NCBI GenBank assembly: GCA_030650395.1
Contig: JAUSDY010000075.1
Span: forward strand, 1 to 40,194
Direction: 5' to 3'
Source: Acidobacteriota bacterium
GTDB taxonomy: Bacteria; Acidobacteriota; Vicinamibacteria; Vicinamibacterales; UBA2999
DNA: 40,194 nucleotides
Below are positions 1-40,194 of this stretch, piece by piece. Both the position numbers and the translations under genes were made by a program. How positions within the stretch are numbered: the first letter of the stretch is position 1; every line of letters begins with the position of its first letter. A model generated the notes under the pieces. The model saw only the letters and a list, made by a program, of their open reading frames with translations, did not search any database and had not been told where the DNA came from.

Positions 1-1301
1 TTGCCCGTGCTGCCGCCGATCCGCTCGACCGGCACGTCCATCTTGTCCATCAGCGTCACGAGCAGGTTGGCCATCGACGGTTTATCGGTATACGCGAGAT
101 GGCGGCCGCCCTTCAGACGGCCGGCGCCGCCGCCCATCACGAGAATCGGCAGGTTGTCGCCCGAATGGCGGTTGCTGTTCGAAATGCCGGAGCCGTAGAG
201 GATCGTCATGTGATCCAGCAGCGAGCCGTCGCCGTCCGGCGTGGCCTTGAGCTTGGCGAGGTACTTCGCGAACAGCTCGGTATGGTAGCGGTTGATCTTC
301 GACATGCGCGCGACGAGCTCGGGAATGTCGCCGTGATGCGACAGCGGGTGGTGCGCCTCGGGCACGCCGATCTGCGGATAGGGGCGCGCGCTCTGTTCCT
401 TGCTGATCATGAAGGAGATGACCCGCGTCAGGTCCGACTGGAACGCCAGCACCTGCAGGTCGAGCATCAACTCCAGGTGATCCTCGAACAAGGCGGGGAC
501 ACCCTGCGGCTGATCCATGATCGGCAGGTCGGTGTCGCGCTGCTCCTCGGCCCGCTGAATCCGCCGCTCGATGTCGCGCACCGACTCGGTGTACTCGTTG
601 ATCTTCACTTGATCCTGCGGGCCCAGCGCGCGCTTGAGATCCAATAGTTTTTCGTTGACCGAATCCAGAATGCTCTTGTGCTGGCGCAGCCGCGCTTCCC
701 TGGCCGCGCGATCGGTGCTGCCGCTGTCGCCGAACAGCTTTTCGAATACCGCTCGCGGATTGAATTCCATCGGCAACGGCTGCGTGGCGCTGCGCCACGA
801 CAGCGTGTGCGTGTAGACGCAGCTCAGGTTGCCGGTGCAGGCGCCGGCGTTGTTCGGCGGATCCATCGCGAGCTCGAGCGAGGCGACCTGTGTCTCTTTG
901 GCAAAGTGCCGCGCCAGCAACTGATCCATCGAGACGTCGGCGATGATCTCCACTTCGTTGCGGCCGCCGCGCGCGGTTCCCGTCAGAAACGATCCCGACG
1001 CGCCCGCGTGGATGTAATTCCAGTTCGCCTTCAGCCCCGACAGCACCAGCATCTGATTGCGGTACGCCGCCAGCGGCTCGAGAATCGGCGTCATTTCAAA
1101 CGCCTCGCCCGCCGTCTTCGGCAGCCAGTACTCCATCGCCATCCCGTTGGGGACGTAGAAAGTCTGGAACCGGTGCACCGGCTTTGCGGCTGCTCGCACC
1201 AACGCCGGCGTCATCGCCTCCAAAAACGGCAGCGCCACGGTCGCGCCAAGCCCGCGCAGCACGGTGCGGCGCGGCAATGATTTCGCGGTGAGAAAGTTCA
1301 T
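1..1301 (-). CDS. DUF1552 domain protein (3' end outside window)
   Basis: The minus-strand frame is open from an ATG at 1301 to the window edge, giving about 433 residues. It begins MNFLTAKSLPRRTVLRGLGA, a twin-arginine-like export signal (RRTVLRG), and contains stretches typical of DUF1552 proteins such as FYVPNGMAMEYWLP, the central GSGISNSNRHSGDNLPIL and, near the end, KPSMANLLVTLMDKM. DUF1552 proteins are usually about 430-470 residues, so nearly all of it is present. The family is exported and common in Planctomycetes and Acidobacteria next to DUF1592 cytochromes; its reaction is unknown. The start codon overlaps the stop of the upstream DUF1592 gene by four bases (ATGA), so the two are probably translationally coupled. 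Family assignment is by sequence resemblance; function is not inferred beyond export. Confidence 0.88.
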   Translation of the reverse strand, partial: MNFLTAKSLPRRTVLRGLGATVALPFLEAMTPALVRAAAKPVHRFQTFYVPNGMAMEYWLPKTAGEAFEMTPILEPLAAYRNQMLVLSGLKANWNYIHAGASGSFLTGTARGGRNEVEIIADVSMDQLLARHFAKETQVASLELAMDPPNNAGACTGNLSCVYTHTLSWRSATQPLPMEFNPRAVFEKLFGDSGSTDRAAREARLRQHKSILDSVNEKLLDLKRALGPQDQVKINEYTESVRDIERRIQRAEEQRDTDLPIMDQPQGVPALFEDHLELMLDLQVLAFQSDLTRVISFMISKEQSARPYPQIGVPEAHHPLSHHGDIPELVARMSKINRYHTELFAKYLAKLKATPDGDGSLLDHMTILYGSGISNSNRHSGDNLPILVMGGGAGRLKGGRHLAYTDKPSMANLLVTLMDKMDVPVERIGGSTG

Positions 1302-3934
1302 AGGGATCCCCGCATCACAAACGTCGGACTGTTCACGATTCCCAGAATCAGCGACGACCATCGATAGTCTTGCGCCGCGGCGGCACGAACGATCTGCCGC
1401 ACCGCCGGCCGATCGTAGTAATCGAGCCGGCGGCCGAGCGCATAGGCCATGAGTTTTTCGGTGACCGTGGCCGGGAACTGATCGGGCCGCTGCAACAGCA
1501 GCGCGCGAAGGCCCGAGAGACCCTCGATCGGTGCACCGCCAACCGTCGTGCCCAGGGCATCGACCGGGCGGCCGGCCTCGTCCACGCTTCTCCAGCCCCC
1601 GATCGCGTCGAAATTCTCGAGCGCGAAGCCCGGCGGATCGATCACCGAGTGACAGCTGCTGCACACCGGATTGCTGCGATGCTGCGCCAGCCTCTCCCGG
1701 ATAGTCGGCGGCACGGTGCCGGGCCTGATCTCGGGCAGCGTCGTATCGACATTCGCGGGGGGCGGGGGGACGTAGACGCCGAAGATGTTGTCGAGCAGCC
1801 ACTTGCCTCGCAGCACCGGCGAGGTGCGATCCGGATACGACGTGGTGGCGAGCAGCGCGCCGTGCGCCAGCAGTCCGCCTCGTTGATCGGGATTAGGAAG
1901 CGTCACGCGCCGGAAGCGGCTGCCGTAGATCCCGGGAATCTTGTAGTGACGCGCCAGGCGCTCGTTGACGAACGTATAGTCGGCGCGCAACAGGTCAACG
2001 ACACTGCGATCTTCGCGCAACGTGCTCGCGATGAAGAGCTCGGTTTCCCGCTTGAACGCGTGCAGCAGGTTGTCGTCGAAGTCGGGATAGAAATCGGGAT
2101 GCACGACCACTTCGGCGACGCGCCGCAGGTTCAGCCACTGCGCGGAGAAGTCGTCGACCAGCGCCGATGTCGAGCGAGAATCCGCCAGCATCCGCCGCAC
2201 CTGTTGTTCCAGGATCGCGGGTTTGGAGAGCTCGCCGCGCTCGGCGAGATCCAGCAGGCGCTCGTCGGGGATGCTGCTCCAGAGAAAAAACGACAGCCGC
2301 GATGCGAGCTCGAGGTCGCTGAGCCGGCGTACCTGTGGCGCCGCGGCAGCCGCGCGGGCGGGCGGATCCTTCTGAACACGGAGCAGGAAATCCGGATCGA
2401 CCAGGATCCGCTCGAGCGCGAACTGGATTCCCGCGTCGAAGCTGCCGCCGTCGCGACGGCCACTCTCGAAAAATTTCAGGACCGTGTCGAGGTCAGCTTT
2501 CGTGACCGGCCGCCGGTACGCCAGCCGCGCCATCCGCGACAGGATTCTCGTGGCGCACGGTGGGGACGAACCTTTAGCTTGTGGGGACAAACCTTTCTTG
2601 TCCGCCGAAGCGCTTGGCGCGAAGGTGGAAGGTTTGTCCGGGTCACACACAAAGATCGCGCGGCGGCTCGGGGTGTTCGTCGCCGTGCCCTTGGCGCCGT
2701 AGGGCCCGCCGATCTGCACAGCGCCCACCGCCGCATTTCCCATGTAGATCTGATCGTTGGTGAGCACGCGGCCACGCTGCAGCGGCTGCGGAAGCCCTTC
2801 CGGTTCCCAGAGCTCGCGGACGAACGACACGCCGACGACACGAGGCCCCGCCGTGACCGGCACGCGGACCTCGAGCCCGGCATCGCCGGTCAGCTGCATG
2901 TAGGTTTCCCACTCGGGCGCGCCGGCAAATCCCGGCTCGCCGTCGCCCGCGTAACTGGCGGCGGCGGGAGTGCCCGGCGCCTTGCCACCGACGACGAATC
3001 GCTTCAGCAGCTTGCCATCGAGGCGGACATCGAGCTGTTGCGGCCAGCCCATGCCCATCAGGTAGTCCTGATACTGACGGCGCAGGCGGATCTTGATCAG
3101 GTACTCGCCGTCGACCGGAAAGGCGTAGCGCACCGCGATGCCGCCGCGCGAGCCAAACGGCAAGTCGTCGTCTTGCCGATCGTCCTGCACGACGTGCAGG
3201 GGAATCTCGAACGTCTCGAGGCGCGGGCTCGCCGGCGGCAAACCGGTCGCCAGCCGCGTCACCTGGCGCGCCGCGGACAGGTAGCGTTCGAGATGCGCCG
3301 TCGAAATCGTCAGGACGTCGGCGAAATTGTCGAAGCTGCCATCCGCCGTGTCGTCGCCGGGCAACAGCGACTTCACGTCGAAGGCCGTCGCGTCGAGCGC
3401 AAACAGGTCGCGCACCGCGTTGCTGTACTGCGTGCGATTGAGCCGATGAACGGCGTTGACTCGACCGGGATTGGGATTGGCGATCCAGGCGCGATCGATT
3501 TCAGATTCGAGGGAAGCGGCGACCGACTCAGACGTCGAGGCATCGGGCCGCGGCCGTCCGGCCGGCGGCATCGAGCCGGCGCGAAGCCTCGTGATCACAC
3601 GCTCCCACACTTGCGGATTCGCGTGCGGCGCCGTCGCGTCAATAGTGTCGAGCGTCAGTCCGGCGGTCTTGAGTCTCTGGTTGTGGCACGCAACGCAGTA
3701 GGTGTCGAGCATCGCGCGCGCGTCAGACGCCGGCGGTGCGGTTTGGGACGGTGGAACGAACGGTGTCGCGGACGCTGTAGCGCGGAACTTTCTTGTCCGC
3801 CGAAGCGCTTCGCGCGAAGGCGGAAGTTCCGCGATCTCCGCAAATTCCGCGATCTCCGCGGCCAGCGACGTCGACAACGCGCACACCACGACGGCAAACA
3901 GCGCGGCGCGTGCGTGGCGTGGACTAGTGGTCAT
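1298..3934 (-). CDS. DUF1592/DUF1588/DUF1587 family cytochrome c-like secreted protein
   Basis: A protein of 878 aa with a hydrophobic N-terminal signal (residues 8-26). A c-type haem motif CVACH lies at residues 80-84, typical of the N-terminal cytochrome-like part of this family. DUF1587 (HRLNRTQYSNAVRDLF), a carbohydrate-binding-like middle part, DUF1592 (SFFLWSSIPDERLLDLA), DUF1588 (including a second CxxCH, CSSCH, followed by SVIDPPGFALENFD) and DUF1585 (EKLMAYALGRRLDYYDR) follow in order. The family occurs with DUF1552 proteins and is thought to act in the periplasm on an unknown substrate. Two segments, about residues 34-51 and 433-450, are not family sequence: they are encoded by two copies of a 53-bp palindromic element read in different frames. 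The leader also holds a palindromic repeat between the -10 box and the ATG. Confidence 0.92.
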   Translation of the reverse strand: MTTSPRHARAALFAVVVCALSTSLAAEIAEFAEIAELPPSREALRRTRKFRATASATPFVPPSQTAPPASDARAMLDTYCVACHNQRLKTAGLTLDTIDATAPHANPQVWERVITRLRAGSMPPAGRPRPDASTSESVAASLESEIDRAWIANPNPGRVNAVHRLNRTQYSNAVRDLFALDATAFDVKSLLPGDDTADGSFDNFADVLTISTAHLERYLSAARQVTRLATGLPPASPRLETFEIPLHVVQDDRQDDDLPFGSRGGIAVRYAFPVDGEYLIKIRLRRQYQDYLMGMGWPQQLDVRLDGKLLKRFVVGGKAPGTPAAASYAGDGEPGFAGAPEWETYMQLTGDAGLEVRVPVTAGPRVVGVSFVRELWEPEGLPQPLQRGRVLTNDQIYMGNAAVGAVQIGGPYGAKGTATNTPSRRAIFVCDPDKPSTFAPSASADKKGLSPQAKGSSPPCATRILSRMARLAYRRPVTKADLDTVLKFFESGRRDGGSFDAGIQFALERILVDPDFLLRVQKDPPARAAAAAPQVRRLSDLELASRLSFFLWSSIPDERLLDLAERGELSKPAILEQQVRRMLADSRSTSALVDDFSAQWLNLRRVAEVVVHPDFYPDFDDNLLHAFKRETELFIASTLREDRSVVDLLRADYTFVNERLARHYKIPGIYGSRFRRVTLPNPDQRGGLLAHGALLATTSYPDRTSPVLRGKWLLDNIFGVYVPPPPANVDTTLPEIRPGTVPPTIRERLAQHRSNPVCSSCHSVIDPPGFALENFDAIGGWRSVDEAGRPVDALGTTVGGAPIEGLSGLRALLLQRPDQFPATVTEKLMAYALGRRLDYYDRPAVRQIVRAAAAQDYRWSSLILGIVNSPTFVMRGSL
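2561..2586. repeat. Decayed simple palindrome next to the 53-bp element
   Basis: GGGGACGAACCTTTAGCTTG resembles the left part of a simple palindrome with arms GACAAACC/GGTTTGTC and centre CTTTAG, with several changes in the right arm. It directly abuts copy 1 of the 53-bp element, whose arm has the same sequence. It looks like a decayed earlier copy. Confidence 0.5.
2586..2638. repeat. 53-bp palindromic element, copy 1, inside DUF1592 CDS
   Basis: Ten-base perfect inverted ends (GACAAACCTT / AAGGTTTGTC) flank a 33-base core starting TCTTGTCCGCCGAAGCGCTT. The core itself folds (CCGCC...GGTGG). It matches the core at 3791-3823 in 31 of 33 positions, but the arms are different. It is read through in the DUF1592 gene as the low-complexity peptide DKPSTFAPSASADKKGLSP. 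Confidence 0.9.
3781..3833. repeat. 53-bp palindromic element, copy 2, inside DUF1592 CDS
   Basis: Same length and core as the element at 2586-2638, but with ten-base inverted ends CGCGGAACTT / AAGTTCCGCG. In the gene it is read in a different frame, as ELPPSREALRRTRKF, just after the signal peptide. No stop codon is created in either frame used. Confidence 0.9.
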
Positions 3935-3943
3935 TGATTTCGG

Positions 3944-3992
3944 CCCTTCGACTCACTAGTGTCCGGCTTCGCCGAACACCAGTTCGCTCAGG
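3944..3992. repeat. CCTTCGACTC...GCTCAGG palindromic repeat in the DUF1592 leader
   Basis: Outer ends CCCTTCGACTC and TTCGCTCAGG enclose complementary arms (ACTAGTGTCCGGC and GCCGAACACCAGT, 11 of 13 pairing) around a TTC loop. It lies between the likely -10 box at 4001-4006 and the start codon at 3934. It is the same family as the repeats at 26032-26083 and 32894-32940, with unrelated stem arms. Confidence 0.8.
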
Positions 3993-4000
3993 ACAGGGGA

Positions 4001-4006
4001 AGTATA
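4001..4006 (-). promoter_or_regulatory. Probable -10 box (TATACT) for the DUF1592-DUF1552 operon
   Basis: On the minus strand TATACT lies about 67 nt before the ATG at 3934. The intervening leader is almost wholly the palindromic repeat at 3944-3992. No convincing -35 is seen. The assignment rests on motif match and position only. Confidence 0.4.
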
Positions 4007-4010
4007 CGGC

Positions 4011-5027
4011 TCATGGCACCGGCACCGGCCGAAGTTTCACGACGCGCCTGGTGCGGGTTTCCGCCACATAAATCGAGCCGTCGCGCCCGACCGCCAAATC
4101 GTGCACGGCGTTGAACACGGGGTCGCCGAGCTGGCCGAAGCCGATGGCCGTGACGATGTTCCAGTTGCGATCGAGCTTCAGCACGCCGGTGTGCGGTGGA
4201 TCGTAGTCTTCACGCCGGATGCCGACGTACAGGGCGCCGTCGGCATCGGCCGCAACGCTGAACACGCGGCCCGTGGTTTGCGCATCCGCCGCACCGATCC
4301 AGTGGCGTTTGAACTTACCGCTGCGATCGAACAACTGCAGCCGCGAGTTCTGCCGGTCGGCGACGATCACGTCGGTGCTGCCGGGCACGAAGCTCAGCCC
4401 GTGCGGGTTGCTGAACTCACCTTCTGCGGCGCCCTTCTTCCCCCACTCCTGCAGCCATTTTCCAGTTCGATCGAACAACGCGACACGGCTGTTCACGTAG
4501 CCGTCCGACACGTAGAACGATCCGTCCGCGCGGATCGCAATGTCGGTCGGCTGATTGAAATGCGTCGCATCCCACTTCCCGACGCGCGGCTCCCCCACGG
4601 CGAAGATCAATCTGCCGTCGTGCGAGAACTTGAGCACCTGGTGCAGTCCCACGTCGGTGAGGAACACCTTGTTCGCATCGTCGATGGTGATGCCGTGCGG
4701 CACGAGAAACGTGTTGGCGCCCCACGAGTTGATCAACTGTCCGGTGGCGCCATCGATCTCGAGCACCGCCGGATCTTTCAGCAACTCGGTCGCGGCCGGG
4801 TCAAAGCCGCGGCCGGGCCGATGAAACACGAACACGTGGCCGTTGGCATCGACCGCAACGCCGGCGGCTTCGCCCATCTCGACGCCGGCAGGAAGCCTGG
4901 GCCAGCTCTTGACCTCTTCATAGCGGACGCCTGCGGCCTGAGGCGCCTTCGCAACACCGCGGCCACCGCCTGCCGCGAACACCAGACCCGCTATGGCTAT
5001 CAGTAAAACAGACACGTCTTTTCGCAT
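4011..5027 (-). CDS. Secreted NHL-repeat propeller, peptidyl-amidating-lyase-like
   Basis: A protein of 338 aa starting at MRKDVSVLLIAIAGLVFAAG, a clear signal peptide; the open frame extends 52 codons upstream, but that part is repeat-derived intergenic sequence and was excluded. NHL-type propeller strands repeat through the chain, with phrases such as PHGITIDDANKVFLTDVG, FYVSDGYVNSRVALFD and VIVADRQNSRLQLFD. These resemble the lyase domain of peptidylglycine alpha-amidating enzymes, where the propeller binds zinc and cleaves hydroxyglycine peptides. Bacterial homologues have no proven substrate, so a generic periplasmic propeller or lyase is the safe reading. It is divergent from the alcohol dehydrogenase at 5198, with an inverted stutter array between them. 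Confidence 0.85.
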   Translation of the reverse strand: MRKDVSVLLIAIAGLVFAAGGGRGVAKAPQAAGVRYEEVKSWPRLPAGVEMGEAAGVAVDANGHVFVFHRPGRGFDPAATELLKDPAVLEIDGATGQLINSWGANTFLVPHGITIDDANKVFLTDVGLHQVLKFSHDGRLIFAVGEPRVGKWDATHFNQPTDIAIRADGSFYVSDGYVNSRVALFDRTGKWLQEWGKKGAAEGEFSNPHGLSFVPGSTDVIVADRQNSRLQLFDRSGKFKRHWIGAADAQTTGRVFSVAADADGALYVGIRREDYDPPHTGVLKLDRNWNIVTAIGFGQLGDPVFNAVHDLAVGRDGSIYVAETRTRRVVKLRPVPVP

Positions 5028-5071
5028 ACTGGTCTCGCTTCGATTCGCCGCTGAGCATAACGGAATCCGGA

Positions 5072-5165
5072 AGAAAACGGATGAACAGGAGACCAAGAGA
5101 TCAGGAGAATAATTTTCTCCTGGTCTCCTGATCTTCTGTTCGTTTTCTCTTGTTGTCCTGTTTTC
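5072..5165. repeat. Inverted stutter array (aggag/ctcct units) in a divergent promoter gap
   Basis: Purine-rich units (AACAGGAGACCAAGAGATCA and AGGAGAA) on the left are mirrored by TTCTCCTGGTCTCCTGATCT, GTTCGTTTTCT and related units on the right, forming a long imperfect hairpin around TAAT. It fills most of the gap between two divergent genes. Comparable arrays with unrelated units lie at 6904, 18894, 27071 and 32063. Confidence 0.75.
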
Positions 5166-5197
5166 ATCTAAAGGTTCACCCATGGGATGATTCCGGC

Positions 5198-6292
5198 ATG
5201 CGCGCTGCCGTCCTCTGGTCGCAAGGCGATCCGCTCAGTGTCGAAGAGGTCGAGCTCTCTCCGCCCGGTCCCGGTGAAGTGCTCGTCGAAGTGAAAGCCG
5301 CCGGCGTCTGTCACAGCGATCTCCATCCCGCGCGCGGCGACTGGAAGATGCGCACGCCAGTGGTACTCGGTCACGAAGGCGCCGGCATCGTTCGCGAGAT
5401 CGGCGCGGGGGTCACCGCGCTCGAGCCCGGCGACCACGTGGTGTTTTGCTGGACGCCGTCATGCGGGCAATGCCCGTCGTGCGCCGATCACCGGCCCGTG
5501 CTGTGCGATCGGCTCGACCAGACGACCTATCGCAACAAGCTGCCAAGCGGCGAGTCGCGGATGCGGGCGCGCGATCAGGCGCTGGCGCCGTTTCTCAGTA
5601 CCGCGTGCTTCGCGCAGCAGACCGTGGTCGCGCAAGAGGGCGCCGTGCGCGTCTCGCGCGACGTGCCGTTCGACGTGCTCGCGTCGCTGGGCTGCGCGGT
5701 GCTCACCGGTATGGGCGCCGTCACCAACGCCGCGAAAGTACCGGCTGGCGCAACAGTGGTCGTGATCGGCGCCGGCGGCGTCGGACTGAACGTGGTGCAA
5801 GGTGCGGTGATGGCGGGCAGCGCGCGCGTGATCGCCGTCGATCCGCAACCGGCGGCGTTGGCGTTGGCGACAACCTTCGGCGCCACCGACGTCGTGCCGT
5901 CGGGCGACGCCGCGGTGGCCACGATCCGCGAGCTGACGCGCGGCCGCGGCGCCGATTTCGTCTTCGACACCGTCGGCGCTCCCGCGACGATCGCCGACGC
6001 GCTGGCCTCGTCAAAAAAAGGCGGCACCGTCATCGTCACCGGGTTGTCGCGCACCGACGCCCAGGCATCGGTCTCGATGTTTCCGTTCGTGATGCAGGAG
6101 AAGACGCTGATCGGATCGGTCTACGGATCGGGCCAGCCCGCGCGCGACATTCCGCGGCTCGTCGCGCAGTTTCAAAGCGGCGCGCTGAAGCTGAAGGAGC
6201 TGGTCGCGCGGCGGTATCGGCTCGACGACATCAACGATGCGCTCGATGCGCTTGCGGCCGGCACCGGCGCGCGGGGCGTCATCCTGATGTGA
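5198..6292 (+). CDS. Zinc-dependent alcohol dehydrogenase (MDR, class III-like)
   Basis: A protein of 364 aa of the medium-chain dehydrogenase/reductase family, oxidising an alcohol or reducing an aldehyde with NAD(P). Start at MRAAVLWSQGDPL was chosen because homology begins there; the longer frame from 5150 lies in repeat sequence. Catalytic zinc ligands are visible at C38 (GVCHSD), H59-E60 (GHEGAG) and C166 (LGCAV). The structural zinc lobe has C89, C92, C95 and C103. The nucleotide-binding glycine motif GAGGVG is at residues 191-196. The arrangement resembles glutathione/mycothiol-type and NDMA-dependent dehydrogenases, but the substrate cannot be read from sequence. It stands alone in its direction before a secreted protein with its own promoter. 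Confidence 0.93.
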   Translation: MRAAVLWSQGDPLSVEEVELSPPGPGEVLVEVKAAGVCHSDLHPARGDWKMRTPVVLGHEGAGIVREIGAGVTALEPGDHVVFCWTPSCGQCPSCADHRPVLCDRLDQTTYRNKLPSGESRMRARDQALAPFLSTACFAQQTVVAQEGAVRVSRDVPFDVLASLGCAVLTGMGAVTNAAKVPAGATVVVIGAGGVGLNVVQGAVMAGSARVIAVDPQPAALALATTFGATDVVPSGDAAVATIRELTRGRGADFVFDTVGAPATIADALASSKKGGTVIVTGLSRTDAQASVSMFPFVMQEKTLIGSVYGSGQPARDIPRLVAQFQSGALKLKELVARRYRLDDINDALDALAAGTGARGVILM

Positions 6293-6306
6293 CGCACCGG
6301 CGCGGA

Positions 6307-6312
6307 TATAAT
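6307..6312 (+). promoter_or_regulatory. -10 box TATAAT, 6 nt before the start codon
   Basis: TATAAT is followed by CCGCCG and then ATG at 6319. With a normal -10 to +1 distance, transcription would begin at or within a base or two of the start codon, giving a leaderless mRNA. No Shine-Dalgarno sequence is present. Confidence 0.65.
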
Positions 6313-6318
6313 CCGCCG

Positions 6319-6903
6319 ATGATGCGTCTTCGCCAATTCGTACCGCTGCTCATCGCCGTGGCCATGTTGACGACGACAGTGATGGCGCAGGACCCGCCGC
6401 CCCAGCCTGTCGGGCGCGGACGGCGTGTGTCCCCGCCACAGCCGCAACAGCCGCAAACCGACGAGTACTTCGTCGGGGCATGGACGTTCACCTGGATCGG
6501 CCGCGAAAGTCCGGTCAGCGTCGGCCCGCGCGCCGGGACGCTGACCTACCTGCGCAAGAGCACCGGCGCGCTCGATCTTCGCGCCGAGGGCAAGATCGAC
6601 GGCGGCGCGGCGTTCACCGAAACCGGCAGCGCGGTATGGAACGCCGACAAGAAGACGATCGCGTGGGTCGAGCGGCTGAGCACCGGCCTCGAGCTGCGAT
6701 CGGCCGGCGACTGGTCGTCGCCGATCGGCATTCGCGCCGAAAGCGAGCCCGTCAAGGCGGGGTCGCAGACGGTCCGTGTCCGCCGCCTGTATTCGATTCT
6801 CTCTCCGCAGTCCTACATGGTCACCGAGGAAATCTCCCTGAACGGCGGGCCGTTTCAGCGACTCGGCAACGGCCGCTTTCACAGGGTATACTCGGCGAAA
6901 TAA
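6319..6903 (+). CDS. Small secreted protein of unknown function
   Basis: A protein of 194 aa. Residues 1-23 (MMRLRQFVPLLIAVAMLTTT...) form a signal peptide, followed by a proline/glutamine-rich linker and a domain beginning at EYFVGAWTFTWIGRESPVS that appears all-beta. The GAWTF.W opening and alternating hydrophobic pattern resemble lipocalin-like or DUF1579-type proteins, but I do not recognise a specific family. Two adjacent ATG codons (6319, 6322) could both start translation. The promoter at 6307 leaves no leader. The gene is followed by an inverted stutter array before the cytochrome gene. Confidence 0.75.
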   Translation: MMRLRQFVPLLIAVAMLTTTVMAQDPPPQPVGRGRRVSPPQPQQPQTDEYFVGAWTFTWIGRESPVSVGPRAGTLTYLRKSTGALDLRAEGKIDGGAAFTETGSAVWNADKKTIAWVERLSTGLELRSAGDWSSPIGIRAESEPVKAGSQTVRVRRLYSILSPQSYMVTEEISLNGGPFQRLGNGRFHRVYSAK

Positions 6904-6972
6904 CCAATAACCAATTACCAATAACAAAGGTTTTAGAGTTTGGTTATTCGAAATTGGTTATTCGTTATTGGT
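6904..6972. repeat. Inverted stutter array (ccaataa/ttggtta units)
   Basis: AATAACCAATAACCAATTACC and neighbours on the left are mirrored by GGTTATTCGAAATTGGTTAT on the right. It starts at the stop codon of the preceding gene and ends a few bases before the Shine-Dalgarno sequence of the next. It could serve as a transcript 3' hairpin. Confidence 0.75.
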
Positions 6973-6988
6973 CAAGAAGGAGCTGGTG

Positions 6989-8254
6989 ATGCGACTCACA
7001 CGCAGCGCGTGGTTCACGATAGGTCTTGCCGTCATCGCCACCGCGCGGATTGCGGCCGGACCCGCATCCTTGGGCGCGACTACCGCCGCGGCGCCCACGT
7101 TTTCAAAAGACGTCGCGCCGGTGCTGTTCAACCGCTGCGCCGAATGTCATCGGACGGGCGCGATGGCGCCGATGTCGCTGCTGACCTACGAGGACGCCCG
7201 CCCCTGGGCAAAAGCCATCAAGGCAAAAGTCGTCAAGCGTGAAATGCCGCCGTGGGGCGCCGACCCGAGCGTCGGACGCTTTGCCAACGACCCGAGCCTC
7301 TCGCAAGCCGAGATCGACATGATTGCCGCCTGGGCCGACGCCGGCGCGCCCGAAGGCCGCCGCGCTGATCTGCCGCCGGCGCCGCATTTCACCGAGGGCT
7401 GGTCGATCGGCAAGCCCGATCACATCTTCACGATGCTCCAGCCGTTCAAGGTGCCAGCCGACGGCACGGTGCCGTACGTCTACATCACCATCCCGACCAA
7501 CTTGAAGGAAGACATCTGGATCAGGGGCGTCGAGCTGAAGCCGACCGATCGCCGCGTGGTGCACCACATCATCAGCGACCTGGTTGAAGGCAACGGGCAG
7601 CCCGTGGATCCGACGCCGAAGCCGACACGCGATCGCACCCGCAAGGAAGTGGGCGGCGGCCTCGGCGGCCTGGTGCCCGGCCGCTTATACGGATTGTATG
7701 AAGACGGCGTTGCGCGGAAAATTCCGGCAGGCGCCGACATCGTGTTGCAGATGCACTACACGACGATTGGCCAGCCGATCACCGACCAGACGCAGATCGG
7801 CGTGGTGCTGGCCAAGGAGCCGCCCACCAAGCTGCGCGTGGGCGGCGGCGGCCAGATCCCGAACATCAGCTTCGCGATTCCCGCCGGCCATGCCAATTAC
7901 GAGGTGGTGGCGAAGCAGACCATCAATCGCGACACCTACCTGAGCACGATGTATCCACACATGCACGTGCGCGGCAAGGATGTCTCGTACACGCTCGTCT
8001 ACCCCGACGGGAGCGAAGAGGTCGTGCTCAACGTGCCGAAGTACGACTTCAACTGGCAGCTGAACTACCGGCTCGCCGAGCCGAAGTTCATTCCGAAGGG
8101 ATCGACGCTCCTCATCAAGGCGCACTACGACAACTCGAAAGACAACCCGTTCAATCCCGATTCGACCGCGACGGTGCGGTGGGGCGATCAGACGTGGGAA
8201 GAGATGCTGATCGGCTATTTCGGGACGATCGAGATCGAGACTCCAAAGAAGTAA
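6989..8254 (+). CDS. Secreted cytochrome c / type II copper monooxygenase-like protein
   Basis: A protein of 421 aa starting at MRLTRSAWF, behind an AAGGAG ribosome site 6 bases upstream, with a signal peptide. A single c-type haem motif CAECH is at residues 50-54. The C-terminal two thirds carry VVHHII and the phrase YPHMHVRGKD, which match the histidine copper-ligand regions of ascorbate-dependent type II copper monooxygenases such as PHM and dopamine hydroxylase. Proteins with this layout are frequent in Acidobacteria but biochemically uncharacterised. A role in periplasmic redox chemistry is an inference from the domains. The ABC permease gene starts 9 bases downstream, so they are probably cotranscribed. 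Confidence 0.82.
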   Translation: MRLTRSAWFTIGLAVIATARIAAGPASLGATTAAAPTFSKDVAPVLFNRCAECHRTGAMAPMSLLTYEDARPWAKAIKAKVVKREMPPWGADPSVGRFANDPSLSQAEIDMIAAWADAGAPEGRRADLPPAPHFTEGWSIGKPDHIFTMLQPFKVPADGTVPYVYITIPTNLKEDIWIRGVELKPTDRRVVHHIISDLVEGNGQPVDPTPKPTRDRTRKEVGGGLGGLVPGRLYGLYEDGVARKIPAGADIVLQMHYTTIGQPITDQTQIGVVLAKEPPTKLRVGGGGQIPNISFAIPAGHANYEVVAKQTINRDTYLSTMYPHMHVRGKDVSYTLVYPDGSEEVVLNVPKYDFNWQLNYRLAEPKFIPKGSTLLIKAHYDNSKDNPFNPDSTATVRWGDQTWEEMLIGYFGTIEIETPKK

Positions 8255-8263
8255 GGCCTCGGC

Positions 8264-10741
8264 ATGCTCCGGGACCTTCGGCACGGCGTTCGGCAGCTGG
8301 TTCGGCAGCCGGCGTTTACGGCGGCCGCCGTCATGTCGCTCGCGCTCGGCATCGGCCTCAACACCACCCTCTTCAGCATCGTCAACGCGGTGTTGCTGCG
8401 TGATACGGCCGTCACAGCGCCGCAGCAGCTCGTTGAGATTTATTCCGGGCTGAACAAGGACTACCCGCAGCTGACGACCTCGTATCCGGACTACCTCGAC
8501 TTGCGCGCAGAAGTGAGCGCGCTCGCGGGCGTGACCGCCAGCTCGTACGTGCGCGGGATTCTTGCAACCGGCGAGCACGGCGTGCTGGTCACCGGCGAAG
8601 CGGTCACGGCCAACCATTTCGATGTGCTGGGCGCACACCCGGTGCTCGGGCGTGGCTTTCGTGAGGAAGAGAATGCCTCTCCCGGCGTGGCGCCGGTGAC
8701 CGTGCTGAGTTACGGTTTGTGGCAGCGCCGGTTCGCGGGCCGGCCGACGATCGTCGGGGAGACGATCCGACTATCGGGATCCAGCTACACCATCATCGGT
8801 GTCGGGCCGCGCGGGTTCACCGGCACGATACCCGGCATTCCCACTGAGTTCTGGGTGCCGATCGTCATGGTCGATCGACTCGAGTTCTCGGGCGTGCAGA
8901 CGCAGAAAGACACCGCCAACAGCCAGGCGAACGTCACGCGTCTCGAACATCGTGGCAATCGATGGTTATTCGTCAAAGGCCGGCTCGCCGAAGGCCGATC
9001 GATCGAAGAAGTGCGCGCGCAGGCCGACACGGTCTTGGCGCGACTGGCCGCACAGTACCCGGCCACGAACGACGGCGTGACGGCGAGCATCGTGCCGGTG
9101 ACGAGCATCCGCTTTCATCCCATGCTCGATGGTTACGTCCGGGCCGCGAGCGCGGGCCTGCTTGCAGCGGTCGGATTGGTGTTGCTGATCGCGTGCGGCA
9201 ACGTCGCCAACCTGCTGCTGGCGCGGGGCGCCGTGCGGCAGCGCGAGCTCGCCATTCGATCCGCGATCGGCGCCAGCCGCGCCCGGCTCCTCAGGCAGCT
9301 GCTGACCGAATCGCTGCTGCTGGCGATCGTCGGCGGCTCGCTCGGGCTCTTGATTGCCTGGTGGGCCGGGCACGCGTTGTCCGGATTTGGGTCGACGGTA
9401 TTCCCGATGCCGATCGAGTTCAATTTCTCGATCGACCGCGCGGTGCTGGCGTTTGCGATGACGGTGTCAATGGCCACGGCCGTGGTGTTCGGCCTCGCGC
9501 CCGCCTGGTCGTCGTCCAGGCCGGAGCTGGTGCCGGCGCTCAAGGAATCAACCGACTTCTCGAGCGGCCGCCGGATTTCGATCGGCGACGTGCTGGTAGC
9601 CGGCCAACTAGCGCTGTCTCTGGTGTTGCTCGTGTCGGGTGCGCTGTTGGGCCGCGGGCTGCTGACCGCGCAGAACGCAGAGATCGGCTACGACCCAACG
9701 CCCGTCTCGTCGCTGTCGTTCAATCTGCAGATGAACGGCTACGATGACGACCGGGCGACGGAATTCAGCGAGCGCGCGTTCCGGACGTTGCGCGCGTTGC
9801 CGGGCGTTACCGCGGTTTCATCGGCCACCCGGCTGCCGCTCTCCCCCGAGATCAACATGGACGGGCTGCTCGTGCCGGGCCACCACGCGGCCGACGATAA
9901 GGACGGTACGCCAATCGATGCGGTCCTGGTCGGCCCCGATTATTTTGCGGTGGTCGGCGTGCCGCTCGTCGCCGGTCGAGCATTTACCGAGGACGATGTC
10001 GCTCGAGGACGACGCGTCGCGATCATCAACGAGACGATGGCGCGGCAGTACTGGCCCGATGGCCGTGCGCTCGGCGGGCATTTCTACATCGACGGATGGA
10101 CGTCGGAGCCCGTTGTGGTCGTCGGCATCGCGCGCGATCACAAAGTGCGGTCGGTGGGCGAAGCGCCCCGCCCTTATATGCACCGGCCTGGCGGGCCGTC
10201 GCGGCAGGTCGACTTGATCGTACGCACGGCGACGCCGGCCAGGTCTGCGCTGCCGATGTTACGGGCGGCGCTTTTGGCGCTCGAGCCGGAGATCGTTTTT
10301 ACCGACGACGTCCCGGCGGAAGAGGTCGCGGCGACGACCGTCGCCCCCACGCGCATCGGCGCCTACGTACTGGGCGCCTTTGGAGCGTTGGCGCTCCTGC
10401 TGGCGGCGGTGGGCGTCTACGGCGTCGTGGCGTACTCGGTCAGCCGGCGCACGCGAGAGGTCGGCATCCGCATGGCCCTCGGGGCCGAGCGTGGCCAGGT
10501 GCTGCGGATGGTGCTGTGGCAGGGCGGCCGGCTCGCGGGCGTTGGCATCCTGCTCGGCGCGGTGGCCGCAGCGGGGACCGGACAGCTGTTGGAGTCGATG
10601 CTCTACGGCGTCAGCGGACTCGATCCCATGGCCTACGCGGTGGCCAGTGGCCTCCTCCTGTCGGTGGCCGCGGTGGCGAACCTGGTGCCGGCGATCACGG
10701 CGGCGCGGATCGACCCGATGCGCGCACTTCGGCGCGAGTAG
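8264..10741 (+). CDS. ABC transporter permease, duplicated orphan (ADOP/MacB-FtsX) type
   Basis: A protein of 825 aa. The N-terminal MLRDLRHGVRQLVRQPAFT and LALGIGLNTTLFSIVNAVLL is the hallmark opening of MacB-like permeases in Acidobacteria. A MacB periplasmic core (about residues 20-240) precedes an FtsX-like membrane domain (VLLIACGNVANLLLARGAVR). A second periplasmic core and second FtsX domain (TREVGIRMALGAERGQVLRM) follow, ending at RIDPMRALRRE. Such proteins have no ATPase partner nearby and form large paralogous families; a function in mechanotransmission-driven export or signalling is inferred only from MacB. No ATPase gene is present in the window. It lies just downstream of the copper/haem protein. 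Confidence 0.92.
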   Translation: MLRDLRHGVRQLVRQPAFTAAAVMSLALGIGLNTTLFSIVNAVLLRDTAVTAPQQLVEIYSGLNKDYPQLTTSYPDYLDLRAEVSALAGVTASSYVRGILATGEHGVLVTGEAVTANHFDVLGAHPVLGRGFREEENASPGVAPVTVLSYGLWQRRFAGRPTIVGETIRLSGSSYTIIGVGPRGFTGTIPGIPTEFWVPIVMVDRLEFSGVQTQKDTANSQANVTRLEHRGNRWLFVKGRLAEGRSIEEVRAQADTVLARLAAQYPATNDGVTASIVPVTSIRFHPMLDGYVRAASAGLLAAVGLVLLIACGNVANLLLARGAVRQRELAIRSAIGASRARLLRQLLTESLLLAIVGGSLGLLIAWWAGHALSGFGSTVFPMPIEFNFSIDRAVLAFAMTVSMATAVVFGLAPAWSSSRPELVPALKESTDFSSGRRISIGDVLVAGQLALSLVLLVSGALLGRGLLTAQNAEIGYDPTPVSSLSFNLQMNGYDDDRATEFSERAFRTLRALPGVTAVSSATRLPLSPEINMDGLLVPGHHAADDKDGTPIDAVLVGPDYFAVVGVPLVAGRAFTEDDVARGRRVAIINETMARQYWPDGRALGGHFYIDGWTSEPVVVVGIARDHKVRSVGEAPRPYMHRPGGPSRQVDLIVRTATPARSALPMLRAALLALEPEIVFTDDVPAEEVAATTVAPTRIGAYVLGAFGALALLLAAVGVYGVVAYSVSRRTREVGIRMALGAERGQVLRMVLWQGGRLAGVGILLGAVAAAGTGQLLESMLYGVSGLDPMAYAVASGLLLSVAAVANLVPAITAARIDPMRALRRE

Positions 10742-10763
10742 CAGGCGAAGGCGCGGGCACCCG

Positions 10764-10769
10764 TATAAT
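10764..10769 (+). promoter_or_regulatory. -10 box TATAAT before the selenoprotein gene
   Basis: TATAATCC lies 17 nt before the ATG at 10787, giving a predicted leader of about 10 nt that contains GAGG. It suggests the selenoprotein gene has its own promoter despite following the permease by only 45 bases. Confidence 0.6.
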
Positions 10770-10786
10770 CCACGCGCGAGGCCCCA

Positions 10787-11941
10787 ATGCAACGACGACA
10801 TTTTCTGTGGTCGCTCGGCGCCGCGGCGCTGATGCCATCGGCGGTCGGGACGCAGGCACCGCAACGTGCGACGGTGCTCTACGACGGACGCGCGACCGCG
10901 CTCGCCCGCATCAGCCCCGACCCCAAGCAGCCTGATGCCCTGTGGGTCCAGAAAACGGACCTGCCGCGCATCAACGACTTCGAGCTCAAACCTCAGGGCG
11001 CCTGCCGCGCCGACATCTGCATTCCGGTTCCGAAGACGATGACGCGCGGCGCCTACTTCAACCTGACCGCCTTCGCGCAGCGCGTCGGCCAGCGCGTGGT
11101 CGCCGACCTGCCGGCGCGGGTGTGGAGCTTCGGCGAGATCCCGGTGGTGCGAGGCGCGTTCCTCGAGTCGCGCATGGCGCCGGACTTCTCGGTGCCGGAT
11201 CGCAAGGGCCGGCCCGTGAAGTTATCGCAGTTCCCGGGCAAGAAGGTGCTGCTCGTCACCTGGGCCTCCTGGTGAGGGTGCCGACTTGATCTGCCAGGCT
11301 GGCAGACACTCTACGACGAGCTGAAGAGCAAGAATTTCGAGATTGTCGCCGTCGCGCAAGACACCGGCGGCGAAGCTGCGGCCGGCAAATGGTATGACGC
11401 GGCGAAGGCTACCTACACAACCCTCATCGATCCCGCTCACGCCGTGAGCTCGGCGTTTCAGTTCACCAACGTTCCCACCGGCGTCTGGATCGACGAGCGT
11501 GGACGCGTGGCTCGCCCGGGCGAGCCGGCGTGGACCACCAGCCGCACCAATACCTATGGCGGCAAGGCGCTGGTCACCGAAGGCGAGGAATACGTCGCGG
11601 CCATTCGCGACTGGGTCGCCAATGGCGAGCGCAGCGTCCACGTGTTGTCCGATGCCGCATTCGCGGCGCGCGTCAAGCCGCGGTCGCAGAACGAGATGGC
11701 TGCCGACGCCAGCTTTGCCCTCGGCGCCTGGTTTCATCACGCCGGCAACGCGCCGCTCGCCAGGAGATACTTCGAGCGCGCGCAGGCGCTCAACCCGGAC
11801 GACTGGAACTACCATCGCCAGGACTGGAGCTTCACGCCCGGCGAGGCCGGCGCAAAGTGGCTCGAGAAATTCCAGAAGCTCGAAGAGCCGTACTATCCGA
11901 AACTCGACCTCAAGCCCAAACCTGAAAAGCCCAAGGGTTAA
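10787..11941 (+). CDS. Tat-exported thioredoxin-fold selenoprotein (UGA = Sec163)
   Basis: Read through the TGA at 11273-11275, the frame is open from 10787 to 11941 (384 residues). The start MQRRHFLWSLGAAAL has a twin-arginine motif (RRHFLW). A redoxin/TlpA domain begins near MAPDFSVPDRKGRPVKLSQF; the TGA falls at TWASW-U-GCRLDLPGWQTLY, exactly where thiol-disulfide oxidoreductases carry the nucleophilic Cys after WASW. Good coding sequence continues in the same frame (FEIVAVAQDTGG, VPTGVWIDERGRV), ending in a TPR-like part (GNAPLARRYFERAQALNPDD). A 7-bp hairpin sits 14 nt past the UGA. The partner cysteine is two residues after the Sec (U-G-C). A nonsense mutation or frameshift is unlikely because frame and conservation persist on both sides. 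Conventional annotation would give two fragments. The function is probably reduction of a peroxide or disulfide in the periplasm. Confidence 0.85.
11276..11310 (+). promoter_or_regulatory. Candidate bacterial SECIS hairpin after the UGA
   Basis: TCTGCCA (11290-11296) and TGGCAGA (11300-11306) form a perfect 7-bp stem closing a short G-rich loop (GGC, or AGGCT if the top pair opens). The loop starts about 21 nt after the UGA, inside the 16-37 nt window usual for bacterial SECIS elements recognised by SelB, and has G at its 5' side as expected. Confidence 0.7.
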
Positions 11942-12005
11942 TCAATAGCCGGGGTCTGGGCGGTCTGCTTATTGCACTGTTCTTCCACGACGGGAGGACC
12001 GTGTG

Positions 12006-12869
12006 ATGTCGCTAACAACCGAGCAGTTCCCCAACGATGAGTCGGCGCTGCCGACGCCACCTGATGTCGCATGGCTGCGCGAAGCACGCGAACGCAAGGG
12101 ATTGACGCTCGAACACCTTGCGAGCACCACCAAGATCTGCCCGAAATTCCTGTCAGCGCTGGAGGCGGGCGCCATTGATAAGCTGCCGCCGGCATTTTTT
12201 AGACGCGGCTTCGTGAAGGCGTACGCGAAGGAAGTCGGGCTCGATCCCGACCAAACGGCTGACCGTTACCTGGCACAGCTGGCACCCGCCACACCGGCAG
12301 TAGAGGGCGAGGACGTCCGCGCGATGGTCGAGACCGCCGTCGCGCGCACCGGCGTGATCGGGTTCGAGAAACACCACGCGACCCTCATCAGCGCACGCCG
12401 TGCGGATCGGTTTGGCCGGCTCACCTTCGCAGCGGCGGTGATCGGCGCCATCGCGTACCTCGGACCCTTTGATTGGGACGGGTGGACCTCAAAAGTGGAT
12501 GCGAGCGGTGTCGCCTCGTCCGCCGCTGTGACACCGGCGACCACTCCTGCGCCGGCGGCTGAGGCGCCGCACGCGGAGTGGACCGCGGTAACAGCGGTGG
12601 CGGGCGGACCGCTGCAGTTCGAGATCAAACCGCAGGGAGAGTGCTGGTTTTCAGCCGCCGCAGACGGTAATCAAATCCGATCGGAACTCTTGAAGACCGG
12701 GGATCTTCGTCCGATTGAAGTGCGCGATGAGCTGGTGTTGAGGGTCGGCGATCCGGGCGCATGCGCGTTCTCGATCAACGGCCGCGCCGGACGCGCATTG
12801 GGATCCCCCGGCGCGCCGGTAACGGTGCGGATTACGAAGGATAACTTTCGCGACTTCTTGAGCTCGTAG
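12006..12869 (+). CDS. RodZ-like protein: Xre-type HTH, one TM segment, DUF4115 tail
   Basis: A protein of 287 aa. A cytoplasmic HTH_25 domain covers about residues 18-85 (LREARERKGLTLEHLASTTK; LEAGAIDKLPPAFFRRGFVK), the usual RodZ N-terminus that binds MreB. One transmembrane segment (about 140-158, LTFAAAVIGAIAYLG) is followed by an Ala/Pro/Thr linker and a periplasmic domain ending VTVRITKDNFRDFL, which matches DUF4115. A role in rod-shape or envelope organisation is inferred from RodZ; no mre genes are nearby. ATG at 12006 was preferred over the GTG at 12003 because GGGAGG at 11992 then has the better spacing. A strong terminator follows the stop codon. Confidence 0.85.
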   Translation: MSLTTEQFPNDESALPTPPDVAWLREARERKGLTLEHLASTTKICPKFLSALEAGAIDKLPPAFFRRGFVKAYAKEVGLDPDQTADRYLAQLAPATPAVEGEDVRAMVETAVARTGVIGFEKHHATLISARRADRFGRLTFAAAVIGAIAYLGPFDWDGWTSKVDASGVASSAAVTPATTPAPAAEAPHAEWTAVTAVAGGPLQFEIKPQGECWFSAAADGNQIRSELLKTGDLRPIEVRDELVLRVGDPGACAFSINGRAGRALGSPGAPVTVRITKDNFRDFLSS

Positions 12870-12878
12870 CCCGCTGGC

Positions 12879-12911
12879 AGGCGGGTCTGAAGACCCGCCT
12901 CTACTTTTTTT
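12879..12911 (+). terminator. Rho-independent terminator made from a simple palindrome
   Basis: AGGCGGGTCT and AGACCCGCCT pair over ten bases with almost no loop, followed by CTAC and seven T. The hairpin is also a member of the simple-palindrome family with a CTGAAG centre (others at 14849, 17729 and 20501), showing a repeat used as a terminator for the RodZ-like gene. Confidence 0.8.
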
Positions 12912-12915
12912 GAGG

Positions 12916-13536
12916 CTACTGAAAATAGCGCCAGCCGGTCCGTAAGGCGTTGGTCACCGCGGGATTGAACGACATTTGGATCGCCACGGTCGCCGCCGCA
13001 TGCGACACGGCCAGCGGCAGGATATTGGGCGCGCGCGAGTAAATCCAACACCACGCCAACCCGCCGACGAAGGTGACGATCACCAGGAATGGGTTCGGCA
13101 GGTGCAGCGACGCGAAAACAGCGGCGGCCAGGAGCACCGCGCCGCGGCCCCTCGACTTCGCTCGGGACAAGCCAGCCACCGCTCGCGACTCGCGCAAGAC
13201 GACCGTCTGCAGCACGAATTGCTGGGCGCCGCCCCACACCATCACATAGAGGAAGTCGAGCAGCGGTGCGCGCCGGATCGGCGCCGGGCCCATCGCATGG
13301 CCGATGAACCACAGCGCCGCCACCAGTGGAACGGTCAGCGCGATCGACCACAGCAGCGCCGGCAGGAAGCCCCGGCTCGAGAAGCCCCAATCCCGCGACT
13401 TGCGGTTGTGCGCGATGCACAGCGCGATGATCACGACGACCGGGAGCAATACCCACGGGCCGGGCACATCGACGAGCGGGTCGGCTACCCAGGTGTAGCC
13501 GAGGATGATTGCGACGATGGCCAGCGTGTACGGCAT
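12916..13536 (-). CDS. CPBP-family intramembrane protein with altered first motif
   Basis: A protein of 206 aa with about six hydrophobic segments, matching the CPBP (Abi/Rce1-like) intramembrane glutamic protease fold. Motif 2 (F141-A-S-L-H145) and motif 3 (H179 in AVSHAAAT) are present. Motif 1, normally EExxxR with the catalytic glutamates, reads Q105-Q106-FVLQTVVLR here. It may therefore lack protease activity, though QQ variants are seen in some lineages of the family. Residues 123-130 (LSRAKSRG) are encoded by a small palindromic repeat at 13148-13168, within a loop between membrane segments. It is convergent with the RodZ-like gene and divergent from the unknown gene at 13575. Confidence 0.75.
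   Translation of the reverse strand: MPYTLAIVAIILGYTWVADPLVDVPGPWVLLPVVVIIALCIAHNRKSRDWGFSSRGFLPALLWSIALTVPLVAALWFIGHAMGPAPIRRAPLLDFLYVMVWGGAQQFVLQTVVLRESRAVAGLSRAKSRGRGAVLLAAAVFASLHLPNPFLVIVTFVGGLAWCWIYSRAPNILPLAVSHAAATVAIQMSFNPAVTNALRTGWRYFQ
13148..13168. repeat. Short palindromic repeat in frame inside the CPBP gene
   Basis: CCCCTCGACTTCGCTCGGGA forms a small hairpin (CCC...GGG with CTCGACTTCGCTC between) and resembles the conserved ends of the CCTTCGACTC...GCTCAGG repeats. In the protein it reads SRAKSRG, unlike the hydrophobic surroundings. Confidence 0.55.
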
Positions 13537-13574
13537 GCGCTGCCATTGTGGACTAAGTGATACCGTAGCCCGTC

Positions 13575-14731
13575 GTGCGCGACTTCCTCAACAAGCTTCT
13601 GGGCCGACACCGGGAGCAAATCGACACCACGAAACCCGCGGACCTATCGCCACCGGTCCCCGGCTCTCCTGCTCCGGCGGGAACCGTCGTGCGGGAGGTG
13701 CAGGATCAGGGCTATCGGATCCGCCTCGATCTCTCGGGCCAGGTGCTGCGGCTCTCCATACCCGAGGATAGAGGCACGAGCGCCCCCCAGACCCTGGAGA
13801 AGACCCTGGGCGCCGCGCTCGGGCGCGGCTTCGTGCCAGGGTCGGCCCTCGTTCAGAAGGCGAAGCAGTTCGACGACGGGATCTACGCGGCGGTGGAGCT
13901 CGCGGCCCAGGCAGGTGCGGGGAGCTTCGCGGGCAAGGCCGCACTGTTGCAGGGGGCTGGTCCGGGACCTGACGAAAGCCCAGGCCGCCGGCGAGGCGTT
14001 CTCCGTCCAGGCGTTGGCGATGCTCGTGGCGGCGGGCCGCCTGGGGGGCCTCGACCTCCACGCGTCGACAGCGCTCGAACCCGTCGTTGCAAAACCTGTC
14101 GGTGGAGCCGCTCCCCAGCTATTACTCGAGGCGCGCTCTCGGATACCGGCACGTTCGGGCTACGCTGTCGCGGGCGTTCGGCGACGGGGCCCTCGCCGGC
14201 CTGCAGCGGCTCGGCCCCGACGGCCCGGCCGCCCTCGACCTGGACGCCGAGTTGGACGCGACCGAGTCGCTCTTCTGGGGCGCCTATTACACCGCCTGCA
14301 CGCAGATTGGACTCCCACCCGACCCATCGCTGCCGGGGGCGGCGCAGATCAACAAGCACTTGGCGCGCCTGGCGTCCTGGGCGAACGCCCTGGGCAGCGA
14401 CGATGACCTCGGCCGTGACGCGCGGATGATGGTCCCCGTCTTCTACGACATCGACCGTGAGAAGACGAAAGTCTGGGCGTTCCTGGGGTGGGTGACGGAG
14501 ACTCTCGACGTCGCGTTCGCTAAGCCTCCGCGGGCGGAGGTGTTCGACCCGCAGGGACGGGAGGTCAAGACCGGCGACGACGTACGGGTCGCGTTCCAGC
14601 AGGAGTACCGCACCGTGGTCTACCCAGTGATGGCCGAGGTCTACGTCACGACGCTGCTCGACCGCGACGAGTTCCGCCGGCACTGCGACACCCACAAGAC
14701 GCAGGACGCGATCCTGGCCAACCTGGCCTGA
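13575..14731 (+). pseudogene. Unrecognised gene broken by two +1 frameshifts
   Basis: Three consecutive frames together give one continuous protein of about 385 residues. Frame one runs from GTG 13575 (MRDFLNKLLGRHREQIDTTK) to the GGGGG run at 13952-13956. Frame two continues GLVRDLTKAQAAGEAFSVQA to the CCC at 14080-14082. Frame three continues LQNLSVEPLPSYYSRRALGY to ANLA at 14731. Each shift is one extra base in a homopolymer, so this is either a recent pseudogene or an assembly error; removing both bases restores one ORF. I do not recognise the family. It looks like a soluble, mostly helical cytoplasmic protein without signal or membrane segment. Its very high third-position GC and lack of palindromic repeats set it slightly apart from its neighbours. 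Confidence 0.6.
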
Positions 14732-14761
14732 TCGGCGGTTCGCTCCCGACCGCACCAGTAC

Positions 14762-14790
14762 AAAAAGAAGGCCGCGGGCGTCCGCGGCCT
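14762..14790 (-). terminator. Rho-independent terminator downstream of lpxC
   Basis: On the minus strand a 9-bp stem (AGGCCGCGG/CCGCGGCCT, loop of 4) is followed by TTCTTTTT. It lies 80 bases past the lpxC stop and is also positioned to end transcripts of the unknown gene from the other side, though the T run serves only the minus strand. Confidence 0.85.
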
Positions 14791-14848
14791 AATGCGTTCA
14801 CGTTGGAGGTTGAGCGACGGCTGACTAGACTTAGTAAGCTTAATAGCG

Positions 14849-14868
14849 GGCGGAACTTTAGTTCCGCC
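14849..14868. repeat. Simple palindrome GGCGGAAC-TTTA-GTTCCGCC after lpxC
   Basis: Eight-base perfect arms with a TTTA centre, two bases beyond the lpxC stop codon. The same arms occur in frame inside uvrA at 17729-17748 with a TGAA centre. Confidence 0.85.
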
Positions 14869-14870
14869 GA

Positions 14871-15776
14871 TTAATGCGCGCGCGCCGACACGGGCACGCG
14901 AACCGTATCGAACACCCCTTCGGGCACGGCCTCGGGCGCCTCGACCAGGCACCATGATTCCTGATCGCTGAGAATCTCGGCCGCCAGCTGCGTATGCAGC
15001 GCGTGGCCCGCGCGATGGGCGACGACGTGACCGACGATCGGATATCCGACGAGCGCCAGGTCGCCGACGACGTCCAGGATCTTGTGACGCACGAACTCGT
15101 CTTCGAAGCGCAGGGCGTTGAGCACGCCGGTGTCGCCGATGACGATCGCGTTTTCGAGCGAGCCGCCGAGCGCCAGGCCGTTCTGGCGCAGCCATTCCAC
15201 TTCTTTCAGGAAGCCGAAAGTGCGCGCGGCCGCGATGTGATCGGCGAACGAGGTTTCGGTGATGCGCTCCGTGCGCGACTGGTGCCGCAGCAGCGGATGG
15301 TCGAAGCTGATGGTGTAGCTGACCTTGTAGTGATCCGAGGGGTAGATGGCGATGCGCTTGTCGCCGCTGGCAATCTGCACTGGCTTGAGAATCTTGAGGT
15401 AGCGGCGCGGGGGCGACAGTTTCTTCACGCCCGCTTCCTGCAGCAGATACAGGAACGGCGCGCTGCTGCCGTCCATGATCGGCACTTCGCGGTGATTGAG
15501 CTCGATGATCACGTTGTCGATGCCCGCCGACACCAGCGCGGCCAGCAGATGTTCGACCGTTTCGACGGTCGCGCCCGCCTTGCCAAGAACCGTGGCGTGT
15601 TGGACGCTAGAGACTTGATTGACCGTGGCGGGAATCTCGACCCCGAGGTCGGTGCGGCGGAACCGGATGCCCGTGTCGGCAGCGGCCGGCTTCAGGGTCA
15701 GCGTGACTTTCTGACCGGAGTGAAGGCCGATACCCGCGCACGAAATCTGACGTTTAAGTGTCCGTTGGGCGTCCAT
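14871..15776 (-). CDS. lpxC: UDP-3-O-acyl-N-acetylglucosamine deacetylase
   Basis: A protein of 301 aa that catalyses the committed, zinc-dependent deacetylation step of lipid A synthesis in the cytoplasm. Start at MDAQRTLKRQISCAGIGLHS was chosen because LpxC homology begins there; the frame is open 11 codons further upstream. Zinc ligand H76 lies in VETVEHLLAAL, H231 and D235 lie in HKILDVVGD, and the catalytic histidine is H258 in RAGHALHTQ. MDGSSAPF and the GIDNV segment are also characteristic. Length is normal for the family. It lies downstream of uvrA in the same direction with a 190-base gap that is richer in A and T and may hold its own promoter. It shows that the organism makes lipid A. 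Confidence 0.96.
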   Translation of the reverse strand: MDAQRTLKRQISCAGIGLHSGQKVTLTLKPAAADTGIRFRRTDLGVEIPATVNQVSSVQHATVLGKAGATVETVEHLLAALVSAGIDNVIIELNHREVPIMDGSSAPFLYLLQEAGVKKLSPPRRYLKILKPVQIASGDKRIAIYPSDHYKVSYTISFDHPLLRHQSRTERITETSFADHIAAARTFGFLKEVEWLRQNGLALGGSLENAIVIGDTGVLNALRFEDEFVRHKILDVVGDLALVGYPIVGHVVAHRAGHALHTQLAAEILSDQESWCLVEAPEAVPEGVFDTVRVPVSARAH

Positions 15777-15967
15777 TCGACTGTGAGTTCCGCTTCCCCA
15801 CCAAAGCAAAGTCGATGCCCGCCGTTCGCGAGGTCGTCCCTGTCTAGTAACTCTAATGATTGCAACACTTACCTAAAAGTTCACAATCCGACAAACGCCA
15901 CGGCTGTGTTTGCTCAGCCACAGAGGCAAAGGCCCGAAGTGTGTCAAACCGGACACTGAGGGCTTGT
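15777..15967 (-). promoter_or_regulatory. uvrA-lpxC intergenic region, probable lpxC promoter
   Basis: On the minus strand GTGTC-N6-GACAC, close to the uvrA stop, could form a hairpin. The AT-rich stretch around 15840-15890 (TTGTGAACTTTTAGG; AATCATTAGAGTTACTAG) is the likeliest promoter site. No box can be assigned with certainty and no repeat of the families found elsewhere is present. Confidence 0.35.
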
Positions 15968-18841
<2,874 letters not shown>

Positions 18842-18851
18842 TGGGTACTGT

Positions 18852-18886
18852 GGGGTCCACCGAGCAGACCCCAATCCCCTATTGTA
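18852..18886 (-). promoter_or_regulatory. uvrA promoter (-10 TACAAT) and leader hairpin
   Basis: On the minus strand TACAAT (18886-18881) precedes a leader of about 39 nt. The leader holds GGGGTCTGCTCGGTGGACCCC, arms GGGGTC/GACCCC, a variant of the GGGGTCAGACCCC palindrome found at 33664 and 33737. Confidence 0.5.
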
Positions 18887-18893
18887 ATACGAA

Positions 18894-18961
18894 GCTCAAG
18901 GCAGAAGGCTCAAGGCAGAAGGCAGAACGTTTTGCCTTTGGCCTTTTGCCTTTTGCCTTCC
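18894..18961. repeat. Inverted stutter array (aaggcag/ttgcctt units)
   Basis: Units CAAGGCAGAAGG on the left are mirrored by TTTGCCTTTGGCCTTTTGCC on the right around ACGTTTT. It begins 4 bases from the stop of the APC permease gene and could act as its transcript-end hairpin. The same unit, without inversion, recurs at 32063-32122. Confidence 0.8.
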
Positions 18962-18965
18962 GCGG

Positions 18966-20450
18966 TCAGCCGCGGCGCAGCTTACTGTTCCTGAAGCCGT
19001 AGACGACGTAGAGCACGAGGCCGATGGCCAGCCACCATCCAAAGCGGACCCAGGCTTGAGGCGGCAGTCCGATCATGATGAACAGACATGCGGCCACGCC
19101 CAGCGGGGCAATGACCCACACGAACGGCACCTTGAACGGACGGGGACGGTCGGGCTCCTTGACGCGCAGCACCAGCACCCCGGCGCACACCAGCGCAAAC
19201 GCGAACAGCGTCCCGATGTTAGTCAGGTCGTAGGTTTCGGCCGCATCGCCGATCATCGACGCCAACGCCACGAGAATGCCGGTCACCAGCGTGGCGGTGT
19301 ACGGAATGCGGGTCTTGGGATCGATCCGCGCGACCCACTCCGGCAGCAGGCCGTCACGCGCCATGGCAAAAAAGATCCGCGGCTGCCCGTACTGAAATAC
19401 GAGCAGGACCGCCGACATCGAGATGGCCGCGCCGAAGGCGACGATCATGCTCACGCCCGAGAACCCAATCAGCTCCAGTGCGCGAGACAGCGGGTCGGCA
19501 ACCCCAAGCTCGGTGTAGGGCACCATGCCGGTGATGACGGCGCCGACGATCACGTAGATGACGGTGCACACGGCTAACCCCCCAAGAATGCCGATGGGCA
19601 GGTTGCGTTGCGGGTTCTTCGTCTCTTCCGCGGCGGTGGAGATGGCGTCGAACCCGATGTAGGCGAAGAACACGATGGCCGCGCCTTGATGGATGCCGGT
19701 GAAGCCGTTGGGCGCAAACGGGGTGTAATTGGCGGGGGTGATGTGCGTCGCGCCCACGCCGATGAAGAGGGCAAGCACCGCCAGCTTGATGATCACCATG
19801 ACCATGTTGGCCCGGGCGCTCTCGCGCGCGCCGCGCAGCAGCAGCCAGGTGATCAACATCACGATGCCAAACGCGGGGAGGTTGACGAGAACCGGGATGC
19901 CGAACAGTTGCGGCGCGGTGGTGAGCAGTCCGTTGACATCGGGATTCGAGCTCAGGAGCGCCGTGCGATATCCCGTGGTCAGCCACACCGGCAGGTCAAG
20001 CCCGACACCGCGAACCAGTGTATTGAAGTAGTCACCCCACGAGATCGCCACGGCGACGTTGCCCACCGCGTACTCGAGCATCAGGTCCCAGCCGATGATC
20101 CACGCGACCAGCTCGCCGAGCGTGGCGTAGGAATAGGCGTAGGCGCTGCCGGCTTGCGGGATCATCGCCGCCAGCTCCGCGTAGCACAGCGCCGCGAGCG
20201 CGCAGGCGCCGCCAAGCAGGATGAACGAGAAGACGAGCGCCGGGCCGGCGGCGTAGCGAATCACCGTGCCGTCAGGTCCGACCTGGCCCGCGGCCGCGGT
20301 GCCAATCGCGCCAAAGATGCCGGCGCCGATCACCGCGCCGATCGCCAGCATCACCAGGTCGCCGGCGCCCAGCACGCGCTTCAGGGCACGCGGGTCCGAC
20401 TCGTCGATCACCAGTTCCGCGATCGGCTTTCGCTGAAACAGTTGGTTCAT
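18966..20450 (-). CDS. APC-superfamily amino acid permease (CAT type)
   Basis: A protein of 494 aa with about 12-14 transmembrane segments. The N-terminus has LKRVLGAGDLVMLAIGAVIGAGIFG, the classic APC substrate-binding GxGIFG motif of TM1. AGSAYAYSYATLGELVAWIIGWDLMLEYAV and FFAYIGFDAISTAAEETKNPQRNLPIGI are diagnostic of the cationic amino acid transporter branch. It probably imports an amino acid with a proton in the inner membrane; the substrate cannot be told. The start MNQLFQRKP was preferred to the MLARMNQ start four codons upstream because the latter overlaps the TACAAT promoter. The promoter leaves a leader of only a few bases. Confidence 0.93.
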   Translation of the reverse strand: MNQLFQRKPIAELVIDESDPRALKRVLGAGDLVMLAIGAVIGAGIFGAIGTAAAGQVGPDGTVIRYAAGPALVFSFILLGGACALAALCYAELAAMIPQAGSAYAYSYATLGELVAWIIGWDLMLEYAVGNVAVAISWGDYFNTLVRGVGLDLPVWLTTGYRTALLSSNPDVNGLLTTAPQLFGIPVLVNLPAFGIVMLITWLLLRGARESARANMVMVIIKLAVLALFIGVGATHITPANYTPFAPNGFTGIHQGAAIVFFAYIGFDAISTAAEETKNPQRNLPIGILGGLAVCTVIYVIVGAVITGMVPYTELGVADPLSRALELIGFSGVSMIVAFGAAISMSAVLLVFQYGQPRIFFAMARDGLLPEWVARIDPKTRIPYTATLVTGILVALASMIGDAAETYDLTNIGTLFAFALVCAGVLVLRVKEPDRPRPFKVPFVWVIAPLGVAACLFIMIGLPPQAWVRFGWWLAIGLVLYVVYGFRNSKLRRG

Positions 20451-20460
20451 ACGCGCGAGC

Positions 20461-20466
20461 ATTGTA
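20461..20466 (-). promoter_or_regulatory. -10 box TACAAT for the APC permease
   Basis: TACAAT on the minus strand lies ten bases before the ATG at 20450, so the mRNA would have a leader of about 3-5 nt and no room for a Shine-Dalgarno sequence. Confidence 0.55.
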
Positions 20467-20472
20467 GTGGTA

Positions 20473-20528
20473 GGGCGCCCCTTTATGGGGCGCCGGTGGC
20501 GACAAACCTTCAGGTTTGTCGGGCGCCC
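20473..20528. repeat. Pair of simple palindromes between kinase remnant and APC permease
   Basis: First, GGCGCCCC and GGGGCGCC arms around TTTAT (20474-20494). Second, GACAAACCTTCAGGTTTGTC (20501-20520). GGGCGCCC flanks both at 20473 and 20521. The second has the same arms as the ends of the 53-bp element at 2586-2638. The composite abuts the stop codon of the kinase remnant. Confidence 0.85.
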
Positions 20529-20529
20529 A

Positions 20530-21721
20530 TCAGCGCTGCCTCACATCGCTGGCCCAGTTCACGATCACGTTGTATTTCGGCGCCGCCAGTTGCACCAGAT
20601 CCACGGGGTACAAGAAGCGCTGGCCATCCGCCGACGCGGCCGGAAAGGAACCGCGTTGCGTCGGCGGCTCCGTGAAGAGCCGCTGCGTGGGGCCGAGCGA
20701 AAACGGATCCTGGCTGACGACCGGCGCCACCCACAGACTGCCGCGAGAGGCGTAGTACAACTCCTTGCCGTCGCGCCGCCATTGGGGCGGGCTGTTGCCG
20801 CCGCCGCTTTGCGACAACTGCCACTTGCCGTCGAGTGACGGGAACGGCTGCACGTAGGCTTCCATGCGGCCGGACTCGCTCGAGATGTAGCCGAGCAGCC
20901 GCCCGTCGGGCGACAGGCGCGCGCGCGGATCGTCGGCGGGGGTCCGAACGAGTGGCGCAAGCGTGCGCGGGCCGTCCAATGGCAGAAGCCAGAGGTCGCT
21001 GTTGGTCTTGGGATCGAGCCGGCTCACGATCAATGCGCGACCGTCCGGCGTCCAGTCGTCGGCAAAGGTCGGCGTGCTCGACTTGTACAACACGTCCTCT
21101 TGACCGGCGCCGTTCGAGAGCTTTCGCATCAGCTGAAACTTGCCGTTTCGGCTCGATCGGTACGCGATGTAGCGCCCATCGGGCGACCACACCGGGAAGC
21201 CGTCGTCTGCCGGATCGAACGTCAGCCGCGACCCCCCACCCCCCTCGAGATCGATCACGTGAATGTCGCCGGTGCGCGTGCGAGCGTCCGGCCGCGTGAC
21301 CGCAACCCGCCGGTTGTCGGGTGACAGCCGGGGCGACGTAGAGATCGGCCTCGCCCACGATGCCCACCTCTGTGCCGGTGCGATCGAACCACGTCAGACG
21401 TTGGGTCGGCGCCTGTGCCGCGCTGCTGTAGACCAGGCGCGCCTCGGCCAGCTCCATCACGAGCGCAGAGGTTTCCCCTGATTGTTCGAAGCCGTAGATC
21501 TGCGCGATGTGCGGATGGTTGAGCGACGCCAGCGTCTTCGCTTCGCGCTCGAACCGCGCCAGCCGGTCGGGGTCATTCGCAAAGGTATCGGGGAGAATCT
21601 TCAGCGCGACGTCGCGGCCGAGCTTGGTGTCGCGCGCGCGATAGACCTCGCCCATGCCGCCGGCGCCGAGCGAACCCAGCACTTCGTACGGACCTAATCG
21701 TGTGCCGGGCGTCAGCGACAT
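20530..21721 (-). pseudogene. Ser/Thr kinase-TolB propeller protein with most of the kinase domain deleted
   Basis: The gene starts like an acidobacterial protein kinase: [26 protein letters not shown] (glycine loop) and VALKILPD (catalytic lysine). Just after ...SALVMEL it jumps to AEARLVYSSAAQAPTQRLTW, which belongs to the C-terminal propeller. The catalytic loop HRD, DFG and the membrane segment are missing. At 21330-21333 (GGGG on the plus strand) one extra base shifts the frame; downstream the other frame continues LSPDNRRVAVTRPDARTRTG, SPDGRYIAYRSSRNGKFQLM and similar PD40 repeats to 20530. Intact relatives are about 800-900 residues. It cannot be an active kinase. The 5' end is repeated at 23976-24126. 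Confidence 0.82.
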
Positions 21722-21731
21722 TGGATGCCGG

Positions 21732-21737
21732 ATTGTA
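21732..21737 (-). promoter_or_regulatory. -10 box TACAAT of the kinase remnant
   Basis: TACAATCC on the minus strand, ten bases before the ATG at 21721. The second kinase fragment at 24126 has TATAATCC at a similar place. Confidence 0.5.
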
Positions 21738-21777
21738 GTCCCGCCCGTCTGATGCGCCTGCTGCGAATGGACGCGAG

Positions 21778-21783
21778 TAGAAT
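21778..21783 (+). promoter_or_regulatory. -10-like box TAGAAT before the nucleotidyltransferase
   Basis: TAGAATGG lies 18 bases before the ATG at 21802 in the gap between divergent genes; the predicted leader would be about 11-12 nt. Assigned by position and partial match only. Confidence 0.4.
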
Positions 21784-21801
21784 GGAGCCCTAACTCCTCA
21801 C

Positions 21802-22428
21802 ATGGAAAGACCCGCGCGCAATCAGGTCGACAGCCGGATGGATGCCCTGCTCGCCGAAGGCCAGGAGTACTTCATGGGTGTTGGTGGAATTCACAACGCG
21901 GCGGCGGCGATCGGAGGTCTGCTCGCCGATCTGACGATCGACTACGCGATCGCCGGCGCGCTGGCTCTCGCGGAGCACGGCTTCAAACGTTTCACCACCG
22001 ATGTCGACGTTCTCATTCGCCGCGAAGACCTGGCGCGCTTCAAGACACAGTGGCTGGGTCGCGGGTATGTCGACGTGCGGCCCGGCGGCAAAGCCGTTCG
22101 GGATACGGCCAACAACATCAAGATCGACTTCCTGCTGACGGGAGATTTCCCGGGCGACGGCAAGCCCAAGCCCGTCGCCTTTCCTGACCCCAGGGCAGCG
22201 GGCGTTCAGGGCACCAAATACCGCGTCGTCTCTCTGCCGCGACTGATCGAAATGAAGCTGGCCTCGGGGATGACCGCTCCTCACCGGCTGCACGACCTGG
22301 CCGACATCCTTCGGCTCATTCGTGAGGCGGGCCTGCCAAAGGCCCTGTCGTTCGAACTCGACCCCTACGTGCGGGCGAAGTTCGACGAGCTGTGGATCCT
22401 CGCGCAGCACGAAGACGACGACTACTGA
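21802..22428 (+). CDS. AbiEii-like nucleotidyltransferase
   Basis: A protein of 208 aa. The central phrase IAGALALAEHGFKRFTTDVDVLI contains a G...HG..R.T.DVD nucleotidyltransferase signature, with two aspartates (DVD) to bind metal and NTP; a further acidic strand is KIDFLL. YRVVSLPRLIEMKLASGM and HDLADILRLI match the C-terminal helical part of AbiEii/AbiGii-type toxins and related stand-alone nucleotidyltransferases. AbiEii toxins modify tRNA or other targets and usually pair with an AbiEi antitoxin; no such gene is adjacent. It may be an orphan, or belong to a non-toxin branch. It opens a cluster of toxin-antitoxin genes. Confidence 0.72.
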   Translation: MERPARNQVDSRMDALLAEGQEYFMGVGGIHNAAAAIGGLLADLTIDYAIAGALALAEHGFKRFTTDVDVLIRREDLARFKTQWLGRGYVDVRPGGKAVRDTANNIKIDFLLTGDFPGDGKPKPVAFPDPRAAGVQGTKYRVVSLPRLIEMKLASGMTAPHRLHDLADILRLIREAGLPKALSFELDPYVRAKFDELWILAQHEDDDY

Positions 22429-22511
22429 GCGTGTGTCGTCTGCCCAGGTTCATTTAGGATTCCGACACCGTTCCGGCCGGATTCCTGGGGCTGCTCGACC
22501 ATCAAGCCTAC

Positions 22512-22543
22512 ATGACATCAAATTACTGCTATCATGATGTCAT
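22512..22543 (+). promoter_or_regulatory. Promoter and inverted-repeat operator of the VapBC-type operon
   Basis: ATGACATCA (22512-22520) and TGATGTCAT (22535-22543) form a perfect 9-bp inverted repeat with a 14-base spacer, containing a -10-like TATCAT (22530-22535) and overlapping the antitoxin ATG at 22542. The box-to-start distance is six bases, so the mRNA is probably leaderless. An RHH antitoxin bound here would block its own promoter. Confidence 0.65.
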
Positions 22544-22787
22544 GATCAGAACTCAGATTCAGCTGGACCGGGACCAGTACGATCGACTGCGTGCCCTGGC
22601 GGCGCGCCGGTCGCAGTCCCTGGCTCAACTGGTTCGGGAAGGCGTAGATCGCGTGCTCGATGAATCGGACCGTGGCGGCACGTGGGAGGGCCTCTGGAAG
22701 GCAGTGGGCAGCTGTCACGATCCCGCGAACGCACGCGATGTTTCCGTACGCCACGACGAGTACCTGGCGAACGCGTACCGGTCATGA
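22542..22787 (+). CDS. Ribbon-helix-helix antitoxin (VapB-type)
   Basis: A protein of 81 aa. MIRTQIQLDRDQYDRLRALA is the opening strand and first helix of an RHH DNA-binding fold, and RSQSLAQLVREGVDRVL its second helix. The C-terminal part (GTWEGLWKAVGSCHD) should wrap the toxin. The start was placed at 22542 because the upstream in-frame ATG at 22512 lies in the operator. Its stop overlaps the toxin start (ATGA), typical for a coupled pair. It probably neutralises the PIN toxin and represses the operon through the inverted repeat. Confidence 0.85.
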   Translation: MIRTQIQLDRDQYDRLRALAARRSQSLAQLVREGVDRVLDESDRGGTWEGLWKAVGSCHDPANARDVSVRHDEYLANAYRS

Positions 22788-23185
22788 GCCGCGTCTTTGT
22801 CGACACGTCCGCCATCTACGCCTTGTTGGTCGTCGAGGACGACCGGCACGATCAGGCGAAATCGATGCTGGCGTCCCTGCAACAGGAGCCCGTCTCTCTG
22901 GTCTCGACCTCGTTCGTCGTGCAGGAGGCGACCGCGCTGCTGCAAGCGCGGATCGGCATCCTGGCGGTGCGGACGTTCCATCAGCACGTCGTTCCCGCGA
23001 TCGAGATCGAGTGGGTGGAATCGGTGCGCTACGAACGCGCCATGCTGGCGCTGCTGGCGGCCAACAGCCGCGAGGTCAGCCTCACCGACTGGACCAGCTT
23101 CGACTGCATGCGTCAGCGCGGCATCGATCGCGCCTTCGCGTTCGACACCCACTTCGCCGCGCAGGGATTCACGCTGGTGTCCTGA
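22784..23185 (+). CDS. vapC: PIN-domain toxin ribonuclease (VapC type)
   Basis: A protein of 133 aa. The acidic residues of a PIN nuclease are visible: D7 in VFVDTSAIYALL, the glutamate in FVVQEATALL, D in SLTDWTSFDCM and D in FAFDTHF. VapC toxins cut tRNA or rRNA in a Mg-dependent manner when the labile antitoxin is lost. Length is normal. Start at 22784 was chosen from the four-base overlap with the antitoxin; an ORF start 34 codons upstream lies inside the antitoxin gene. Confidence 0.9.
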   Translation: MSRVFVDTSAIYALLVVEDDRHDQAKSMLASLQQEPVSLVSTSFVVQEATALLQARIGILAVRTFHQHVVPAIEIEWVESVRYERAMLALLAANSREVSLTDWTSFDCMRQRGIDRAFAFDTHFAAQGFTLVS

Positions 23186-23348
23186 ACGGGTGTCTTCTGC
23201 CGACGGCGCTCATTTGATCAACCCGCTCTATCCGACTCTCAGGGGGCAACGACACGCGCCGACATCATAGCCCACGGCATCGCCGGCGGTCATGCCGTGC
23301 GCGGCCGCTATACCCCGGATGGCGAGGCGCCATTAACGAATCGCCGAG
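23186..23348. other. Gap between convergent toxin genes
   Basis: About 160 bases between vapC and the MazF-like gene, which face each other. I see no gene, no clear terminator with a T run and none of the palindromic families; short GC-rich self-complementary stretches occur near 23270-23300 but are weak. Confidence 0.4.
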
Positions 23349-23660
23349 TCAGTAGCCGAGAGCAAAGAGCAGCGCGTCGCGAACCTCGCCCAGGCGGGAG
23401 ACCGGAAGTGTGGCGATGATGCCGCCCAACCGGTTCTTTGAGACCGTCTGGACGTGATCGAGGTTGATGGCACAGACCTGAGGCATCCCGTCATCAGGAC
23501 CGAGGACCACTTCTGACGGCACGTCACGCACCGTGCGGGTGACGGGCGCGACGGTCACCTCGCCGAGGTACGCGAGAATCGAGTCGCGGGTCAGCACCAC
23601 GACCGGCCGTCGCTTGTCTGGCGGCGCGAATCGGTACCAGCGAATCTCGCCGCGCTTCAT
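23349..23660 (-). CDS. MazF/PemK-type endoribonuclease toxin
   Basis: A protein of 103 aa. MKRGEIRWYRFAPPDKRRPVVVLTRD is the standard MazF opening (RGEIW and RPVVVL strands), and VTVAPVTRTVRDVPSEVVLG and CAINLDHVQTVSKNRL match the remaining conserved core. These toxins cleave mRNA at short sequence motifs. ATG at 23660 was chosen because it overlaps the antitoxin stop by four bases; an upstream in-frame ATG at 23669 is possible. It pairs with the RHH protein encoded just before it. Confidence 0.88.
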   Translation of the reverse strand: MKRGEIRWYRFAPPDKRRPVVVLTRDSILAYLGEVTVAPVTRTVRDVPSEVVLGPDDGMPQVCAINLDHVQTVSKNRLGGIIATLPVSRLGEVRDALLFALGY

Positions 23661-23896
23661 TCCGGCCACACCTGCTCGGGCGGCCAGACATCGAACTCGC
23701 CACGCGCAACGGGTTTGGCGGCGTAGCCACGGCGGTGCCGGGCCTCCTGTTCGGCAGCCGCGAGTCGGGTGAGCGCATCACGCAGGGCCTGCCGCGCGAA
23801 CCCGGATCGCGTCGTCTTCAGTCGACGGGCCGCGCGATCCACGCGCGCGACCAGGTCAGGTTCCAGGGTCATCTGGACGGTTTTCACAGCAGCCAT
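23657..23896 (-). CDS. Ribbon-helix-helix antitoxin of the MazF-type toxin
   Basis: A protein of 79 aa. KTVQMTLEPDLVARVDRAAR and KTTRSGFARQALRDALTRL form the strand and two helices of an RHH DNA-binding domain. The acidic, tryptophan-containing tail (FDVWPPEQVWPE) resembles the toxin-binding tail of MazE-type antitoxins. The start MAAVKTVQM at 23896 was preferred to an ATG 11 codons upstream that lies in the operator-like region. An imperfect palindrome ATCGTTATAGCGAT (23900-23913) lies just upstream, over a possible -10, and may be the autoregulatory site. Confidence 0.82.
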   Translation of the reverse strand: MAAVKTVQMTLEPDLVARVDRAARRLKTTRSGFARQALRDALTRLAAAEQEARHRRGYAAKPVARGEFDVWPPEQVWPE

Positions 23897-23964
23897 TCTA
23901 TCGCTATAACGATGTGGATGCGAGTCCACATTGGCGGCCCGCCATGGCGCGTCCTCGTGGCACG

Positions 23965-24126
23965 TTACCTCTGCTGGAAAAGATTGTGCATGCTGGGAAG
24001 AATCTTCAGCGCGACGTCGCGGCCAAGTTTGGCATCGCGCGCGCGATAGACCTCGCCCATGCCGCCCGCACCAAGCGCGCCGAGCACTTCATAGGGGCCC
24101 AGGCGGGTGCCGGACGTCAGTGACAT
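23965..24126 (-). pseudogene. 5' fragment of a Ser/Thr kinase gene
   Basis: From ATG 24126 the frame reads [40 protein letters not shown] and KILP, then diverges into unrelated residues (SMHNLFQQR) and stops; only 53 residues remain. It is the same beginning as the kinase remnant at 21721 (about 88% identical DNA over roughly 150 bases, same direction), including a TATAATCC box upstream. Only the glycine loop and catalytic lysine are present, so it cannot be a kinase. It marks the right edge of the toxin-antitoxin island. Confidence 0.8.
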
Positions 24127-24138
24127 AAAGATGGGCGG

Positions 24139-24144
24139 ATTATA
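24139..24144 (-). promoter_or_regulatory. -10 box TATAAT overlapping the methyltransferase stop codon
   Basis: TATAATCC lies 12 bases before the ATG of the kinase fragment. The TAA stop of the rhodanese-methyltransferase gene is bases 3-5 of this TATAAT, so the promoter and the upstream gene's end are the same bases. Confidence 0.55.
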
Positions 24145-24988
24145 GCCCCGCCGCGCGCTCAGCCACGACCGACGCGACGAATCGTCCGTCCACTTCACCC
24201 TCGCGCGATCGGAGCACCGTCAGGGGCGAGACGAGTGACGCCAGCTCGCCATCATTCAGCAAGAACGCGGGGTTCCTGGGATGGCCGCGCTCGGCCTGGC
24301 GCGCGGTGAAGGTCTCGTAGAACAGCCGCCCACCCGGCTTCAGCGCGGCCAATAGCGCCGGCATCAGCGGTCGATGCAGATAGTTGAAGACGAAGACGGC
24401 GTCGTACGTGCCGGCCGCGACGTTCGGTGGCGTATCGCCTTCGAGATCGACAACGTCGGCGTTGAGCGTCAACCGCAATCGTTCCGCGGTCGAGCGCAGG
24501 AACGCGATCGCATCGGCATTGCGATCGATAGCGTGAACATCGAAGCCCGCGCTCGCGAGCAGGAGCGCATGCCGGCCGCGGCCGCACGCCACGTCGAGGA
24601 CTTTGCCACCGCGCGGCAGGAGATCCGCGTTGTCGATCAGCCACGGTGATGGCCCTCGAAGCGCGCCCGGTCCAAATGCGCGCGGCCCGGTCCACGGAGC
24701 CAGGCCACCGGCAAGATTCAACACGTTCTGAACGCCCGCCTCGACGAGCAGGCGCGAAGCCGCCACGCTTCTGACGCCGTGCTCGCAGTAAACCAGGATC
24801 GGCCGGCCATCGTCAGGCAACACCGCCGGCGCGGAGGCGACGAGGTCAACGGGCAGCAGCCACGCGTCGGGAATGTGGCCGAGCTGTTCGTACTCGCCAG
24901 GCGTGCGGACATCGAGCGCGAGAGCGCCGCCGCCCGCAAGCAGCGCACGGGCCTCATCGTGCGCAATGGTGCGGACGCCGGCCGACAT
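24140..24988 (-). CDS. Rhodanese-SAM methyltransferase fusion protein
   Basis: A protein of 282 aa, cytoplasmic. Residues 5-105 are a rhodanese domain: [19 protein letters not shown], the catalytic Cys68 in the active-site loop CEHGVRS, and NLAGGLAPW. Residues 113-275 are a class I methyltransferase: motif [17 protein letters not shown] (130-145), [13 protein letters not shown] and [15 protein letters not shown]. The second half resembles TehB-like thiopurine/tellurite methyltransferases. A fusion of sulfur transfer with methylation suggests handling of a thiol, selenium or tellurium species, but the substrate is a guess. The gene begins 20 bases after the truncated tannase gene, so the two may be cotranscribed. 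Confidence 0.88.
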
Positions 24989-25008
24989 TTATGGCGCCGC
25001 GACCGACG

Positions 25009-26013
25009 TCATGGCTTCGCCGACGTCGTCGCTTTTCTCGGCGGCGCCACGAGATCGGCGAGACACGAAAAGCTGGCGGCTTCGTCGATGCTGCCGGTGC
25101 CCTTATAGCGCGCCACCAGCATCTTCTTGGCCGCCTCGACCTGCGGCGGCGTCAGGCATGCCGGTTCGTCGGCCCCTGCCGCGCAGGCCAGCTTCGCCGG
25201 GTCGAAATTGCAGCGGCGCGGATCATCGATGATCCCGTCCTTCAAGCCATCGATGCCGTCGCATGCTTCCACTGCGGACTTCGTCAGCAGCCCGAGCTTG
25301 GCCTGCGAAAACAGCGGCTTGCCGTCCGCCGCGTGCGTGGCGATCCACGACGACAGGAAGCCGAAGGTCTGGCGGATGCGGTTGGCGGCCGGATCGCCGG
25401 CGACGATGCCGTCGTAGTCGTCGGGATAGCGTTGCGCTTCCGACAGCGCCTGGTGGCCGCCGGCCGAGCAGCCGACGAAATAGGATTTGTCGGCAAACCG
25501 TCCCGCGGCGTTGCGGATGATCAGCTTGGACGACTCGGTCATGACGTGCACGGCGCGATGGCCGTAGTCGATCAGCTTTTCGGGGTGGCCCTGGCCGAAC
25601 TTCATGTCGTCGCCGGTGTGGCCGGTGTCGGTGCTCGCCGTCGCGTAGCCGCGGCGCAACGCGTTCGCCATCGCCGCGTAGGAAATCGACCCCTGGTAGC
25701 CGCCGTTGCCGACACCCTGGAACTTGCCGTTCCACTTGTCGGCGGGAGGAATCCAGACCTCGAACTTGATGTCCGAGTCGCTCGTGGGCCGCGCGGTGGC
25801 CTCGACGCGGCAGAATTCCGGCAGCGTCATCGCCGTTTGCGAGCCCGGCGCCGTGAAGGCCCCGGCGGCGACCGGCCGCGACGCGTTAATCGTGACGTTG
25901 GGAATCGTGAGGGTCGCGAGGCTTGCGCAATCAGTCCCTGGCGCGGCCGTCAGCGCGACGGTGAGCACCGGCACTGACGCGGCGGCAATCGCGACGACAA
26001 AGCGACGGGTCAT
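25009..26013 (-). CDS. Tannase/feruloyl esterase family protein, C-terminally truncated
   Basis: A protein of 334 aa with a signal peptide (MTRRFVVAIAAASVPVLTVA) and the tannase-family features CASLATLTIPNVTI, FCRVEATARPTSDSDIKFEVW, WNGKFQGVGNGGYQG, the nucleophile motif VGCSAGGHQALSEAQRYP and DGIVAGDPAANR. Family members are about 520-560 residues and have a catalytic Asp and His in a CS-D-HC arrangement near the C-terminus. Here the protein leaves the family after KMLVARYKGTG (about 25090) and ends in the unrelated SIDEAASFSCLADLVAPPRK. The acid and histidine are therefore missing and activity is doubtful. Start by AGGAGG 8 bases upstream. It may be regarded as a pseudogene. Confidence 0.8.
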   Translation of the reverse strand: MTRRFVVAIAAASVPVLTVALTAAPGTDCASLATLTIPNVTINASRPVAAGAFTAPGSQTAMTLPEFCRVEATARPTSDSDIKFEVWIPPADKWNGKFQGVGNGGYQGSISYAAMANALRRGYATASTDTGHTGDDMKFGQGHPEKLIDYGHRAVHVMTESSKLIIRNAAGRFADKSYFVGCSAGGHQALSEAQRYPDDYDGIVAGDPAANRIRQTFGFLSSWIATHAADGKPLFSQAKLGLLTKSAVEACDGIDGLKDGIIDDPRRCNFDPAKLACAAGADEPACLTPPQVEAAKKMLVARYKGTGSIDEAASFSCLADLVAPPRKATTSAKP

Positions 26014-26031
26014 AAAGCGGCCTCCTGCTTG

Positions 26032-26083
26032 CCCTGAGCGAGTTCGCGGTCGACTGAAGGTCGATCGCGAACGAGTCGAAGGG
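26032..26083. repeat. CCCTGAGCGA...GAGTCGAAGGG palindromic repeat
   Basis: Conserved outer ends enclose arms GTTCGCGGTCGAC and GTCGATCGCGAAC (12 of 13 pairing) around TGAAG. It sits in the tannase leader between the -10 box at 26086-26091 and the ribosome site. Same family as 3944-3992 and 32894-32940, but different stem arms. Confidence 0.85.
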
Positions 26084-26085
26084 TG

Positions 26086-26091
26086 ATTATA
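26086..26091 (-). promoter_or_regulatory. -10 box TATAAT for the tannase gene
   Basis: TATAATCA on the minus strand, about 72 bases before the start at 26013. The palindromic repeat begins two bases after the box and occupies most of the leader, as at the DUF1592 gene. Confidence 0.55.
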
Positions 26092-26136
26092 GGTCCAGGT
26101 TGACGCGCCGGTTATAGTCATCACTCCGGAGGTCCG

Positions 26137-27054
26137 ATGAAAAGAATCCTGTTCGCCATTCTGCTAGTCCTCTCAGCATCCCCGCCCGCCTTTGCGACGT
26201 GGTCGGTGATCGCGGTCAATGCCCGCACCGGCCAGGTGATCGTCGCGTCGGCGACCTGCGTACGCCAGCAGGGCTTCCCGCAACGCAAGCCCAACGGCGC
26301 CCGCGATCTGATGGAGGTGCAGGCGGTGATCGTGCCCGGCGTGGGCGTCGCGGCATGCCAGGCCGGCGTGGACAACACGCGCGACAACCAGATGCTGGTC
26401 TACGCGGAGCTGAAGAAGGGCACGCCGCCGGCGCAGATCCTCGAGCTGCTCAAACAGCAGGAAGCGGCCCGCAAGCCCGAAGCGCAAATGGAACGCCGGC
26501 AGTTCGGCATCGTGGCAATTCCGAACGGCACCACCGTCACCGGGCGGAACAATCGCGCCGGCTTCAACGGCTCCGGCAATTCACAGTCGTCGCTCTACTT
26601 CGGCGGAGCGGTGGGACCCGACATCTACTACCAGGTGCAGGGCAACACGCTGCTCGGCGATGCGGTCATGCACCAGGCCGCGCTCGCCTTCACCCGCGCC
26701 ACCGGCACGCTCGCCGGCCGCGTGATGGCCGCGATGGAAGCCGCGGATGCCAACGGCGGCGATCACCGCTGCAATTGCGGAGTGAGCGTGCTCGACTTCG
26801 TGCCGTGCGACAACAAGACCGCGCATGTCGCCTACATCACGATCGCGGAGAAAGACGACAAGCCCGGCACGTCGCACAACGACGGGCAGTACTACGCGTA
26901 TCTCAGCGTGACCGACGACAACACCAAGCCCGGCGAGAGCGGCAATCCGGTCAAGACGCTGCGCAAGCGCTACGACACATGGGTGAAATCGGGCTCACCG
27001 CGGCTCGCACCGCCGCCGCCCAGCCTGTTCAAGGGAACCGCCACGCAGCACTGA
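26137..27054 (+). CDS. Secreted DUF1028 protein (Ntn-hydrolase-like)
   Basis: A protein of 305 aa with a signal peptide (residues 1-20) followed immediately by ATWSVIAVNARTGQVIVASATC, the DUF1028 N-terminus. Cleavage after the signal would expose a small N-terminal residue near Thr22, fitting the idea that this family is an Ntn-type hydrolase. VAACQAGVDNTRDNQMLVY, RQFGIVAIPNGTTVTGRNN and YYQVQGNTLLGDAVMHQAA are further family marks. The substrate is unknown; a peptidoglycan or peptide amide is sometimes suggested. A good GGAGG ribosome site precedes the ATG, and TATAGT at 26113-26118 may be its -10. It converges on the TonB receptor gene. Confidence 0.88.
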   Translation: MKRILFAILLVLSASPPAFATWSVIAVNARTGQVIVASATCVRQQGFPQRKPNGARDLMEVQAVIVPGVGVAACQAGVDNTRDNQMLVYAELKKGTPPAQILELLKQQEAARKPEAQMERRQFGIVAIPNGTTVTGRNNRAGFNGSGNSQSSLYFGGAVGPDIYYQVQGNTLLGDAVMHQAALAFTRATGTLAGRVMAAMEAADANGGDHRCNCGVSVLDFVPCDNKTAHVAYITIAEKDDKPGTSHNDGQYYAYLSVTDDNTKPGESGNPVKTLRKRYDTWVKSGSPRLAPPPPSLFKGTATQH

Positions 27055-27070
27055 CGCGGGGCTCGGGTCG

Positions 27071-27140
27071 ATCTCAGAAGTCAGATCTCAGATTGCAGAT
27101 CAATTGAAGATCGTAGATTTACGATCTTCAACTGATCTCG
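27071..27140. terminator. Bidirectional hairpin terminator in a stutter array
   Basis: TTGAAGATCGTA (27104-27115) and TACGATCTTCAA (27120-27131) form a perfect 12-bp stem with loop GATT, flanked by repeated AGATCTCAGATTGCAGATC units and their complement. It lies between two convergent genes, 50 bases from one and 16 from the other, and has no T run. It is another member of the inverted stutter class. Confidence 0.7.
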
Positions 27141-27146
27141 TGCCTG

Positions 27147-29975
27147 TCAGAATTTCCAGCGCGCGCTCAGCCGGAAAATCCGCGGCGCCGGAATGGGGTT
27201 GGCCGATGCGGCATCGATGCCGCCGGTCGCCAGCGGCTTCCGGTAGTCGGTGCCATTGGTCGTGACGTGCCGGAGGATGACGCTCGAATTGGTCGCGTTG
27301 AACAGGTCGAACATGCCCTCGAGCGAGTGCTTGCCGATCCTCACGGTCTTCGCCAGGCGCATGTCCATCAGCTTGACCCAGTTGTAGCGGCCTGCCTGGC
27401 CTTCCACGGTCACGTTGACGTTGGCATTGAGCGCATTGCGGACCTGCACGATGCGGGAGAAGTACTCCCCACTCTGGCCGGTGAACGTCGAGGAGAACAG
27501 CATGTTCCACGGCAAGTCGTAGGTGCCGCTCAGCCGCACGCCCTGGTGCGTCTGCGGCAGCTCGAAGTTGTAGCGCGCCAGGTTCGGGTTGATCGGGATG
27601 TTGGTCCGCTCGTCGCGCCGATCGATTGAGTACGACGCCAGCAGCGACCATCCCGACGAGTAGCGCTTGCTCGAGGTCGCCTCGAACGCCCAGAACTTGT
27701 CATTACCTTCGCCGGGCTCGGTGTTGACCGTGAGCCGCTGCACCAGGCCGAAGGTCGGGAACGACCGCGGCACCGACCACACTTCAACGACACCATCGTC
27801 TGCCGTGCCGACGATGTTGTCACGGCCCGGATCGATCCCGGTGGCGCGATCGGTATAGGCCGCGAAGGGCTGCGCCAGATCCAGCTCCTTGCTGCCGCCC
27901 CATTCCATTTTCCTCACGACGTTGACGCGCACGGTGAGATCGCGCGTCAAGCCAAAGTCGACGCCCGCGGTGTACTCGTCGAGGCCCGACGCCTCGAGAC
28001 CGGGATCCAGCCGGCGATCGCCGCGGCCGCCGGCGACCGACTGCAGATCGGCCGCATTCGGAACGTAGGGAATGACGCCGGTCCAGCGATAGGTCGTGGT
28101 ACGCGCCGCAGCCGGGTTCACGTCGTTGGCCACCGGCCCGCTCGACGCATTCGGGCCGGAACCAGCCGCGGCGTAGCGCCCGTAGCTGGCTTTCAGCGCC
28201 ACCCGCCCATTGCCCGACAGGTCGTAGATCAGCGACAGGCGCGGCGACCACGCGTTGTAGGTCGGGAAAGCGTGATTGGCGGAATAGAGATTCTTTTCGG
28301 CGAACGGCCCCGTGCCGGGATTGCCCTGTTCGGGCAGCCAGGTGCCATAGCGGTCGAAGCGCACGCCGAGGTTCGCGGTCAGCTTCGGCGTGAAGTTGAT
28401 CATGTCGTTGACGAACGCCGAGTTGAAGTTGACGCCGCTGTTCGTGTTGGTCGGGTAATCGAACACCTGCACCGAGTCGGGCCGGGCGAAAAAGTCCGTG
28501 TCGGTCGCCAGGCTTCGATACCGGTAGATCTGCTGATTCGGGTAGCCGTAGGTTTCGACGTAATTCTGGCTCTGGTATCCGAGGAAGCCCGACTTGATCT
28601 CGTGGTTCATGTTGCGCATCTTCGTGAACCAGCTCCACGTGCCGTTGTAACCCCAGCGCACCGGCTCGCGCCGCAGCTCCAGGAAGGCGCCACGCGTATG
28701 CGTGGTCCTCAAGTCGACTCTCCGCACGTCATCGGTCCACGCAAAATCAGGCCACCAGTAACCGGAGCGGTTGACGCCCGCATCGAACGTCATCGTCTGG
28801 CTCATGATGTTGGTCCATTTCAGTGCGGGGCCAATCGCGGTCCAGGCAATCTGGTTCTGCGTCGCCTCGAGCGGCAGGAACACGCTGGCGTTGCGGTACG
28901 GCTGCCACTTGCGGTTGTACTGCTGCGCCAGCTCGAACTTATTGTTCTTGTTCATCTGGTAGGTCAGCTTCAGCGTCGGGTTGTCGAGACGCGTGAAGTA
29001 TTCGACCTGGTCGTTGGTCTTCTCCGAGATGAAGCCGGGGATGAACAAGCCCGAATAGTTGTAGCCATACGCGGCGTAAAACCACAGCTTGTCGCGCATG
29101 ATCGGTCCGCCGAGGTCGAGGCTGACGTCGTTGTAGCGGGTGAACTTGTTGTTGCCGGGGTTGAAACCGCGGTCCTTCAACTCCTGCGTGACGTTGTTGC
29201 CCTGGAACGCGCCGTCCTGCCACGCGCCCAGATACATGCCGCTGAACTTGTTGCCGCCGGACTTGATCACGAAGCTGATCGTCACGCCGGGGCTCTGCGC
29301 TTCCGCGCCCTTCGCGGCGGCGGAGACCTGCACCTGCTCGTAGGTGTTGTAGTCGCCGAAGAACTGATCCCACACCACGCCGTCGAACTTGATCAGCTCC
29401 TGTCCGCTGCGTCCGTAGGAACGCGCGCCAGTTGTAGTGGAGCCGCCGACGGTGTTGCCGCCAACGTCGAACTGCGTCGGCGAAAGGCCGGGGACCAACC
29501 GCGCGAGGCCGCGGATGCCGCGCCCGTACGGCAGGTCTTCCATCTGCTTCTCGTCCCAGTTGACGCCGACCGTGGTGGCCTGGAGGTCGATGATCGGCGT
29601 CTGGCTGATCACGGTCACTTCCTCGGACAAGCTGTCGACCTGGAGCGTGCCGTTGATCGTCATCGTGGCGCCGACGTCGACACGGATCGCCTGGATGTTC
29701 AGCGTCTTGAACCCGGAGATTTTGAAGCTGACTTGATACTCGCCAGATGGCAGCTGGGTGACGCGGTAGGCGCCTTGCCCGTCGGTGAAGACCGAACGGG
29801 CGCCGCCGATCATCGCGGGGCTCGATACGGCGACCTCCACACCCGGCAAGACGGCGCCGCTGCTATCGAGCGCTCGGCCGGTGATGGCGCCGGTCAGCCC
29901 TTGCGAAAAGACAGGTGACGCCAGCGCCAGCGGCAACACGAGTGACAACAAAGCTCTGAGACAGGCACGCCTCAT
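27147..29975 (-). CDS. TonB-dependent receptor, Oar-like, with carboxypeptidase regulatory domain
   Basis: A protein of 942 aa in the outer membrane. Residues 1-25 are a signal peptide. A carboxypeptidase-regulatory/CNA-B-like fold follows (about 27-110: GAITGRALDSSGAVLPGVEV, GQGAYRVTQLPSGEYQVSFK). Next is a plug domain (NWDEKQMEDLPYGRGIRGLA; GVTISFVIKSGGNKFSG), then a beta-barrel rich in aromatic-ended strands, closing with PRIFRLSARWKF, whose terminal Phe is the usual outer-membrane insertion signal. Such SusC/Oar-like receptors are multiplied in Acidobacteria and import polymer fragments or large nutrients with TonB energy. No SusD or enzyme partner lies next to it, so the ligand is unknown. 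Confidence 0.93.
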   Translation of the reverse strand: MRRACLRALLSLVLPLALASPVFSQGLTGAITGRALDSSGAVLPGVEVAVSSPAMIGGARSVFTDGQGAYRVTQLPSGEYQVSFKISGFKTLNIQAIRVDVGATMTINGTLQVDSLSEEVTVISQTPIIDLQATTVGVNWDEKQMEDLPYGRGIRGLARLVPGLSPTQFDVGGNTVGGSTTTGARSYGRSGQELIKFDGVVWDQFFGDYNTYEQVQVSAAAKGAEAQSPGVTISFVIKSGGNKFSGMYLGAWQDGAFQGNNVTQELKDRGFNPGNNKFTRYNDVSLDLGGPIMRDKLWFYAAYGYNYSGLFIPGFISEKTNDQVEYFTRLDNPTLKLTYQMNKNNKFELAQQYNRKWQPYRNASVFLPLEATQNQIAWTAIGPALKWTNIMSQTMTFDAGVNRSGYWWPDFAWTDDVRRVDLRTTHTRGAFLELRREPVRWGYNGTWSWFTKMRNMNHEIKSGFLGYQSQNYVETYGYPNQQIYRYRSLATDTDFFARPDSVQVFDYPTNTNSGVNFNSAFVNDMINFTPKLTANLGVRFDRYGTWLPEQGNPGTGPFAEKNLYSANHAFPTYNAWSPRLSLIYDLSGNGRVALKASYGRYAAAGSGPNASSGPVANDVNPAAARTTTYRWTGVIPYVPNAADLQSVAGGRGDRRLDPGLEASGLDEYTAGVDFGLTRDLTVRVNVVRKMEWGGSKELDLAQPFAAYTDRATGIDPGRDNIVGTADDGVVEVWSVPRSFPTFGLVQRLTVNTEPGEGNDKFWAFEATSSKRYSSGWSLLASYSIDRRDERTNIPINPNLARYNFELPQTHQGVRLSGTYDLPWNMLFSSTFTGQSGEYFSRIVQVRNALNANVNVTVEGQAGRYNWVKLMDMRLAKTVRIGKHSLEGMFDLFNATNSSVILRHVTTNGTDYRKPLATGGIDAASANPIPAPRIFRLSARWKF

Positions 29976-30042
29976 GACAAATCCTCCATGCGGCTTCCGG
30001 ACCGCGTGGGCATGTTAAAGCATTTTCGGGAGAGAGACGCCA

Positions 30043-30086
30043 CCTTCGCCAAGGCTTCCGCCTCCGCTGCAGCTACGGCGGACAAG
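30043..30086. repeat. CCTTCGCC...GGCGGACAAG palindromic repeat
   Basis: An intergenic relative of the 53-bp element core: CCTTCGCC and GGCGGACAAG are its constant pieces, in the opposite orientation to the core in the DUF1592 gene, with CTTCCGCCTCCGCTGCAGCT between. It lies between the TonB receptor start and the small membrane protein stop. Confidence 0.6.
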
Positions 30087-30098
30087 ACGGTGGGCAAG

Positions 30099-30362
30099 CT
30101 ATCGGCTGCGGCGAAACCACCACTTGGCCAAATCGTAGACGCCGGCCGGTGACAGCGAGAGCAACAGGCCGAGCCCGAACTCGAAGATGCGGTAGTGCGA
30201 GCAGACTTGAAGGATCAGCGCCGTCATCAACCCGCCAGTGAAGACCGCAAGTGCGAGGCGAGCGACCGGGTGCATGCGATCCCCGGCATAGAGCGAGGTG
30301 GTGCGGAGCCCGAGTGAAATCGAGGCAAGCGCCAGCAGCAGCGCCACGACGAAGGAGGTCAT
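30099..30362 (-). CDS. Small membrane protein, three predicted TM segments
   Basis: A protein of 87 aa: MTSFVVALLLALASISLGLR, then PVARLALAVFTGGLMTALIL, then FEFGLGLLLSLSPAGVYDLA, each long enough to cross the membrane, and a basic end (KWWFRRSR). I do not recognise the family. Its ATG overlaps the stop codon of the IPT/NHL gene by four bases (ATGA), so the two are likely coupled. The function may be tied to that propeller protein; nothing more can be said. Confidence 0.75.
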   Translation of the reverse strand: MTSFVVALLLALASISLGLRTTSLYAGDRMHPVARLALAVFTGGLMTALILQVCSHYRIFEFGLGLLLSLSPAGVYDLAKWWFRRSR

Positions 30363-31351
30363 GCGGCCGGTGGCGGAAACGAATATACGGAGTCGTTCGA
30401 GGCGACAACCAGGTGGCCGCGCGGGCCAAACGCCAGCCCGACGAGCGTGCCGCCCGCGACGATCAGCTCGCGTGGCTGGCCAGGCCGCAGCGCATACACC
30501 CCGCTCGAGCCCGCCAGCGCTTCGACGACGTGCAAGACACCGGTGGCGTCGAAGGCCAGGCCCTGCGGCCGGCCGAAGGGAATTTCGAGCGGCTTGACCC
30601 TGCCGTCCTGATCGATCCGCCACACCGAGTCGTACGAGGCCAGCGTCGGCGCCGATACATACAACACGCCATCAGGCGCCATGGCGAGATGAAACGCCGC
30701 GATGCTCGACGGCACGCTGGCGAAGATCTGGGCGCGGCCCTTGTGGTCGATCCTGAAGATCGTGCCGGAGCGATCGCCGACGAAGAGCGCGCCATCGGGG
30801 CCGAACGCCAGGCCGCACGCCACGCCCAGGTCCGACGCCATCACCGCATAGGTGCCATCGGCCTGGACGCGATAGACGCGGCCTTCGAAGCGGCTCGAGA
30901 CATAGAGCAGGCCGTCGGGACCAACCACCATCGACGTCGGATTGACAAGCCCGTGCACGAACGGCTCGCGCGCGCCGCTCGCCGAGATCCGGAAGATCGA
31001 CACGGTGGCCTCCTGCCCGCGCGTGCCGCTATAAGTGACATAGAGCGCGCCGTCGGCGCCGAACACCGGGTTGTCGACTTGATGAAGGCCTGTGGCGAGC
31101 AGTCCCCCGACCCGCGCGTAGAGCGTCGTGCCGGGAACGCTCGCGACCTTCACGGGGGTCTCGCCGCCATCGAGCCCCGGCGGCACAACCACCGCGATGC
31201 GATCGGGCGCGGAGAACGCCATCCGCGCCGGCACGCCGCCGATCGTCACGAGGTCCGCCGATGAATCAGGTTGGGGAAAGCCGTCGCCGCGAAGCCACAA
31301 CCGTCCGCCCTCGACGACGCGAACGGGCTCGAGGCTGCTGAGCACGGGCAC
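30359..31351 (-). CDS. IPT/TIG domain plus NHL/SMP-30-like propeller protein
   Basis: A protein of 330 aa without a signal peptide. Residues 1-75 form an IPT/TIG immunoglobulin-like fold (LEPVRVVEGGRLWLRGDGFP, VTIGGVPARMAFSAPDRIAV). From about residue 80 on, repeated blades such as VFGADGALYVTYSG, MVVGPDGLLYVSSRFEGRVY, LAFGPDGALFVGDRSGTIFR and LAMAPDGVLYVSAPTL make a six-bladed NHL/SMP-30-type propeller. Such proteins bind small molecules or partners; no catalytic residues can be assigned. It starts with GTG and is coupled to the small membrane protein. Confidence 0.82.
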   Translation of the reverse strand: MPVLSSLEPVRVVEGGRLWLRGDGFPQPDSSADLVTIGGVPARMAFSAPDRIAVVVPPGLDGGETPVKVASVPGTTLYARVGGLLATGLHQVDNPVFGADGALYVTYSGTRGQEATVSIFRISASGAREPFVHGLVNPTSMVVGPDGLLYVSSRFEGRVYRVQADGTYAVMASDLGVACGLAFGPDGALFVGDRSGTIFRIDHKGRAQIFASVPSSIAAFHLAMAPDGVLYVSAPTLASYDSVWRIDQDGRVKPLEIPFGRPQGLAFDATGVLHVVEALAGSSGVYALRPGQPRELIVAGGTLVGLAFGPRGHLVVASNDSVYSFPPPAA

Positions 31352-31411
31352 GACCTAAATGCTCATTAGTGTTGCGTAATATCGAAAGGCGTTTCGGGTC
31401 GGCCCCATCAA

Positions 31412-31432
31412 GGCGGGCGCGACAACGGAGCG
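31412..31432. terminator. Possible hairpin after the HNH endonuclease gene
   Basis: GGGCGC and GCGCCC arms around GACAACGGA lie 30 bases past the HNH stop on the minus strand. There is no T run, so termination is uncertain. Confidence 0.35.
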
Positions 31433-31461
31433 CCCGGTTGGGGTTTCGGTCGGAAACTCCA

Positions 31462-31995
31462 TTAACTCTTATCCAGTTCCAGGTTCCAGTACAAGTAATC
31501 GCGCCAGCTTTCCGGCGCGCTGCGTAAGCCGATCGTGATGCGGATCGCGGGCGCCGACATCGGGCGCCGCGGCGTCCTGACCAGACGCATCCGCGCTTCG
31601 TCGGGCGTGCGACCGCCCTTGCGCCGGTTGCAGGTCACGCAACAGGTGACAATGTTTTCCCAGTCTTTGCGGCCGCCCTGCGACACCGGCATCACGTGAT
31701 CGAACGTGAGCTCTTGTGTCGGGAAGACGTCGGCGCAGTACTGGCAAGTGAATTCATCGCGCGAGTAGATGTTGGCGCGCGAGAACGGAACGTAGTCGAA
31801 CCGCTTTCGGATTCGAACGTACCGCAACAAGCGGATGACCGACGGCATTTTGAAGGCGAACGAGACCGCGCGGACCTCACGGTCGTGATGCGCGATGATC
31901 TCGACCTTGCCCTGACACCACAACGTCACCGCCTTTTGCCAATTCACGACTTTCAGCGGCTCGTAGGTTGCGTTGAGGAGGAGCGTTTGCTCCAT
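31462..31995 (-). CDS. HNH endonuclease family protein
   Basis: A protein of 177 aa. MEQTLLLNATYEPLKVVNWQ is the typical start of a widespread stand-alone bacterial HNH protein. The zinc-binding and catalytic core is CQYC...LTFDHVMPVSQGG...WENIVTCCVTCNRRKG, with both CxxC pairs and the HNH residues in place. Cellular role is not established for this subgroup; it is chromosomal, single-copy in many phyla, and not normally mobile. It stands divergent from the NlpC/P60 gene, with a stutter array between them. Confidence 0.9.
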   Translation of the reverse strand: MEQTLLLNATYEPLKVVNWQKAVTLWCQGKVEIIAHHDREVRAVSFAFKMPSVIRLLRYVRIRKRFDYVPFSRANIYSRDEFTCQYCADVFPTQELTFDHVMPVSQGGRKDWENIVTCCVTCNRRKGGRTPDEARMRLVRTPRRPMSAPAIRITIGLRSAPESWRDYLYWNLELDKS

Positions 31996-32062
31996 TTACG
32001 CGTCATTGTGCCATGAATCACGCAGGACTACACAATTCGGCACCAGCCGCCGATAGGATGAG

Positions 32063-32122
32063 GAAAGGCAGAAGGCAAAAGGCAGAAGGCAGAAGGCAAA
32101 AGGCAGAAGGCAAAAAGGCAGA
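32063..32122. repeat. Stutter array (aaggcag/aaggcaa) ending at the NlpC/P60 start codon
   Basis: About eight 7-base units AAGGCAG/AAGGCAA in direct order. The last unit provides AAGG five bases before the ATG at 32123. The same unit occurs in inverted form at 18894-18961. Confidence 0.85.
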
Positions 32123-32719
32123 ATGCAGACTGTGCGGGACAGTCATAGATACATAGCAACCGTGGCGGCGGCCGCCATGGCGGTCGCGCTCTCCGCGTGC
32201 GCGAGTACGGGCGCCGTGTATACGCCGCGCCCGTTTCCGATGCCGGGCGGCGGCGGTGGCGTCGCGATTCCCGCGCCGGCGCCGGCGGATCCGGCCGTGG
32301 CACCCACGACCGCCGCTCCCCCGGCGGTCGCGGTCGTGCCCGCGCCGAAGGGCGATGGCTATGCGCTGTCGAGCGCGGCGCTGTCGCTGAGGGGCGCGCC
32401 GTATCGCTTTGGCGGTACCGATCCAAATGGGTTCGATTGCAGCGGTTTGGTGAGCTACGTGTTCGGCCAGCACGGTTTGACGATGCCGCGCGAAGCGCGC
32501 GAGCAGTTCAAGGTCGGCAAGGCCGTGCCGCGCGATCGGCTCGAGCCCGGCGACCTGGTGTTCTTCAGCACGGTCGCACCCGGCGCCTCGCATGTCGGCA
32601 TCGCGATCGGCGGCGATCAATTCGTGCATGCGCCAAGCGAGCGCGGCGTGGTGCGGGTCGATCAGTTGAGCACGCAGTACTGGGCCACCCGGTTCATCGG
32701 AGCCAAGCGAGTCGACTGA
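32123..32719 (+). CDS. NlpC/P60 cell-wall hydrolase lipoprotein
   Basis: A protein of 198 aa. The lipobox LSAC places the lipid-modified Cys at residue 26. A Pro/Ala/Thr-rich linker (35-75) leads to an NlpC/P60 domain: GAPYRFGGTDPNGFDCSGLV with catalytic C106, then ASHVGIAIGGDQFVHAP with H157 and H169. Such enzymes cut the gamma-D-glutamyl-diamino acid bond in peptidoglycan stems. The start codon lies at the very end of a repeat array that also supplies the AAGG ribosome site. Its last 58 bases overlap the end of the convergent transglycosylase gene. Confidence 0.92.
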   Translation: MQTVRDSHRYIATVAAAAMAVALSACASTGAVYTPRPFPMPGGGGGVAIPAPAPADPAVAPTTAAPPAVAVVPAPKGDGYALSSAALSLRGAPYRFGGTDPNGFDCSGLVSYVFGQHGLTMPREAREQFKVGKAVPRDRLEPGDLVFFSTVAPGASHVGIAIGGDQFVHAPSERGVVRVDQLSTQYWATRFIGAKRVD

Positions 32720-33651
32720 TACTCAGGGCTTGAGGGCTTGAGGGCTTGGGGGCTTGGGGGCTTGAGGGCTCGAGGGCTCGAGGGCTTGGGCGGAATCGGG
32801 AAGGGCTGCGGGACCGGTGGCGGCACCGGAGGCGTTCCGTTCGACGGTGGTGTCACGTTCGCGGGCACCGGTGGCGTTCCATTCGACGGCCTGCCCTGAG
32901 CGAAGCCGACTCCGCTTGCGGAGCCGGCTGAGTCGAAGGGCGTCTCCTTGATATTCATCCGCTTCAAAATGATCTGCTGCCGCCGCAGCAGCCGCCTGGT
33001 CGGCTTCGCGGGACTGTGCTCGCGCGGGTTGATGATCGCACCCGCCAGCAAGGCCGCTTGGTTGGGTGACAGGCTGGCGCAAGGCTGGCCGAAGTACGCG
33101 CGCGCGGCGGCTTCGCATCCGAAGATGCCGTCGCCCCACTCGATCATGTTCAGGTAGATCTCCAGAATGCGGCGCTTGGTGAGCGCGGCCTCGAGCCGGC
33201 GCGTGATGAGCAGCTCTTTGACCTTGCGCATCGGGTTGCGCGACGGCGACAGGTAGAGGTTCTTCGCCAGCTGCTGCGTGATGGTGCTGGCGCCGCGCAG
33301 GAACTGCCCTTCCTCCCAGTTCTTCTCTAGCGCGGCCTTGACCTCGTTGAGGTCGATGCCGTCGTGATCGTAGAAGCCGGCATCCTCGGTCACGATCACC
33401 GCCCGGCGCAGGTTCGGCGAGATCTGGCCGTAAGGGACCCATCGGTGCCGGATCGCGAACTTGGCGCGGCCATCCTCGCGCGCCTCGTCGATCCGCAATT
33501 GCATGAAGGCGGTCGTGGTGGGATTGTCCCTGGCCAGCCAGCGGACGTCGGGCAGCGTCAGGTAGACATAGCCGGCGTAGACGAAGCCGGCCGCGAGCAT
33601 CGCGACGAACACTTTGAGCGTCGTCTTCGCGATCGATTTCGTCCGCGCCAC
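32662..33651 (-). CDS. mtgA: Monofunctional biosynthetic peptidoglycan transglycosylase with repeat-derived tail
   Basis: A protein of 329 aa. One N-terminal membrane anchor (residues 10-32) precedes a GT51 domain: AVIVTEDAGFYDHDGID with catalytic E89, then GASTITQQLAKNLYLSPSRN, and RRILEIYLNMIEWGDGIFGC. Normal MtgA ends about 230-240 residues in, near LLRRQQIILKRM. The extra 90 residues come from a palindromic repeat (TPFDSAGSASGVGF), a Pro/Gly/Thr-rich stretch, an octamer array (PSSPRALK-type 8-residue period) and finally 19 residues antisense to the NlpC/P60 gene. Start at GTG 33651, six bases after TATAAT, so the message is probably leaderless. It polymerises glycan strands from lipid II. 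Confidence 0.92.
   Translation of the reverse strand: MARTKSIAKTTLKVFVAMLAAGFVYAGYVYLTLPDVRWLARDNPTTTAFMQLRIDEAREDGRAKFAIRHRWVPYGQISPNLRRAVIVTEDAGFYDHDGIDLNEVKAALEKNWEEGQFLRGASTITQQLAKNLYLSPSRNPMRKVKELLITRRLEAALTKRRILEIYLNMIEWGDGIFGCEAAARAYFGQPCASLSPNQAALLAGAIINPREHSPAKPTRRLLRRQQIILKRMNIKETPFDSAGSASGVGFAQGRPSNGTPPVPANVTPPSNGTPPVPPPVPQPFPIPPKPSSPRALKPPSPQALKPSSPEYQSTRLAPMNRVAQYCVLN
32726..32789. repeat. Octamer tandem array GGGCTTGA x 8 in the mtgA 3' end
   Basis: Eight consecutive 8-base units (GGGCTTGA, GGGCTTGG or GGGCTCGA). Read on the minus strand in mtgA, three units encode one 8-residue period (PSSPRALK, PPSPQALK, PSSPEYQS). It begins six bases after the NlpC/P60 stop codon. Confidence 0.9.
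32894..32940. repeat. CCCTGAGCGA...GAGTCGAAGGG repeat in frame inside mtgA
   Basis: Same outer ends as the repeat at 26032-26083 but different stem arms, GCCGACTCCGC and GCGGAGCCGGC (10 of 11 pairing). In the protein it reads TPFDSAGSASGVGFAQG, immediately after the end of the GT51 domain. Confidence 0.85.
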
Positions 33652-33657
33652 ATTTGG

Positions 33658-33663
33658 ATTATA
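33658..33663 (-). promoter_or_regulatory. -10 box TATAAT, six bases before the mtgA GTG start
   Basis: TATAATCC on the minus strand, directly abutting a GGGGTCAGACCCC palindrome on its upstream side. The spacing equals that at 6307-6319 and 22530-22542. Confidence 0.65.
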
Positions 33664-33760
33664 GGGGTCAGACCCCGGGCCCCCGCCACGCGGACTTTGC
33701 GTGGTTGGGTGGAGACCCCTCGGAGGCAGCTGCGACGGGGTCAGACCCCGTCAGACCCCG
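33664..33760. repeat. GGGGTCAGACCCC palindromes between mtgA and the M48 gene
   Basis: Two full copies (33664-33676 and 33737-33749), a third half copy to 33760, and a hairpin CCACGC-GGACTTT-GCGTGG between them. The M48 protease stop codon (33751-33753) lies in the repeat: on the minus strand GGGGTCTGA encodes the last Gly-Val and the stop. Confidence 0.85.
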
Positions 33761-35247
33761 TCGACAACAATCTTGATGCGGTCGCCAGGCTGCGGCTGCA
33801 CGTTCACCTCGCGGTCGTTCATGATCGCCAGCGTCGCGGCGTTGACGATGCCCTTGCCCTGGCGGGCCGCGATCGACTGCCACGAGTCGCCCTGGCGAAC
33901 GACGTAGAAGTCGATACGGTTCGGGCGGACCCGCGAGGCTTCGTCCGCGCTCAGTTGCCGGAACGATTTCAACGACGGTTGCAGGTCGCGATCGACGCGA
34001 TCGAAATCGGCCTCCGGCGCGAAGCCCGCGACCACGTACATCTGCCGGCCCATAGCGATGTGCACCGCGCGCATTAGCACCTTGCCGGTGCCCTTGGCGG
34101 TACCGCGATAGAGGCCAACGTGGGCTTCGAGGCCGTTGATCCGCTCCATGCGTCCATCCACTACGGTGTAGCCCGCCTTGCGCATCGCCTCTACCGCCGC
34201 GTCGGCAATCGATCGCCCGCCTTGGCCTCCGGCACCCACCGACGGCGCTTGCCCGCCGAAGCCTTGGCGTAGGCGGGGCTGTTCGACTTCCTGCAGCACC
34301 ATGTAGTGCTCGGTACCCGGCTCTTGCGCGAGCACCGCGTCGGGAGAATTGGTCACGTCCCATCCGTCCGGGAACTCGAGGCCGATCCGCAGCATCGGAT
34401 GCAGGAAGACGTTGCCGCGCACCACGCCGTCTTTCGGGTTGTCGCCGAAGACGAGGCCGTCGATCCGCTCCTGATATTGATCGCGATTGATCCTGGTGGC
34501 ATTAGCTGAGGCGAACTTCCCCGCCACCGGCTCCGCCTGGCCGACGCGCGCGCCCGGGGCCGGGTGCGTCGAGAGCCAGTTCGGTACGCCGCGCTCGCTC
34601 AAGGCGTCGACGCGTGCAAGCGTTGCAAGAAAGCGCGGCACACCCGACGGATCCCAACCGGCTGCCGAGCCGTACTCGACGCCAAGCCGATCCGCTTCGA
34701 GCTCGGCGTCGCGATCGTGCCTGAGGAACAACACGCCCAGCCCGCCGGCGCCGACCTCTGCGAAGGGCCGCGTACTCGGAACGAAAATGCTGAGCACGGT
34801 GAGGGCGAGATTGGCCTGCGCCTGGCGGGTGTACGCCTGCGCCGCATGTCGCGCGGTGACGTGCCCGATCTCGTGGCCCAGCACCCCCGCCAGCTCAGAC
34901 TCGTCGTCTAGGTACGCAAGAATTCCGCGAGTTAGGTAAATATAGCCACCCGGCAGCGCAAAGGCGTTGATGGCGGCGTTGTCGACGACCGTGAACGTCC
35001 ATGGCAGGTTGGGCCGGTGCGAGGTCCGCGCGAGATCGAGCCCGATGTTGGTGACGTAGCGCTGCAGCTCGGGGTCGTCGTAGACGCCCATCTCGCGGCG
35101 GATTTCAACGTCCTGCTGCTGGCCGATCGCAAGCTCTTCGGCCTCGCTCAGCAGCGACATCTGCCGCTTGCCCGTCACCGGATTGGTGGCGCAGGCCGCG
35201 GACAGAATTACGCACGCCGTAAAAAGGAAGCAGGTTCCTTTTCTCAT
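33751..35247 (-). CDS. M48-family metalloprotease with C-terminal LysM-like domain
   Basis: A protein of 498 aa. MRKGTCFLFTACVILSAACATNP looks like a lipoprotein or secretory signal; the open frame begins 18 codons earlier but homology starts here. The zinc site is HEIGH (H125, E126, H129), with the third ligand region DAELEADRLGVEYGSAAGWDP. This is the BepA/YfgC-like layout of periplasmic proteases that care for outer-membrane proteins. The tail FYVVRQGDSWQSIAARQG and QPQPGDRIKIV is LysM-like and should bind peptidoglycan. Residues about 324-345 (RLRQGFGGQAPSVGAGGQGG) are encoded by an inserted palindromic element. The final codons and the stop come from another repeat. Confidence 0.92.
   Translation of the reverse strand: MRKGTCFLFTACVILSAACATNPVTGKRQMSLLSEAEELAIGQQQDVEIRREMGVYDDPELQRYVTNIGLDLARTSHRPNLPWTFTVVDNAAINAFALPGGYIYLTRGILAYLDDESELAGVLGHEIGHVTARHAAQAYTRQAQANLALTVLSIFVPSTRPFAEVGAGGLGVLFLRHDRDAELEADRLGVEYGSAAGWDPSGVPRFLATLARVDALSERGVPNWLSTHPAPGARVGQAEPVAGKFASANATRINRDQYQERIDGLVFGDNPKDGVVRGNVFLHPMLRIGLEFPDGWDVTNSPDAVLAQEPGTEHYMVLQEVEQPRLRQGFGGQAPSVGAGGQGGRSIADAAVEAMRKAGYTVVDGRMERINGLEAHVGLYRGTAKGTGKVLMRAVHIAMGRQMYVVAGFAPEADFDRVDRDLQPSLKSFRQLSADEASRVRPNRIDFYVVRQGDSWQSIAARQGKGIVNAATLAIMNDREVNVQPQPGDRIKIVVDGV
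34215..34277. repeat. GCCCGCC...GGCGTAGGCGGG element in frame inside the M48 gene
   Basis: TTGCCCGCCGAAGCCTTGGC followed by GTAGGCGGG forms a hairpin (CCCGCC.../...GGCGGG, GCC/GGC), linked to a second GCCCGCC on its left. It shares CCGCCGAAGC with the 53-bp element core. On the minus strand it reads RLRQGFGGQAPSVGAGGQGG, a low-complexity loop. Confidence 0.75.
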
Positions 35248-35408
35248 GACCCGGTCAGTGCAACCTGTGTACCAGAACTGGCCGTCACGCTTTGCGGGCA
35301 TTCTGGGCAGATACAGGCTCGCCCAGGGCCTTCAAACCGAGATCGACCAATTCTGGTGACGAGCTCGGCCCATCAGGCCCCGAATTCTATCAGCGGATCA
35401 TTGCGCGC
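35248..35408. other. M48 upstream region
   Basis: About 160 bases between the M48 start and the stop of the small coiled-coil protein gene. No repeat family member, terminator or convincing promoter was found; the in-frame extension of the M48 ORF into it has no homology. Confidence 0.35.
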
Positions 35409-35720
35409 TTACGGCTTGAGTAGTCGAAACAACAGCGCCATGAGTGCGGTCGTGACCCCCACCTGGCCGATCCAGAATGTAAACGACCACCGCAGCAGCT
35501 CCACGCGGAGGTTCGCCATCTCCTGTCGGATTGCTGCGAAGCCCTCGATGAGATCTTCGCGCGATGCGAGATGCGCGATCTTCAGGTCGATTCGCTCTGT
35601 GCATGCCGTCATCACATTATCCCTCCACTGCTCACCGGAGCTCTCGATGTAATGGTAGAACGCGTGCGTCGCGTCTTCGCCCAGGCGTTCTCTGAGCGCG
35701 ACGGGGACTATCGGCTTCAT
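35409..35720 (-). CDS. Small coiled-coil protein with C-terminal membrane anchor
   Basis: A protein of 103 aa. Residues 25-75 (YIESSGEQWRDNVMTACTER, IDLKIAHLASREDLIEGFAA, IRQEMANLRVELLRW) are helical and probably coiled coil; residues 80-100 (FWIGQVGVTTALMALLFRLL) are one membrane segment. The layout matches small proteins of the LA_3696/DUF1640-like kind, which I recognise only weakly. It follows the oligopeptide permease operon in the same direction after 64 bases. No function can be given. Confidence 0.75.
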   Translation of the reverse strand: MKPIVPVALRERLGEDATHAFYHYIESSGEQWRDNVMTACTERIDLKIAHLASREDLIEGFAAIRQEMANLRVELLRWSFTFWIGQVGVTTALMALLFRLLKP

Positions 35721-35784
35721 TCCAGCATCCAGTCTCCAAACGCCCCTGACCGCAAGACGACGATGCCATCGTCTCGCCGGCTAG

Positions 35785-36708
35785 TCAACGGTCATTTTTC
35801 GTATCGTGATCTGCGGTCAACAAATTCGTGCCGAGCACAACCGCGAAGATGGCTGCAGCAGGCGCCAGCGTCCATGGAAAACGCGCGACGGAGCCGATGT
35901 TGGCAGTTTCTGCCAACATCGTGCCCCAGCTCGCGACCGGATCGGGAAAGCCGAGGCCGACAAACGACAACGTGGCTTCCGCGATGATGAAGGCGGGCAG
36001 CAGCAGCGTGGCCTGCACGATCAGGTACCCGGCGCATGCCGGGATCAAGTGGTGCACGAGAATCCGCGCCGGCCCGGCGCCGAGCGACTGCGCCGCCTGC
36101 ACGTATTCGCGATCGCGCTCGGCGGCCACGATCGCGCGCACGCCCTTCGCCACGAACGGCCAGCCCACGGCCACGAAGATCCATGACACCAGCAGGAACA
36201 CGGTCGATGCCGGCAGCACGAGCGGCAGCACCGCGCGCAGCACGAGCACGACGTAGATCACCGGCAGCACCAGCACGAAGTCGGCGACGCGCATCACCGA
36301 CTCGTCGATCCATCCGCCGCGGTAGCCGGCCCACGCGCCCGCGAGGGCGCCGAGCGTCACCGCGCCGAGCGTGGCCATCAGCGCGAGGCCAATCGAGGTG
36401 CGGGCGCCGTAGAGCAGCCGCGACAACACGTCGCGGCCGAAGCTGTCGGAGCCAAGCAGAAAAACCGGCGCATCAAGGCCGGCGCCAAACCACGGCAGCG
36501 GAACGGTGCGGGTCGTGTCGGCTTCGTAGCGCTGCTCGAGTCGATCGGCCAGCACGAGCGGATGCACCACTCCCGACAACTGCGGACGCATCGGCGGCGC
36601 GTGCAGGTAATCGCGGAACGCGCGGCCCGGCTCGTACGGCGCCAGCAGCGGCGACGACACCGCGAAGACGATGAGCGCGAGGACGAAGAGCGCGGCGCGC
36701 CGGGTCAC
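35785..36708 (-). CDS. Oligopeptide/nickel ABC transporter permease, OppC type
   Basis: A protein of 307 aa, inner membrane. Segment 1 (AALFVLALIVFAVSSPLLAP) is followed by LLGSDSFGRDVLSRLLYGAR, the hallmark of OppC/DppC permeases, and by the inner-membrane EAA-loop region EYVQAAQSLGAGPARILVHH and FVGLGFPDPVASWGTML. The start is GTG at 36708, overlapping the OppB stop by four bases (GTGA), so the two subunits are coupled. A long extracytoplasmic insert (about residues 35-85) is usual for this group. The ATPase subunits are not encoded nearby. Confidence 0.93.
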   Translation of the reverse strand: MTRRAALFVLALIVFAVSSPLLAPYEPGRAFRDYLHAPPMRPQLSGVVHPLVLADRLEQRYEADTTRTVPLPWFGAGLDAPVFLLGSDSFGRDVLSRLLYGARTSIGLALMATLGAVTLGALAGAWAGYRGGWIDESVMRVADFVLVLPVIYVVLVLRAVLPLVLPASTVFLLVSWIFVAVGWPFVAKGVRAIVAAERDREYVQAAQSLGAGPARILVHHLIPACAGYLIVQATLLLPAFIIAEATLSFVGLGFPDPVASWGTMLAETANIGSVARFPWTLAPAAAIFAVVLGTNLLTADHDTKNDR

Positions 36709-37673
36709 GAGCGGCCCTCGGCGCGGACCCGCGGATCGGCGATGGCCAGCAGCACGTCGGCGACGAGCGTGCCCAGCGCGAGAAAGACCGCGCCGCTCGC
36801 CGCGCAGCCGGCGACGAGATACAAGTCGCGCGCGCGCAGCGCGTCGTACATCAGGCGGCCGAGGCCGGGCCACGAGGTGACCACTTCGACGACGAACGAT
36901 CCGCTGAAGAGGCTCCCGATCATCACGCCGTAGAGTCCGAGCACGGGGCGCAGCGACGCCGGCCACGCATGGCGGACGATCGATTCGCGTTGGGTCAGGC
37001 CGCGAGCGCGACTCGCCGCGACGAAGGGCTCGCGATTGGCGCCTGCGATCGCCTGAGATTGCAGGCGCTCGAGCGACGCCGCCAGCGGCAGCGCCAGCGC
37101 CATCACCGGGATCGGCATGTGGCTGCCGATATCCGCCAGCCACGCGCCCCACGCCATATCGACTCCGGAGGCAGAGGTCATGCCGCCGACGGGGAGCCAG
37201 CCGGTGCGAGCCGCGATAAATACGAGGAACAGCGAGCCGACAAGCGGCGGCACCGACAAGCCCGCCACCGAGATCGCGCGAACGATCGCCGGGCCGAGGC
37301 CCCGCGCCCGGCTACCGGAGTAGACACCGAGCGGCAAGCCGATCAACGTGGCGAGCAGGATCGCCGCGGTTGCCAGCACGGCGGTATTGAGCGCGCGCTC
37401 GCTCAGCAGCGTGGTGACGGGCCGTGAATATAAAAGAGAGCGGCCGAAATCCAGCCGCGCCACGCCGCTGAGCCACGACCAGTACTGGACCGCGATAGGC
37501 CGGTCGAGGCCGAGCTCGACACGCATCCGCTCGCGGGTCTCGGCATCCACGCCCAACGCGATGTCGCTGGTGATGTCACCGGGCGCCAACTGCGTGAGCA
37601 GGAGCGCGGACGAGGACACGACAAAGACGAGGAGAAGCGCGAAGCCGAGGCGGCGCAGTAGATATCGCCCCAT
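36705..37673 (-). CDS. Oligopeptide/nickel ABC transporter permease, OppB type
   Basis: A protein of 322 aa, inner membrane. The N-terminus MGRYLLRRLGFALLLVFVVS and the following periplasmic stretch (LDRPIAVQYWSWLSGVARLDFGRS) are the OppB/DppB signature; the EAA loop is FVAASRARGLTQRESIVRHA, and TSWPGLGRLMYDALRARDLY is also characteristic. It forms the transport channel with the OppC-type protein. It starts six bases after the stop codon of the substrate-binding protein gene, so all three are one transcript. Confidence 0.94.
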   Translation of the reverse strand: MGRYLLRRLGFALLLVFVVSSSALLLTQLAPGDITSDIALGVDAETRERMRVELGLDRPIAVQYWSWLSGVARLDFGRSLLYSRPVTTLLSERALNTAVLATAAILLATLIGLPLGVYSGSRARGLGPAIVRAISVAGLSVPPLVGSLFLVFIAARTGWLPVGGMTSASGVDMAWGAWLADIGSHMPIPVMALALPLAASLERLQSQAIAGANREPFVAASRARGLTQRESIVRHAWPASLRPVLGLYGVMIGSLFSGSFVVEVVTSWPGLGRLMYDALRARDLYLVAGCAASGAVFLALGTLVADVLLAIADPRVRAEGRS

Positions 37674-37679
37674 GCCGAG

Positions 37680-39458
37680 CTACTGCGAGGCGGGCTTCGA
37701 CGGCGCCGGTTGCCGCACGGTGATGTGCTCGGCGTCCCACAGCAGCTGCGGACGCATGATCGACGGCGTCACGTCGCCGACCCGCGTGCTGACGCCCATG
37801 TAGAGGCGTGGCGCCACGAAATACAGCGCCGGCAGGTTCGCCGCGAAGATCTGCTGGACCTGGTCGAAGATCCGTTTCCGTTCGGCCTCATCGATCGTCG
37901 CCGCCTGCTTCAGCATCAGCTGATCGATCTCCCGCTCCCACTCGGTCGCCGGCGTCTTCTGGGCGATGTTCCAGATGTGGGCGGAGCCCGAGCTCAGCCA
38001 GAAGTCGAGCGACATCGCCGGGTCGAGCGAGCTTGCGGAATAGACGAAGAAGATCGCGTCGAAGTCGCCACCGAGCATGCGGTCGACCAGCGCGCCTTGC
38101 TCAATCGCGGAGACGTCAACGGCGATGCCAAGCGGCTTCAGGTCGTCGCGCAACACGGCAACGGAGCGCTCGAGCGAGCTGTTGCCGCGATACGTCAGCA
38201 CCGAGAACCGCGCTTCGGTGCCCTTCTCGTCTTCCAGCCACTCGTCGGCGTCGCGGTTGGCCAGGCCGAGCCCGGTCAGCAACGCCCTGGCGCGCTCGAG
38301 CGAGAAGGGATAGCGCGTTACGTTGGGCGAGAACCAGTTCTTGTTGCCCGGCGTAACCGGTCCCCAGATCGGTACGCCGGCGCCGAGGAACACGGTGTTG
38401 GCGAACGCCTCACGATCGACCGCGTGCGAGATGGCCTGCCGGAACTCTTTGCGCTGCAGCCAGGCGCCGCGAGGATCCTTCGCCCACTTCGCCGGCCTCA
38501 GGTTGAAGAAGAACACGTCCGCATCCGCGCCAACGCCTAGCTCCAGCAGCTGCAGCTTCTTCTGATTGACCAGCGGCCGCAGCGTGGCGATGTCTTCGGG
38601 CCGCACCTGCTGCTGCAACATGTCGAGCTGACCCGATTGCAGCCGCACCAGCTCGGCGTTCTGGTCGGGCACCACCTCGAAGATCACCTGATCGAGGTAC
38701 GGCAGCGGCTGTCCGGCGGCGTCCTTTTTCCAATAGCGGGGATTGCGATCGAACACCAGCCGCTGACCGGACTCGTAGCGTGTCAGCATGAACGGGCCGA
38801 TCGACACGAGATCGGCTATCGGTGTCCCCGCCGCCCACGCTGCCGCGAACTTGCCGGCGGCCAGCGCGGCTTGCAGTTTGTGCTTCGGCGCGATGTTCAG
38901 GTTATCGAGCAGCCGGATGCCCGGCCCGAACGGCGCCGGGTACTTGACCACCACCGTCCGCGCGTCGGGAGCTGAGACCTTGAGGGGCACACCATTGATC
39001 AGTAGACCGCTGGTCAGAACGCTCGCGGCTTTGGGGTCGTAGACCGCCTGGAACGAAAACAGCGCGTCGGCCGACGTGAACGGCGTTCCGTCGGACCAGG
39101 TGACGCCGTCACGCAGCGTCAGCGTGTAGGTCAAATTGTCGGCCGACACCGACCACTTTTCGGCGAGCGACGGCTCGACTTCCTGCGTGGAGCGGTTGAC
39201 GCGGACGAGCTTGCCCTGGGTCAGGATCGAAAACAGCTCCGTCGGTACGGCCTGCATCACGAGCCGGTTGAACGAGCGCGGCTCGCTACGCAAAGACGTG
39301 GTGAGCGTGCCGCCGCGCGGGTTGACCTCGCTGATGACGAGCTCGGTTTCGTTGCCGTTTCCGGCGCGTTCCTGCGCGCCCGACCACCAACGCCACCCGG
39401 CGAAGGCAACGGCGCCTAACAGCAGAACGCTCAGCAAGAGCCGCGGTTGTCGGTTCAC
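37680..39458 (-). CDS. Peptide ABC transporter substrate-binding protein (SBP_bac_5)
   Basis: A protein of about 592 aa from GTG 39458 (VNRQPRLLLSVLLLGAVAFA, a signal or anchor segment). A GTG at 39503 would add 15 residues and cannot be excluded. Family-5 binding-protein features include PRSFNRLVMQAVPTELFSIL, EPSLAEKWSVSADNLTYTLTL, DGVTWSDGTPFTSADALFSF, RQAISHAVDREAFANTVFLG and FWLSSGSAHIWN. It should capture oligopeptides or similar ligands in the periplasm and deliver them to the permease pair encoded downstream. The leader of roughly 115-160 nt is rich in inverted repeats. Confidence 0.92.
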   Translation of the reverse strand: MNRQPRLLLSVLLLGAVAFAGWRWWSGAQERAGNGNETELVISEVNPRGGTLTTSLRSEPRSFNRLVMQAVPTELFSILTQGKLVRVNRSTQEVEPSLAEKWSVSADNLTYTLTLRDGVTWSDGTPFTSADALFSFQAVYDPKAASVLTSGLLINGVPLKVSAPDARTVVVKYPAPFGPGIRLLDNLNIAPKHKLQAALAAGKFAAAWAAGTPIADLVSIGPFMLTRYESGQRLVFDRNPRYWKKDAAGQPLPYLDQVIFEVVPDQNAELVRLQSGQLDMLQQQVRPEDIATLRPLVNQKKLQLLELGVGADADVFFFNLRPAKWAKDPRGAWLQRKEFRQAISHAVDREAFANTVFLGAGVPIWGPVTPGNKNWFSPNVTRYPFSLERARALLTGLGLANRDADEWLEDEKGTEARFSVLTYRGNSSLERSVAVLRDDLKPLGIAVDVSAIEQGALVDRMLGGDFDAIFFVYSASSLDPAMSLDFWLSSGSAHIWNIAQKTPATEWEREIDQLMLKQAATIDEAERKRIFDQVQQIFAANLPALYFVAPRLYMGVSTRVGDVTPSIMRPQLLWDAEHITVRQPAPSKPASQ

Positions 39459-39503
39459 TTCTTGTCCAGTAGGCCAATGGATTGGCCGATTTTTTCCGTG
39501 CAC

Positions 39504-39620
39504 CCCGGGAGGTATTTCCCGGCGATTGCGTGCAAACGCCTGCCCCGTGCAACCTCAGCAGGTTAGACGAAGGCCAGTAACTGGCCGCCGGCTGCGACAA
39601 TCCGCTGGGTAGGCAGGCCC
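39504..39620 (-). promoter_or_regulatory. Structured leader of the peptide transporter operon
   Basis: Three dyads lie in the predicted 5' leader: GGCCAGT-A-ACTGGCC (39572-39586, perfect), AACCT-CAGC-AGGTT (39551-39564) and a CCGGGA...TCCCGG pair near 39515. They could be an operator and/or RNA hairpins. They match no riboswitch that I can recognise. Confidence 0.4.
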
Positions 39621-39622
39621 GC

Positions 39623-39652
39623 ATCGTAAACCACCAAACCCTGTAAATGCAA
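39623..39652 (-). promoter_or_regulatory. Sigma-70-like promoter of the peptide transporter operon
   Basis: On the minus strand TTGCAT (39652-39647), an 18-base spacer and TACGAT (39628-39623). Predicted start near 39616. One of the few promoters in the window with both boxes. Confidence 0.55.
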
Positions 39653-39686
39653 TCACTTAGAGGAAGCCTCCGATATTGCCGCGCTT

Positions 39687-39704
39687 CTGGCACCGCCCGT
39701 GCGA
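39687..39704 (+). promoter_or_regulatory. Sigma-54-type promoter (GG-N10-GC)
   Basis: CTGGCACCGCCCGTGCGA keeps the -24 GG (39689-39690) and -12 GC (39701-39702) ten bases apart, with the TGGCAC consensus. The start would be near 39714, just before the GGAGG ribosome site of the HTH gene. Confidence 0.6.
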
Positions 39705-39730
39705 ATAGCAATGGTGGAGGAACGCTTCGA

Positions 39731-39943
39731 ATGGATGTCCAACCTCTGTCGTTTAGTGAGCACCAGTTTCAGCCGCAGGTCGGTCGCAGCGTAAGCATCG
39801 AACAAGCCGCCCAGTTGTTGGGCGTGTCGCGCAGAACGGTTTATTACCGGATTCGCGACGGGCGGTTGCGGACGATTCGGACGCTCGGCGGTTCTCAGCG
39901 CGTGTTGGTGGATTCGGTAGAAGAAATGCGCGGCGCGCACTAG
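39731..39943 (+). CDS. Small helix-turn-helix protein, excisionase/MerR-like
   Basis: A protein of 70 aa. SVSIEQAAQLLGVSRRTVYYRIRDGRLRTIRTLGGSQRV contains the winged HTH of the excisionase (xis/MerR_17) type: helix pair AAQLLGVSRRTVYYRI and wing DGRLRTIRTLGGSQRV. It begins with a flexible 20-residue part. These small proteins act as DNA-binding regulators or recombination directionality factors; no integrase is in view, so a regulator is more likely. The ATG at 39731 has a GGTGGAGG site about 10 bases upstream and a sigma-54-like promoter at 39687. Confidence 0.82.
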   Translation: MDVQPLSFSEHQFQPQVGRSVSIEQAAQLLGVSRRTVYYRIRDGRLRTIRTLGGSQRVLVDSVEEMRGAH

Positions 39944-39952
39944 CGAGCCGCG

Positions 39953-40012
39953 AGGTGCCAGCTCCCCGGCATTTTAGGCACCTTAGGCTGCATTAGTTTT
40001 TTCGTATTTTTT
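39953..40012 (+). terminator. Probable terminator after the HTH gene
   Basis: AGGTGCC (39953-39959) and GGCACCT (39977-39983) can pair over 7 bases; two T-rich runs follow at 39997-40002 and 40006-40012. The distance from stem to T run is longer than usual, so this may instead be the leader of the next gene. Confidence 0.45.
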
Positions 40013-40024
40013 GGGGGCAATCTG

Positions 40025-40194
40025 ATGTTAAACCTGCAGACGACCGATCGCCGACGCGACAATCGACGCGCCCATCGATCGATGTGTCGTGGCATCGTGA
40101 TGGTTGCCGCGGCCCTGCTGGTTTCGCTCGCTGCTGCCGCCGAGGCGGGGCCATCGCGCGCCCGCCTGTCGTCGGACCTCGCCAAGCACCTCGA
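40025..40194 (+). CDS. N-terminal part of a secreted protein (3' end outside window)
   Basis: The frame starts at ATG 40025 after a GGGGG stretch and is open to the window end (56 residues). A basic start (TTDRRRDNRRAHRSMCR) is followed by a hydrophobic signal segment (GIVMVAAALLVSLAAAAEAG) and PSRARLSSDLAKHL. The last phrase resembles the start of the mature part of acidobacterial subtilisin-like (S8) proteases, but too little is present to be sure. Confidence 0.6.
   Translation, partial: MLNLQTTDRRRDNRRAHRSMCRGIVMVAAALLVSLAAAAEAGPSRARLSSDLAKHL

Follow-up and report, generated by a model that had tools for sequence, protein, structure and literature searches.

A putative mobile hairpin of 30 to 33 nt inserted into the loops of REP-type palindromes and into its own copies

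The window, meaning the whole stretch of DNA that was analysed, covers positions 1 to 40,194 (40,194 nucleotides) of contig JAUSDY010000075.1 in the Acidobacteriota bacterium assembly GCA_030650395.1. It contains a minus-strand gene that reads through two composite palindromes, together with several simple palindromes of similar arms that lack the central core. The features are as follows.

1298..3934, minus strand: gene of 878 aa read through both composites (the name DUF1592 was assigned in the preliminary description)
2560..2579, plus strand: a second, incomplete copy of the outer repeat (GTGGGGACGAACCTTTAG...), lying just 5' of composite 1, as read in the sequence
2581..2639, plus strand: composite 1, with a GTGG tag, an outer REP-type hairpin and an inserted core, from sequence comparison and folding; the core-less, tagged form (first arm family) has 114 copies genome-wide
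2597..2629, plus strand: inserted 33-nt unit 1, matched by covariance model R2 at 59.5 bits, with boundaries from core-less hosts
3777..3833, plus strand: composite 2, with a GTAG tag, an outer hairpin (arms CGCGGAACT/AGTTCCGCG) and an inserted core, from sequence comparison and folding
3792..3824, plus strand: inserted 33-nt unit 2, matched by covariance model R2 at 58.9 bits
12880..12904, minus strand: core-less host palindrome (12880-12899) of the second arm family (GGCGGGTC), with its GTAG tag on the minus strand
14849..14868, plus strand: host palindrome with arms of the third family (GCGGAAC), core-less
17729..17748, no strand assigned: another core-less host palindrome with third-family arms
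20496..20521, plus strand: empty target, a GTGG-tagged host palindrome with first-family arms and no core

The preliminary description had reported two 53-bp elements at 2586-2638 and 3781-3833, sharing a 33-base core identical at 31 positions, with arms perfectly complementary inside each element and unlike between the two, and we found all of this to be correct. The 10-base arms can be refined to 9 bp of arm proper and a TT loop, the GTGG or GTAG tag lying immediately outside; in composite 1 the arms are GACAAACCT/AGGTTTGTC and the outermost pair is G2585-C2639. In both composites the core is inserted between the two-base loop and the 3' arm of the outer palindrome, and unit 1 consists of a CTTG tail followed by the hairpin TCCGCC-GAA-GCGC-loop-GCGC-GAA-GGTGGA. 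Folded as single-strand DNA, the composites reached -17.5 and -21.6 kcal/mol (z -4.7 and -4.0), and none of 200 shuffles of each folded as well. The core pattern matched the window only at the two elements (2 matches, 0.00 expected). An Rfam scan of window positions 2500-3900 gave no match at the elements and one sub-gathering match (20.1 vs 41.2 bits) at 2933-2979.

Both elements are read through in the minus-strand gene in different frames (offset 0 vs 2) and encode unrelated peptides. We also looked for DUF1592 homologues carrying either peptide by descent, the finding that was to speak against an inserted element, and found the peptides in none of the nine aligned. The core hairpin covaries in an alignment of 42 of the 50 copies extracted (8 were omitted for odd lengths or, in one case, as a duplicate), while of the five covariation measures one (further pair types) did not exceed its shuffles. 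The claim that the element spreads as nucleic-acid structure and not as a protein module is thus borne out by the covarying hairpin and by the unrelated frames and peptides. We infer that the two composites are tolerated passengers of the DUF1592 gene.

A search of the genome and its relatives for the core, suggested in the preliminary description, revealed a dispersed repeat in its own right. Covariance model R2 (E <= 0.1) gave 134 matches in the own genome and the exact core pattern gave 61, the reversed pattern giving 0; the core was present in 45 of the 60 genomes examined from the order, the own one among them, and the exact pattern in at least 115 stretches across many bacterial phyla. 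Plasmids held no convincing copies of the core or of element 1 (best E 0.06 for the 32-nt core and 0.3 for element 1). Comparison of copies in different hosts fixed the limits of the unit at CTTG...GGA, and its length is mostly 30 or 33 nt, of which the CTTG tail takes 4 nt and a hairpin the rest. Among the 42 aligned copies, selected by means of a C[TC]TG pattern, some have CCTG as the tail.

The hosts of the core belong to several unrelated palindrome families, including GTAG- and CGTC-type repeats of Bradyrhizobium. In the examined part of the genome and the window, the three arm families occur core-less in 38, 8 and 12 copies, and 38 of the 39 core-less first-family copies (own loci examined and window) have a GTAG-like tag, GTRG allowed, at most 2 bases away on one side. 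The arms of the composites had been equated with those of core-less palindromes elsewhere: this is exact for element 1 and 20501-20520, while for element 2 and 14849-14868 the outermost base pair differs. Two further core-less palindromes of the window, 12880-12899 and 17729-17748, had not been named before.

That the core was inserted into a pre-existing simple palindrome, as had been proposed, is supported by how common core-less arms are and by two occupied/empty pairs. In the first, from Bradyrhizobium, G060 is occupied and G070 empty, and G083 carries a different hairpin at the identical point; the second consists of two copies of one composite repeat in the own genome (locus L022). Both pairs show precise insertion without target duplication, and each, taken alone, is compatible with precise loss. 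One could therefore read the core as a long loop variant of a REP, the composites moving whole via RAYT or a lost relative and the core-less forms being deletion products or sister families. Composites do at times move as units, as the whole composite in two copies at L022 indicates, and REP loops with complementary termini are treated as loop types in the available part of PMC3733652. We consider this explanation improbable, considering that the identical core occurs in unrelated palindrome families of different phyla, inside itself, and opposite an empty orthologous site.

The core inserts into itself, copies stacking like Russian dolls. Among 29 loci with several left halves, 20 have an equal number of right halves, with a maximum of 5:5, and at all six informative loci base pairing was better for the nested arrangement (serial in 0). 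A tandem slippage of the two halves, instead of insertion, would agree with the existence of unbalanced runs: the script called 9 of the 29 loci unbalanced, some being regex misses and others genuine (4:2, 3:1, 2:3, 2:1). Slippage is nevertheless very improbable given the inside-out pairing at the six loci and the strong association of left and right numbers, as two or more right halves were found at 22 of the 29 multi-left loci vs 11 of 226 single-left loci.

We then considered what defines a target. The commonest one is NN|AG, between the two-base loop and the AG after it. Opposed hairpin arms flanked the junction (score >= 7) at 10 of 23 unique own targets, vs 3-4% at random or AG-matched positions, and in three other unique-target sets at 35% of 20, 27% of 88 and 55% of 11, vs 2.7-3.7%. 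When own flank pairs were shuffled 17% still reached score 7, because hosts repeat, and the observed figure was 34 of 65. Offset 2|0 was found in 11 of 17 own unique targets with score >= 6 but in only 3 of 30 global ones; the two-base-loop rule is clear in the own lineage. With a looser core pattern, many unique targets scored <7 (own 35/46, related 35/46, global 66/90, Bradyrhizobium 12/22), and the 5 core targets in viral contigs all scored <6; such copies, with no visible host hairpin, possibly reflect decay or another target rule. The loop was TT or TC in 32 of 32 cases where the core follows the host tag, and AA or GA in the other 8 of 8. Loop sequence decides core orientation.

Insertions were found on both strands of the host repeat. 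This bears on an RNA route, in which a hairpin RNA would reverse-splice or ligate into the loops of hairpin RNAs and then be copied to DNA. The hairpin form would suit such a route, as would the G-U pairing that 17 of the 36 distinct rows of the alignment show at one position in the stem. An RNA route is also discussed, in the part of PMC4478555 available, for 42-bp mitochondrial hairpin elements with AG target nucleotides. As the link to those GC clusters is an analogy only, and as both strands of the host repeat receive insertions, we regard an RNA route as hardly probable.

Altogether, the reading that we favor, with a probability of roughly 70%, is that the core is an independent mobile nano-hairpin inserting into hairpin loops, its own included, without target duplication. 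The unit, CTTG tail plus hairpin, would enter the loop of another hairpin, mostly at NN|AG, and its hosts would be unrelated REP-type repeats and the unit itself, which would give the nested copies. Given a precise insertion and a target set mainly by structure, its substrate would be a hairpin formed by a single strand, the kind that REP transposases use.

As for the enzyme, our guess is a TnpA-REP/RAYT type of Y1 (HUH) transposase that would work in trans, because the usual target reads CT|NN opposite the CTTG strand and CT is the dinucleotide at which TnpA-REP cuts (PMC8266576, available part). At the T|TG targets of Bradyrhizobium the AG is absent and the CT rule is broken. Y1 count and core count were correlated (Spearman 0.54 across the 60 genomes and 0.45 when the own genus is left out), while 7 of 15 Y1-less genomes still hold cores. 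Searching Y1_Tnp in the 60 genomes and running the core model over 30 Y1 loci gave no convincing link, a strong core lying at 2 of the 30. The own genome has a single Y1_Tnp match, of another type, bordered as in the TIRYT class by an inverted repeat (GGGGTCAG), and two REP copies lie about 1.2-1.3 kb downstream of this gene, not flanking it; as the genome is 98% complete, a RAYT gene may have been missed. The strand comparison in G038, described below, also counts against this enzyme, as it showed no significant bias. We hold a Y1 enzyme to be a tentative candidate, somewhat short of even odds.

Another explanation dispenses with a transposase: while DNA is replicated or repaired, the core would pass between hairpins by gene conversion or by template switching, with the polymerase jumping at a hairpin tip to a similar hairpin. 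It would fit the finding of no dedicated gene for the core, the cores in the Y1-less genomes, and the lack of significant strand bias against replication in the closed genome G038 (23 vs 15, p 0.26), which is a weak negative. That comparison used 60 pieces of 20 kb (1.2 of 7.48 Mb), with origin and terminus placed by GC skew, and 31 core matches (18 vs 13) to which 7 exact matches were added. On the contrary, the junctions are base-exact in hosts without common arm sequence, the bases common to the junction are just AG and are missing at T|TG targets, and the occurrence in distant phyla would seem to call for a dedicated mechanism. Template switching thus appears unlikely.

We also looked for an autonomous, gene-bearing version of the core, whose halves would lie far apart. 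REP-type left junctions occupy 55 places in the own genome, and in 42 of the 44 distinct ones examined a right-half motif followed within 120 nt, so this candidate was rejected. Of the two others, one is a core with a broken end and one a truncated copy (L473) with neither right half nor matching outer arm in the next 1.5 kb. No gene-bearing copy was seen, including at 12 loci read over 110 bases past the junction; copies with a larger cargo may exist.

Several points follow if the nano-hairpin is mobile. The inserted unit is very small for mobile DNA, and its nested copies record the order of insertion. With targets defined by hairpin structure, the spread of REP-like palindromes becomes directly testable, each occupied loop being a base-exact site, and Bradyrhizobium, a genus with cultured strains, has both empty and occupied forms. 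What has been called a "loop variant" of a REP may be an insertion, and a short peptide encoded in frame within a gene can be a passenger. Our literature search found no loop targeting with self-nesting, in a body of work whose subscription part was thinly covered and where an earlier description may exist; among the matches listed for the core letters, none looks related by title. We give even odds to the broader proposal of an undescribed CTTG-tagged nano-transposon class of 30-33 nt, which would target a folded-strand loop over a fixed sequence in many phyla, parasitising both REP tag types and itself into Russian-doll palindromes of at least 5 layers, moved in trans by single-strand (or RNA) machinery that may serve several hairpin families; the cyanobacterial small dispersed repeats and the GTAG-14 loop types are known to us by description only.

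Those cyanobacterial repeats, reportedly described by Elhai et al. in 2008, are said to be very small mobile repeats of 21-27 nt. Rickettsia palindromic elements are palindromes of about 100-150 bp within protein genes, read through and said to encode a conserved peptide. The likeness to them that had been noted holds for insertion within a gene and read-through, seen in both window copies, while length and peptide differ, as we have 53-bp composites in two frames with unrelated peptides; REP repeats are closer relatives. Rickettsia elements are also noted in PMC10969869 (available part).

The GTAG and CGTC REPs (Di Nocera et al. 2013, PMC3733652, available part) are palindromes of 20-40 bp with a 4-nt unpaired end tag and high copy number, sometimes located in genes. 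The outer arms fit the GTAG type, GTGG allowed, having a tag beside a short palindrome and many copies, although no RAYT gene flanked by the same REPs was found for them. The inserted unit has neither a GTAG nor a CGTC tag but CTTG, and occurs within itself and within many hairpins that are unrelated to one another and carry either tag. The same source describes REP families inside palindromes (A. variabilis GTAG-15 dimers, T. roseum GTAG-23, H. neapolitanus CGTC-1) and treats loop variants of GTAG-3 and GTAG-14 as loop types; nesting and occupied/empty pairs, both seen for our unit, do not appear in the part of the account available.

REPINs are mobile inverted REP doublets that would, once excised, form a hairpin whose 5' tail is single-stranded (PMC3116915, PMC8266576, available parts). 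They share with our unit the mobile hairpin, but the unit is a single hairpin entering loops and not two inverted REPs, and we found no RAYT linked to it. Yeast mitochondrial GC clusters include 42-bp hairpin elements with AG target nucleotides, and clusters merge (PMC4478555); they are mitochondrial, the word "nested" is absent from that paper, and the likeness is one of description. Finally, REPs are known as insertion targets of IS elements (Tobes and Pareja 2006, PMC1525189, available part), which carry transposase genes, whereas the unit inserted here measures only 30-33 nt.

Both palindromes of the preliminary description were found at the places it had assigned them within one minus-strand gene, and each is a composite, with a core lying inside an outer palindrome of the REP type (the host). 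The features of the window are as follows:

1298..3934, minus strand, open reading frame of the DUF1592-type gene
2560..2596, partial REP copy (GTGGGGACGAACCTTTAG) adjoining composite 1 head to tail
2581..2639, plus strand, composite 1
2597..2629, 33-nt core of composite 1
3777..3833, plus strand, composite 2
3792..3824, 33-nt core of composite 2
18898..18963 and 32065..32122, arrays of AAGGCAGAAGGC-type units, partly in inverse orientation to each other
32718..32797, GGGCTTGA-type 8-base array with no core in it

With the core bracketed, composite 1 reads GTGG-G-GACAAACCT-TT-[CTTGTCCGCCGAAGCGCTTGGCGCGAAGGTGGA]-AGGTTTGTC-C and composite 2 reads GTAG-CGCGGAACT-TT-[CTTGTCCGCCGAAGCGCTTCGCGCGAAGGCGGA]-AGTTCCGCG. 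As had been proposed, the cores are alike at 31 of 33 positions, and the two elements are read in different frames, giving unrelated peptides. Folded as a single DNA strand, both form one hairpin stacked on another (z = -4.7 and -4.0). Homologues of the gene were present in 26 of the 36 genomes searched, including the genome that holds the window (hereafter own genome). The preliminary description had named descent of the peptides with the gene as the reading that would count against it; neither peptide occurred in any of nine aligned homologues, among them a second gene of the own genome and one fragment spanning both sites. A second DUF1592-type gene in the own genome (contig C139:54742-57192, locus L212, 76% identical) carries in frame the peptide DKPKGLSP, which is what a REP of the first family (the arm family of composite 1) would encode. 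Partial tandem REP copies similar to that of composite 1 stand beside cores at two other loci (L010 and L042).

We also compared occupied and empty sites. At one intergenic place in Bradyrhizobium, genome G060 is occupied (CGTCATTGCGAGCGCAGCGA|core|AGCA-TCCAG) and G070 empty (CGTCATTGCGAGCGCAGCGA|AGCAAATCCAG), while in G083 the identical point is taken up by an unrelated hairpin and most other species have different repeats in this gap; the alignments covered all of the 1,261-base query in G083 (80%) and bases 1-818 in G070 (81%). In the own genome (L022), a composite repeat is present in two copies that are separated by 729 bp and differ in their flanks, one reading GGCGACGGCTGA|33 nt|AGCC and the other GGCGACGGCTGAAGCC. 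Target bases are not duplicated in either pair. Precise loss instead of gain could in principle explain either pair taken singly; on the evidence of the two pairs, we read the core as an insertion, not as loop variation.

The core is real, and a repeat in its own right. Its exact two-part pattern matched 61 times in the own genome (5.41 Mb in 180 contigs) versus 0 for the backwards-read pattern, and a covariance model, trained on 42 of the 50 copies extracted, gave 134 matches there at E <= 0.1 (150 candidates scored). Under stricter search settings, and at E <= 0.001, matches were found in 45 of 60 genomes, own included, and in none of the other fifteen; the own genome had 107, four of eight other genus members had 70, 74, 49 and 42, and the remaining four 9 to 18 each. 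The core hairpin is 98.6% paired across 36 distinct rows, with both-sided changes at three pairs (equalled by 1 of 500 shuffles); the count of further pair types in this hairpin was not above shuffles. Core length is mostly 33 or 30 nt (65/72 own copies, 94/106 in the genome_contigs set). Both are multiples of three, which would permit entry into genes without frameshift, and either selection or two founder types could explain the preference. Elsewhere in the own genome, a CCC/GGG-armed core variant lies within GGGCTTGA-type repeat sequence (L480, L481, L489, L494).

Junctions of the core were fixed by comparing hosts. Among 65 own junctions, TT|AG (26), GA|AG (16) and TC|AG (4) were found, and GA|AG was the commonest of 106 in genome_contigs (39). 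Own hosts are palindromes with arms GACAAACC, GGCGGGTC, CGCGGAAC, GCGGGGGC and GGCGACGGC. In Bradyrhizobium, hosts have the forms CGTCATTGCGAG...GCAATCC, presumably the CGTC-tagged REP kind by its tag, GTAGGGTGGGC...GCCCAC and GTAGCCCGGAT...ATCCGGG, which we take by their tags to be GTAG-tagged, and CCTCTCCCGC|GCGGGAGAGG. Hairpin hosts are far above chance: a stem score of at least 7 across the junction was reached by 10 of 23 unique own targets, versus 3.0% of positions drawn at random and 3.9% of those matched for AG, and in the other unique-target sets by 35% of 20, 27% of 88 and 55% of 11, versus 2.7-3.7% of controls. A looser core pattern gave 11/46 (own), 11/46 (related), 24/90 (global), 10/22 (Bradyrhizobium) and 0/5 (viral contigs). 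True flank pairs reached this score at 34 of 65 own sites, versus 17% after re-pairing, a background due to the repetition of hosts, and at 14 of 106 genome_contigs sites versus 1.1%. Many core copies have no recognisable host hairpin. In the own copies of three arm families, orientation relative to the host tag tracks the loop, which is TT or TC in 32/32 copies after the tag and AA or GA in the 8/8 others; as these are opposite strands of the same loops, either host strand can be entered. Other short hairpins also lie within host palindromes in Bradyrhizobium (L339 in G083, L342, L343, L350), for example CAAAATTGC...GCAATTTTG at the same GA|AG point, as do AGTGCGCAATTGCGCACT-type hairpins within CCGG-type palindromes, and several hairpin families may insert at hairpin tips.

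The unit would also enter itself, between a left part L (CTTGTCCGCCGA) and a right part R (AGCGC...GGYGGA), so that a stack of n layers has to take the form L^n R^n. We considered 29 loci with at least two successive L, after dropping one at a contig edge. L and R numbers were equal in 20, including 3:3 in the own genome and 5:5 in G005, and at least two R lay downstream in 22 of the 29, versus 11 of 226 single-L loci. For the nine unequal loci, inspection suggests that two (L133, L443) are regex misses and that 4:2, 3:1, 2:3 and one 2:1 (L045) are real; L236, L247 and L314 are ambiguous. In six loci the copies were divergent enough to separate nested from serial pairing, and nesting was favoured in all six (at L146, L1 GCC lies opposite outer GGC and L2 ACC opposite inner GGT). 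Successive L pairs occurred in 8 of 60 genomes searched.

The distribution of the core is patchy, as the exact pattern occurs in only 15 of 297 genomes sampled evenly from the phylum. It was found in at least 115 genome_contigs stretches; among the 80 matches listed, Bradyrhizobium was the most frequent name, others being Verrucomicrobia, Planctomycetes, Bacteroidota, Patescibacteria groups, Elusimicrobia and Acidobacteria. Seven viral stretches carried it, two of them alike, and 26 Bradyrhizobium genomes, picked for having a core, had 1-20 copies each. Ten loci from Patescibacteria-type records have a G+C of 0.34-0.52, far under that of the element, a pattern expected of a newcomer. The core is most likely mobile.

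Sequence comparison shows that a hairpin bearing a 5' tail of 4 nt enters hairpin loops, precise to the base. According to the available text of PMC8266576, REP transposases work on folded single strands and cut CT beside a hairpin, the GTAG tag is their likely guide, and one such enzyme cuts CA too. Opposite CTTG, the common target here reads CT|NN and the T|TG type of target in Bradyrhizobium would read CA; these match such cut sites, which makes a Y1 (HUH) enzyme a plausible mover of the core, with thin direct support. Core number correlates with Y1 number (Spearman 0.54, or 0.45 with the own genus left out), and 7 of 15 genomes with no Y1 match still have cores. The sole Y1 gene found in the own genome (L086, contig C1, about 102855-103178) is of another class, TIRYT, by its flanking repeats (the inverted repeat starts TGGGGTCAGGTC); two core-less first-family REPs lie about 1.2-1.3 kb downstream. 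By reasoning, a simple guide rule derived from GTAG fails to predict the junctions from CTTG. Cores showed no strand bias in the closed genome G038. Alternatively, the core may have spread by template switching or via an RNA route.

Our literature search found no account of this CTTG core, the nearest by title being very small mobile repeats in cyanobacteria. The core is structurally odd and belongs to the REP-like world. It is similar to REPINs in their putative excised form, likewise a hairpin with a 5' tail in the part of PMC3116915 available. Yeast mitochondrial GC clusters, for which the accessible portion of PMC4478555 gives AG as target, are a eukaryotic analogue. Di Nocera et al. 2013 (PMC3733652) defined GTAG and CGTC REPs, and the portion available reports three REP families inside palindromes, REP loop variants and REPs within genes, whereas a single unit entering many REP families and itself is not described in that portion.
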